A stretch of 64,000 nt of DNA from positions 992,001 through 1,056,000 of the forward strand of contig OZ004586.1 in NCBI GenBank assembly GCA_963924555.1, read 5' to 3'. Under the pieces are notes generated by a model that saw nothing but the letters and a program-made list of their open reading frames with translations, ran no database searches and was not told the origin of the DNA. Source of the DNA: Crambe crambe (lineage: Eukaryota; Porifera; Demospongiae; Poecilosclerida; Crambeidae). How positions within the stretch are numbered: position 1 is the stretch's first letter; every line of letters starts with the position of its first letter. Shown here piece after piece: positions 1-64,000 of the stretch. The position numbers and the translations under genes were made by a program.

Positions 1-561
1 ACAGTGTGAGGGTTTACTCCCCCCCCCCCCTTGTGGCCCGAACAATTATCTTTGGTCAACTCACATTTATTCCTGGTTGTCCTTTCCTTCCTGCAAGTCC
101 TGGCACACCTAGAGGTCCTGCTGGTCCCTGAAGTTTAGAGGAAAAGTGATCACATCAAGAACCATTTAGCTATCATTCACACGTACATCTTTTCCAGCTA
201 AGCCGTCTGTTCCTGGTTCCCCATCCACTCCAGGGCTTCCCGTTGGACCTGGTGGCCCAGGATCACCCTGCATAACAACATTCGTTATTAACTTTCAATA
301 GTTAGTACTAGAGGTAATGTTCACACTGCCTCACCATTACACCAGGGTTTCCATCATCACCTGGGGTACCAGGATCTCCAGGATTCCCAGTTGGACCCAT
401 AGGACCCTGTCAAAATCACGCAAATCTAGTTTGATTTCAGAGCAGTTGATTGTCCAAGGTACCTGTAAACCTGGATCTCCCTTGTCTCCCTTCTCTCCTC
501 CTTCACCTGGGGGACCTGGATCACCCTGGAAATGTAAACATATCAAGCATGAAATTAGCTA

Positions 562-622
<61 letters not shown>

Positions 623-3052
623 TCATCCTCACATCTTTTCCAGGGAGACCTTTTCTGCCAGTGTCTCCTGGCATTCCTGGTGCACCTATTCCACCAGGCG
701 TGCCTGAATTACCCTGAAGATATAAGGTATGGAGTTCAGGTGGTAGTTACTGTATGTGGTGTTCAAACACATTATACCTTCTCTCCTGGTCTGCCTCGAT
801 TTCCTGGCTGCCCCTTCTCACCTGGTGGCCCCTGAATTAAGAAGATAGAACAAATTTCATATAATGTTGATTATGTCATACTTACCTGACCGCCTTTCTC
901 TCCCTGTTCCCCTGGCAACCCTTTTCTCCCTGGAGTTCCTTTTGGCCCCTGTCATTAGTGCCAAAGATTGATAACAGAGTGTAGAGGTCTCTCACAGTCA
1001 TTAGCAAACACATACCACTTCTCCATCACTGCCTGGGGGTCCTTGAGGGCCTTGGACACCAGGATCTCCCTGAAAATCATAAAAATGCATCATATGATTC
1101 AGTATGGTGTCTCAATTCACCATCTCTCCAGGTAAGCCTTTTCTTCCTTGATCACCTTGCTGGCCTGGGGGGCCGGGAGGACCCTATAATAATAGATAGT
1201 TTCCATAGTTACTTGTCTGAACATGGAAAAATGGGTTGTGGTTTCTATGACGGGTATATACATAGTTGTGGCCAGTGTATGAACACTAACCAATGCAAAT
1301 CAAAGTCTGGCTAGATTCTAGAATGTGGCTTTATTTTTATGACGTCACTTACTGGCGGTCCGGCTGGTCCTGTGTTTTCCTACGTAGTAATTAATGAAGA
1401 GAGGTTTGAACTTGGTTAATAGTGTGCCTAGCTACTTACATTTCCACAGTCAGTAGCTGCAACTTTGCCTTGGTTTGATACCAATAATGTGTGGATCTGG
1501 ACAGAGTAAGGGCACAATGTTATAGCAAACACAGTTATAGCTTCAACGATAATTGATACCTCCATGAATAATATGATTTATCAAGAGTCTAGCAGTCTGA
1601 ACTTACAATCGCTTGACTTTCAAAGACCATAAGAGTTGCATTGGCCACTTGGAGGGGATCTGGTGCTTGCGTGAGAGTGATGAAGCCAACTACAGTGCAA
1701 TTCAAAGAGACAACCAATAGTGAGTTCTTTAATCGGATTCCTATTCTCTGAAAAGGCGAGTCTGGAGTTGCAGTTGGTACATCGATGCTAAGTGGAGTAA
1801 GTCCTGGGAGAGAAATCACCAGACTATTCAATTCCGGAGAAGTCGTGGAATTTTCCAATGAGATTCTGAGTGGTGTGAATGTGCTATTGCTCGTGTTGAT
1901 TGAAAAAATCAGTCCACGATATCGTAATGAGTTGAAGATGGTGAAGATTCCAAATTCAGAGGGGAGATTGGCTCCAATTAGGTTCCAATCTGCACCACCA
2001 ATGGGAGCAGAGAAGTCTGTTTGCAAGATGAGAGCGTCCAGTGCGTTGGTGGGACCAACAGTTGGAACTGCATCACTTGTCAGTAAATTATTATTTCTCA
2101 GACCGACACTTCTCAGAAGATCAACAGCTGTGGAGAAAATAAGAAATGAACACATACACCATTGTACATAGGATACACATCATTATACTCACAACCCACC
2201 CCCTCACCTAACTATTGTATAGTTATTGCCTATACTGTTAGACATAAGTGGACCGACACTTCAAGTCTATTACAAAGACCACAGAGAGCTGACAGAAGCC
2301 AAGCAACTTCTCCACACAAATGGAGACTGTGTAAGCATCAGATATCACACCAGATGCTTCCATTGCCCTCACCCGGCCAAATCTCCACCACAAAACACCC
2401 AAAGGTATTTCTCTTAGATAAACTAGACTGCTGGTGCAAAATACATAAACATTAGAAGAGCTACACAAGAAGCCACTTAAAGATATCTGATAATAGCTTC
2501 TTTACTGCATTGCAGCTCCATTACCCAGCTGAGGATATAGCTATAAAGTAAAGCAGGGTAATGTCTAAATGGTTCAAAAGTCCTCAGGCTTATATGAACT
2601 CTATTTTGAAAATAATTATTACTCTCCGTCTTTGAGCTCAGAAGTCTCAGAATTACCCCACCATTTAGATATACTTCGCCATTCGGAATTACACTATACA
2701 TTCTTTGATGTGACATGGCCGGGGTAAGATATGCATTTCTTCCATTAGATAATTAGCCTTATCCATACTAGCTAATAGAGGCACTTATGGAAACTGATTA
2801 GTTAACAATTAAAGCAGACAATTATGATTATTGTAAATAATGACGAGTGTGCAATTTTTATGGTTGCAAATGGGTTGTTATGATGGCGTGAAAAGCTTCT
2901 CAAACTGGTGCAAACTCGATTCATTCATCCATTCATAATAAGCACACAACACACATACCTGCTACTGGAAGGGAAGGAGATACTGTTTGGAGTATGGAAA
3001 ACGCCTGTACAAGAAGCGAAAGGAGGTGCACTGAGAAATTCTCCATCACCAT
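1..3052 (-). CDS. TSPN-domain collagen gene A (5' part; continues off the left edge)
   Basis: This is a minus-strand multi-exon gene for a secreted collagen. Exon 1 (about 3052-2960) encodes a start Met and a hydrophobic signal peptide and ends at a consensus GT donor; an in-frame TGA just upstream supports this start. Exon 2 (about 2131-1608) encodes about 175 residues resembling the thrombospondin-N/laminin-G-like domain of collagens, with a beta-rich pattern and the motif PFQRIGIRLKNSLLVVSLNC. A small exon (about 1496-1441) ends in a Cys-containing linker. Short Gly-X-Y exons then run leftward to base 1, for example around 1353-1377, 1126-1183, 1019-1070, 885-952, 780-833, 630-713, 463-527, 333-406, 195-269 and 66-131. 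Domain order matches the N terminus of gene B (33.9 kb). The C terminus is outside the window, so its exact collagen class cannot be set. Confidence 0.85.
563..619. repeat. (GA)n microsatellite in a collagen A intron
   Basis: This is an almost pure GA dinucleotide run between two Gly-X-Y exons of collagen gene A. It is read as an open frame of Arg-Glu repeats on the + strand, which is not a gene. Confidence 0.95.
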
Positions 3053-3723
3053 GGATCAATCAAGTTTTGCACTGATCTCTATAGTATTAGTGAGTGGATG
3101 AATGTTTAATTAATGGTATAACCAGTTGATAACATAAGAAACTGACCTTTGACTGTGGAGATGAAAATGCCAGCTAGAGTCCAGTGGGCTGCTTATGCCT
3201 AGACTAGCTAGTTAGCTAAATATATCTAGCTATCTATCTAGCTACAGCTAACACAATTCCACTGACAAGCAGATAATCTTGAGGGAGCTGCACCTAACTA
3301 GTCAGTCCATCTCTGCATGCAGCTATAACCCCTGCGATGGCTTCATTCTAGCGACCTCACTAATCTCTTAATTGACTGAATCTTTTTTATGTTTCGCTGA
3401 TCTGAAGGCACCCTTGCGAGGAAACAGCTGTCGGGAAGCTCAGATCAAAGGGGAAATGTGGTGATTTGGCATGGCTTCTTTCAGTATCTATGGTTTACAC
3501 AGTCTTACAAATGCCATTTGCAAGTCGTCTGTGAACTTAACCTCAAGCATGCACATTTGCGCATGCGCATGCTTGTGCGTTGCTCCCGTGCCTAATTTAG
3601 TCACCTCACCACTATGTTTCTCTATAGAAGGACTAAGAAGGTATTAATAACTTAGTAAGGTTGTGTTGTAAAATGTGTAACATAGGCATGAATAATATTA
3701 TTCTACTTTATAAGATAGACAAG
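3053..3723. promoter_or_regulatory. Divergent intergenic region, collagen A (-) / transporter 1 (+)
   Basis: This gap of about 670 bases separates two divergent genes. A perfect NRF1-type palindrome, TGCGCATGCGCA, lies at 3558-3569, about 155 bases upstream of the transporter start codon. The rest is AT-rich with short 'ctagctagcta' tracts; I see no exon in it. Promoter function is inferred. Confidence 0.5.
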
Positions 3724-5421
3724 ATGGCTTCCAACAACAGTCAGCTAACTATGACAAGCGAAGATCAGACACTTTTGGAGAGAAAACCATCCTATTTTCG
3801 TATACTAAAATCAAGATATCGCCGCACCAACAAATGCATCAGGTCAAAGGCAGCTGTTCTAATTCTTGTTTGGAGTTTCGCTGTTATGATGTCTTATGGA
3901 GCAATATCAAATACACTTCGCTTTTATATGCAAGTTCTGAGTGTATTTGAAATTCCTGTGATTGGTCTAAATATCGGTCTATTTGTAACTAGCAGTGGCT
4001 TCGTTCCTATATATATTTTCTGTCCACTAGCTGGATTTTTAGCTGATACAAAATTTAGCCGGCAAAAGACTATCATAACTTCCTTATACATAACACTATT
4101 ATCCTCAATTGTGATGGTAGCAGCTGGTGGATTTGCACTTCCGAAAGTACTCCAACAGGAAGAATGTAACAGTACACGAATGCTTTATATCAGCATGGGC
4201 TTCTTTGTTCTGTCTTTTGTTTTATTGGTTGTCAGTTTTGTAGGATTCACTGCCAATGTCCTTCAGTTTGGTTTGGACCAACTCAATGACTCACCAGCCG
4301 AGGACCAATCTCTCTTTATACACTGGATGGTATGGGTTTATTATCTAGCAGGAATTTTTTCACAACTGACACAACTAATGGTAACATTTATAATGCTTAC
4401 GATACTTATCCCACTTCTTATTATTTCACTATGTATAGCCCATCGCAGGAAAAACTGGTTTACTGTAGATCCCTTGAAAGTTAATCCTTATACGCTGATG
4501 TATAAGGTTACAAAGTTTGCCTATCAGAATAAAGTCCCAGTTCATCGCAGTGCCTTCACATACTGTGAGGATGAGTTGCCTTCAGGTCTGAACCTCGCCA
4601 AGAACAAGTATGGAGGACCCTTTACCACCGAACAAGTAGAGGATGTAAAAAGCTTTTATGGAATAGCAAAAGTGCTGCTCATTTTCGGAATGGCATTCTT
4701 CTATTCACTTGCAGCAACCAATATCATAATGGAATTCCCTCATAAAATGAAAGAGGATTTTTACAAAACTACATATGTTAAAGGGAAATTTTTCCTCTTT
4801 TTTGATGTCCTACACAGTGCCTTGCCAGTCACGTGCATTCCTCTATATATATGTTTCATTCGTCCTTACTTCTCACACTGTATGCCTGGAATTCTAAAAA
4901 GAATGGGAATTGGTATGCTTCTATTACTTGTGGCTCTTATCTATTCGTCATCTCTTGACACTGCATATTACATTTATGGCTCCTCTTTAAATGGTAGTGT
5001 CTACTCAAATATTTCAGGATTGGAGCAAAAGGTGTCAGGTATGTATATATCTATCTTCATTCCACAATGTACTCTAGTGAGTTTAGCAAATGTGATAATG
5101 CCAATTGCTCTTCTAGAGTTCATTTGTTCTCAGAGCCCTCATTCGATGAAAGGGTTGTTCATTGGTCTGTTGATTGGTAATCAAGGACTTCTTTCGCTAT
5201 TATCATTACCATTTCTGGCACTTAAACATTACAAACCCTTTTATTGTGGAGGACTTGTCTATTACCTAGTAAATATATCACTGGGTGTTCTTTTCTTTAT
5301 CCTTTTTGTGATTGCTGCTAAGAAGTACAAGTACCGTGAGAGGGATGAACCTTCTAATGAACGTCGCTACATTGAAGAGTACTATTCGAAATTGTTGGCC
5401 GAGTCAAAAATGGATGAATAG
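3724..5421 (+). CDS. POT/PTR2 (SLC15-like) peptide transporter 1
   Basis: This is an intact single-exon gene of about 565 residues with about 12 hydrophobic segments, likely a proton-coupled oligopeptide transporter of the major facilitator fold in a cell or vesicle membrane. The segment GFLADTKFSRQKTI corresponds to the POT signature, where an Asp-containing loop is followed by a GRY-like KTI motif. NVLQFGLDQLND resembles the POT segment that follows TM4-5. A long cytosolic loop carries a strongly conserved YGGPFTTEQVEDVKSFYGI, shared by all copies here. The N terminus (LLERKPSYFR) and C terminus (KKYKYRERDEPSNERRY) are cytosolic and basic. The start was chosen at AAGATGGCTTCC, which is shared by paralogues; earlier in-frame codons are not conserved. 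It is the most divergent of the array. The substrate is unknown. Confidence 0.8.
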   Translation: MASNNSQLTMTSEDQTLLERKPSYFRILKSRYRRTNKCIRSKAAVLILVWSFAVMMSYGAISNTLRFYMQVLSVFEIPVIGLNIGLFVTSSGFVPIYIFCPLAGFLADTKFSRQKTIITSLYITLLSSIVMVAAGGFALPKVLQQEECNSTRMLYISMGFFVLSFVLLVVSFVGFTANVLQFGLDQLNDSPAEDQSLFIHWMVWVYYLAGIFSQLTQLMVTFIMLTILIPLLIISLCIAHRRKNWFTVDPLKVNPYTLMYKVTKFAYQNKVPVHRSAFTYCEDELPSGLNLAKNKYGGPFTTEQVEDVKSFYGIAKVLLIFGMAFFYSLAATNIIMEFPHKMKEDFYKTTYVKGKFFLFFDVLHSALPVTCIPLYICFIRPYFSHCMPGILKRMGIGMLLLLVALIYSSSLDTAYYIYGSSLNGSVYSNISGLEQKVSGMYISIFIPQCTLVSLANVIMPIALLEFICSQSPHSMKGLFIGLLIGNQGLLSLLSLPFLALKHYKPFYCGGLVYYLVNISLGVLFFILFVIAAKKYKYRERDEPSNERRYIEEYYSKLLAESKMDE

Positions 5422-5523
5422 TACATATAGCTACAGTAGTGATCCTATTCGTGATCTAATCATTAATGCGCATGCGCAATTCATTGCATATGCGCATAAA
5501 GTAAGGGAGTCTCCCGACTGCAC

Positions 5524-5590
5524 CTAGCCTCGTCCCCAGACCTCCAAAATTTTGCCTCCGCATAATTTTAGAGCCTGGGTATGAGGCTAG
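5524..5590. mobile_element. Short foldback MITE (TAGCCTC family)
   Basis: The ends are inverted repeats: CTAGCCTCGTCCCCAGACCT at the left, and at the right a sequence whose reverse complement is CTAGCCTCATACCCAGGCTC, with further A/T-rich complementarity inward. A related element with the same termini lies at 26034-26117. No coding capacity. Confidence 0.65.
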
Positions 5591-5689
5591 ACTGCATAAC
5601 ATTCTTTTCTCTTTCTACCATTTTTTTGTCTTGAGATATTAAACTGCTCACAGCTCGAAATTGCCATCGAACTAAAGGATGAGTAGGTC

Positions 5690-6780
5690 GTACAGTGCTA
5701 TAGGCACCAAAGACTTAGTACCCATCAACAATCATCATAGACTCCCCTGTTTCACCAACCAGCAGTAAAAGCTATAGGATATGTTGAAGTTTCATTCAGA
5801 CATTGCTGTACCAGATGCCCAACTTGTTTGGAACAATTCCCAGGACTAAAACTTGCTTTGAACAGTGCGCTGTAGTAAGGACAAGCACATCCCTAAGTTC
5901 TATTCCTCTGCCAATAACATGGATCCTGGCACAGTTCCATCTCAACTACAGGTGAGGATTTATCAACAGAGGATCAAAGTTTCAGAGCACTTAATGTTAT
6001 GTTCATTTTTATAGGGTAGAGGAGATGCTGGTATCTGCAGTGTTGCCTATCATGACTCTTTATCACCTACCTCAAGGACAGTATGGATACAGTGGCCATG
6101 TTATCAACTTACCTCAGGACGTCTCATCATTTGCCAACAGCCTACCATGAATCCCAATATACATATGTAATGATCGTCAGAAAGGAAGGGTCAAATCAAT
6201 CTTTAGAGTGAGAAGGTCAGTGGTGCTCAGTGACTCCAGTGGTTGGTGGACAACAATGTCTATTACCGCAACATCAGCATTGTTTTTTTTTGTTTTTTTA
6301 AATAAATTCATGTTTGAAAACAAGGATTAGCTACACAAATAGCAGTAAACTGCTAACACCAGTGTGTTGCTCAATTACCTGAAGATGGGACTTTGTACTG
6401 TGACCTGAACGACTCTCATGAAGAACAGAATCCATTGCAACAAGAAGTGGATCCCTACGATGCTAACCTGTCATTCCCACTGCTCCACAAAGGATGACAG
6501 AGATGGAATCTGTCAGGCAATTCATACATGAACATCAGAGCAATCAACCACCTCAGCCTACACCATGGCCAACTACTGGGACACCAATCAGTGAATTCAC
6601 TACTGAAGGCTACATGACCTGTGGATTCCCAACCCTTTTCCCAACTGGCAGTGCTGACTTCTTGGCTCCAAGGGTTGATGCTGTCCCTGTAGGCAATTTC
6701 TAATTCTTGATGATGTAGCTATGAAGACAGGCGGTTTGCCAAACACCCTACTTTGCCCTCAACACTGAAACATAGAGAGA
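5690..6780 (+). pseudogene. Degenerate Helitron helicase-like remnant
   Basis: Broken reading frames in this interval resemble the N-terminal helitron-like region found upstream of the Rep/helicase parts of Helitron transposons. At 6600-6700 a frame reads CGFPTLFPTGSADFLAPR, close to the usual 'ALPTLFPTGAADFNAPR' pattern. It is followed, after a frameshift, by a segment reading DGRFAKHP-like around 6720-6755. Upstream, VMIVRKEGSNQS appears near 6165-6200 and GQQCLLPQHQH, a shifted version of the NNVYYRN motif, near 6250-6280. Many stops and frameshifts show that it is dead. No helicase core is present, so this is a fragment. Confidence 0.7.
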
Positions 6781-6848
6781 GCTACCACTCTCTCTGATAG
6801 TGTGTTGCATGATAGTGAACGTATGCGCATGCGTGACTTACGTATCAC

Positions 6849-9530
6849 GTGATCGAAGTTTACAAGATAGCTTCCAACAACACTATGACAAACGAAGATC
6901 AGCCACTTTTGGAGAGAAAACCATCCTATTTTCGAACACTGAAGACAAGATATCACAAATGTATCAGTTCTAAAGCAGCTCTTCTGATCCTCTTCTGGAC
7001 CTTTGTGGTCTACATGATGTATACTGAATTATTCCTCAGTGGATTCAGATACATACAAGCTATAGGCATCGGCTTAAATGCTGTCATAATTTCTAATGGT
7101 GGAAATGCTCTTCTATTTATTTTCTGCCCGTTGGTTGGATTCTTGGCTGATGTAAAATTCAGTTATTATAAGACTATTGTGACTTCTTTGTACATAATGC
7201 TACCAGCTGTCATCATTATGATAGTAGCTGAGGGACTTGCAATTCCAGGCATAAACTACCGTTCCTGCAGTACTGTACAGTTTTGGATTGGCATCGGTCT
7301 GTTCTTTATTTGCGAGGTCGTTTTAATGCTTGGTTTTGTTGGATTCATTGCAAATGTCTTTCAATTTGGTCTGGACCAACTCCATGACATGCCAGGTGAA
7401 GATCAATCCCTCTTTATACACTGGATAGTTTGGATCCATTATCTATCCACGTTCATTTCAACCCTAATCTTCATAGCACTATATGTAGTTCCAACAAGCT
7501 ACTTATTAATAATAGATTTCACCATAGCTATTACACTTGTGCTACCCCTGATCCTCACCCTACTTCTGATTGGATTGCTATGTGTAGCCCATTGCAAGAA
7601 AAGGTGGTTCATCATAGATCCCATGGTTGTCAATCCTTATAAACTTGTTTACAAGGTCACCAAATTCGCCCTCCAGCATAAAATCCCTGTTCACCGCAGC
7701 GCTTTCACTTACTGTGAAGATGAACTTCCCTCAGGGCTGGATCTTGGCAAGAATAAGTATGGGGGACCTTTCACAACAGAACAGGTGGAGGATGTCAAAG
7801 CCTTTTATGGAATAGTCAAAGTGCTCTTCAGCTTTGGAACAGTTTTTCTCTACTCACCTGCTGCTGCCAATACGTCCAAAGCATTCTCCGAAGTCAATTT
7901 GTTTAATCGCACACTGATAGTAGACCTCTCACCTTTACTCCTGTATTATTTACTCCCAGTTATTAGTATTCCTCTTTACATTTCACTCCCGGTTATCGGT
8001 ATTCCTCTTTACATTTGCCTCATCCGTCCTATCTTCTCATACTATATTCCTGGAATGCTGAAAAGAATGGGAATAGGTATGCTTCTACTGCTGATATCAC
8101 TCATCTACTCCGCATCTCTGGATACAGCATACTATTTTGTGTTACACGATTCTTACATGGGGATCAGTGTCAGCAATTTCTCAAGCGCTATATCAATTTC
8201 GCCTCAAGATATGTACTTTTTCATAGCTATTCCACAAGTTATGTTAGGAAGTCTGGCAAATATGATACTGCCGATTGCTGTCCTTGAGTTCATCTGTTTC
8301 CAGAGCCCCCCCGTTCCATGAAAGGTTTATTCATAGGGTTATTGATTGCAAACTATGGACTCTATCGGTTAATATCAGTATTCTTCTTGCAGTTGAAATT
8401 TAAAGAGCCTTTCTGTCAAGGTGAATTGGTCTATTACATAGTGAATATAATAATGGGTGTTATTTTCTTCATCATCTTTGTGTTTGTTGCCAAGAAATAC
8501 AAATACCGTGAGAGGGATGAGCCTTCTAATGAACGTCACTATGCTGAAGAGTACTATTCCATGTAAAATTTCTCTAGATACATTCTTTCTACATCTGACG
8601 TTTCAGCCTGATGCCCTTCCTCAAGGGATACAATCACAAAACTTAGCGTAAGCCACCGATTATCGACCATACTTTGCCCCTCGCACCATATCTCCCTAAC
8701 CGACGGTCGTCAAAGTCTCAAACAACAACCATAGGAAAGATAATTTCATCCTCTATAACGTCATATAAATTATTTTTCTCACAATTGGATAGAGATTTTG
8801 CTATGCTGAATCTACTACGTCAACTAAAAAATCATTTATCGACCACCGACACCAATTTTCGACCACCCGTTGAAAATCATAATATCAATCATCGTCCGTT
8901 CCATTCTTTCTTTCAGTTTTGCTCCACTACATGTTAGGGCCCTTAAAAAGATACTTTTATACTATTTTATGCTATAAAATACATCATCATAATAAATTTT
9001 ATAAAAAATGAACGAAGCATTTCTACCATAAACTGCTTCACAATTTAACGGTGGAATGGAACTGCTGCAGAAGCTCTCCTTTTTGTTGGATTCTGGTGAT
9101 ACTTTTCGGAGACAGTCTTCATTGGTCTGTGTTTCATATTCCTACAGAATCCAGTCATAATCTATCCATACAGTCCTCACTAAACAATCACCTAATTCGA
9201 CTTTAAGTCGATAGCTTTCGTACCTTATAAGCGATCTTCCAGAGCCATGGCGATAGGTAACGTGAGCTAGTAACTTATTTTCATACTGCAGTTGATAAAT
9301 AAGTGCTGTTGAAGTCCTGTTTTCTCTCTAGAGCTTGTAAGTTTTTCCCATATATTTTTCAATGCAGCCATTTTCTTAAACTCCGTTTACGTTTGTTTAC
9401 TACCGTAGACTGTCCGTATACTAAGTGGTCGATAATTGGTGCTGCCACGGTCGATAATAGGTGCTGGTCGATAATTGGCGGCTTACGCTACTATTCCAAT
9501 CTGATGGACGAATCAAACATGGATGAGTAG
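6849..9530 (+). pseudogene. POT/PTR2 transporter 2, disrupted
   Basis: This is a close paralogue of transporters 3 and 4, with at least three lesions. (1) The conserved ATGGCTTCC start is ATAGCTTCC, so the first in-frame ATG is about 13 codons into the family sequence, at MTNEDQ. (2) A C-run near 8306-8312 has seven C where transporters 3 and 4 have five, which shifts the frame before the last two membrane segments; the correct frame resumes from 8318. (3) The last codons are separated from the body by an insertion, 8562-9488; the residual C-terminal codons NLMDESNMDE lie at 9499-9530. An in-frame 33-base tandem duplication (about 7950-8015, LPVISIPLYI repeated) is also seen. It may still yield a truncated transporter, but a pseudogene is more likely. 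Confidence 0.85.
8644..9489. mobile_element. Non-autonomous DNA transposon (MITE-like) with 25-bp terminal inverted repeats
   Basis: The left end AGCGTAAGCCACCGATTATC (8644 on) and the right end (9465-9489) are inverted repeats over 25 bases with two mismatches. Several subterminal copies of a GTCGATAATTGGTGCTG-like motif occur at both ends. The element interrupts the C-terminal codons of transporter 2. The 10-base TACTATTCCA occurs at both 8552-8561 and 9489-9498, so the inserted piece may include 82 further bases on the left. No long open frame that looks real was seen. Confidence 0.7.
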
Positions 9531-9693
9531 TTATACACAACTCTACTAACCTTATGTGTGTTCTGTAAGAGTAGCTATGTGTCCTCATTTTATGTTCACC
9601 ATACCTAATAGGCCAGGTTCAGAGTGCAGAGTTCAGTGGGTACACATGAACTATATGCACAAATCAGGTTATGTCATAAGATTGATCATCAAC

Positions 9694-10113
9694 TTAAGAA
9701 TAAGTGAAGTAATACAATTGTTTATAATAGCTACTGCAGAAAGAGTATCTGTTAGTTGTGCACAAAAAGGTCATATGACTACTAGAGTCGCAAGGGACTA
9801 GATTATCTTGCAGGAAACTCAGTTTGTCCTTTCCTTTTCTGAAAGTCGTGGCTGTTCCCATGACATGAGCTGAGGTGAAGTGCTTGTCCATGAGTTACAA
9901 TGCTCATCACTGCTCTCCCAGAGCCGTGCCAAAAATCATTCCTACACCAAGAAAAAAAGTCAGAATTGCTAAGCATCTTTCTCTATGGAAATAGCTAGCT
10001 ACTTTAGTACCAAGGAGATTGCCTTCTATCAGCAGTGAGCAGTAAACTCTGCAGGTGCTCATTTCTGTACTGCCTGGTGATGAGATTTTTTCCATAATTT
10101 CTCCTTGCAGCAT
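9694..10113 (-). pseudogene. Endostatin tail fragment (third copy)
   Basis: This contains the last two endostatin exons in degraded form. It holds the equivalent of [31 protein letters not shown] (here PCDSSSHMTFLC) and the preceding GEI...SSPG exon. Relative to the intact copy at 16.9-17.1 kb it carries a 10-base deletion in the [11 protein letters not shown] segment, and frame is lost. No collagen exons are attached. It lies convergent to transporter 2, exactly as the intact tail lies convergent to transporter 4. Confidence 0.75.
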
Positions 10114-10137
10114 AACTATTAGCTAATTGTATGACTC

Positions 10138-10475
10138 TTCCTTGTGTACGTCAACCAATGGCAGCTATCTCTCAAGCAATCTATCAATATCGCCTCAAAA
10201 TATACACAAACTATGTTAGTAAGTCTTGAGTTCATCTGTTCCCAGAGCAATGAAGGGTTTATTCATAGGGCTATTGATCGCAAACTCAACTGTGGACTCT
10301 ATTGGTTCATTTCAACATTCTTCTTGCAGTTTACATAGTGAGTATTGGGTGTTATTTTCTCCATCATCTTTGTGATTGTTGCTAAGAAATACAAATACCG
10401 TAAGAGGGACGAACCTTTAATGAACATCGCTATGTTGAAGAGTACTACTCTAATCTGGTGGACAAATCAAACTAA
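10138..10475 (+). pseudogene. POT transporter 3'-end fragment
   Basis: The sequence corresponds to the C-terminal about 110 residues of the transporter family, with several deletions. It contains recognisable LEFICSQS, KGLFIG-like, LLIAN-like, KKYKYRKRDE and a shifted EEYYSNLVDKSN ending. Frames are broken repeatedly and a stop replaces the YYIV segment. It sits just before intact transporter 3. Confidence 0.8.
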
Positions 10476-10497
10476 CTACATACAACTCTATATACGT

Positions 10498-10586
10498 ATG
10501 ATGCATGTGTTGTTCAAGTGTGTTCTTTCAAATACTTAATATTTGGAAGAACACACTTAATATTTGGAAGAACACACTTGAACAAC
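10498..10586. repeat. Long inverted repeat (foldback)
   Basis: The left arm ATGATGCATGTGTTGTTCAA... (10498-10533) is nearly perfectly complementary to the right arm ending ...TTGAACAACACACGCATCAT (to 10586). A short partial direct duplication (TTAATATTTGGAAGAACACA) lies in between. It could form a hairpin with stem over 30 bp. It lies between the transporter fragment and transporter 3. Confidence 0.75.
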
Positions 10587-10830
10587 ACACGCATCATTAT
10601 AGAGTTGTTAGTTGTAATAATTATGAGTAGCCATAATTTCCATATTATATTTTGTTCACCATATCCAATAGGTCAATGCCAGAGCAGAGGACAGGGTTCA
10701 GTGGGTTCAGGAAGTACATTCATGACATACTCCACTCCACCACACAGTTACTAAACTTGCTTGTTTATAGTATGAAGGTATTATGAATATTATTATTATT
10801 ATATCTTGATCCTAAGTGATAAACAACAAG

Positions 10831-12570
10831 ATGGCTTCCAGCAACAGTCAGCTAGCTATGACAAACGAAGATCAGCCACTTTTGGAGAGAAAACCATCCT
10901 ATTTTCGAATACTGAAGACAAGATATCGCAATACTCACAAATGTATCAGTTCCAAAGCAGCTCTTCTGATTCTCTTTTGGAGCTTTGTGATCTACATGAT
11001 ATATGCTGAAGTGTACTTCAATGGAATCCTATACATGCATGCTTTAAACATCATAAATTATTCTGGTACATTCCTAAGTCCAGGCATAATTTATAATACA
11101 GGAAATGCTTTTATAGATATTTTCTGTCCATTTGCTGGATTCTTGGCTGATATAAAATTCAATCGCTATAAGACTATTACGACTTCTTTGTACATAATGC
11201 TACCATCTGTCATAATCATGATAGTGGCCGAAGGACTTGCAGTTCCGAACATCTTCTGTTCATTCATCCAACAAGAAGCCTGCAGTAAAGGTCTTATTGT
11301 ATTGTTTTGGATTGGCATCAGCCTGTTCTTTATTTGTGAGGTCGTCTTAATGATCGGCTTTGTTGGATTCATTGCAAATATCATTCAATTTGGTCTGGAC
11401 CAACTCCATGACATGCCAGGTGAAGATCAGTCTCTCTTCATACATTGGATAGTGTGGATCTATTATCTACCCAGTTTCATTTCAGGATTGATTGCACTGC
11501 CTGCATATGTAGTGCAGCAAACACTTTCACCAAGCTTTTCTTATTTCACCATTACTCTTGTGCTACCCCTGATCCTCACCCTACTTTTGATTGGATCGCT
11601 ATGTGTAGCCCATCACAGGAAGAGGTGGTTCATCATAGATCCATTGGTTATCAATCCTTATAAACTTGTCTACAAGGTCACCAAATTTGCCCTCCAGCAT
11701 AAAATCCCTGTTTGCCGCAGTGCTTTCACTTACTGTGAAGATGAGCTTCCCTCAGGGCTGGATCTTGGCAAGAATAAATATGGGGGACCTTTCACCACAG
11801 AACAAGTGGAGGATGTCAAAACCTTTTATGGGATAGCCAAAGTACTTTTCAGCTTTGGAACAGTCTTTCTTTACTCACTTGGTGCTTCCAATCAATTCAA
11901 AGCATTCATTGAAGTTAATTCCTTTAATGACACACTGATTTGGAAAGTCACAGACGTCCCATATATAGTTATAAGTACCTTGCTCCCAGTTATCTGTATT
12001 CCTCTTTACATTTGCCTCATCCGCCCTATCTCATACTATATTCCTGGAATGCTGAAAAGAATGGGAATAGGTATGCTTCTACTACTGATAGCTCTCATCT
12101 ATTCTACATCTCTGGACACGGCATATGTAATATATGGTGATTCCTTAGGGACCAGTAACAGCAACATCTCAAACACTTTATCGCTACGTATGTACCTTTC
12201 CATAGTCATTCCGCAAAATGTTTTAGTAAGTCTGGCAAATATGATACTGCCAATTGCTGTCCTTGAGTTCATCTGTTCCCAGAGCCCCCATTCCATGAAG
12301 GGTTTATTCATAGGGTTATTGATTGCAAACTATGGACTTTATTGGTGTATATCAGTGTTCTTCTTGAAGTTAAAACATGAAAAGCCTTTTTTTCATGGTG
12401 GATTTCTCTATTACATAGTGAATATAATAATGGGTGTTATTTTCTTCGTCATCTTTGTGTTCGTTGCTAAGAAATACAAATACCGTGAGAGGGACGAGCC
12501 TTCTAATGAACATCGCTATGCTGAAGAGTACTATTCCAAGCTGGTGGATGAATCAAACATGGAGGACTAG
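10831..12570 (+). CDS. POT/PTR2 (SLC15-like) peptide transporter 3
   Basis: This is an intact, intronless gene of about 579 residues. It has the same architecture as transporter 1: cytosolic LLERKPSYFR N terminus, about 12 membrane segments, the POT-like GFLADIKFNRYKTI motif, GLDQLHDMPGEDQSLFIHWIVW, the conserved loop YGGPFTTEQVEDVKTFYGI and a charged RERDEPSNEHRYAEEYY tail. The start ATG follows AACAAG and is shared with paralogues; a GTG 15 bases upstream extends the frame but is not a plausible start. Transporters 2, 3 and 4 are much closer to each other than to 1. Its 3' flank is homologous to that of transporter 4, showing that the whole unit, including the opposing endostatin tail, was duplicated. 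Confidence 0.82.
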   Translation: MASSNSQLAMTNEDQPLLERKPSYFRILKTRYRNTHKCISSKAALLILFWSFVIYMIYAEVYFNGILYMHALNIINYSGTFLSPGIIYNTGNAFIDIFCPFAGFLADIKFNRYKTITTSLYIMLPSVIIMIVAEGLAVPNIFCSFIQQEACSKGLIVLFWIGISLFFICEVVLMIGFVGFIANIIQFGLDQLHDMPGEDQSLFIHWIVWIYYLPSFISGLIALPAYVVQQTLSPSFSYFTITLVLPLILTLLLIGSLCVAHHRKRWFIIDPLVINPYKLVYKVTKFALQHKIPVCRSAFTYCEDELPSGLDLGKNKYGGPFTTEQVEDVKTFYGIAKVLFSFGTVFLYSLGASNQFKAFIEVNSFNDTLIWKVTDVPYIVISTLLPVICIPLYICLIRPISYYIPGMLKRMGIGMLLLLIALIYSTSLDTAYVIYGDSLGTSNSNISNTLSLRMYLSIVIPQNVLVSLANMILPIAVLEFICSQSPHSMKGLFIGLLIANYGLYWCISVFFLKLKHEKPFFHGGFLYYIVNIIMGVIFFVIFVFVAKKYKYRERDEPSNEHRYAEEYYSKLVDESNMED

Positions 12571-12879
12571 CTAACTAGTATACATACCTATTACATCTCC
12601 ATTAACTTTATATATGATATTCAAGTGTGATTTTATTGTTGTGTAAGAGTAGCTATGATGTATCCTCATTTTGTGTTCACCATACCTAATAGGCCAGGTT
12701 CAGAATGCAGAGTTTAGTGGGTTCAGGAAGTACATTATTACAACGGCTCATGAACTGCAATGAACTTTATGCACAAATTAAGCAGCATACTGATATTAAG
12801 GTTGTGTCATAAGATTGATCATCAATTATTATTTGGCTAAGAGTACGTAAGTGGAATAATAAAATTGCTTATGATGTTA

Positions 12880-14285
12880 CTGAAAAAGTATCTGTTAGTT
12901 GCACTTGCATGCACAAGAAGGTCACATGACTCCTAGAGTCGCAAGGGACTAGATCATCTTGCAGGAAACTCAGTTTGTCCCTTCCTTTTCTGAAAATCGT
13001 GGCTGTTCCCATGAGCTGAGGTGAAGTGCTTGTTCATGAGTTACAATGCTCATCACATCTCTCCCAGAGCCATGCCAAAAATCATTCCTACACAAAGAAA
13101 AGAGTCAGAATTGTGCATTATGCTAAACATCTTTCTCTATGGAAATACTTTAGTACCAAGGAGATTGCCTTCCATCAGCAGTGAGCAGTAAACTCTGCAG
13201 GTGCTCATTTGTGTACCACCTGGTGAGGAGACTTTTCCATGATGATGCAATAATTTCTCCCTGCAGCATATAATCACATATTTAAAAGATATGATAACTA
13301 GTACTCTCTAGGTAAGGATGGCACGAGACACAGGTGGCACATACTCTGGGATTTATCACTGGGAAATCCACTCTATTTTGGTGGTGAAGAATACGTCTCA
13401 ATGGACGTTGTGAAGATGAGACCAATGCCACAAAAGTTCCTGGGAGTTCAAAATTCCAGGCCTCTTTCTGGCACATAAGGTCTGGATCAAGAGTTTGAGG
13501 TATACTGGTTTCGAGGATCACGAGTAGAAATATTAGTTGCAACTAGTACAAGCACCTTAAGAGTTCATAAAAGCAATATGAGTGATCTTATGATGGTGAA
13601 TGATTGAAAATTTACTGCTAATGGTTGACATTTTGAAGTATCGTAAGTACATAGACTTGTGCATGACAAACTGCCAATGTACCTGAATAAGAAATCAACG
13701 AAAAGCTATGACATTTTTAGCTATCTATGAAGGAAAGACTATGCAAGTCTCTATTTAAACTCTGACAAGTGTGCTCTCCCAAGGAATCTCCATCACAATC
13801 TTCTCCATTCTCAAGGATATTATTCCCACACTACAAAATCAGAACATAGCTAGATAACTTGAGGAACTCTGTAGAATCCACTCCTTTGAATAATTATTAT
13901 ATTAGATTAATTAGGACCAAGCTCCTTTTCCACGTTGGGCTGGTGTTGTTCTGAATTTGGCATGTCACTCACTTTTGAACTCTCATAGTTGATGATATTC
14001 AACTCAAATGTGTCCCTTTTGGAAATTCTTGTTTTCCTGGACTCGACACTCGACTCCACCTAAAAAATCATCTATACTGTATAACAAAGCCACGCACTGG
14101 AAGTTCAATAGATTTACCTGGACACGTTGCCATCCTGCAGGGGTATAGACGTGGGGAATCTTTGTATCAAGGACATATGCAATGAGTCCTATCATTGGTC
14201 TAGTGCTGGAGGATGAGGACTCGATCTGCATCAAAAGACAATGCATAATCAAGATACACCGTGAGTCTTCTACTTGGAAGCCACT
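12880..14285 (-). pseudogene. Collagen trimerisation-hinge-endostatin tail, broken second copy
   Basis: This copy contains homologues of every tail exon of collagen gene B. They are the trimerisation exon (about 14117-14240, [20 protein letters not shown]), Cys-rich hinge exons (about 13765-13840 and 13620-13690), the endostatin exon with [15 protein letters not shown] (about 13350-13510), the GEIIASSW exon (about 13195-13270) and the last exon (about 12900-13105). The last exon has a 10-base deletion after WHGSGRD and a TGG to TGA change, so endostatin cannot be completed. No Gly-X-Y exons lie upstream before transporter 4, so it has no collagen body of its own. Confidence 0.8.
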
Positions 14286-14468
14286 CTCTAGTCGTATTAA
14301 TCTATACTATAACAGCTTCTACTGCTGATAACCCACATCTCTGATATAATAAGTGTTGTTCTTTAGAGTAAGCTGTAATTTAATTTTCTCCATGTGCACA
14401 TTATTAAACTAGCTTAATTAAGTGAAAATATTTTCAATATTTTTTGTATTTTCAGGGTATAGCTACTG

Positions 14469-14772
14469 CAGGGGCGGATCCAAGGGAGTGGCATTGGGGG
14501 CAGATGCCCCCCCCCCCCCCCCCCCCTTTTATAGCAAGTTGCGGTAGCTGTAACTTGACTAGCTAACCTTCGCTCCTGCAGCCAGGCACAGTGCTCCTGC
14601 AGCTAGTAAGTTGTAGTAGCTTAATAAACTAGCTAACCTTCGGCTTCGCTGCAGCCAGGTTTGTTTTATAAAGCACATCCTATTAAAGTGGGCGTGGTCT
14701 TTTAAAATTTTCTCCGCGCTTGCGCGCGGATCTGAAATGCCCCCTCCTTTCGAAATCCTGAATCCGCCCCTG
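14469..14772. mobile_element. MITE with CAGGGGCGGAT termini (hAT-like)
   Basis: The left end CAGGGGCGGATCCAAGGG and the reverse complement of the right end, CAGGGGCGGATTCAGG, match the common hAT-type MITE terminus. The flanking octamers AGCTACTG (14461-14468) and AGCTAGCT (14773-14780) are a weak candidate target duplication. A poly-C run lies inside. The element is about 100 bases upstream of the transporter 4 start codon. Confidence 0.65.
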
Positions 14773-14868
14773 AGCTAGCTAGCTAGATAGCTAGAAAAGG
14801 CGCCTGCGAGAAACATTTTGGTAGCTAGCTATAATGTAGACTGTTGTTCCTGAGTTGTGATAGACGAG

Positions 14869-16599
14869 ATGGCTTCCAACAACAGTCGGCTAACTATAAC
14901 AAACGAAGATCAGCCACTTTTGGAGAGAAAACCATCCTATTTTCGAATGCTGAAGACAAGATATCGCAATACTCACAAATGTATCAGTTCCAAAGCAGCT
15001 CTTCTGATCCTCTTCTGGACCTTTGTGGTATGCACAATAACTTCGGAAGTATTCATCAATGTATTCCTATATATAAAAGCTTTAGGGTTCAACTCAAATC
15101 TAGCCATTATTTTTAATGGTGGAAGTGCTCTTATAAATATTTTCTGCCCTTTGGCTGGGTTCTTGGCCGATGTCAAATTCAGTCGCTATAAGACTATCAT
15201 GACTTCTTTTTATATAATGTTACCATTTGTCATCATCATGATAGTGGCCAAGGGACTTGCAATTACGGATATCTACTGTTTCTTCATCCAACAAGAAGCC
15301 TGCAGTGAAGGTATTCTTGTACTGTTTTGGATTGGCATTGGCCTGTTCTTTATTTGTGAGGTTATCTTTATGATTGGCTCTGTTGGATTCATTGCAAATG
15401 TCCTTCAATTTGGTCTGGACCAACTCCATGACACACCAGCTGAAGATCAATCTCTCTTTATACATTGGATAGTGTGGATCTTTTATCTGTCCTTGTTATT
15501 TAATTTTAGTATACTTGATAAGGCAGTGCTGGTGCTAGCACTTCCACCAAGCTATTATTATTTCAACATAACTTATAGTCTTTTAGTACCCCTGATCCTC
15601 ATCTCATTTCTTTTTGGATCACTATGTGTAGCCCATCGCAGGAAGAGGTGGTTCATCATGGATCCCTTGGTTATCAATCCTTATAAATCTATCTACAAGG
15701 TCACCAAATTTTCCCTCCAGCATAAAATCCCTGTTCACCGCAGTGCTTTCACTTACTGTGAAGACGAGCTTCCCTCAGGACTGGATCTTGGCAAGAATAA
15801 GTATGGGGGACCTTTCACCACAGAACAAGTGGAGGATGTCAAAACCTTTTATGGGATAGCCAAAGTACTCTTCAGCTTTGGAACAGTTTTTCTCTACTCA
15901 CTTGCTGCTGCCAATACATCCAAAGTATTCCCTGAAGTCAAATTATTTAATCACACACTGATAGTAGACCTCTCACCCTTACTCATGTATTATTCACTCC
16001 CAGTTATCAGTATTCCTCTTTACATTTGCCTCATCCGTCCTATCTTCTCTTACTATATTCCTGGAATGCTGAAAAGAATGGGAATAGGTATGCTTCTACT
16101 GCTGATATCACTCGTCTACTCCACAGTTCTGGACACAGCATATTATGTACTGTATGACTCTTCCTCAGGGACCAATAGCAGCAACCTCTCAAACACTCTA
16201 TCATTTTCACCTCAAGTTATGTACTTTTCCATAGTCATTCCACAAGTTATGTTAGTAAGTCTCGCAAATATGATACTGCCTATTGCTGTCCTTGAGTTCA
16301 TCTGTTCCCAGAGCCCCCGTTCCATGAAGGGTTTATTCATAGGGCTATTGATCGCAAACTATGCATTCTATTGGTGCATTTCAACATTCTTCTTGCTGTT
16401 GAAATTTAAAAAAACTTACTTTCATGGTGGATTTGTCTATTACATAGTGAATATAATAATGGGTGTTATCTTCTTCGTCATCTTTGTGTTCGTTGCTAAG
16501 AAATACAAATACCGTGAGAGGGACGAGCCTTCTAATGAACGTCGCTATGCTGAAGAGTACTATTCCAAGCTGGTGGATGAATCAAACATGGAGGACTAG
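14869..16599 (+). CDS. POT/PTR2 (SLC15-like) peptide transporter 4
   Basis: This is an intact, intronless gene of about 576 residues and the closest paralogue of transporter 3. It carries GFLADVKFSRYKTI (POT-like motif), GLDQLHDTPAEDQSLFIHW, the conserved YGGPFTTEQVEDVKTFYGI loop and the SNERRYAEEYYSKLVDES tail. The tail and stop context are identical to transporter 3 (NMED, TAG, then CTAACTAGT). Differences concentrate in extracytosolic loops and TM1-2, as expected if substrate contacts diverge after duplication. The promoter contains a MITE (14469-14772). The gene converges on the intact endostatin end of collagen gene B, about 300 bases away. Confidence 0.82.
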   Translation: MASNNSRLTITNEDQPLLERKPSYFRMLKTRYRNTHKCISSKAALLILFWTFVVCTITSEVFINVFLYIKALGFNSNLAIIFNGGSALINIFCPLAGFLADVKFSRYKTIMTSFYIMLPFVIIMIVAKGLAITDIYCFFIQQEACSEGILVLFWIGIGLFFICEVIFMIGSVGFIANVLQFGLDQLHDTPAEDQSLFIHWIVWIFYLSLLFNFSILDKAVLVLALPPSYYYFNITYSLLVPLILISFLFGSLCVAHRRKRWFIMDPLVINPYKSIYKVTKFSLQHKIPVHRSAFTYCEDELPSGLDLGKNKYGGPFTTEQVEDVKTFYGIAKVLFSFGTVFLYSLAAANTSKVFPEVKLFNHTLIVDLSPLLMYYSLPVISIPLYICLIRPIFSYYIPGMLKRMGIGMLLLLISLVYSTVLDTAYYVLYDSSSGTNSSNLSNTLSFSPQVMYFSIVIPQVMLVSLANMILPIAVLEFICSQSPRSMKGLFIGLLIANYAFYWCISTFFLLLKFKKTYFHGGFVYYIVNIIMGVIFFVIFVFVAKKYKYRERDEPSNERRYAEEYYSKLVDESNMED

Positions 16600-16907
16600 C
16601 TAACTAGTATACATACCTATTACATCTCCATTAACTTTATATGATATTCAAGTGTGATGTATTGTTCTGTAAGAGTAGCTATGATGTATCCTCATTTTGT
16701 GTTCACCATACCTAATAGGCCAGGTTCAGAGTGCAGAGTTCAGTGGGTTCAGGAAGTACATTATTACAACGGCTCATGAACTGCAATGAACTTTATGCAC
16801 AAATTAAGCAGCATACTGATATTAAGGTTGTGTCATAAGATTGATCATCAATTGTTATTTGGCTAAGAGTACGTAGCTAAGTGAAATAATAAAATTGCTA
16901 ATTTTGC

Positions 16908-17545
16908 TTATGATGTTACTGAAAAAGTATCTGTTAGTTGCACTTGCATGCACAAGAAGGTCACATGACTCCTAGAGTCGCAAGGGACTAGATCATCTTG
17001 CAGGAAACTCAGTTTGTCTCTTCCTTTTCTGAAAATCGTGGCTGTTCCCATGAGCTGAGGTGAAGTGCTTGTCCATGAGTTACAATGCTCATCACTGCTG
17101 GAACCATCTCTCCCAGAGCCATGCCAAAAACCATTCCTACACAAAGAAAAGAGTCAGAATTGTGCATTATGCTAAACATCTTTCTCTATGGAAATATTTT
17201 AGTACCAAGGAGATTGCCTTCCATCAGCAGTGAGCAGTAAACTCTGCAGGTGCTCATTTCTGTACTCCCCGGTGAGGAGATTTTTCCATGATGATGCAAT
17301 AATTTCTCCCTGCAGCATATAATTACATATTTAACTAGTACTCTTTAAGTAGGGATGGCACGAGACACAGCTGGCACATACTCTGGGATTTATCACTGGG
17401 AAATCCACTCTATTTCGGTGGTGAAGAATACGTCTCAATGGACGTTGTGAAGATGAGATCAATGCCACAAAAGTTCCTGGGAGTTCAAAATTCCAGGCCT
17501 CCTTCTGACACATAAGGTCTGGATCAAGAGTTTGAGGTATACTGC
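16908..17545 (-). other. Endostatin domain exons of collagen B
   Basis: There are three exons. About 17382-17540 reads [20 protein letters not shown]...VDFPVINPR, matching the vertebrate endostatin [20 protein letters not shown]...VPIVN pattern. About 17215-17313 reads [14 protein letters not shown]...[11 protein letters not shown], matching the 'LFPSWEALFSG...FSFDGK' region. 16908-17140 reads [19 protein letters not shown]...[12 protein letters not shown], matching 'VWHGSDPNGRRL..YCETW...SCHHAYIVLC'. The four Cys of endostatin are placed as expected. A zinc-binding N-terminal His cluster is not obvious. This is the only complete copy of three in the window. Confidence 0.85.
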
Positions 17546-19396
17546 TTGGATGGTTTCGAGAGTCATGAGTAGAAATATTAGTTGCAAATACAAGCACCTT
17601 AAGAGTTCATAAAAGCACAATAATATAAGTGATCTTATGATGGTGAATGATTAAAAACTTACTGCTAATGGTTGACATCTTGAAGTATCGTAAGTACATA
17701 GACTTGTGCATGACAAACTGCCAATGTACCTGAATAAGAAATCAACAAAGCTGTAGCTAACATTCTTAGCTAGCTATCCATGAAGGAAAGGTAGCTTACG
17801 GCAAGTCTTTATTTAAGCTCTGGCAAGTGTGCTCTCCCAAGGTATCTCCATCACAATCTTCTCCATTTTCAAGGATATTATTTCCACACTACAAAATCAG
17901 AACATACGTAGCTAGGTAACTTGATGAACTCTGTAGAATCCACTCCTTTGCTAGATTAATTAGGACCAAGCTCCTTTTCCACATTGGGCTGGTGTTGTTC
18001 TGAATTTGGCATGTCACTCACTTTCGAACTCTCATAGTTGATATTCAACTCAAACACGTCCCTTTTGGAAATTCTTGTTTTCCTGGATTCGACACTTGAC
18101 TCCACCTAAAATCATCTATACTGTATAACAAACTGGAAGTTCAATAGATTTACCTGGACACGTTGCCATCCTGCAGGGGTATAGACGTAGGGAGTCTTTG
18201 TATCAAGGACATATGCAACGAGTCCTATCATTGGTCTAGTGCTGGAGGAATTGAGAGCCTCAAAGGAACAGTACGTCTTAATCTTTGTAATGCAAGAGAC
18301 AGCAAAAATAATAATTGTTAATTGCATGTGACTATCTTATTTACTGTCAGATTTCCTGGTATTCCCATGTTTCCAATTTCTCCTTGTTCCCCTTTCATCC
18401 CTAGGGGACCTTGTGATCCTACGACTCCCTGCACTCCCTTGCTTCCTTTTGAACCCTGTGTCCCTTGACTTCCGCGTGGTCCTTGCTGACCAGGAGGTCC
18501 ACGGGGGCCAATTATTCCAGCATCACCCTGTTCTCCATTTGGACCAGCAATGCCTAGAATGCATGCATGCTTAATGATTACTTTATGTATACTCTCTTTC
18601 TCTAATTAATGCTCACCGGGATCACCTTTTTCTCCCTTAGAACCTGAAACACCATCTTCTCCTTTCACTCCTTTCTCTCCATTCATACCAGGTTCTCCAG
18701 GGTCACCACGAATCCCTTAAAAGACATGACAACATTGATGGAACCATCTTCTAGACACCTTTAATTTACAGTAAGTACCTTCATTTCCCACATCTCCTTT
18801 CCTCCCACGAGCCCCTGCAAGACCAGTCTGGCCGGGGGGACCAACATCACCCACTTGTCCCATGGAACCTCTATCGCCCTTCTCACCAGGGGGCCCAGTA
18901 TCACCAATATCTGTCAGTGAGTGAAAGTAACAGTAAAAAGTAACAAAATGTGGTGCAGGAATAATCAAGACACTCTTTATGTGATTGGCCAGTTATGGCA
19001 TTCAGGTAAAGTAATGTGTTTATGTAGCTATGACAGTACTTATTAGGACTCCACAGCTCCCAGGATTTCCCTTCTCTCCAATTGATCCATTGAGACCCTG
19101 TTGAATTGTTGTAACCATGGTTATGTGCTCATTAGATGCCTGTTCAATATTGCTCACCCTGTCTCCTGGCATTCCGTCTATTCCATCCCTCCCATCAGTT
19201 CCATTGAACCCTGGGGCTCCTGGAGCCCCCATGGGACCCAGAGCCCCCGGCACTCCAGATATACCCACATTTCCATTGGGACCTGGGAATCCAATGGGTC
19301 CCGATCGTCCTGGGGCACCTGGTATACCATCAACCCCATTCATGCCATCAAATCCATCTGCAAGAAAACGGTGAGTTGTTATTGTTTTTGTTGTTT

Positions 19397-19434
<38 letters not shown>

Positions 19435-22400
19435 ACTACCTTCCCCAGGCATTCCATCTTGGCCTGGTCTTCCTGGAGCCATCAATCCCATCATCCCCTC
19501 CATTCCTGGTTGCCCTTTTTCCCCGGGGAAACCAGGAGGACCAATGGGACCACGTGGACCCATTGGTCCCCGAGCACCTAGGGGTCCAGATCTTCCATCA
19601 GTGCTATCAAATCCAGGATCACCCACTTGTCCCTTTCTTCCCATTCGTCCTCGAGGGCCATTTTGTCCAGACCTTCCCTGCAATGCATATTTTGAGCATC
19701 CTGAGAATGCATGTTGCCCCTAACATAGACCCCACCCCCTGGCAACAATCCCACGAGGCACAATATGTACACTCACACGTTGGCCTTTTGCTCCTTCTTC
19801 CCCAAAACTTCCATCCACTCCACTTTCTCCTTTCTCTCCTTTGCTTCCTTGAGTTCCGTTAGTCCCAGGATCACCCATCAGACCTGGAGAACCTGCCGCT
19901 CCCATCGTACCAGGCATCCCTAATAAGACAATTTCATTTAAAAAATCATCTAATTAACATCTCATCTCAATTTGAATGAACCTGCAAGTCCTGATAACCC
20001 TTCCTCCCCTTTGCCTCCCTTCATTCCTCTTGGGCCAGTGCCTCCATCTATACCAGCTGGGCCCACAGCCCCCTTTTCTCCACGAGGTCCAAACACCCCT
20101 GGCTCACCCTTCAAAACAAAAGAAACAGAATTAGCTAGCTATAGCTGCAAGCATCGAGTGTCTGTGATGAACATACCTTAGAACCTTTTACTCCCTGTAT
20201 TTAAAAAAAAATGCATTCAATACTCCAGCCCATAATGTATGTACGTATGGTAAGGCATGATTCCATTAAATGCTCACCCTTTCTTATTTGATAAGGTTAT
20301 GTCATGTCTTACCGGCATTCCTGCTCTGCCTTTCATACCCTGTGGACCACGTGCACCTTTGGTACCCTATTGGAAGAGAGTATGAAGATTAAAAGGTTTC
20401 TGTGCATAATGGAGTTGATTTTTACGTACATTAGCTCCTGGTGATCCTCGTCCCCCCGGGTCTCCAGCCTCTCCCTTAGGACCAGGAAGTCCTGGTCGAC
20501 CCTAAAATGCAGAATGCATCTCAAACATAGGCAGAGATAATTAAACAAGGACGAACCTGAGGACCAACCCCCATGTCACCTTTAATACCCTACCAGAGAG
20601 AGAATTAAGAAGACTAAATATTATTCCCTTCCTATAAGTATTCACTTGTTACCTTCATTCCTGGAGGTCCAGGTACTCCTTTCCGTCCAACAGTACCACT
20701 ATCACCTGTATCACCTCTCATGCCCTACAGGTTCAAAGTACAAATATGTGCATATGACACCATGAGGTCCCAAACATACACAAATTCATACATGCAGCCG
20801 TTCTTACCTTGATTCCAGTTAGTCCAGCTCTGCCATCAATTCCAGGAGGTCCTTGAGTGCCATTTTGTCCCTAGTGATAACAATATGACTAAAATCCTTA
20901 GCTAACTAGAGGCCAGTTCATGCTGGAAAATGCGATTTGCCAACTTACTGGTGCTCCCTGAGCTCCTTGGCTGCCATTTCTGCCTGGTATTCCAGGCATC
21001 CCATCCACACCAGGGAGACCCTGTTCATTATAAACAAACAAGCGTTCCTCTATTAATACTTCATTATGATCGAATTTACTTACCTTAGCTCCAGGAGTAC
21101 CTCTAGCTCCTACCAGCCCTGGGGCACCATCACTATCAGCATCAAAGCCTGGTTCACCCTGTTAAATAAAAGTACACCATCTCTTTGCAGTCAATGTACG
21201 TAATTATACACTTTGTCCTTACCGGTGGACCAGAATCACCCTTCATTCCCATCTCACCCTTTTCACCTTTTAGCCCATCGCTACCCTAAGATGATAACAT
21301 AGTAAGGTGTATGTGAGTTCAAGTACTGTAATTCATGAAATACATCATAGTATGACATACGTTTTTTCCCATGCGTCCATTTGCTCCAGGGACTCCTTTC
21401 TCTCCTTTTATTCCTCTGCTTCCCCTGACCCCTGGTTCCCCCTGTGTACCGTCAGTACCATTCACACCAGGATTGCCTCGATCACCCTGTTCATCATGAC
21501 AACATACAAGATAAAGGGGTCTCTGGTTTGCCGTCACTTGCAAACTTACAGGAGGACCAACACCTCCTGCCATTCCCTTTGGACCAGGAACACCAGGAGC
21601 TCCGGGAAATCCCTATTATGTACATACATACATACCAGATCATGTGACTACTCATATGCATAATATAACTATGCTCTTACAGGATCCCCAACTCTGCCTT
21701 CATTGCCATTGGTCCCTGGCACTCCATCTAAACCATCAAAACCTGATATACCCTGCACATGGAGAAGACATCAAAATCAGCTTGATGGTCAATGGCCAGT
21801 CTCACTGGTATTCCTTTTGAACCAGGAGTGCCTGGCATTCCATCAACTCCATCAACTCCATCAACACCATCTGTTCCAGGAAGAGCCTAAAATAGACAAA
21901 AAGAACTCAGATTAGGGTGCATCATTTAATTATGGGAAAGTATATAGCTGCAGACAATTTGTAAGGAGAGATAAAACTGATCCATGATCTTACATCTAGT
22001 CCAGTGATTCCTTGGGCACCTCCGATGCCAGGTTCTCCGATGAACCCTTGTGGGCCCATTTCCCCCTTCGATCCCTATACCATTGAATATACCATTGAAG
22101 ACAGTAATGGGCTGGTATCTAAAGGTTACATCCTTACCTTAGTTCCAGGGACTCCAGTTTGTCCCACCTCTCCATTATCCCCTTGAGGCCCAATAGGTCC
22201 TTGAAGGCCCTGAAGAATGAGCAGAGTGTACATGGTAACAATCAGGAATCTTCCATCAAAGGACAAACCCGAACATGCTAGCTATAGTAACAAACTTGTT
22301 CTCGTGCTTACCATCATTCCCGGTTCACCCTTCTCTCTTCCTTGTTCACCTTTGTCACCTCTCATTCCACGAGGTCCCTGCCAAGATAAAGAGCTGATCA

Positions 22401-25400
22401 AAAGAGAGTTATCAGAGACTATCTACATCAGCTTCTGACCATCTCTCCTTTAGGACCAGATGATCCATGGTTTCCTATGCTTCCATTTCTTCCTGGCACT
22501 CCTTGGACTCCCTGAACAAGAGAGAAGAAGTATGTACTTCTGGATAGTAAAATTCTCTTTTATCATTACCTTTTGCCCAGCTGGTCCTATTTCTCCTTTG
22601 TCTCCTTGATGACCAATTGGTCCGGTATCGCCCTGTGGTTATTAACAAAATCTCAAAGTTAGATAGATCCTGTGCACAAAATATAGTGTGCATTCATACA
22701 TCAATCCCAGGAGAACCAATTCCACCTGAAGAACCTTTGGCTCCTTTCAAACCCGGAGCTCCAGGTAACCCTGGTGTGCCAGGTTGACCAGCCCTTCCAG
22801 GCAGACCAGTATCACCTGCATCTCCTTGATCACCATGGCTACCCTACAATGAAATAATTTATATGCATTAGCCTATAGAGCATGCAATGCAAAAAAAAAT
22901 ACATTCATTCCTGCAGAACCAGGAGATCCAATTGGACCTTGTTCCCCCTTTGGACCAACACTACCTGGCATGCCCTAAATCAATCAAAACAAGTGAAAAA
23001 AATGTCCTTCTGTTTGTCAGTGTAATACAGTACAAACCATTGAGCCAGCGATTCCAATGGGGCCTCGATTTCCTTCAGGACCCGGATCCCCAGGTAATCC
23101 AGTCGAACCCTATGGAAACAATGGACACAGTCATACGTAGTCTTATTTAGAGTATAAACTCAAAGCTCTCACATTAAGACCTGGTCCCCCTGGAGGTGCA
23201 TCACTGCCAGGGACTCCATCCATGCCAGGAATGCCTGGTAAACCCTATAAGAGGAGAAAGTCAAGCACACATTGGTTGCCATTGGTTGCAGTCAAGTCCT
23301 CAATAAATCACTATTTGAAACTCTATAGTATCTATAGCCTATGTATCGCTGTCTTACTTGTTTCCCATGTGGTCCAGTGCTGCCTGTCTCTCCCTTTTCC
23401 CCTGGAAGACCTGGAACACCAGGGGTACCCTGTGTTATGTGTGCCATTAAAAAAAAAAAACACCAACAATGAGAGCCAATGCCATAAAGGTTCCATCACA
23501 CATGGGGTAAGTTTGCTAACATTTCTCCCTGGGTTTCCTTCTCTTCCCTTGGGGCCAGCCACGCCTGGAGGTCCTCGTGGCCCCTGCAATTAAAACATCA
23601 ATAACATTCAACTGATCACAGTTTGAGAGTTAGCAAGCAGAGCAGTGCACACCTGGTTCCCATTAGGTCCTGCTACTCCAGGTTCTCCATTGATCCCGGG
23701 GGAGCCATCAGGCCCAGGCATTCCAATAACACCCTAACAGACATTGTTGCAACTTCTCAAATGACTAAGTGACATGAAGTCCTGGCTCTACCTTTGCTCC
23801 TGGAGTACCATCACTTCCTTTATTGCCTTTGCTTCCTTTTTCTCCACGGTTACCAGCAGAACCCTGTGAAACAATGCCACCAACAAATCAACTTAGCTAC
23901 CCAGATCAATTAGCTTACTCACTTGTGGACCCGAATCTCCTTTATCACCTCTGTCACCTAAAGGACCTTGAACTCCCTTTTCACCCTATCATTATGCACA
24001 TTATCGATCAATGTAATTTACACATTAATATGGAGGTAAAGATTACAAGTATGAATAGCATTTACTTTGTTTCCAGGGTCTCCTCTTGGGCCTGGTAATC
24101 CATCTATTCCGGGTGTACCAACAGCTCCATCAGAACCAGGATCACCCTATAGTGGTAACATTAGAGTCACGTATTGAGGAGGAATTCCTTGCTACTAGCT
24201 AATAATATACTCACAGGATCTCCAGGAGCTCCCCAAGGACCAGGTTCTCCTTGGTCACCACGGGGACCCTTTTAAAAATTCAATGACTACAAGATTTTTT
24301 AAAAAACAATAGTTGTTTCTTACTCGAATTCCTGGAACTCCTTTGCTCCCAATCTCACCTTCTTCGCCAAGGCAACCTTTAGGCCCCTGAAAGGACAAAG
24401 ATACAATGGTAACCATTATAGCGAGAACTATACATACGTAGCTGAAAACAAGCGATGTAGTTACCTCTCTATAGTGCTACTTACCATCTCTCCTTTTCTT
24501 CCAGGAGTGCCTGGAGGACCTTGTGGACCAGGCTCGCCCTGTTAAAAACCCATCAAGTAACATCAATTATAGAAGTATAAAAATAGCTATCTGATTTATC
24601 TAATTCAGATAAGTTGTCCTGTCATATCATATTGTTACTCTCATACATCAAGTCCTGGTTTTCCTGTCTCTCCTTTCCTGCCAGTTGGTCCTGGATCTCC
24701 TGGCGGTCCCTGATGAAGCAAGAAGAGAAGAGAATTTACCTCCATGCTTTGTGGGATGCATTATAGTAAACTTACCTCTGGGCCGGGTGGACCAACGTTC
24801 TGTATTATAAAGAAGGAAAGAAACAAATTCAATGTCTTAATCGAATGAGGTCCCTTAGTATGCATTAATTAAGGCTTTATATTGACAATGGAATAGCATA
24901 CAAAACTAGACTAGACTCTTTTGAGTAAGGTCGTTTCCCACTACACTCTGGCTGCATCTAACTGCAGACTTACAACATCACAGCCTGTTGTGTGAACATA
25001 GAGAGTCTGAGTATCAAGTATAAAAGCCACTGAGTTAGCATCAGGTTGGTCTCCAAGTGATGATTGCAGCATCTCAATGGAAGAGAAAGTTTGGAGCTGC
25101 AGTAGGATCAAGTACATAGCTTCAATTGTGTTACAATATAAAGGGTGAAATCAATTTGTACCGTTCTCCCAGGTGGACCAGGTGGACCAACCACTCCCCT
25201 CCATCCTTTGATACCAGGTGGTCCTAGAATTCCGATCATTCCTTTCTCTCCTCTCTCTCCCATCAATCCAATGTTTCCAGGCAACCCTTCTATCCCTGCA
25301 ACTCCTGGAGGGCCTGGGGGGCCTGGGGGGCCACTGGGACCTGGAGCTCCAACACTACCCGGTATCCCTACAATGAAGAGGAAATCAAACATTGTTGGCT

Positions 25401-25756
25401 TAATTAAACTTTTCAGATCAATTCACCTGCAGTGCCATTTGAACCTTTCTGGACTTCTCTTCCCGCAACACCCTTCTCTCCTTTCTGACCCTTCATTCCA
25501 TCTCTTCCCATAGAACCAGCACATCCTTGAGGACCTTTCAAGGCACGCACACATACACCATTAGGACAAGGAAGGGTATTATGAATCCCTTTACCTCTTT
25601 CTCCTTTCATTCCTTGTCTTCCAATGGATCCATTGCGTCCTTTCTCACCATGATCCCCATGGGGACCTCGTTCACCTAGATCCCCCATCATTCCCATCAG
25701 TCCAATAGGATTTGCTACACAACAACACATATACAATTCAAGTCACTACTAAAAGT

Positions 25757-25853
<97 letters not shown>

Positions 25854-28039
25854 CAAGTCTGTGGCAACAACATAGTCTTCCATGCATGAGAGCTTGGAAT
25901 GATTCACAGAACAGCAAAAGTTCTAAGATTCAATCAGCACAAACCTGATGAGAAGTCTACCAGTCCTTTCTCCCCTTCCTCCCCCTTGGGACCAGGGAAA
26001 CCCTGTAATTATGAAAATTGCTATAACTCACTGTAGCCTCATTCCTAGGCTCTCAGTGAAGCGTGAAATGTCTGCCCCCACATTTCCTACTTCACTGAGA
26101 GCCTGGGAACAAGGCTAGACTCACTGCATCTCAACATCACATAATAATTTTAGTCAGTAGCATATCAGCATGGCCTCTCATTGATGTGACCATCTCAATT
26201 AGTATCTGGCCATGCACAAGTTCTATATTGTACCTGTTCTCCCAACCTTCCAGGTCTTCCATTTCTTCCAAACCTCCCATCAATTCCATCAGTTCCAGGA
26301 AGACCTATCGGCCCCTGCAGACCAGAAGACCCTCTTCTGCCGGGAATTCCATTGAGACCTGGCCTCCCTCTCCTCCCCCTTATTCCGTCAGTGCCATTGG
26401 ATCCAGGGACACCATCAGTGCCATTCACTCCAACTGGAACAAGTAAAATATTAAGAAGAGAAAAGAAGTCTGATTCTCACCCCTTCCTCCCCAATATTCA
26501 CTATCCCCACATTATATATTATTTAGCTATTCACACTCCCCATATTTACACACATGCTTATTGCTATTATCTAATGTTATAATTCAGTTATTGTTGTGTG
26601 TTATGGAAGATCTGTGAGAGAGACTCACTTCTTCCATCCCTTCCATCCATGCCGGGAGCTCCTGGGGGTCCGGTTCTCCCAGGCACTCCTCGTCTCCCAA
26701 ACATGCCCTGTTCCCCAGCTGAGCCCATGGTGCCGTTGAGACCATCAGGACCAGGGAGACCAGGAGGACCTCTTCTACCTTGTGTGCCATTTCTTCCATC
26801 ATTACCAGGAGTGCCTTGTTCTCCTCTCATTCCGGGTGGACCAGGAAGTCCTCGGCGACCATTCAATCCCTAAAGACATGAACCAAGTTATATGGCAGTC
26901 TCTCGACTAATCAGAGCATTACAATTTCTCCTGGATAACCTGTTCTGCCATCACTACCATTCAGTCCTGGCTCTCCCACTTCCCCTTTCTCCCCCGGATC
27001 CCCATCCACTCCAGGGTCACCCTCCAAACCAGGACTGCCAGGAAGCCCCATGCGACCAGGGAGACCTACGTACGTAAAAGTGTTCCAGAACCATGCAGAG
27101 AAGGACTTGAATCTAACATTCTCACAAACAAATTTCATGTACCTCTTCCTCCTGGGATTCCTCTGTCTCCTTTCTCTCCCATAAATCCCTTGGGACCACG
27201 CTGCCCATCAACACCTCTTGGTCCTTGCTCACCAGGCAGACCACTACTTCCAGGAACTCGGGAGTCCCCCTATAATAATCAAGTGTAAGCAAATTCGATA
27301 ATGGTCTTAGTATGAGAGTAATCGAACATACATACCTTCTCTCCTTTCATGCCCTGCATTGTGAAACAAAACCACTCAGGTCATTACCATGATAATGTAC
27401 TGATTATAAGAACTCACTTCCACTCCTGCTGAACCTTTGGATCCTTGTGATCCAATATCTCCAGGCATGCCCTTTCATAAACAACAATAAAGGAATAGTC
27501 TTGATTGTGTATGTGTGTGATGTATGTGTGTGTGTGTGTGTGTGTGCGTGCATGTGTGGGAGAGGAGCATTACCATGACACCAGGTACCCCTCTTTGTCC
27601 AGGCTCGCCAGGTTCTCCTGTGTCTCCTTGAAGTCCACGCATTCCCTAATTATTAAATTTTATAGTCCAGTAATTCATTATCTACCAAGAAAGAACTTAC
27701 CTTTGGACCGACTAATCCAGGATCACCTTCTGTACCCTGCATTAAAACCCAGAAGCCCCAAAGTTTAGTTAATCAAAACTGAAGCATTGTGGCATGCACA
27801 TACGTTTTCTCCTTCTGGACCCGTCAAACCCATTTGTCCAGCATTCCCTTTAGCACCTTTTTCACCACTGTCACCCTACATGGGTAATGACCATTCTAAA
27901 CTACAGACCTGTCCACTTTAGATCTGACTTCACCAGAAACAGTCAATAGTTAATATTTCTGCTCACAGACCTTTAGTCCACGCTTTCCTTGTCTTCCTTC
28001 CAAACCTGGCTCACCTTGGGGACCCTCAAATCCCTGAAA

Positions 28040-28122
<83 letters not shown>

Positions 28123-31100
28123 AGAAATACATGGAAGTATGGAAAGTGACTGTAGCTAGACTATAAGACTTACAGGTTCTCCTTGCAATCCTTCACTGCC
28201 TTGCTCTCCGTCCACACCTGGAGTACCATCAGCACCAGGATCTCCCTGTACGTATCATGTGCACATATAATGACTGCAGCTGTACATGGCAAGAAAGTCT
28301 TCCGCAAATCAAACTCACTTTCAACCCAGTGACACCTTGTGAGCCAGGAATTCCTGCCTCTCCCTTTCTTCCGTCAGAACCTGCTATACCCTATAGAGGT
28401 ACATGCATAATACAGTGAAGGGGAGTGGCTGTAGGAACACCGTATAAAGATCCCTAGTTTAGTAATGAGATGCACCTCTTCTCCTCTGTCTCCTTGCAAT
28501 CCCTTTTCACCTGGGTCTCCTGATGTGCCATTCTCACCCTGTGAACAAGGTGGTGAACTTTGTGATTGCAGCATAACAGAACAGATAATGCCTATGAACT
28601 TACTGGAATTCCAGCACTCCCTCTGTGTCCTGATTCTCCTGGGTCACCCCTCAAACCAGGTAGTCCTGGCACTCCTTTCAAGCCTGGCAATCCATCGGTT
28701 CCATTCTCACCTGGTACTCCAGGTGCACCCTATAACAATAACAAAAACAATAACAATGAACAACAACAACAACAAACAACAACAAACAACAACAATAACA
28801 ACAACAACAATGAACAACAATTATAAACAACAATAACAACAACAAGTTTCTGATCACTTACAGGACTCCCTTGTGGACCCTCAGTACCATTCATTCCTGG
28901 TGGGCCAATTAACCCAGGGGCACCCTATAATTAAAATGATACAATCTGATCACCATACCTTTCATAAATCACATAATATGGTCCTTACGGGTCTTCCAGG
29001 ATGACCAGATCTTCCATCTATGCCTGGTGTGCCATTGATACCAGGTATCCCTGGACTTCCTACAGCACCCTGCAGTGGATATGCAACCACACTAAACACC
29101 CTGTCACATTGTTGCGGTTTTCTTTGTTATTATTGCAGGATTTTGGTGAAGTAAGACATTGAGTGTGAACTGACATTTTCCCCCGTCATTCCATCAAGTC
29201 CTGGCCTGCCATTGAGTCCATCTCTACCATCAGTACCATTTCTTCCTGGAGTGCCCTGCAGAAAGAGTTCTCACTGTCATAGAGATACGTACGTAATGAG
29301 TTTAGTCATTCTTACATCTTTTCCAGGTCTCCCTTGAGGTCCACGCTCACCAGGGAACCCAGGGATACCAGGTTCTCCCTTTTCACCTTGTTTCCCCTGA
29401 GACATACATATCATTGGATCATTTTTTGCCCCTTCTAATATTGTATACAAGTATTATAAATACCGGTTTTCCAGGGAGGCCTCTCTCTCCGATGTCACCT
29501 TTATTTCCCATAGGCCCAGGTGGTCCCTAGAAACAATAGCATCGCAAATGATAACAAAAACTACTACTAAAATAAGGAAAATTTACGACTGGTCCTGGAT
29601 CGCCAATTGGTCCCTCATCTCCTTGCATTCCTCTCAATCCAGGTCCACCCTGGAACGTACCATCACAGTTTACTTACTTATATAGCTAGAAGAAATATGG
29701 CTGGCATTAGACAGGTGTTTCATACCATATCTCCTGGAAATCCAGTCCTTCCTGGTCTACCAGGCAAGCCTTTAGCTCCAGGCAAGCCTTTAGCACCCTG
29801 TAACACAGTCGATAACGCAGTCAATGTGATTGATAGCACTCAAGTGGTTGATTCCTTATGAAGGCAATTGACTCACCTTCGTTCCATTTGGACCCAAGTC
29901 TCCCATCATACCACTGGGACCTTGTGGTCCAATCACACCCTGAGCATTGATTTTTCAATAGTGACTTAACGGAGCAAATACAAAACTTACATCATCTCCT
30001 GGTCGTCCTCTTCTTCCATGGTCTCCTCGATCACCAGTGGTCCCTGGTGTACCAGGAAGACCCATCAATCCAGTGGTTCCCCCTCTCCCTTGCTCCCCTG
30101 ACAAACCAGGGGGGCCTGGGTCTCCCATACTTCCCTAGAGTTGAATCAAACGTCACTGTAGTGTTGACAAAGTGAAGCTACTCCATCTCTTCTCCTTTCA
30201 TACCTTACTCCCTGGAGTTCCAGGGACTCCATTGGTACCTGGCTCTCCTTCAGAACCAATTCCTCCTTGCTTCCCCTACACCAAATGGAATGTGAACGTT
30301 TCTTAATCTCATGATCTTCATAATTATTTAGCCAACTCACAATTAACCCAGGTAGCCCTGGAAGACCAGGATCTCCCACGCTGCCATTCGTACTTGGAAT
30401 TCCCATTGAACCCTGTAGCAATAGTGTGGTCACATGATCGCATTAACATAAAGTCTCTACAATGAGTGATGTTAATAGAGGTATTCTAGTATAGCTTGTG
30501 TACGTGGCACTAACTGACCAGCCATATACATACCTTGAATCCTTTTGGTCCAATATCTCCATTTCTGCCTGGAGTCCCATTTCGTCCTGGCATGCCCTGC
30601 AACCCCTAGTAATTACAATACAAAATGATATAACAGCAATCCTCCAACTAAAGGACATCTTCCTCTGAATAATGGACAACCTAGAGTAACATCTCTCTAT
30701 GATGTCTTGATCAGTTATTGAGAAGTTCTATTGTTTATACTTACTATTTCTCCCATTGGTCCATTGAACCCTGGGTCTCCCTTCTCTCCCGGCATGCCAG
30801 TAGGTCCACGTGTGCCCTGCAAAGAATGACGAAAAAAATTAAGACCTGATTCCATAATTAGCTAGTATTATGATAGTAGCTAGACAGTGCTCACATTAGT
30901 TCCAGGTGTTCCACTGTTCCCAGTAGATCCATGACGTCCTGGAAATCCTCTTGGACCCTAAAATTGGATTAATATAACTTACATTGCAATGGACACATTG
31001 ATGGAATCTGAGAGACTACTAAAGTTGTTTTTTTTTCTATCAATTCTGTGCATGAGATTTTATAAGCTGATCGGATGACTCACCCGAAATCCAGGAACAC

Positions 31101-33917
31101 CTCTTCTTCCAGGCTCACCATCAACTCCTCGAGTGCCATTTAACCCAGGAACACCAATATCACCCTGCCAATTTCAAAAAACAAAAACAATAATTGTATC
31201 ATTATATGGCTCCAGCTAGCTCTAAATCACAGGGTCTCACCTGCATTCCTTTACTTCCATTAACTCCAGGAGTACCACTTTCTCCCATCTCGCCCTTAGG
31301 CCCTATACCCTTGAATCATGACAATGATTGAGTGCAATTAAAGCTGACTCTCCATCACACAAAATGACTGCCAAACTTACTGGGGGTCCTTGATCTCCTT
31401 GGGGTCCTGCAGGACCTTTTTCCCCCTTAGATCCGGGACTCCCCTGCAATTATTAATCATTATGTAATTGATTAGCTATTAATAGTAACTTGATTAACTA
31501 ACAGCCTTACATGCATTCTGGCAGGAACACCACTTTGTCCCATGTGTCCTCGACTCCCTTTAACACCAGGAAGTCCTTGCATCCCATCATCACCCTATAA
31601 ACATATTATTTGTATTATCAGCAGTTATATGATCACCATCAATAGAATATGGAATTCAACTACAGGTTGTGCGCTGCTCAGTTTTTTTTAAAAGCCTGTA
31701 ATGATCTTGCTAACTAGAACTAGAGTATGCCAGTTTCATCCTTCGAAGCCACACTGACTCTTTCAAGTACATAAGAGAAACTCTTTCATGTATGAGAAAC
31801 TGGTATACATGCAATTGTCACAATGCTATAATTGATGCCCACGAGTTTGTGTTCAATACAAAGCTACCAAAACTAATCTGATATAATTTGAATTCAATCA
31901 GCACGTTATTGGTGAACCACTCAAAAGGAAGACTAGTTCTAGCAAGTAGCAACCCAATATCCTTTGTATCCCATAAGTGGCTGGGTGCTTTCCCTCCCAA
32001 ATTAAAGGGAGGTCCTCTTTATGAGTTACCAACTTACAGGGATTCCAGTGAGCCCTTTCCGTCCAGGTATTCCATCTTCTCCAGGAAGACCTGGTTGACC
32101 CTGTAATGATTTATTAATTAGCTATAGTGCTATCATATCACATCATACCATAGCTCCAGGCAAGCCAGGGCTTCCTGGTGCTCCTCTTTCACCAGGTTGT
32201 CCAGGTGACCCCTACATGAGATATCATAACATAGAATTGTACGTTTATTAAATTAATCTGCTTACCACCGATGTAGTATTGGGCCCAGGGGGTCCTGGTT
32301 GGCCTGGTACACCACGACTGCCCTACACATAAATTGACATATCAAGGTCATTACAGATGTAAGTATTAGCTAATTAATTTGCTGTATCGCAGTTGGGCAC
32401 CTTTGAACCTGCTTCTCCACTCATACCAGCAAGTCCTATTGGTCCCGGGGGCCCTAAAGGTCCCTGGACGGGGAAAGAATAGTCGTAATACATTGTACAT
32501 TAGTATGACATTGTGTTCTGTACCTTTGGACCCGGCAAAGATGTGCCAAGAAGCTGCAAAAGGTAACAAGAAATTGCTTCATTTTGTGCTTATTACTCTA
32601 GTGAATTTACTTCACTCACATTATCACATCCTATAAGTGAGTAGTCCAAATCATTTGAAAAAGTTAAAGTATGCACCTATAAAAAAAAAACAAAAAACAA
32701 CAACAATAAAACCAATAACAACATAGCTATAGCCTTGATCATTCACTAAATCTGCTCTGATTTCCTCAATTCTTTACATTTAATTAAAACACCATCAGAG
32801 AACTGATCACCCACTCTATAAGCTGGTTTTTGAAATTTGAAATTAGGTTAAGAATTGAGAAAGTTATAATGAATGAGATCAAGTGAATGTTAATAGACTT
32901 GACTTTAGTATGTAATTATACTCACAATGACATCGTTTTCAAAAACTCTAAGTGTTCCATTGGACACAGGGAGAGGAAGAGAAGTCTGAGGCAAATCCAC
33001 AAAACTGACTACTCTACAGTTCACAATCACCAAAAGTTGGTAATGTCTTAGTCTGATTCCCAATCTCTGAAACGAAGAGCTGTCTTGGATATCCACATCA
33101 TCTGGGAGATTTATCTCCAATGTGTTCAGTCCAGGGAGAGAGATAGAAAGGAAATCGCGCGTTGAATTCTCAGATCTTCTCAGTGAAACATCAAAGATGA
33201 AGCCCGATTCACTGCTGATGGATAAAAGAGAGCCTTCAAACTGAGAGGTGTTGAGAACAATATAGATTCCGAACTGGGAAGGGAACTCTGCTCCAATGAA
33301 TCTCCATTCCAGGCCGAGTGTTGACATGTTTAGTTCCCTATTGATGCTAAAGGCATCCATTTCCCCTGTGGGGCCAGTAACTAATGAAGCATCTTGACTT
33401 GGAAGAGTAGCACCTCTTAGGCCAATGAAGTCCAGTACATCAACTGCATCAAATAAATCATAAAAGTACTACAAAAAAAAATTGGATGCTTGAAAATTTA
33501 TCTCAACAACTTTCTCAAGTGGAATGTGTGACCCTTAAAGACCTATTGATCTGTCACAACTATAAACAATCTTTGGTCAACAGAGGAATTTTTTGGCGGT
33601 GTCTGTTCAGTTTACACAGTGCCAACACCAGCAGATGTGCCAGGCTACTCAAAGTGAAGTCCTTGTCCACAACACAGACCAATCATTGGACCACAATCTC
33701 ACCACCAAAAATACAGTGAGAGGAAACACATACATACATCTCACCTAGGAAACACAGTAGAACTTCTAGACTAGGTTACATGCATGCACTCAGCATTCTT
33801 TTTCCCTTACTGACTGCTACTTATATTATCTATTTTATCTTTACCTGTCACTGGGAAGGATGCTGTTGCTAAGTGTAAGAGGAAGACTGAGCAGCAAGTA
33901 AACAAGTTCCACTTCAT
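16908..33917 (-). CDS. Large collagen XV/XVIII-like gene B (TSPN - collagen - trimerisation - hinge - endostatin)
   Basis: This is a secreted basement-membrane-type collagen encoded by dozens of short exons on the minus strand. The order is: signal peptide exon (33917-33848, starting [20 protein letters not shown]); TSPN/laminin-G-like exon (about 33446-32930); a Cys linker exon; then Gly-X-Y exons from about 32460 to 18350, mostly 45-110 bases, many starting with a whole Gly codon; an internal trimerisation-like exon (about 25102-24975); and a C-terminal trimerisation exon, Cys-rich hinge and three endostatin exons, ending at TAA 16908. It is assigned to the XV/XVIII type because both the trimerisation motif ([20 protein letters not shown]) and endostatin are present. 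No start or polyadenylation context suggesting two genes was seen in the middle, but transcripts would be needed to exclude a split near 25 kb. Confidence 0.8.
17660..17900 (-). other. Cys-rich hinge module between trimerisation and endostatin
   Basis: Two exons, about 17818-17893 and 17662-17729, read [24 protein letters not shown] and then [17 protein letters not shown]. The spacing matches the Cys-rich repeat common in bacterial and protist secreted proteins: CGNG..E.GE.CDG..LGG.TCQS...GTLSC...C.FDTS.C. The same two exons occur in the broken copy at 13.6-13.85 kb. This position is the protease-sensitive hinge in vertebrate collagen XVIII. Confidence 0.7.
18154..18280 (-). other. Collagen XV/XVIII-type trimerisation exon
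   Basis: The exon reads [20 protein letters not shown] then [18 protein letters not shown]. The pattern corresponds to the vertebrate XVIII trimerisation domain ([24 protein letters not shown]). It follows the last Gly-X-Y exon, which starts near 18350. Confidence 0.75.
19378..19436. repeat. (TTG)n trinucleotide repeat in a collagen B intron
   Basis: A TTG/TTGT run lies between two Gly-X-Y exons. The Asn- or Leu-rich frames across it are artefacts. Confidence 0.9.
24975..25102 (-). other. Internal trimerisation-like module in collagen B
   Basis: This exon reads [20 protein letters not shown] then [20 protein letters not shown], and ends in a GT donor. It aligns with the C-terminal trimerisation exon (SFEALNSSS...[14 protein letters not shown]) but continues into further Gly-X-Y exons (NVGPPGPE) instead of the hinge. 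It interrupts the triple-helical region roughly in the middle. Confidence 0.65.
25758..25851. repeat. (CT)n(GT)n compound microsatellite
   Basis: About 14 CT units are followed by about 32 GT units in a collagen B intron. Confidence 0.95.
26034..26117. mobile_element. Short foldback MITE (TAGCCTC family), second copy
   Basis: The left arm TAGCCTCATTCCTAGGCTCT and the reverse complement of the right arm, TAGCCTTGTTCCCAGGCTCT, are near-identical. Complementarity continues inward (CAGTGAAG / CTTCACTG). The element lies in a collagen B intron. Confidence 0.75.
28039..28121. repeat. (GA)n microsatellite in collagen B intron
   Basis: About 41 GA units directly follow a Gly-X-Y exon; non-coding. 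Confidence 0.95.
28736..28845. repeat. (AAC)n-rich repeat in collagen B intron
   Basis: Imperfect AAC/AACA repeats lie between two Gly-X-Y exons. Confidence 0.9.
32926..33450 (-). other. TSPN / laminin-G-like domain of collagen B
   Basis: The exon encodes about 170 residues with a beta-sandwich-like pattern and [20 protein letters not shown], the same signature as in collagen A (PFQRIGIRLKNSLLVVSLNC). It is the usual N-terminal module of XV/XVIII-type and fibrillar collagens. A following small exon at about 32618-32677 carries a single Cys. Confidence 0.75.
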
Positions 33918-34634
33918 CTTTATAAATCACTATGTATATTGTCAGAGTAGCTATACTTCCATTCCTGCAAATTTAGGAATAAATTGCTAGCTTATAGCTA
34001 GCCCTTCCATTGTTCTATAGGTTTATTAACAGCTGGATTCATTGGCATGGAGTAGGTATTAAACTTTACAATGGCCAGTGCAGACTGTACAGCATGGATC
34101 AATCTATAGCTACAATATGAGACATTGCACTTTAAAGCTCTGAGCCTGGCCCTGCATGCCAAGCTCTTCAAAATAATTATTACAACAGTGGTTAGCTGCA
34201 CGGATAACTAATTAGCTATACGTACAATAGAGAAAGTTTACTAGTGTAATTGGCTTTCTCCTAGCTAGCTAGCTATTTACCTCAGGGTAACTTACAGATA
34301 CAAACTCAGGAAGAGATCATCTCTGGGTGCAGAACAAAGTTCTAAATTCCAATATCTGTCCTTTCGGTAAAGTGGCCTGAAGGTGGCAGCTGTGATGCGG
34401 TAGATTTAGAGTATGGCTTCTGTCTCATTCTTGCACTCTAACAGACAACAGCATTCCTGCTGGCTATATAGCTTTAGCTAGATATAAAAGCAGCGTGAAA
34501 AGGGAAATTAACTAAAGATCAGGGACCTTTCTCTCAGTTTTCAATTTGGAAGGAAAACTGTAGCTAACTGTATACAAACAACTACTAATTAGTTACGCAT
34601 GCGCAATACAAATGGTCTGACCTTTTGACCCCTA
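33918..34634. promoter_or_regulatory. Divergent intergenic region, collagen B (-) / ADAT2 (+)
   Basis: About 715 bases lie between two divergent start codons. An NRF1-type half-palindrome, TACGCATGCGCAAT, lies at 34594-34607, about 30 bases upstream of the ADAT2 ATG. No exon was recognised in the rest. Confidence 0.45.
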
Positions 34635-35150
34635 ATGGCTGAACCCAAGTTGGACATGGGGCCTGATTACTTCATGAATAAGGCCTTTGAGATGGCAGAA
34701 TTTGCACTGAAACATCAAGAGGTGCCGGTGGGTTGTGTGATCGAGTACAAAGGAGAGATCATAGCTCAGGGCTGCAATGAAGTGAACATTTCCAAGAATG
34801 CTACCCGACATGCTGAAATGGTGGCCGTGGATCAGCTGTTAGACTATGCAAGGAACTGCAACATGGAATTAGAAGAGTTATGTGGTTCTTGCTGTGTATA
34901 TGTCACAGTAGAACCATGCATTATGTGTGCATTTGCACTGAGAAGTGTTGGTCTATTAACTGTCACTTTCGGTTGTAAGAATGAGCGTTTTGGAGGATGT
35001 GGCTCAGTTCTGGACATTCATAGTGCAAAAATGGACCCATCATTAAAGACTCTGATTTTGATTCCTGCATCTGATGACTTTATTCAAAGAGCTAAATCAC
35101 TTCTGAAGAAATTCTATGAAGGAGAAAACCCCAATACTTTGTCCATGTAG
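34635..35150 (+). CDS. ADAT2: tRNA-specific adenosine deaminase subunit 2 (ADAT2-like)
   Basis: This intronless gene of 171 residues encodes a cytidine/deoxycytidylate deaminase-fold enzyme. With ADAT3 the family converts A34 to inosine in tRNA anticodons. The zinc and catalytic motif HAE is at residues 59-61 and PCIMC at 94-98; the N terminus (EVPVGCVI) and the segment GCKNERFGGCGSVLDIH also fit ADAT2/TadA. The Glu of HAE, which acts as proton shuttle, is kept, so it should be the catalytic subunit. Length fits the family (about 190 in mammals). An NRF1-type motif lies directly upstream, as in several other housekeeping genes here. Confidence 0.93.
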   Translation: MAEPKLDMGPDYFMNKAFEMAEFALKHQEVPVGCVIEYKGEIIAQGCNEVNISKNATRHAEMVAVDQLLDYARNCNMELEELCGSCCVYVTVEPCIMCAFALRSVGLLTVTFGCKNERFGGCGSVLDIHSAKMDPSLKTLILIPASDDFIQRAKSLLKKFYEGENPNTLSM

Positions 35151-35344
35151 CTTTATCAAGGCAGAGTATGTCAATTCATAACTTTGCTAGTCCCTATGAT
35201 TATTACTGGTATACCACACACCATGTATCTCCTGTACCATGTACCACTGGCCAAAAAACAAGACTCACCTTACCCGATTAGTTTCTGAGCATGCGCAAAT
35301 CCTATGGGCGAGTCACAATGCGCAGATTGCCATAGGAACCGATC

Positions 35345-36223
35345 ATGGCGATCGAGAAATTGGTTCCATTTTTTGGGTCTATTCCAAATGGGTGGGTGCA
35401 ATGTGATAACTATGGACAGGTTATCGAAGGTAAGCAAGTTCCACTCATAATGCGTTTAAAAAAAATTAGCTGCCCAATGCAGATATGTTTCTTCCCACGA
35501 AAACACCTCTCTCTTCTGCTTATGATACTCAGCTTGTTGACAACCAAAGATTTACTATCCCTAGGTTGTTGACCATTGACTATCGAATTGGACTGCTGAT
35601 AGACTTGACCAAGACTGATCGGTTTTACAATGGTAGTGTGCTTGGCGAGCTATATCATAAGATCCCATGTCAACATGGAGAGTAAGCAACATTTTCAGAG
35701 AAGCCGTCATGGGCCTAACCTTTTAAAAATAATAGAGATCACCCTCCAACTGTAGAAGAAGTGAAGAATTTTATTGATGTATGTTCTCACTTTCTTCGAG
35801 TAAATGATGGAAATATAATAAGTAAGAAGTGCATTGTAGTATTTAATATCTGACATCTCATGTTAGTGATAGCTTATCTAAATGTTTAGCTGTGCATTGT
35901 GTCCATGGATATAATAGAACTGGGTTCATGATCATATCTTATCTTGTAAGAGAAAAAAAGTGGAGGTAAGTCTTTGGTAACTCTTATCATCTTCTTTTGA
36001 AAATAATCTCCTGTCAGTTTCAAAAATGCAGTAGAAGCTTTCTCAAAAGTGAGGAATCTGACTACTTCATCTGAGAGATTATATTTCCTTCCCTTAGGCA
36101 CGGCCACCTGGCATTTACAAGAGAGATTTCCTTGCAGTCTTGGCTGAGCGGGTGAATGGTGGTGACATGGTTGACATTACAGTTCCTGAAAGACTATGGT
36201 GGGATCAAGATGGACTCACATAA
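35345..36223 (+). CDS. RNA 5'-triphosphatase, capping-enzyme type, stand-alone copy C
   Basis: The seven-exon gene (35345-35429, 35483-35681, 35736-35821, 35890-35965, 36018-36048, 36098-36223) [six listed exons are those I can place with consensus sites] encodes about 200 residues of the Cys-phosphatase fold of metazoan mRNA-capping enzyme (RNGTT) and DUSP11. Matching segments are IPNGWVQC, IGLLIDLTKTDRFY, the active site HCVHGYNRTG (intact Cys-X5-Arg) and ARPPGIYKRDFL. The family removes the gamma phosphate from RNA 5' ends. No guanylyltransferase domain follows, so it is not a full capping enzyme. It has its own ATG, unlike copies A and B. A fragment of its last exons recurs at 44640-44822. 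Confidence 0.85.
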
Positions 36224-36921
36224 CAGAATAACAGATCACTGGATCACTAACTAAACTACAATCTATTCCTGAGTTCGCAAAAAAAATTATAAATATAATA
36301 TATAATAGGTAAATACCCAGGGGATTCCCCTGACTTGGCTTTTCTTGTGACGCGCATCCTCGAGAGGCGGGCCCTGGAGCTTGCTGGAACGAGGCTTCAT
36401 GCATGCTAATTATAAATGTCGGTAATGAGAATACTCTGATCTACTGAGGAGTACAAGGAGAACTATTGTCCAAATATACTTTTTTTAAATAAGATGCATC
36501 ATGAATATGATCAAGATTGCCATATATCAGCACTTGGTGAACAATTCATGATTGGTCACATGCTAACTGCTGTTGATATCTAAAACATTCTCCATTCCAG
36601 TGAAAATATTCATCCCTTGTTTACGAAATCACTGGCTCGTTCAAGGATTGCTGAGGAAGCATAAGATGGCTCATAACACGTCATTCGGCTTGAACTTACC
36701 TGTGAATAGCTTCACTCAAATGCTAGGTGAGCAGTTATAATAAATGAATCATGTAATAAAACTTTCCCAAAAGATGTTGTCATGGCATGAATAATGAAGG
36801 GATGGAGCCATAGAGTCAGTAGCTAACTAGTATATAAGACGCTCTTCATTAGTCAAAAGTATTCTGGAACTAAGGTAGAAAAATTGGCTATTAAATTCTT
36901 TGATAGTGCTACAATCCAAAA
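36224..36921. other. Gap with no firmly supported gene
   Basis: An open stretch from ATG 36493 (MHHEYDQDCHISALGEQF) and a possible exon near 36600-36725, ending at a GT donor, could be 5' exons of the neighbouring small gene. Phases do not join cleanly and I do not call them. Confidence 0.3.
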
Positions 36922-37660
36922 ATGGCAGGCAGGCATAAAAAAGATGAGGTAGCTTGTAGTTCTAATAAATTGTTAGCTATAGCATCATTGCTATATAATT
37001 TCAGGACCAGGACTATTATGAGAAAAATACATACAGCAGTGGATCTGAAAGTGAACTCAATAATGTAAGACTGTAATTAGCTAATACTCTCAAAAGTACT
37101 CATTTTTTATACTGGAATCAGAGCAAGAGTCACAGTGGAAAATCTTCCCCTAAACCACAACCTAACTTTATTCGCAATGATCTTCGACATCACAGTGGTG
37201 GGCCTAATGGAGTGAGTTTATAACTAGCTAGCTGTATATAACCATTAATTCTCCACTTTATCTAGTATGTGCTCTATCTGTGCGATTAGCTACTCCTCAT
37301 TGAAAATCATTATAGACCCCTTGCAGAGGCATGGCAGTAGCTATCTGTAAATATTCAACAATGTCCACAGATTACTGTGACACGACCACCCAAGTAGTAG
37401 AGAAAAATTGCAATAATTTGCACTTTAGAAGACTCCTGCTGCTGGTCTGTAGCCTCGGCTATGCTTGTATAATGATCATCAATCTTCTATTATCATAGGC
37501 GAATGGTGATTATGAATGCTTTCATTGCAAGACCACTGATAGAAACAAGAGCTATTACTATGTTGAATACACTTGTAATGATGTGATAACACTATGTGAG
37601 TCTTGCGAGAAGTCTTATTGTTTCACTTGTCCCTGGCACCCTCATCATGGAAGGAAGTAA
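36922..37660 (+). CDS. Small Cys-rich (possible zinc-binding) protein, unrecognised
   Basis: Four exons with consensus splice sites and matching phase 0 were pieced together: 36922-36948, 37005-37064, 37122-37211 and 37499-37660, giving about 112 residues. The N-terminal half is Ser-, Lys- and Gly-rich and likely disordered. The last exon has Cys pairs CFHC, CESC and CFTC plus HPHH, spaced like a two-site zinc-binding module, with the aromatic YYYVEYTC between them. I do not recognise the family. None of its exons is long enough to stand out as an open frame. Each intron ends in AG after a T/A-rich tract. A different or longer 5' end is possible. Confidence 0.55.
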
Positions 37661-37862
37661 CAAAACAATTTTTTTAAAAAGAACTATTGTTAGCTAAAAA
37701 TAAGTTAAGTAGCTAGCTAGCTAGCTAATTAGGTTATTTTTTGTGCGTGTATGCTTGTTAGTACATAAAATATTTGGTAAACCCCGCCCCATTAATTTTA
37801 CTACCTACTTCATAATACAAAAGCATATCTAACATAAAAGGAAAAAGGAGCTATGATGCAGC

Positions 37863-40748
37863 CTACACTACTGATAAGTGAGACTCTTCTGAATTATGTA
37901 GGTAGTTCACTGGATAATGGAAAGAGTAAATAACAATTTGACCATAGGCAGGCTAGAGCCACAATATGAACTTACCTTCTGGACGATGATGCTTTCCTGC
38001 ATATTTATAAACAGTAAATTTGAAAGAACATTTAGTTTGATCACATTCAAATTTTAATTCTTTACTATTTTCTTTATCTTCTTCAAAAATTCTGGAAGAG
38101 AGGAAAAGTTTTCTTATAAGGCGTATATAGCTAGCTAGATAGTATGCATACCCTTTTGGAGGAATATATTGACAAAAATACTTAGAGACATCTTTTCTTC
38201 CAATTTTCAATGGTTGAATCACTAACAAGATTGCTCCATCATCAAAGTAAGCATTATTCATTCTTTCGAGATGGAAGCTTACTGAAAGATAGTTATTATA
38301 AATATCATAGCTAGCTAAGTCCATGAATTTCATCACCTCTCGGGTGGGCAAACAGGCATTATGTGCAGCATTGACTATAATAGTGTCCCATCACTATTTA
38401 TCAGGGGAGTAACTAGGATTTATGATTTGGTGGGGCAAATGACCTACCATACACTTATTGCTAACCACACCCATTTTCAGTCATACTAAACAGCATTGTT
38501 TCCATGAAATTTTACTGGGGTGGGTTTGTAATGAGATACAGGACTTGATATTCAATCAACTGGCAGTCGTGGACCAGCAGCACCGATCTGCTATGCGAAG
38601 TTTACTAGACCCATCCCCTCTTTGAGTTAGTAAAGAGTCTAGCTACACAAGACTATTATTATTATATAGCTATACCTGTTGTTTTCTTGATCTCATCAAC
38701 GAAGGGTCCAATAACCATCAAGTCTACAGTATAAAAATCCTTTACCGTGCTTCCTATTGTTCTTTTCATTTCTTCATGTATGAGTTCATAGCTCTATAAT
38801 GAATCAGCAGCAACATAGCATAATATAGTCATAATATTATGAATAGCAACATTTCATCCAGCATACCTCTTTAACACTACCACTATCTTGACTATAGATA
38901 TCTTCTTGAAGAGTTATGACTGAGTTGCTCTGAAATTTTACCGTTGCTGCATTTTTTCTAAAGTGTGGGTGAAAGTTCACTGACACTACCTACATTAATG
39001 ATAATTAGTGATGTGATAATGATGCATCATTGACTCATTGTGACGAACCTTCTTAGAAGCAAAGGCCAGCTGGACACCATATCCAATAGTTCCAAATGAC
39101 AAGTCATAAGCAAGTGTAATGCCATTTTCATAATTTTTGCAGAGAGTAAAAAAGTAATAGATGTGATCTTTAATACCTCTGATAGCACTCTCCTGATTAT
39201 TACAATTATAAAACATAAAGGTGAGTACTTTTTTTTCAAAACCGTATAAATTGAAATTTTTATTCCATTTAATTTCTCACTATGGTAGCTAGTTAAAGCA
39301 TGTAGCTACACCAAATTGAATAATAATTGACTAGTGATAGAATTAATCAGCTCACTGACCTCAGTTGTCAAATCATTACCAGTTGTCTCATTCAGGATTT
39401 CGATGACCTTTTCATCTGGTCTACTTTTCATTGGAAGATACAGATCTTGAATATCCTTGATTCTAGGTCTGCTTTCACTGTTTAACTCTATGCCTTCCTT
39501 AACAGCTATAGAAAAAATTAATTTAAAACTCATCCAATCCAAATCCAATCTGGATGTGCCACATTTTGAAACCATGCAAGTTGCATGAATTAGACTTAGC
39601 TATTAAGTACCTATCCATCGTTTCCAAGCTCCTCTTCGAATATCGTCAGCTTGAATAGTACGAAATAACAGTAAACGTTCTTTATATTTACCAAAGAGGC
39701 GATTCAGCTCCTTATCTATTTGAATATCTCTGAATACACGTCCATGGCCAGAGTCTGCACGAAACAATCTCATCAATAAGAAATCAAGATCATTCTTGAT
39801 TCGTGGAGTGAAGAATTGGTACCATTCAAACACATACTCTTCTGGAGGTAGAGAAGAAGCAAAGGAAAATCTTGCAATATCCCGATAACCAAGACTACTT
39901 GTGTGACGTTTGAAGCACCAAATTAATCCATAAGATGCTGCTAAGAATGCAAATACAAGCAGAATGTAGTCTGCCACTTGAATTTTACTCAGTAGTCGAA
40001 AGGGAGGGTAAGTACAACTGATGGGAAAAGGATAAGACCATCCAGGAATGGGTAGATTTGAACGATTGAAATTATGAGGACACTCAAAAATGAAGGCAAA
40101 ATTAGATGCCTCGAATACCAGAGCATTGATAAAGACACTTGCTACTATAATGATTAGCTGAATAATTATCTTAACTATATATAGCATGAATATACCCCTG
40201 AATTTCCACTTTTCAGGAAACTCATTCTCCAACTTCCTGACAATATCAAAGTTGATTGGACGATACTCTCCTGTGCTGCTATCCCGAAGTCTGTCGATCT
40301 GTTTAACTAGATTGAGGAAGAAATCGAATTGGCCCACAAAGATGGCCTCCCATATGAAATGAGGAGTAGTAATCACTATGCCTTGCAATAGAATGAAGAT
40401 GGAATAGTACTCATTTTGTGTCAAGCTATCTAGACAGTAGGCATTCACGTATGCAGCCTGATCTCGAGTGGTTTCCAATGACATAAATTGAGTTGGTAAT
40501 AAGCATTGCAAACCTGATGGTGACCTGAAGAATTGGAGTGATAAATCAAGAATTGTCAGCAGAGCAATGGCAGATCCAATGTAGAGCAGAAACTGATCCC
40601 AAAAAAAATCCTTTAGTTCAATTTTTTGCCCTGCTTTTTCTTCTTTTTCTTCCTTTCTCCCATCACTACTGATATTTCCATTGATCAATTGTTCAGAAGG
40701 ATCAATATTATAGATTTTTGGTAGCCCAGTGGCAGATTTTGATGCCAT
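37863..40748 (-). CDS. Pannexin/LRRC8-like four-TM channel protein with novel C-terminal region
   Basis: Exons: 40748-39611, 39505-39360, 39192-39049, about 38990-38869, about 38794-38680, about 38281-38153, about 38110-37975, and a last short exon ending at TAG 37863. The protein has about 650 residues. Hydrophobic segments lie at about 52-74, 113-137, 186-211 and 256-278. Cys pairs sit in both predicted extracellular loops (C82, C105; C223, C245). Loop 1 ends RDQAAYVNAYCLDSL, close to the pannexin pattern RQAAFVDSYCW and to LRRC8 YVDAVCYEN. ISCTYPPFRLLSKIQVADYI and PRIKNDLDFLLMRLF align with LRRC8/pannexin TM4 flanks. No leucine-rich repeats follow; about 270 residues of unrecognised, beta-rich sequence do. 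It likely forms a large-pore channel (inference). It is divergent from eS26 copy A. Confidence 0.72.
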
Positions 40749-40928
40749 TTTTTCCCTGTGATGCAGAATTCACCACCCCTAAGGCTTGTCTTTGAACAGT
40801 CAAACCACAATCTGATAGAGCACTCTGATTAGCAAGGTGGACTATGACAATGTCATGATGGGTGGTTTTTCTTTTATTTGTTTAGCTGCGCATGCGTATA
40901 CTTTCTTCTTCTTGCAAAATCGGCCACT
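40749..40928. promoter_or_regulatory. 180-bp bidirectional promoter, channel gene (-) / eS26 A (+)
   Basis: Only 180 bases separate the two start codons. An NRF1-type site, TGCGCATGCGTA, is at 40887-40898, 30 bases upstream of the eS26 ATG. A similar site precedes eS26 B. Pyrimidine tracts (CTTTCTTCTTCTTGC) just before the ATG resemble the TOP-type start of ribosomal protein mRNAs. Confidence 0.6.
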
Positions 40929-41903
40929 ATGGTAAGTTTGATGGTAGGCGATGATAGACCTTTAATATCTACCGTGTTGATAGACCCAGAAAAGACGAAA
41001 TCGTGGTCGATCCAAGCATGGCAGAGGTCATGTTCGATATGTCAGGTGTACTAACTGTGCAAGATGTGTCCCCAAGGTAAACTGTACCTCAGCAATGCAG
41101 CTTTATGGTGTGATGCATGCTGGTACGTAACAATGTTTATAATGGGCTTGTAGTCTGTCTCAAATAGTCATGTAGCTAGCTAGCTAGAATAGCTAGTAGC
41201 TATAAACTAGGCAGTAGCTACCAGCTGCAGCTATTAATTTAAGACAGTGAGAACTACAGTAGCTACAATTTTATGACTACAGCTATTTGAGACAGTGAGT
41301 TTATTGGATGCATGTCACGTAAGGTAGATAAAGAAAGAGTGGACCTGAACACTCCATGCGCCTAGTGCTAATGAAACAGTTCCATAACATCCTTCTCCTC
41401 AAAGATGGGGTGAGGGGATAGGCTGCATGTATACTTATGGTCGTATATGGTCAGGTTTAGATCTCAGAGTGAGATTTACTGGTTTAGTAGTAGCTAATCT
41501 TATCGAAATCAATTTTTAGCTACATATATGGTCCAATAAAGAGCGAGTACAAACGCTCAAATGACTCATGCAGGACAAAGCTGTGCAGAAGTTTGTGATC
41601 AGGAATGTAGTGGAAGCAGCATCCATCAGGGATTTAAACGAAGCATCAGTTTATGATGGTGGGCTGTTAATATTGCAGACAGGCAGTGTGAGTAGTCTCT
41701 GACACATTTTTTTGTCTCTTCCCTCCTCTACTGTTATAGACTACCCCCTGCCAAAGCTTTATGCAAAACTTGTGTACTGTGTGAGCTGTGCCATTCATTC
41801 CAAGATAGTGCGCAATAGGTCAAAGGTGCAGCGAAGAATCCGCACCCCTCCTCCAAGATTCATGGATAGGAAAAAAAAAAGATCGGAAAATGTATGTATC
41901 TAG
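40929..41903 (+). CDS. RPS26: Ribosomal protein eS26, copy A
   Basis: Exons: 40929-40931 (just the ATG), 40984-41076, 41574-41658 and 41740-41891 (or to the stop at 41903). Translation begins [20 protein letters not shown], then [20 protein letters not shown] and [20 protein letters not shown], ending [13 protein letters not shown]. This is eS26 of the small ribosomal subunit: a zinc ribbon with CxxC pairs (CTNC, CVSC) near the mRNA exit channel. The one-codon first exon is like that of vertebrate RPS26. If exon 4 is not spliced, the protein ends after about 115 residues, the usual length. A phase-0 donor at 41892 can instead join it to triphosphatase exons at 42565. Confidence 0.9.
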
Positions 41904-41976
41904 CTATCTAGCAACATGAAGTTTAGTCTTACAATAAGAAGACTTTAACCTTGAAGATGTGGTGACAGATAGATCC

Positions 41977-42396
41977 CAAGGGTGTAGATAAGTTTTTTCA
42001 ACTGGGGGGGCTAAATATGCATGCATGAATGTATAATTATGTGTGAAATACAGCATTGCATTATCTAGGGGGTCCGGGGGCATGCTCCCCCGGGAAAATT
42101 TTGAATCTCAGGTGTTCCGAGATTGCTTCTGGTATGATATGAGGTGATTATGTCACTATTGATTTACTATATAACAGTACATGCACAATCAATTAATTAG
42201 TCAATGATCCACTACTAAAAGATAAACATGTTAGTGGCCATTAAACACTACATGTACACAAGAACAAAACTGACCATTCCTTTACTTACAGTTGCAAAAT
42301 GAGTTCATCTAAATATTTGGGTTTCATAATATGTATACGATTCAAAATTCTGGGGGGGCTTTAGCCCCCCAAGCCCCCCCCTTACCTACACCCTTG
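41977..42396. mobile_element. 420-bp MITE in the eS26-triphosphatase intron of copy A
   Basis: Terminal inverted repeats CAAGGGTGTAG...CTACACCCTTG are present, with G-rich subterminal inverted segments. A five-base target duplication GATCC is at 41972-41976 and 42397-42401. The corresponding intron of copy B reads straight through (GATAGATATCCCTTAGGGG), giving an empty site. Confidence 0.85.
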
Positions 42397-42511
42397 GATC
42401 CTTAGGGGTGTAAGCAAAACTGGGTGTGCCTGTATGTGTATGTGTTCAATGCTGCTGGCATGTTAGTGGCTACCCCTCCCTCCCTCCCTCTCTTTCTCTC
42501 TCTCTCTCTCT

Positions 42512-42512
<1 letters not shown>

Positions 42513-42541
<29 letters not shown>
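42513..42541. repeat. (CT)n then poly-C tract before a splice acceptor
   Basis: A CT-rich run followed by about 28 C and then T-runs ends 24 bases before the acceptor of the first triphosphatase exon. The length may be unstable or an assembly artefact. Confidence 0.85.
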
Positions 42542-42542
<1 letters not shown>

Positions 42543-42564
42543 CCTTTTTTTTTTCTTTCTTAAG

Positions 42565-43438
42565 GAGTCATATGACAAGATTCCTGAAGGGTGGGAGCAA
42601 TGTCAGGAATTTGGAGGAGTTATTAGAGGTATTTTCATGACATCCATAATTATGCATATGAAATAATCAAACACATACAGGCATATTTCTTCCCTGTAAG
42701 ACGCCACTCTCGTCTAAGTATAGCAACCAACTTCGTGGATGTCCAAAATTTTCCATCCAGGAATTAGAGGAAGACAGACAGATAGGGCTTGTGGTGGATT
42801 TGACAAATACTAGTCGATATTATGATAGTAGTCGGCTTAGATCTTGCAAGTACGAAAAAATAAAATGTGATGGGTAAGTGCATGGTACTAGCTATGTCAA
42901 ACAAAGATGATTGGAACTCTATTATTAATATAATTATATAGACTGCAAATTCCTACTGTTGCAGAAGTAGAAAGGTTCAAATGGAGATGTTCAGATTTTA
43001 TTGAAAAGAATCCTGGGAAACTAATAGGTATCAGTAGCTGTTATGAGGACAAGTTAATTCTACAATTGTTTTATGTTGCAGCTGTTCACTGTACCCATGG
43101 ATACAACGGAACTGGGTGCATGATCATTTCTTATCTCGTAAAAGTAATGCACTTAAGGTAATTATTATTAAAGATCCTATAATCTGTTTAATACATTAAT
43201 TCCCTCCTCCCTCCCCCAATCAGTTTTAAAGCTGCAGTAGAAGCTTTCAGTCATGTAAGGACGAGTCTGTTGTTATAATAATGAGATACTGCATTTTATT
43301 TTCTTCCCATTCTCTTAGTCACGGCCACCTGGAGTTTATCGAATAGGGTTCCTCAAACAGTTGGCTAGACGGCTTGGTAGTAATATGGATGGTATTAAAG
43401 TTCCTGCAAAACCAATTTGGGATACACAGACGATATAA
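42565..43438 (+). CDS. RNA triphosphatase-like domain, copy A (catalytic Arg lost; likely fused to eS26 A)
   Basis: Exons: 42565-42628, 42681-42873, 42942-43027, 43082-43157, 43224-43254 and 43319-43438. The product has the capping-enzyme triphosphatase pattern: IPEGWEQC, IGLVVDLTNTSRYYD, KNPGKLIAVHCTHGYNGTG and SRPPGVYRIGFLKQLARRLG. The active site should read Cys-X5-Arg, but the arginine codon is GGA (Gly), so phosphatase activity is probably lost while RNA binding could remain. The first exon has no in-frame ATG, and its phase 0 acceptor matches the phase 0 donor ending eS26 A, giving ...KKKRSEN-ESYDKIPEGW.... The frame is open throughout, so it is unlikely to be simple decay. Confidence 0.8.
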
Positions 43439-43574
43439 TTATGAGAATGCTATTCTACTAGCTAGCCACTGTACTGGCTAATTATCTAAATAGACACATT
43501 TGTATGCAATACACACAAAACGCTCCCCCCCCCCCCCCACTAGAACTAATTAAGTAATGGTTAAAATTGATGGT

Positions 43575-44460
43575 TTAGTATTGATATTTAGGAACATCAA
43601 AATCAATATCCATAATCACTTTATGGATATCTCTTTCTAAAGGAAAAATGGTGTAATAAAAACTCAAATCTAGAGCCAATCTACTGATAATCATCTCCTT
43701 TTGGTGTCTGGACAACTTCTGGTAGTATCGTGGTGCCAGATCTGAAGTATGTTCTCCTTCTTCGTAGTAGCCATCTCTTAAAAGAGAACCCTCAGCCTCT
43801 ATGTGTCCAATCAGTACCTCTGCATCATGTTTGAATGCATTGAAGTTCCCATAGTAACTATAGTGGACCTGGCAGGGTCGACAAAGGCTGTAGATGGACT
43901 GAAAATGTTCGTCATCATTCAATCCTCTTTTATTCAACCAGTAATCGATAAAATCAGAAAAACTGATATTAACAGGTCTTTTTCCTTTGGCTAGATGCCA
44001 CTGGTGAAACTTCTCTGGATGTTTGAATTCGAATATCTCCTTTTCCAACCAGTTGTAGTGTGGATAGTCACGACTCAGACCTATCAGTGGTGTTCTCTGG
44101 GCTTTAGACCGATATCCGCTGAACAGTCTTTCAATAGGATTTTTGTACATCAAAAACTTGTAGTAACTCTGCATGATATGTTTCTTCTTCTTTGAACTCC
44201 ATTCGATGAAGGAGTGTTTCTTTATTGGTTTTTCTTGGTCTACATTGTCTTGATTCTTGAATAACTCACTGACTGAAATAATTCCTGAAAATTGATTTTG
44301 TGCTTTCAATAATTAGTAAAAATATCAATAGCTACCTGGCTTTATACGTCCATTAGCTACCTTGTCTTCAAGTTCGTACAACCAACTTTGGGGATAAAGC
44401 AAAAGGCTTTTTCCCCTTATCATTCAAGAGCATATGCCTCTCAATTTTCTGCAAAAATTT
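43575..44460 (-). pseudogene. Golgi sulfotransferase copy A, 5'-truncated and frameshifted
   Basis: The main exon (43575 to about 44286, QSYYKFLMYKNPIERLFSGY) is about 95% identical to that of copy B and still open. The upstream exon (about 44330-44460) has lost 36 bases and one base near 44410, relative to copy B. The PAPS-binding CFIPKVGCTNLK segment is therefore out of frame with what precedes it. The exons for the membrane anchor are missing; a MITE lies where they should begin. A shortened protein is conceivable, but I call it a pseudogene. Confidence 0.7.
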
Positions 44461-44464
44461 CCGC

Positions 44465-44581
44465 TGCAGGGGTAGAAACACCACAACAAAAGCAACAAAA
44501 AGTGGGGGGGGGGGGGAGGGGGGGGCTGTAGCTCCCCTTCACTTTTCGACAGTTTTTATTGTGGTGTTTCTGCCCCTGCAA
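44465..44581. mobile_element. Small foldback MITE with TGCAGGGG termini
   Basis: The left end TGCAGGGGTAGAAACACCAC and the reverse complement of the right end, TGCAGGGGCAGAAACACCAC, differ at one base; a G-run lies inside. It sits at the point where sulfotransferase copy A loses similarity to copy B. Confidence 0.75.
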
Positions 44582-44639
44582 CTAACTATGTAAATGTATA
44601 GCTACACAGAGTGGACTGACATTGTATTATTCTTTTGAA

Positions 44640-44822
44640 AATAATCTTCTTGTCACAGTTTCATAAATGCTTTCTCAAAAGTGAGGAATCTGCTACTTTT
44701 TACATTTGAGAGATTTATATTTTCCTCCTTTAGGCACGGCCACCTGGCATTTACACAAGAGAGATTTCCTTGCGGTCTTGGCTGAGCGGGTGAATGGTGG
44801 TGACATGGTCTCACATAAGAGA
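44640..44822 (+). pseudogene. Triphosphatase 3'-end fragment
   Basis: The last two exons of triphosphatase copy C are recognisable (GCACGGCCACCTGGCATTTAC and GCTGAGCGGGTGAATGGTGG). A 9-base deletion, a 2-base insertion and loss of the 3' end break it. Confidence 0.85.
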
Positions 44823-45028
44823 TCACTAATTCATGGGGCCTAGCTATAATAGGTAAAATTCTAGCCCTTTAATTGCGACCCACATGCATGCTGGAGTTGA
44901 TATACTATCTCAAAAATATGAAATGGTTTGCTCCTCCAAGATAGAGCGGATCCTGATAACCACCTCTTTTTTGGATATCTGCGCATGCGTATGATCATTC
45001 ATTTGTCTTTACAGAAAACGCGGACACT

Positions 45029-45965
45029 ATGGTGAGTTTATATGGTAGATAGGCGATAGACCTTTATCTACTGCGCTGATAGACTCAGAAGAGGCGAAAT
45101 AATGGTCGATCCAAGCACGGCAGAGGTCATGTTCGATATGTCAGATGTACTAACTGTGCAAGATGTGTCCCCAAGGTATTAAAACGCCTACTATCTAATC
45201 TCCTATATAGGCTGGCTAGGCTCGCGAGACTAGCTACTAGCTGCTAGACAGCTAAATGATAGCCTCGAATGTGTGGCCCGACTGAGAGTAGCAATGCAGC
45301 TGTATGGTATGATGTGATCAATTTTAGCTACATTGGATTCAATTCATATCACCTTGCCAAACATAAATTTATATATGATACTGCATGAGTGCTTCCACCT
45401 ACTAGTAATACTGACTCTCTATCACCCTAAATGCTCTATTGCTCTTAAAATGGGTGGTGCAGCTATACTCATGGGTGGATATGAGTATCATTATCCAGGT
45501 TTAGATCTCAGAATGAGATTTACTAGTCTAGTAGTAATCTCATCAAAATCATAGTGATCTAATTTAGCTTATGAGTGAGCAAAGCATCAAATGACTTAAC
45601 TATTGCATGGATGCATGCAGGATAAAGCTTTGCAGAAGTTTGTGATCAGGAACATAGTGGAAGCAGCATCCATCAGGGATTTAGCTGAAGCATCAGTTTA
45701 TGATGGTGGGCTGTTAACATTGCAGAGTGTGAATATCTGACTATGTCTCTTCACTATTATAGGCTACCGTTTGCCAAAGTTATATATGAAACTTTTGTAC
45801 TGTGTGAGTTGTGCCATTCACCTCAAAGTAGTGCGCAACAGGTCAAAAGAGCAGCGAAAAATCCGCACCCCTCCTCCCAGATTCATGGCAGAAGAAAAAA
45901 AGGATCAAGATGAATTGAAAAAAGACTCCAGTCGGAAAACAGTATGTAACCGGCTAGCTATGTAG
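45029..45965 (+). CDS. RPS26: Ribosomal protein eS26, copy B
   Basis: Exons: 45029-45031 (ATG), 45083-45175, 45621-45705 and 45763-45941 (or to the stop at 45965). It reads [20 protein letters not shown] and [20 protein letters not shown], ending [20 protein letters not shown]. Both CxxC pairs of the zinc ribbon are kept. It is the paralogue of copy A, with the same exon structure and an NRF1-type site (CTGCGCATGCGTAT, 44979-44992) upstream. If unspliced it would be about 127 residues, longer than the usual 115. The phase-0 donor (ACA-GTATGT) joins in frame to the exon at 46216. Which copy supplies normal ribosomes cannot be decided here. Confidence 0.88.
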
Positions 45966-46215
45966 CTGGAAATTCAATTTAAAGATGGTATGATCACTTT
46001 TCCTGAAATGTGGTGACTGATAGATATCCCTTAGGGGGTAGCTACCTGTCATAACTGTGGTGTAATCAACTAACCAATTAAGGCCTGCTGCTGCTGGAAT
46101 ATTAGTAGGTGCAACCAGTTCAGTGCATCTTCAATTATATTATACTTTCAATTACACTCTTTGATAATTAAGGGGCTATTCTGATAATTTATAATAACCA
46201 ACCCTTTATTAAAAG

Positions 46216-47099
46216 GAACCGTATAGAGTAAGAGTTCCTGATGGATGGGAGCAATGTCCAGAGAAAGGAGAAGTCATTGGAGGTTAATTTTGATACCACA
46301 TTGCTAATAATGAAAAATCAAACATAATAATAATACAGATATGTTCCTTCCCTGTAAGACGCCACTCTCCTCTGAGTATGAGAGCCGACTTCTTGGCTGT
46401 CAAAAATTTCCTATTAAGGAATTGACAGATGACAGTCGGATAGGGCTTGTGGTGGATTTGACAAATACTGATCGATTTTATGATCGTAGACAGCTTGGTC
46501 CTCATCAAAGTTTAAAAATAAAGTGTGAAGGGTAAATGCATGGTAGTTAGCTAATTTTGAAAATGATGGGAACACTACTTATATAGGATGGATGTTCCTA
46601 CGGTTAGACAAGTAAATGAGTTCAAAAGAAAATGTTCGAGCTTTTTTAAAGAGAACCCTGGGAAACTAATAGGTATGTTATGAGGATAAAGTACACAATC
46701 ACATGTATCATAATGAGTTGGTTTATATAATACTTTGCAGCTGTTCACTGTACCCATGGATACAACAGAACTGGGTGCATGATCATTTCTTATCTTGTAC
46801 AAGTAAAACGCAAGAGGTATAAATAGCTAACTACTTATAAAAGTTATGATCTGTTTTAATGGATTTTCCCCACCAGATTTGAAGATGCAGTAGAAGCTTT
46901 CCATCATGTAAGAAGTCTCCTTAAGCTATATTATTGTACTTTGTTTGATACTGCATGCATCTTTTTATGCTCTTAGTCAAGGCCACCTGGAGTTTATCGG
47001 GAAGGCTTTCTAGAAGAATTGGCTAAACGGCTGAATCGTGGTAACATGCAGAATGTCACAGTTCCTGAAACACCAGCATGGGATAAGCAAAGGAAGTGA
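46216..47099 (+). CDS. RNA triphosphatase domain, copy B (active site intact; likely fused to eS26 B)
   Basis: Exons: 46216-46282, 46339-46531, 46587-46672, 46741-46816, 46877-46907 and 46977-47099. Capping-enzyme type pattern: VPDGWEQCPEKGEVIG, IGLVVDLTNTDRFYDRRQL, ENPGKLIAVHCTHGYNRTG and SRPPGVYREGFLEELAKRL. The active-site Cys-X5-Arg is complete. An in-frame TAA lies immediately before the first exon and no ATG is available, so the domain must be reached by splicing; the phase fits the eS26 B donor. It shares intron positions with copies A and C. It is expected to act on RNA 5' triphosphates or diphosphates (family knowledge). Confidence 0.85.
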
Positions 47100-47184
47100 T
47101 TGTAGCATAGATTAACTATTATGGCGTGTTATTCCAAAACTATTAATTTAAGTATCAGTAAAAACAATGGCTAAAATTGATGGT

Positions 47185-49790
47185 TTAGTATTGATATTTA
47201 GGAACATCAAAATCAATGTCCATAATCACTTTATGGATATCTCTTTCTAAAGGAAAAATGGTGTAGTAAAAACTCAAATCTAGAGCCAATCTACTGATAA
47301 TCATCTCCTTTTGGTGTCTGGACAACTTCTGGTAGTATCGTGGTGCCAGATCTGAAGTATGTTCTCCTTCTTCGTAGTAGCCATCTCTTAAAAGAGAACC
47401 CTCAGCCTCTATGTGTCCAATCAGTACCTCTGCATCATGTTTGAATGCATTGAAGTTCCCATAGTAACTATAGTGGACCTGGCAAGGTTGACAAAGGCTG
47501 TAGATGGACTGAAAATGTTCGTCATCATTCAATCCTCTTTTATTCAACCAGTAATCTATAAAATCAGAAAAAGTGACATTAACAGGTCTTTTTCCTTTGG
47601 CTAGATGCCACTGGTGAAACTTTTCTGGGTGTTTGAATTTGAATATCTCCTTTTTCAACCAGTTGTAGTGTGGATAGTCACGACTCAGACCTATCAGTGG
47701 TGTTCTCTGGACTTTAGACCGATATCCGCTGAACAGTCTCTCAATAGGATTTCTGTACATCAAAAACTTGTAATAACTCTGCATGACATGTTCCTTCTTC
47801 TTTGAACTACGTCCGATGAAGGAGTGTTTCTTTATTGCATCTTCTAGTTTTTCTTGGTCTACATTGTCTCGACTCTTGAATAATTCACTGACGGAAATAG
47901 TTCCTAAATATTCCAGGAAAAAATATTTTGTGCTTTCAATAATTAGTAAAAATATCAGTATCTACCTCCTTAGCTTTACACGTCCATTACAACTTATACC
48001 TTGTGTTACAAAGAATAAAATCTTCAAGTTCGTGCAACCAACTTTGGGGACAAAGCAAAAGGCAGTTTTTTTCTTGTCATTTAAGAGCATATGCCTCTCA
48101 ATTTTCAAGTTCCGCTTTTTGATGTTAAGGCGATTCTTTCTGCAAAAATTCTCCACTCGTGCTTGCTGAAACTGGAAAAAAATAACAACAGATAGCTAGC
48201 CTGGCCATCCAACTACTTATGGCTAAGTAACATTTACCGCTTCTCTTTCTCCAGCAGTCAAGCTATTCCAAAAATGACTAGTTTCATTCTTCAGTTGATC
48301 TTTAATAGATGGTGCTGAGCTGAGATAGGAATCCTGGAGTGTATTGATAGAAATTACTGTGTCTTCTAGAACCAATAATTATAGGAAGAATGGACTGACA
48401 TAAGGTAGGTGTGGGTATTATGAGTCAGTCTCTATTATGGGTTCACCACTTGATAGGAATCTACAAGAGTTGATACTTTAGATATGAAAACTTAATCTTT
48501 TTTTTTTGTTGGTCTTTTGATCAAATAAAAATCATCCAGAAAATGCCTTATTCATGCATACTAAATGAGAACTTTTTAAATGGGTATAACCGTAACCAAT
48601 CCGAATAAAAAAAGCGCAGGGAAGCAATGATGCCACAAGATGGAGTAAAAAATGAATTTTAAAGTAATCTAAGGTTATTATTTTTATTTTGTAGAAATCT
48701 TAGCTACATTATCAATTTTTAGAGACAAAAATCAAGCCAGCAACTCATAATTCATACCTTTGACTCATAATACCTTCCTGAGTATGTTATGTAAGATTAT
48801 AACTCCTATCTACAAGATGCAATATTTTTATTACTTTCTCCAGACATTAGTTCTACATAACCTACTTTATATTTGGAGCAATTTTCAGGATTCTAAGATA
48901 GTCCATTTCCAAGAAAAGAGCAACAATACTTAGCTGACTCATAGTACCCACACCTACCTTAATATTCTTGAAACTCACATGATCAGTTTCTTTATAGAAA
49001 TCATCTGATCCATCTCCATTAACAGTTAGTTTGACAACATCTGCCACAACAGGCATTTCCTTTCTACTGCTCTGTTCAACATGTGTGTCACTAGTTCTCT
49101 TTGTGTGATTATAATGCCCACTATCATCTGTGTGGCTGCTGTATAACATGGCTGCAATCCTTTCTTCATCATCCACAGGCTGTGCTTCTTTAGCACGACG
49201 CTGTAAATAATACAATCTCGCTCCCTTGATTTTAACTTCTCTTTTGCTAAATAAATATTAGTGTTTAAACCATCCATTTATACTGTCTTGGGGGACATAA
49301 CTTGACCCCTGTACATAAATCAATGGGGACTGGGACACTCATGCTTTTATTGAGAGGTAAAGAGTAGATATTATTTTTACTTAACTTTGCTCACTTTGTT
49401 TATTGAAGTTAGCTACAGTAACTATTAGAAGTGTATTAGGACTGTGTCCTTCACCAGTTTTACTGAAAGTCACTGAGTCACTATTATAGCTACTCTTATG
49501 GCTACTCGATCATGACTCACTACTAAGTGTACTCAAACTGTATACTTATGTATCAGCACTCTTAAGGTTATACATTAATAAGTAGCTAGCAAGCTACTGT
49601 ACTCCAATGTTAGACCAATTTTAACTATTCTTAGCTGCTATTATATAGCTGTGGCTTACTTTGCCATCTTTGCGATTTCTTCTGTTTTTGTAATGAATAG
49701 TGAAGTCCTGAAATACACTAAGAATAGTCCCACCACAGAGAGAAGCAACAGACACACAAACAGCCGCGATATCTTCTTGGGGTAGAACAT
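47185..49790 (-). CDS. Golgi-type carbohydrate sulfotransferase (Sulfotransfer_2-like), copy B
   Basis: Exons: about 49790-49648, about 49216-48954, 48365-48238, 48171-48000 and 47903-47185, in compatible phases. The protein starts MFYPKKISRLFVCLLLLSVV, a short cytosolic tail and a type II membrane anchor. A stem region follows, then the PAPS 5'-phosphate-binding segment CFVPKVGCTNLK (family pattern 'VPKVACTNWK') and the 3'-phosphate-binding RNPIERLFSGY (family 'RNPFERLLSAY'). It should transfer sulfate to a glycan in the Golgi; the acceptor is unknown. The acceptor choice for exon 2 is the least certain. It converges on triphosphatase copy B, 85 bases from its stop. Confidence 0.82.
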
Positions 49791-50174
49791 TTTTTATTCC
49801 ACTTTCAATGCTCTATTATAGCAAGACAATATGAATCTCCAAACTACATAATATCATCATTAAACAACCAGTCCTTTTCAGAGTAATTTGTACATGTCAG
49901 GTGCTTTTTGTAAGACTCAGATCACGTTTTTCCTGTATTCACTGAGAGCATGTGAACAATTGTCCACTTGAATGCAGCTACCTAGTTACTAGTTCATTGT
50001 TATCAGTGTAGAATGAACTAAATGAGTGCACCGCCAAACATTTGAGGGGGGAGGCCAGGCTCAATATTGGAATAGACACGAAAATAATAGCTACATTCAT
50101 TATAAAAATAAAATTAATTATTACTTACTACTATCTACTCATATATTTGGTAAAGTGTGGTCTGTGGCTCTGAT
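49791..50174. other. Gap without recognised gene
   Basis: AT-rich sequence lies between the sulfotransferase start and the 3' end of the reductase-like gene. I see no supported exon. Confidence 0.4.
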
Positions 50175-51350
50175 TCAGTACAGGAAAGGGATAAGTTTCG
50201 GCGTGTTCCTGAGGTAGGACATGTAGCTTGGGTTCTCCTTCCACCGACGCAAGTTTTGCTTCTCCAGGATTGGGATGCCCGACACTCTTGTGAGGAGGAA
50301 GGCCACAAATACGGGCGAGATCATACTCAACCAATCAGAACCCTGTCATAGTTTAGTGCAATTGAAATGAATGATGGACAGACTTGGGACCCAGCCTTTT
50401 GTTCTTTGTAGAGGAATAGTGTATCAACACGAATGATAACAGCATAGCATTTACTAACATTGAAAGTAGAAGAGGCAGAGATGAATAATCCAATCCAGAG
50501 AAGTATCTCTCCCAGGTAATTTGGGTGACGGCATAAGCTCCAAAGGCCATGACTGATCCACATATCCCTACAAATTAAAGGAGAAATCCATACTGATTTT
50601 TCTAAGAAGAATGCTCTCATTACAGTTTGTAGGGAAACCACCATTATCCCTCTAATCAATCTCTCTAGGGAGACCACCCTTATAGGAAGACCATATACTT
50701 CAAGGGACCACATTACAATACCATTTTCACACTTACTTATTGGCAGGATCACTTCGGAAAGTGTATTTCTGGTAATCAGCCACCACTTCAATAACCATGC
50801 CTATAAGCCACACACTCCAGCCAATGTAATCCCTGCGGCACAGCTGCCTGTCCTCTTTCTTTGAGTTTAGGATTAGTGTTGGAAGAAGGGTAAGCCACAC
50901 CCATAAACCTAAATCATAAAGTATGTATCAAACAGGTTCCACTAGAGTAATATAATTTCCCTGACCTTGAATGGTCCAGTAGAGGAATAACATTTTGGGG
51001 TTATCTCTCACCCTCTTGAAACGACTATCTCCACTTGCTTTCAACACTCTCAAGAATAAAAATAATCCCAGACGAGCTGCCCACATACTCACCAATCCAG
51101 ACTGGATCATCTGTAAGCATCAGAAGTCAAACTTGAATTACACTTATATCCTTACAATTGCCCTCCAGAACTCTACCTGACGTGGGTGGAACTTCCTTGT
51201 GTTGGTGATGGACTGCAAGACTAAGAGAATGAAAGTGGACGAACCGGCCAAGTCGAAAAACTTCTCAGTCTGCAAGGCTGCTGAGATCAGAAACAGCCCC
51301 CACTGCAACAGCATACCAGTTGCAGCCGCTTTTGTTAGTGAATTTCCCAT
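50175..51350 (-). CDS. Steroid 5-alpha-reductase-like membrane protein (DUF1295 type)
   Basis: This multi-exon gene starts MGNSLTKAAATGMLLQWGLF at 51350 and stops at 50175. Several hydrophobic segments are followed by the signature WISHGLWSLCRHPNYLGEIL, where the R-HPNY-E pattern is shared by DUF1295 proteins and the C-terminal domain of 3-oxo-5-alpha-steroid 4-dehydrogenases and sterol reductases. The C terminus, from about 50310, reads MISPVFVAFLLTRVSGIPIL then EKQNLRRWKENPSYMSYL, also typical of DUF1295. Likely an NADPH-dependent lipid reductase or methyltransferase-fold relative in the ER; the substrate is unknown. The start codon is only 86 bases from that of the OAS-like gene on the other strand. 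Confidence 0.82.
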
Positions 51351-51436
51351 CTTTTTTTTTGATGCTGCGCTTTAAATGGAATAGAATGCGCGTACGCATG
51401 CGCGCGTGGGGGAGGGGCCGGTATAAACAACGCAAG
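51351..51436. promoter_or_regulatory. 86-bp bidirectional promoter, reductase-like (-) / OAS-like (+)
   Basis: The only sequence between the two start codons contains TACGCATGCGCGC (51393-51405), an NRF1-type site, in a CpG-rich patch that is unusual for this AT-rich window. Confidence 0.6.
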
Positions 51437-52751
51437 ATGGCTGAAGCCATAGATGAAAAACACTATGTTTCAGCAGTGCTCAGCCCGATCAAAAGAACGA
51501 AACAAGTGATCAGAAAAATTCACAGAGTTTTAACAGTGGTAAGACTATTTTAAAATCTAACGAATTTTCTTATCGGGGGAGTGGCAGGTTGATTTTAGAA
51601 GAGAGGTTGGAATTGTAGCCAATGAACCCTTTGTTGGAGGATCCATAGGTCAGGGAACTGCAGTGAAACATCATCATGACTTGGATATGGTGATCTACTC
51701 AGACAGTAAGGAAAACTTGGACTTATTAGCTATTAAATGATGATAATTTATTCAGACATTAAGCATAAAGATGTTGTGGAAAATGGTTACAGTGAAATCC
51801 AAGATAAGCTTGAAAAATACATGGCAAAAAAGCTTTCTCCCCACTACACCTACCTTGGTAGAACACATGTAGCCATTCAATTCAAATACAAAGATCTTGC
51901 GATAGATCTCCTGCTCAGTCCTCACTGGAAAACCCAAGAGGAATACTTTCGTGACATGCGAAAGATAAGAATCCCTAGGGATCGTTTTAAGTGGTAAGGC
52001 AATGCAGTGCTAGCTGATTTTATTCACATGTACATATACCAGGTTTTCAGTATTTAATGCCGAAGCCCAAAAGAGTTTCATCATAAAACAAAGGGGAAGG
52101 GTATGATATACTAAGCAAAATTAATGATTGAAGATAACGGATTATCTTCATCCATAAACTAGGTCCATGAATTGATCCGCAGAGCCAAAGCCTGGAGAAA
52201 TATGATGTGGAAAGAAGATGACAGTGGAAAACCCAGGTCATATCTTCTTGCTTTGCTGGTCATCACTGCATTTGATCGCACTGGGGTAGCCATCCAAAGC
52301 AGGAGGAGGTGTAAAGGAGTAGTTAGGCCGTAAGTTGACTGGTGCATAGATCTAATGCAAGATTATACAGGTATTACTAAGCTTATCATCTTATAGAGTG
52401 GCACAAGAGATGAAGAAACTTGTTAGTGAGATTGCAAACACTAAGGATCTCAAGTAAGCCACTTGCTTCAAGACATTCAATAACAACCTACTCTAAATTC
52501 ATAGTTTGACTATACCTGGGACAGATCCAAGAATACTGGACTTGGCCTCTGGCTTGATTGATGGTGTACCCCGCATAATTGACCCAGCAAATCCTATCAA
52601 TAATTTATACAAGAGTGGTGTGGGCCCAAATACCCACGATGCAGATAAGAGTAGATGGGAGCCATTCTTTGAGAAGATGCACACTTTGGAGAAGATACAC
52701 ACTTTTGACATCTCTTACCCCAATTATATCAGAATGCTAGACATGCAGTAG
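51437..52751 (+). CDS. 2'-5'-oligoadenylate synthetase-like nucleotidyltransferase
   Basis: This gene of about seven exons encodes about 330 residues. The nucleotidyltransferase motif FVGGSIGQGT (residues 49-58) is followed by HHHDLDMVIYSD with D65 and D67; the third metal-binding Asp is in LAIDLLLSP. ELIRRAKAWRN and IDPANPINNLY match OAS motifs 'KLIRLVKHWYQ' and 'ILDPADPTNNV'. OAS enzymes make 2-5A from ATP; vertebrate ones need dsRNA, whereas sponge members are reported to differ in activation. All catalytic residues appear present. Splice phases were checked between most exons. The final exon (52502-52751) has Asp-Pro and Trp features of OAS C termini. No second domain is attached. Confidence 0.87.
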
Positions 52752-52899
52752 CTAGATACTTTTTCTAATTGATGAAGTGTGAAATAGAATTTCTACAACC
52801 AAAAGTACCCCCAATGGATAAAAACAATACCATGCAACACTGCAAACTTTATATGAACTGCTTTTATTACAGTATGAGCTGGATAGGTTAAACTTGGTC

Positions 52900-53196
52900 C
52901 TAGAAAATTACGCAAAGCAGGTATACTATTTGACAAAGAAAGGTGTAGTAGTTAGTAACAATGTAGTAGAAAGTTGATATGTATCTTTTAAAAAAATTTA
53001 CTAACATGTACTTCAAGTCCTCAACCACATTAACTATGGATGATAGAACTACTTCAGGAGATAAAATTACACAAAGTATTTTATATGCAATTTTAACTGC
53101 TAGAGCACACTTTAACTCGAGTTTTGCTCTGACAATAATCCCAGGGTCTTGGCATCTTGTAGTATAGTCTCCCTGGCAGAGGCTCTTCATAGCCAC
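52900..53196 (-). CDS. Uncertain 98-codon open frame
   Basis: A minus-strand open frame begins MAMKSLCQGDYTTRCQDPGI and continues with a mixed helical, moderately hydrophobic sequence. It is long for this AT-rich gap, but no family is recognised and no splice context was established. It may be an exon of an unrecognised gene or chance. Confidence 0.2.
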   Translation of the reverse strand: MAMKSLCQGDYTTRCQDPGIIVRAKLELKCALAVKIAYKILCVILSPEVVLSSIVNVVEDLKYMLVNFFKRYISTFYYIVTNYYTFLCQIVYLLCVIF

Positions 53197-53533
53197 TTAC
53201 AAGCTTGTACGGTTAACCACTAAAGTGATCTTTCCTGTTCATGGAGATACAGCTGCAGCGCAATAGGCGCAACACGGATATCACACGACCGGAAGTGCTT
53301 GTTAATATTAATTTAATAGGCGTTTCCAGTCCATGTAGCTAGGAACCTATATAGTCTATGGTGTAATCATAAAGCTAGTTCGATAGGGGGTGGGGCTCAG
53401 TCTTAGCTTGTAAGTCGTAGTGCGCATGAGTGGAAAATGAACATCATGGCGGGAAATTTAAACCGCTTATTGGCATTTCGCCAGAATTATTTTTGCACGT
53501 TCAGGTCCAGTTTTTTTTAGGCACAACAACAAG
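53197..53533. promoter_or_regulatory. Upstream region of the anillin-like gene
   Basis: The gap contains an ETS-type site, ACCGGAAGTG (about 53287-53296). No NRF1 palindrome is present. Promoter role is inferred from position. Confidence 0.4.
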
Positions 53534-56500
53534 ATGTGTGAATTAAGCAACTCCGTGTCAGAGGACTCAGCAGCCAGTAGCCTCGGCGAAGCAGTTCTGA
53601 AAAGAGACTCAGCGATACGCAAAAAGACGAGAACCACTTATTTCTCTCTAGCGTCAGAAGACACACTATCTTCAGCTGGCCAAACATCAGTAAGAAGCTC
53701 TTGCTCCTCTAGTGCGTGTTCTGGCACGTTCAATTCTTGCTATTGCTTCGAAGTACAAGTCACATCCACGCCTATGTCATTTGAGCAAGAAGATTCAGCA
53801 CTAGAGAGAGAAAGTGATACCAAAATTTGCTGTGGGAGCAACTTCAGCAGTGCTTCAGAGGAGAGAGGGGGAGAGGGTGTTGTGGCACCTCAACCATCAC
53901 TGAAAATGATACGCAGGTTAAAGAGAATGAGTGACGTTTGGAGCAAACTCAATGTGTCCAGGTGTTCAGATGATGTCATCACAGATCGACTAAAGAGAGG
54001 TAGAGAGGAAGCAAAAAAGAAGCAATCATACATTGAGGTACGTAAATCCAATCAATCAATTATGCCAGGGGATTCCCCCAGGTCTGAATTGAGATATGGT
54101 TCCTTCATTCTTTGATTTGGTCAAAGTTCAATGAATAAAGGCAAAGAAGCACTTTGATCTTGCTCATAAACAAAGTAATGTTTGGATAACTCTGATATTC
54201 AATGCTCTATAATTGAAAATCACAATTGGCAAGCCCATTGACTGTCCATAATTAAAGTACCAGTTACATGTCCATGCTAGCCAGCTAGCCACTATTCTTC
54301 ACTCTCTATAGTGACACTTTGTACCCTGCAGACTGCAAGCAAGACTTATAAGGGGTGTCATATCTTTGCTAGCTATTATTCCATTTTCACATGATATTAT
54401 TTATGGGGAAAAACAAGACAAACAAATTAATATGCAGGGTGTGTCGACAGTTATAACCCCCTTGTTTCCTTTCACACAATGTATTTCAAATTTGAAGAAA
54501 GCAGACCATTTTAGTGTTTTAGCATAGAATATTTAGGGCGTAGTCACACCTAACATGTTGTAGTCTTGTTGCACACAGTGTCAACTAGTTAAGACATGTT
54601 TTTAAACTCCTTGATTCATGACAAAGTACAAGCAATCTGTAGAGGTACCCATGCTAGCAACTAATCATTCAATGGATTTTAGGATTTGTTGAATGAAGCG
54701 TCTGCTCAGCACCACATCCAGCAGCAGGCTCAAGCCCTGTTGCAACTCTGCTCGGATGAGATCAGCGTGGATGAGATAGAGGCCGAAAGAATCATTCTTC
54801 TCGCAGGTATGGCATAGCTGAATCTCAGCAAAAATTTGAGGGCAAAGAGTCCATTGTTAATAAAATGGATAGAGTTGGGACCCATCCTTTCATCCTTTGT
54901 AGAGAGGTTGTCCTCTTTTGGAGGTTATTTCGTACAGAGTGTATATACAAAGGTACTTTTAGATCGGCCTTTGTTGAGAGGTTCCTCCTCTTTCAGAGTG
55001 TCCCTTTCCACGAGGACTTAGCAGTATATCTTGCATGTAGCTGTGACATACACAATCATAGCTAATGTTATGCTAACTCATAGACTTGTGCTGTGTGATA
55101 AATTATGTTCAATGACACACTGTTTACCCTGCAACGGTTTTTACTTTCATTGTTGCTCTTTTGATGGAAGCAGGGAAGACATAACTGAACATACTTCTTT
55201 GCGTATTGTATGAGGAACAATTGAACTCCTTCACATCCATGCATGCTTAAATCAAATGGCAAGACCCCTCATGGTTTTTCTTCTGCATTATTTACAATTA
55301 TCAGTTCAATTCATTGCTTACAGGGGAGAGATACAAAGCATATCGTGAAGAAGCCGAGAGGATCGTGACTGAGGTAGGATCAAGCTTTTGGGACAAGCCC
55401 CAACAGTCAACAGAGAGCAAAGGAACCCTTTGTCCCGCTACAATATATATTAGTGGTAAGAACAATAGTAGTTAGTAGTACAGAAGTGGTAAAGTCTCCA
55501 AATCAAGAGCTAGTTAATTATTTTTCTTCCATGAGTTCCTCACTTTGATTTTTTTTTTTTTTTTTTTTTTTTTTGCTGCCGAAATATAGCCATAGCTTGT
55601 ATAAACTGATTGGCCACAGTTTTATGTTCAATACTAGTGATTGGTCTAATTAAAAGGGTCAATCTCATTGAGTTAATAGTTTATGAGCAGATTCATGGAC
55701 AATTTTCCAGATATCAAGTTAAAATTGTCAGCAGATTTTTCAAGCCATCTTCAAGAATCTCCAAGTAAGCTTCGTTATTTTCATAAAGATTTGATGAGAA
55801 TTATGACTATGGTTACAGGAGACCACTCCCACCATTTCCTGTGCCTTCTGAAAGAGAAGAAAACCAAAGGAATCATAGCCACTCAAATCATTTCCATACA
55901 CGGCCACACTTCAACACAAGCACTTCACTACAGCAATCTCCTTACACTGTGAGCATCAAAGGAACGACCCTTAAAATGAAACCGTCCCTACTTAAATTAC
56001 TCCTTATTAGAAATTAAAGAAGTGTAGAGCCAAGTGGCGCATACCTTGAGATTTAGGTCACTCTTTCTACTCCATTTCACAGGCCAGAAATACCTCCCAA
56101 CTTCACTCTGGTGATAGAGGTGTACCATATGGTAAGCAAATCGTTCAGTTCACGACTTTAGCTCAATAGACATAGACAGCCTTTATGGCAAGTAATTGAT
56201 TATTAACGACATACTCCATTCACTGGAAGACAGGGCTGCCCCACCACTCTGTGTGTTTAAACTATATGAATAGTGGGCTACTCAAACCTCTGCCCCACCA
56301 CTCTGCGTGTTTAAGCCATATGAATAGTGGGCTACTCAAACCTCTGCCCCACCACTCTGTGTGTTTAAACTATATGAATAGTGGGCTACTCAAACCTCTG
56401 CCCCACCACTCTGCGTATTTAAGCCATATGAATAGTGGGCTACTCAATCCTCTCTTGATACATACAGGTGGTGCTACACTTGGACAGTACAAGGCTAATA

Positions 56501-58671
56501 TATTGTATTGCAGTGTAGTAATGAATGAGAGATAGCAGGAGTAGGCCTTTTATTATGGCGTTAGTGCATGGGTAGATTTTTATATCATCCTGGCTAACTT
56601 ATTCCTTTGATTTTCAGAGCAATGAAGAGAGACTGAGAAACAAGAAAAAAATTCTGCAGCGAATGTTAAGCTCAGTGAGTTCTTAGCTAAAATTGAATTA
56701 ATTTTTAATAATATTATGGTTGTTCAACCAACAGGTCAAGCGAGTGCCAAGTATCAAAAGATACAGATACTTATCTGTGAGTTGTTGCTCTTCAGAGCTT
56801 GTATTTTCTCATTGATAATGTATTCTTTCCGCATTATCTTATCTACCAATCTCATTATGACATAGCAACAAGTAATTCTACACAACGTTACATTAAAAAT
56901 CGAGTTAACCCTTTACTTTCTCAGTGGTAGCTGGCTTAAACTCTCAACTCAGAGCCAAATACCCACCATTGTCACTCGGTTAAGACTTGAATATTTTAAA
57001 CAACTTGGCATTGAAAGCCCTAAAAGTCAATAGGTAACCAGGAGACACTCCCCACAGGGGATATTTTAGCGATGTTCCTGCTGAATGCTTACAAACAGAT
57101 TCTTGCTATATATAGTCGGTGTGATGTTCTATCAATAGACGATTAGTTGTGTTATGCCTCTATTAAGAGGGTATTCAACTTTAAGGGTCCTTGCCACACA
57201 AAGCCTAATTTGTACCATTATGTTTTGGGCTTGATCAATTCACAAGCGAATAGGTTTTCAATGGAGACCCCACTTCGCAACCAGACTCCACTTTAGCTAT
57301 TCACTGAGTTATCATCATGTTACCAAGCCTATGTAGTTCTAAGCTCCATTCTCAGACTGTCAGGACTATGAAAGGCTGGTCGTCTATAGGCATTGCAAAT
57401 TGTTATTACAAAGAACTTGCACCACACTTGAATGGTGTATCTATTGCAAATGCTTGTTAGTTTTACTTTAAAAGTCATTACTGAATGAGGTGAACACAAA
57501 AAAGGAAATTTACTGTTTCTTTCTCTCTCTCTCTTTCAGTGCACAAGTAATCTAACAGCAGATATAGACCAAGATACAGGTACCAACTCCAAGTATTCAT
57601 TCCATTTGTTTTTCATGTCTTCTCTCCTCTTCTCCTCCCAGTTCAACATAAGGAAGATCCAATTCGATCGAACTTTGAATATGTAGGAAACACTGTTCTA
57701 ACTAGAGAGAAGCTGCTCTCATCACATAAACACGAGATTTGTGTAAGCAAATTCAAATCGATATGAACTACATAACATCTAACCACTTCCCATATTCTTT
57801 CAGGAGAGTGAACTAGCAAGCAGTGTAGAACTGGTGGTGAATGCTGATCCTTTGTACCTTGAGACACACTCAGAAGGCTACTTGGTAATTCGATCCTTTA
57901 CCCAATTTTCTGTTCTGCCTAAGTCGACCCTTTACCTATCATAATATCTTAGCGCCTATGATGGCGTCCTTTTACCTACCTATAGAATGTGTACATAACA
58001 AAAGAATGGGAAAGAAGATGGTTTGTTCTGAAGGACACGACACTCTCCTGCTGGCTCTACCCCGACCTTCCACAGAAGCAAGAGGTACTTAAACTATAGC
58101 TAACGTTTTTAATCGCTTTAACTGTATTAGCTAATCACATGGCTATTTATTAGCCAGTGACAACTGTAGAGACTACATGGAGAGGACAATAATTTAGTGT
58201 AAATTTTGAATGTTAGAGTCCGTTATGTGAGTGGGATATTTCAGACTGCCACAAGCTGGCCCATTCTGCATCTTCTGAGAGGTGTGGCTGGAAATGTGCC
58301 TTTGTGCTGGTCTTTGGAAAGACTAACAAGCAGGAGTAAGTGTAGCCAGTTAAACTCACCACAGTAGTAAGGACACTCGTATATCAATGCAATAATAATG
58401 CCAAACCAAACTGTAACCTGAACAAATTTTTGCTGGACGTAGAAAATTCAAAGATATAGAAACTGACCAATAGTGCTAGTTTACATAACAGCTCTAAGCT
58501 CTAGAATGCAACTATAAGTGCTTGGTATTGTGGATGATGTTGCACTATGTAACTTGACCTATTAGATTACTCCTGGCTGCTCATAGCTCCGAACAAGAAA
58601 AGGAGTGGATGACAACACTGAACTCGATCATCACCTCCACTTTAGAATGGCACTCCCACTCTAGTTCTTAA
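53534..58671 (+). CDS. Anillin-like protein (anillin homology region + PH domain)
   Basis: This multi-exon gene starts with a large Ser-rich exon (53534-54037). The anillin homology region follows: LLNEASAQHHIQQQAQALLQ with the pattern EIEAERIILLA (54683-54806, family 'LEEAEAERLLLIA'), GERYKAYREEAERIV (55324-55373), IKLKLSADFSSHL (about 55710-55765) and NFTLVIEVYHM (about 56100-56130). The C-terminal PH domain reads EGYLNVYITKEWERRWFVLK, then TLSCWLYPDLPQKQESPL, and ends KEWMTTLNSIITSTLEWHSH. Anillin scaffolds RhoA, septins and myosin at the cytokinetic ring. The N-terminal part is short and I see no clear actin- or myosin-binding segments, so rhotekin-like or diverged anillin are alternatives. 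Several small middle exons remain uncertain. Confidence 0.82.
56236..56451. repeat. 54-bp minisatellite, four copies, in an anillin intron
   Basis: The unit starts CTGCCCCACCACTCTGTGTG and ends CTACTCAAACCT. Copies 1 and 3 share variants (AAACTATATG) and copies 2 and 4 share others (AAGCCATATG), which suggests doubling of a two-unit block. As 54 is a multiple of three, an open frame runs through all copies. Confidence 0.92.
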
Positions 58672-59277
58672 ATTATTTGTTGAGCTGGTAGTTTTTCTTT
58701 GTTTGTTTTTTTGTATTTGTGTGTGAATGTGTGTATGTATTTGTGTGTATGTGTGTGCGTGTTTTGTAAAATGTTTCTTACAGTACGTATGTTTCATGTT
58801 AGCAGTCATATCATCATCATTATAGTCACAACTATTATGTTCCCCCGGCAACTTAGTCTAATGAATATCATTTTTTAAACTTTGGCAAGTTCTAGAATCA
58901 ATGATCATTAAAAAATTTGCTCAAGTGTTGCTATAATTATCTCATCGATTCCAAATATAGCTACAATCGTCATGTCAGTTGCACCTTTGAACTGTGGTTG
59001 AACTCATTGATAACTCTTGGAGTTCAACCTCATTCATAACTCTTTGGTTCAAATACCAAATTCCTGAGTAATGCTACTATAGATGATGTTCAATAACAAA
59101 GTGACATGTTTAGGGTACATGAATGGCATTATAAGCACATAGTTGAAATGTCAAGTGAAGTATCTATCCAAGGCTGAGTCAGCATGGGATATATTATTTC
59201 CAGGGCTGGGTCAGTCAACATGGCAGGGATGAAAAGACTGATGTTTTATTACTGATGGTTGAGGTTCCACAATGCTC
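58672..59277. other. Convergent intergenic gap
   Basis: About 600 bases lie between the 3' ends of the anillin-like and death-domain genes. It contains a GT-rich stretch (about 58700-58760). I see no exon. Confidence 0.5.
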
Positions 59278-62200
59278 TCATAATCCAAGTATCTGCTTGA
59301 TTTTGCTAGCAGCAACCACATAATTAGCAGCAATCAAGGTCGTATGAAGGGATTGCCAAGTGGGAGGTTGTAAGTGGCTGCATAAAACTGTCTGATCCAA
59401 CCACTTGCTAAAGACTTGTATGCATGCTCTGCCTGGGCTGCTTGGATAGTCTCTCCCAATAGTGTTGATAACAGATGGCTCGAACCCAAGAGCTATGGCT
59501 ACATTTTCCCACTCTGAAGTAACTGTATCAATAATCCTTATCGTTTGGCTGCCATCGTGACTCTGAAGGGACTGCAGATCCTTTAGACTCGGTTTCCCTA
59601 CAAAAATAATTGTATGCAAATCAAAATCCAAACTCAGTTTGTAGAAACACCAAGAGGCATGATTTCTAGTGGTGAGAGATATTATGTGACTACATTAGGG
59701 TGGATTACACTAATAATAACACAAAGTTACTTACGGTACATAACTGATGTGTCAAACTGTCCTCCTTGAGCTTCACTTTGGGAATCTAATGAAGTGCACA
59801 TGATTAAGTTCTATTACATTATAGGTTCATCTGAACCATGTACTTAATTAAGCCTTATAAGGAAACTGCATGAGTGTAGCTGTTGCATCATCACCATGGT
59901 GAGTAATCAGTGTTATGCCAATATTGAAACACTCATCATGTGTAGTGCTGATGAATTGTGAAATAGAGTCACATGATATATGAATCAACACTAATTTGTT
60001 ATCGTCCCATTCCAATGCTGATACTTTTGGAACCAGGTATCCTGAATCAAAGAGGTGTTCTTGGTACACCTTTTTACAAGGGACAAGATAACGAGTATCT
60101 ACTGCACACCAATAGTGATAGTGATGTTGAGAGGTTTAGATGGTGTTGTTGGTACACAGATTAGCTATGTATTTATACCTTGAGATGAATTATTCCCTGA
60201 CTCAATACACTCCTGAGCATTATCATTATCTTCAAAGACCTATTGATATGGATGCATGATAAGGTGTGAAAAATGCATGTGGTAGTCAATTTTAATGGCT
60301 TACGTCCAAGCTCCATTGATCACTAAATACACTGTGACTGTTGATAAAGCTTCTCAAATCGGAGAATTTCAAACGTGGTTTGGAGATCATGGACTGGATG
60401 AAGTTTGTTGCATCACTTTGAGATAGAGTTGAGAGTTCGTGCAAGAGTTCAGAGTCCACAGTCATTTCAGCACTGACTGCAGCACTGAATATCTTCATGA
60501 GGATATGTTTTGGAATCAAAGCTAAAGGTTCCACAAAAAGCATATCATTGAATGGTATTTGTTTAATCACATTGTCTCTTTTACTAACGACAAACTTTTT
60601 TTCCTTCTTGATTGCTAGATAAATTCTTTCCTTACTGCATTCGTGTGCGACGTCCACCGCCAGGTTTGCAGGATAAAGAAATGCTTCAAGAGTCTCGATA
60701 TCCTTAGAAAAAAGCTCTTTAACTTTCAGTATCAAACTTATAATTCTTGAACGTAATTTGACCAGGCTCAGTTCCACTCCTCCTTGACAACCCATTTCTA
60801 AGTACACCGTTTTGAAACTGTTGTCAAATTCAACTATAATTTCACAGCCATCCATATCCTTCCAATGAATACCAGTATTCCATGTGTTACACTCCTTGAG
60901 TTCAACAGGACACGAACTTTCTTCAACGTCTTCAGGAGTTAGACTGAAGGAAGTGGCTAAATGGACGAGAATGCTATGGGCAAACCTTGAGGTGAAGCAC
61001 TGATAGTTTTTCTTACATCGTGACTCCCACTTGCAAGTGTATGCACAATCTTCGAAGTAGTCCACTTCTGCTTTCGATTCTCTCACTAGCTGTGGGAAGA
61101 AGTAACGCTCAGTGGATTCTGGAGTAGAAGCAATTGTCGGAACCTTATAGCAGTATTTAAAATAAACCAAAAACTCTGTAATCATGTCAATGTTATGATT
61201 CTTGAAAATCGATTCCATTTTTCGTTTCAAGACAATGCCTGTACTATTTGATATGTTGTAATAAGCTTTGAATTTCTTGGGAGCAAAGATTGTTCCATTC
61301 ACTTCAGAAAAAAGCAGATGCTTATCAAACACTATCCATCCATTTCCAATATCTTCGCTCTTGAGGTATACCAGCTCTCCGAGTTCACTGAGCTGGTCGA
61401 TCAAGCGAGACAGTGTTTCCACATCTGATGGTAGGAGGTCATATTCATACAGCCCTTTGTTTTGGCTTTCTAGAACTGCAGTGAGTTCGTGTACTTGGCA
61501 TGCCACACGACCTTTAAAATGTTCCCGGACAATGGCACTAATGACATGTGCTTGCGTGCCAACATTAAACATCATGTGATACTTCCCGACAAGTTCAATC
61601 AGTTTATCACAGAGTACGCTTAGTCCCGTTGACGAGACTCTAGTGCAATTTATGGCAATCAGTACCGAGTTGGCATCCCACTGCCATAAGTTGACAGCCT
61701 GACAGATACACTGTAACCTCTCCATGGCATTTTCACCTCTCCTCTTGACAACATCTGAATGACTGCCTATGATGATTATCTGTGGCCTTTTGTTGTTGCA
61801 GTATATGCTATCAAGGAAGGACTTCCAGCACTCCAAGGAACGTTTTATTTTGTCTTCAGAAGTGCTCAAGTCGAGTACGATAATGATGACTGCTCCTTGA
61901 GATGATTCCAAATGTTCTAATAGAGCAGCATGACTAGAATAGAATTCCTGGTGACCGGCAAAGTCAAAGAGCATCATCTGTCTACTTTCGTTGCTGTTTA
62001 TCAAAACAGGATTGACACCAGCAGTTTGTGGGGGTACTTCAGGTAGCGTCCGATATTTCCCTCCAACAGAGCCCAACCTCGAGCCACAAAATTTCTTTTG
62101 CAAAGCACTTGTCAATGTTGTTTTTCCAACACCAATGTCGCCCAATATGAACACCTTGAGCGTCGGTTTCAGAGGATTCTTCCTACGATATTCAATGATG

Positions 62201-62790
62201 TTATAGTAAATTTTGGAATACCATTCTGATACGAAATCAGGAATCGATATTTGTGTGATGATGCCGTCTGCAACACCAGTGGAAAGTAAAAATGAAACAA
62301 TATGAATGTGATTACAGATGAAAGCTTCATAAAGTGGTGTGAGGCCATTGTTATTGGGTTTTAATGGATCACACTTGCAGTCAGTTACTAAGAACTCAAT
62401 AACCTTCAGCTTTCCTTTCCAGCAGGCAATTTGCAGAGGAGTGTTCCCTCTCTTGTTTTCACAGTTGGGATCACAACCAAGTTCATTGACCAGGTATTTC
62501 ACAATCTCAATATGTCCTCCAAACGCTGCCCAGTGAAGAGGCGTCGATTTATAATTGTTCAAATGGTGGGGATTAGCTTTATGTTCAATCAAATATTTAA
62601 CTACTTTAAACCAGCCTTTATAGCAGGCATGGTGGAGTAAAGTCCAGCCATCTTTATCGACTATTGAAATGATAAATTCGGGCTGATTCGAAGTAACGAT
62701 TATCAAAGCGTCTTGCTCGATCGTTCCAGTTTTACTAGGCCACGAGAACTTCTCTAGAATTGATAAGGATAAATTTTCTGAAGTAGCCAT
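59278..62790 (-). CDS. Ankyrin - Roc - COR - death domain protein (DAPK1-like without kinase)
   Basis: Exon 1 (62790-60304) encodes ankyrin repeats at about residues 47-170 (DGWTLLHHACYKGW, KSTPLHWAAFGGHIEIVKYL, RGNTPLQIACWKGKLKVIEF). A Roc GTPase follows: P-loop GDIGVGKT 217-224, DFAG 276-279, and SHSD 343-346 in place of the usual NKxD. Then comes a COR-like region. Small exons lie at 60240-60179, about 60110-59890 and about 59788-59739. The last exon (about 59598-59278) carries a death domain (SEWENVAIALGFEPSVINTI, then YPSSPGRACIQVFSKWLD). Phases fit if the donor near 59897 is used. The order matches DAPK1 after its kinase; no kinase exon is present upstream. Role likely in death or stress signalling (inference). 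Confidence 0.85.
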
Positions 62791-62953
62791 CAGTTACTTT
62801 CATTTTTTGCTTTTTAGTCGATCGCCCATTTTATAATTATCGCTAGTACACGCACGCGCGAATCGGACAGCATTAATTATGCGCATGCGTATTAAGAAGA
62901 AAGCACAAAGCATAATGTACATACTAAATAGAGTTAATTCTCAGTTTATTGCG
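62791..62953. promoter_or_regulatory. Upstream region of the Roc-death gene
   Basis: An NRF1-type palindrome, TATGCGCATGCGTATT, is at 62879-62894, about 90 bases upstream of the start. The 3' end of the next minus-strand gene is immediately beyond. Confidence 0.5.
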
Positions 62954-64000
62954 TCAATACTTGATTTTCTCTTCATAGAAACTGCCTTCATTGGCACTGC
63001 ATGGAATTAATTGCACATTATTACCCTCTCTAAAAGTTAGCTTATCTGACCTACCTCGTCGTTTCTAAATCTGCAAATGGTGTATTATCCTCATTGGTCA
63101 GTTCTCTGCTTCCATTTCCACTGTATTAAAGAGATCACAAAATTGTATCACCCTTACGAGAATAGTTAATAATGCTGATGATCTTTACCAAATGAATCTA
63201 TGCAATCAACCTACAACATTGACGACTACTACCCATTTTCAATTCCTCAGTAGACTAGGTGGCTATTCTAACCTTGTAATTATCTTGTTTGGAAGTTTTC
63301 CAGATCTTTTTAGGATGACACCAACAATTATAGCAACCAGTGCCAGCAGAAGGACAATGATGACCACACCCACAATGATCCCGCCCACTTCTCCCGGTCT
63401 TACAACTTGTTGCTGCTGTGAGCTGGAAGAAGTTGGGACAGAAGTGGGGAAGAAGACGTGGTGCTGTGTCCCTTTAGCTCCGAGGGGACAGTCAGGTGCC
63501 ATCAGGGAGTTCAAAGGTGTAGGGCAAGAGGGGTCAAGGGGCATACGGAAAGAGTCGATCACAAGAGTAGCTTGATTGCTGCTCACCCACGACTGCATTA
63601 TGTTCAAGAGACCAGAGGAGCTGAAGTCGTTTGATCCAAAGATTTGACCTCTGTAGAGAATCAGGTGATCCAGCTGACCGCAGCTGAACGTGTCACTTTG
63701 GATGTTGGATATTGAAATATCGCACTTGCATGCGAGTTTTAGAGTGTCAATCAGTTGGGTCTTCAATTGGATTTGTTTATCATCCGTATCACTGTTCTGG
63801 AGGGTGTAAGTCATAGTGGAACCAAAAGATAAAGGACATTATAAAGAAGAGGACATACAACCTAGTATCTGACAATTTAAACTTTGAATATACACTCTAT
63901 ACACAACAACCTCTTAAAGACAACCTCTCTAGACAAAGGACTAAAGGCTGGGTTCCACGTGTGTCGAGACTAGTACTGTATTAATCATACGATATTAGCA
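62954..64000 (-). CDS. Single-pass membrane protein, C-terminal part (gene continues off the right edge)
   Basis: Three 3' exons in compatible phases were found: 63796-63273, 63120-63055 and 62996-62954 (stop TGA). The long exon encodes an extracellular stretch with Cys (LACKCDI, FSCGQL, PDCPLG), Ser/Gln-rich stalk and one membrane span VGGIIVGVVIIVLLLALVAI followed by basic residues. The cytosolic tail reads GNGSRELTNEDNTPFADLET and ends NEGSFYEEKIKY; its tyrosines could be signalling sites. I do not recognise the family; the extracellular part might be an adhesion or receptor ectodomain. 63797-64000 is intron as far as visible. Confidence 0.6.

Follow-up and report, generated by a model that had tools for sequence, protein, structure and literature searches.

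Two tandem gene copies in the sponge Crambe crambe that probably fuse ribosomal protein eS26 to a capping-enzyme-type RNA 5'-triphosphatase

The window analyzed here is a stretch of 64,000 nt of the Crambe crambe genome (positions 992001-1056000 of contig OZ004586.1, hereafter C9), and searches covered the 143-Mb assembly (119 contigs). It contains two ten-exon gene models, copies A and B, in which exons 1 to 4 of a gene for ribosomal protein eS26 are followed by six exons of an RNA 5'-triphosphatase. A stand-alone triphosphatase gene (copy C) lies upstream of them, and an ordinary eS26 gene is located elsewhere on the same contig. The features are as follows (window coordinates unless a contig is named).

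35345-36223, plus strand: copy C, a stand-alone triphosphatase gene of six exons that has its own ATG and encodes 200 aa, the nearest unfused relative found
40888-40897, plus strand: promoter-like motif GCGCATGCGT of copy A, 41 nt before the eS26 start
40929-40931, 40984-41076, 41574-41658, 41740-41891, plus strand: eS26 exons 1-4 of copy A (111 codons), intron phases as in the ordinary eS26 gene
41892-42564, plus strand: fusion intron (intron 4) of copy A, phase 0, with a repeat element inserted at about 41976-42397
42565-42628, 42681-42873, 42942-43027, 43082-43157, 43224-43254, 43319-43438, plus strand: triphosphatase exons 5-10 of copy A, motif HCTHGYNG
44630-44824, plus strand: triphosphatase relict immediately 5' of copy B, corresponding to the 3' part of a copy-C-like gene and 84% identical to 35992-36185
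44981-44990, plus strand: promoter-like motif GCGCATGCGT of copy B, 48 nt before the eS26 start
45029-45031, 45083-45175, 45621-45705, 45763-45941, plus strand: eS26 exons 1-4 of copy B (120 codons)
45942-46215, plus strand: fusion intron (intron 4) of copy B, phase 0, with an in-frame stop at 46210-46212 ahead of the acceptor
46216-46282, 46339-46531, 46587-46672, 46741-46816, 46877-46907, 46977-47099, plus strand: triphosphatase exons 5-10 of copy B, motif HCTHGYNR intact
C9:5869228-5870351, minus strand: ordinary eS26 gene, five exons
3559, 5468, 6825, 14716, 34595, 35287, 40888, 44981, 51394, 62881: matches to the GCGCATGCGC-like motif

Joining the exons yields frames that are open throughout, of 300 aa in copy A (40929-43438) and 311 aa in copy B (45029-47099). 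A first-pass annotation of this DNA had proposed the junctions 41891/42565 and 45941/46216, and each of them does join the eS26 exons to the six triphosphatase exons in a single open frame. The consensus phase-0 GTATGT donor that it described at the end of the eS26 part is present in both copies (AAT/GTATGT after 41891 and ACA/GTATGT after 45941; slashes mark splice sites), and the acceptors (TTAAG/GAG before 42565 and AAAAG/GAA before 46216) agree with its phase-0 start of the triphosphatase exons. The in-frame stop that it placed just before the copy B acceptor is a TAA. Its statement that the triphosphatase exons lack an in-frame ATG is correct for exon 5 in both copies; exon 6 of copy B, however, has one at 46341, and a start there would drop the first 23 residues.

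Both joined proteins matched two Pfam profiles, namely, Ribosomal_S26e (E values of 7.4e-50 and 1.7e-51 for A and B; 168.4 and 173.6 bits against a cutoff of 27) and DSPc (E values of 6.9e-13 and 1.1e-13). In common with eS26 (RPS26; PF01283), the fused copies cover positions 1 to 107 of the 108-position domain and keep both CxxC pairs and the intron phases of the ordinary gene. They differ in lacking the terminal exon, with a phosphatase in its stead, and in carrying A49S and D94I, two replacements relative to the ordinary gene that are common to both copies. Identities to the best PDB eS26 match over residues 1 to 101 were 76, 80, and 82 for copy A, copy B, and the ordinary copy, respectively. 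Among the 60 listed of 95 PDB matches, no structure contained both halves.

The genome search for eS26 gave eight exon matches, which resolved into three genes (i.e., copies A and B and the ordinary gene at 5.87 Mb on C9). Intron 4 of the ordinary gene is a phase-0 intron with a GTATGT donor, identical to that of the window copies; hence, chance does not account for the fusion donor. The terminal exon behind this donor encodes 22 residues, SEGEGKTGGGGDRTAQPGVVKS. Neither fusion intron contained a convincing match to it: matches touching the exon were at most 13 nt long (E = 3.2), and the best match of the whole query (20 nt; E = 0.26) fell within the intron part of that query. We thus rejected a terminal exon hidden inside the fusion introns. 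The shared donor and phase, together with the lack of a convincing exon match, indicate that the window copies retain the last eS26 donor and have lost the exon that it once served. Judged by gene structure, the triphosphatase exons occupy the place of the eS26 terminal exon in both copies.

For the second half, the closest PDB match was the N-terminal triphosphatase domain of the metazoan mRNA capping enzyme (2c46; E values of 5.5e-39 for A and 1.8e-36 for B), with alignments spanning nearly the whole domain. Two other kinds of enzymes that act on RNA 5' ends, the RNA/RNP complex-1-interacting phosphatase (4mbb, 4nyh, and 4jmj), which we take to be DUSP11/PIR1, and the polynucleotide 5'-phosphatase 1yn9, share the phosphatase superfamily with the fused copies but matched them more weakly. 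When the genome was searched with the triphosphatase of copy B, 14 exon matches emerged, corresponding to four genes: copies A, B, and C and a gene on contig C15. The last is the capping enzyme, with guanylyltransferase matches downstream; the guanylyltransferase profile (PF01331) had two matches in the genome, both on C15 and none in the window (5 of 5 candidates scored). The fused copies thus differ from the capping enzyme in having no guanylyltransferase and in lying behind eS26. In the capping enzyme and copy C, moreover, the ATG sits in the first triphosphatase exon, the one that lacks an ATG in the fused copies.

The two copies also differ at the active site. Copy B keeps the HCX5R motif of the capping enzyme. 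In copy A (exon 43082-43157), the P-loop arginine, present in the human enzyme, is replaced by glycine, a change that was absent from the first-pass account. Because this arginine is catalytic, no more than one of the two copies is expected to be enzymatically active. On this basis, the copy B triphosphatase should be active and that of copy A inactive, perhaps binding only; copy A is likely a dead phosphatase kept in frame.

Comparison of A and B indicated modest purifying selection on both halves since the two copies separated, with omega values below 1. Maximum likelihood (ML) omega was 0.45 for eS26 (2dlnL = 5.49), 0.33 for its first 100 codons (2dlnL = 7.97), and 0.57 for the triphosphatase (2dlnL = 6.24), eS26 being the more constrained half. 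Differences at the three codon positions numbered 15, 12, and 24 in eS26 and 45, 39, and 54 in the triphosphatase, i.e., a third-position excess that is weak in the latter and stronger in the former. Of the ten exons, three differ in length, by 27 (aligned as 28 minus 1), 3, and 3 nt, so that the reading frame is kept; non-multiple-of-three indels occur in 8 of the 9 introns. Two observations here weigh against the fusion: the weak third-position excess of the triphosphatase, and introns 1 and 6, whose identities between the copies (82% and 80%, respectively) overlap those of the triphosphatase exons (69 to 88%). We simulated neutral evolution 2,000 times with copy B as the starting sequence, allowing 0.2 substitutions per site on each lineage and no indels. 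In no run were both triphosphatase frames still free of stops; both eS26 frames were so in 6 runs. This result and the matching donor in the ordinary eS26 gene led us to reject a chance alignment of frames.

Synonymous divergence between A and B was estimated by two methods: dS was 0.37 for eS26 and 0.45 for the triphosphatase by NG86 (dN of 0.124 and 0.25, respectively) and 0.30 and 0.47 by ML. These values are consistent with one joint duplication of the two halves. In the comparison with the ordinary gene copy, the ML dS of the eS26 half was higher, 0.47 and 0.49. A five-row triphosphatase tree paired A with B (91/93, below the tool's starred level), with copy C next. Independent fusions in A and B are therefore disfavored, since the two are mutually nearest in both halves. 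The relict upstream of copy B fits the arrival of eS26 within a tandem array of triphosphatases.

The promoter-like motif belongs to a GCGCATGCGC-like pattern, presumably NRF1-like, with 10 window matches at one mismatch or fewer against 0.20 expected. Four of the ten lie 40 to 58 nt before an ATG, namely, those of copy A, copy B, copy C (58 nt), and a single-exon deaminase frame (34635-35150; dCMP_cyt_deam_1), which we assume may be the tRNA adenosine deaminase ADAT2. A similar TGCGCATGTGTA is located 52 nt upstream of the ATG of the ordinary eS26 gene. None of the ten window matches falls between the eS26 and triphosphatase halves (i.e., in the fusion introns). The splice sites themselves are less favorable to the fusion: of the 32 introns in five gene models, three have AAG acceptors, namely, the two fusion introns and a capping enzyme intron, and the copy B fusion donor scored 5.6 in a range of 4.8 to 11.5, with a matrix built from the same 32 introns.

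The interpretation in the first-pass annotation is partly upheld by these data: its fusion gene model has good support in the anatomy, in how the copies compare with the ordinary eS26 gene and the capping enzyme gene of this genome, and in selection. We give it a probability of about two in three. Its starting points, which can be read in the DNA itself, are the anatomy, the absent terminal exon, the open frames, and the modest purifying selection. We propose that an eS26 duplicate comprising the promoter region, exons 1 to 4, and the last-intron donor, but no terminal exon, ended up immediately 5' of one member of a small tandem array of capping-enzyme-type RNA 5'-triphosphatases. With splicing from the former eS26 donor to the first triphosphatase exon, the triphosphatase would replace the normal eS26 tail and be translated from the eS26 ATG, and a subsequent tandem duplication of the fusion gene would have produced copies A and B. 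Most likely, a fused mRNA from the eS26-type promoter would encode eS26, a charged linker, and the triphosphatase; we infer that the junction is spliced and the product translated as one protein.

A different arrangement, in which the triphosphatases are separate proteins made from internal starts and the upstream eS26 genes are independent, seems unlikely to us. Such starts can be found: codon 102 of eS26 is ATG in both copies (41862 and 45885), in frame and with the same splice junction kept, and encodes Arg in the ordinary gene. Copy B could use a mini-exon at 45985 (ATG/GTATGA), whose donor scores 9.0, and copy A has an unspliced frame that is open from an ATG at 42460 through the polypyrimidine tract into exon 5. 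Yet the 45985 and 42460 starts each exist in one copy and are not common to both, a T occupies position -3 of the codon-102 ATG, and the fusion introns are free of promoter-like motif matches; the eS26 halves, moreover, would have to end by read-through into the intron. The triphosphatase part of copy A has no in-frame Met until past the active-site motif.

Read-through is itself the core of another explanation, which we regard as rather improbable: the main products would be eS26-like proteins that stop in the retained intron, with VCI or VCNRLAM tails, and the triphosphatase would be joined rarely by alternative splicing. Stops do occur 3 and 7 codons past the donor, and the stronger constraint on the eS26 half would suit such products, but the triphosphatase frames are open with omega below 1. 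Moreover, each fusion intron contains a single AATAAA/ATTAAA hexamer, an ATTAAA located inside the inserted element in copy A and at the acceptor in copy B. Over some 400 nt past the stop of copy B, neither signal occurs, and polyadenylation signals do not decide between the readings. Decaying duplicates or an assembly artifact, with no functional product, would accommodate the lost arginine of copy A, the relict exon and repeats nearby, some introns that match between the copies as closely as exons do, and the slightly larger number of residues at which A and B diverge from the best PDB eS26 match than does the ordinary gene. We consider this very improbable given that the copies, though divergent, agree in layout and have intact splice sites and frames and omega below 1.

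If the eS26-triphosphatase fusion is expressed, it would be a ribosomal protein bearing an RNA 5'-end enzyme, with apparently active and apparently inactive versions side by side. It would offer a natural, testable case both of ribosome-linked RNA processing and of a terminal exon replaced via an old intron donor. Copy B may act on RNA 5' triphosphates, and copy A may be a noncatalytic partner or 5'-end binder. As eS26 lies where mRNA leaves the 40S subunit, the eS26 half might enter the subunit there and carry the phosphatase with it, leaving the fused eS26 tethered at the exit. An alternative isoform that would compete with normal eS26, also raised in the first-pass annotation, may be another role. 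That some 40S subunits would thereby form specialized ribosomes, with the triphosphatase (B) or the dead 5'-end binder (A) at the mRNA exit and with uncapped 5'-triphosphate RNAs (e.g., viral) recognized or altered during translation, is a doubtful extension. Ribosomal proteins encoded as fusions are familiar from eS31 and eL40, in which ubiquitin is an N-terminal partner that is cleaved off; in A and B, in contrast, the partner is a C-terminal enzyme, and we know of no cleavage site. A search for the fusion in a second species, with the exon-6 peptide alignment as the query, yielded no relative among 28 pattern matches in genome contigs and one, at 30% identity, among 47 in viral contigs.

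Several neighboring features were recorded. No RNA families were found in 40500-47500 and no tRNAs in the window. A minus-strand frame at 39606-40748 had a weak innexin match (21 bits; cutoff, 25), and the innexin search of the genome listed two matches, both on contig C3 and barely above the cutoff (27.1 bits versus 25), a result that argues against an animal rich in innexins. The insertion in intron 4 of copy A is an inverted-repeat element (41976-42397); with 43 matches listed, itself included (40 of 121 candidate genome places scored), it represents a repeat family. Copies A and B are each followed by a minus-strand sulfotransferase frame (PF03567; 43575-44312 and 47185-47961). The surrounding regions (43556-44449 and 47166-48106) are 90% identical and thus closer to each other than are the fusion genes that they flank, suggesting a later duplication or gene conversion.
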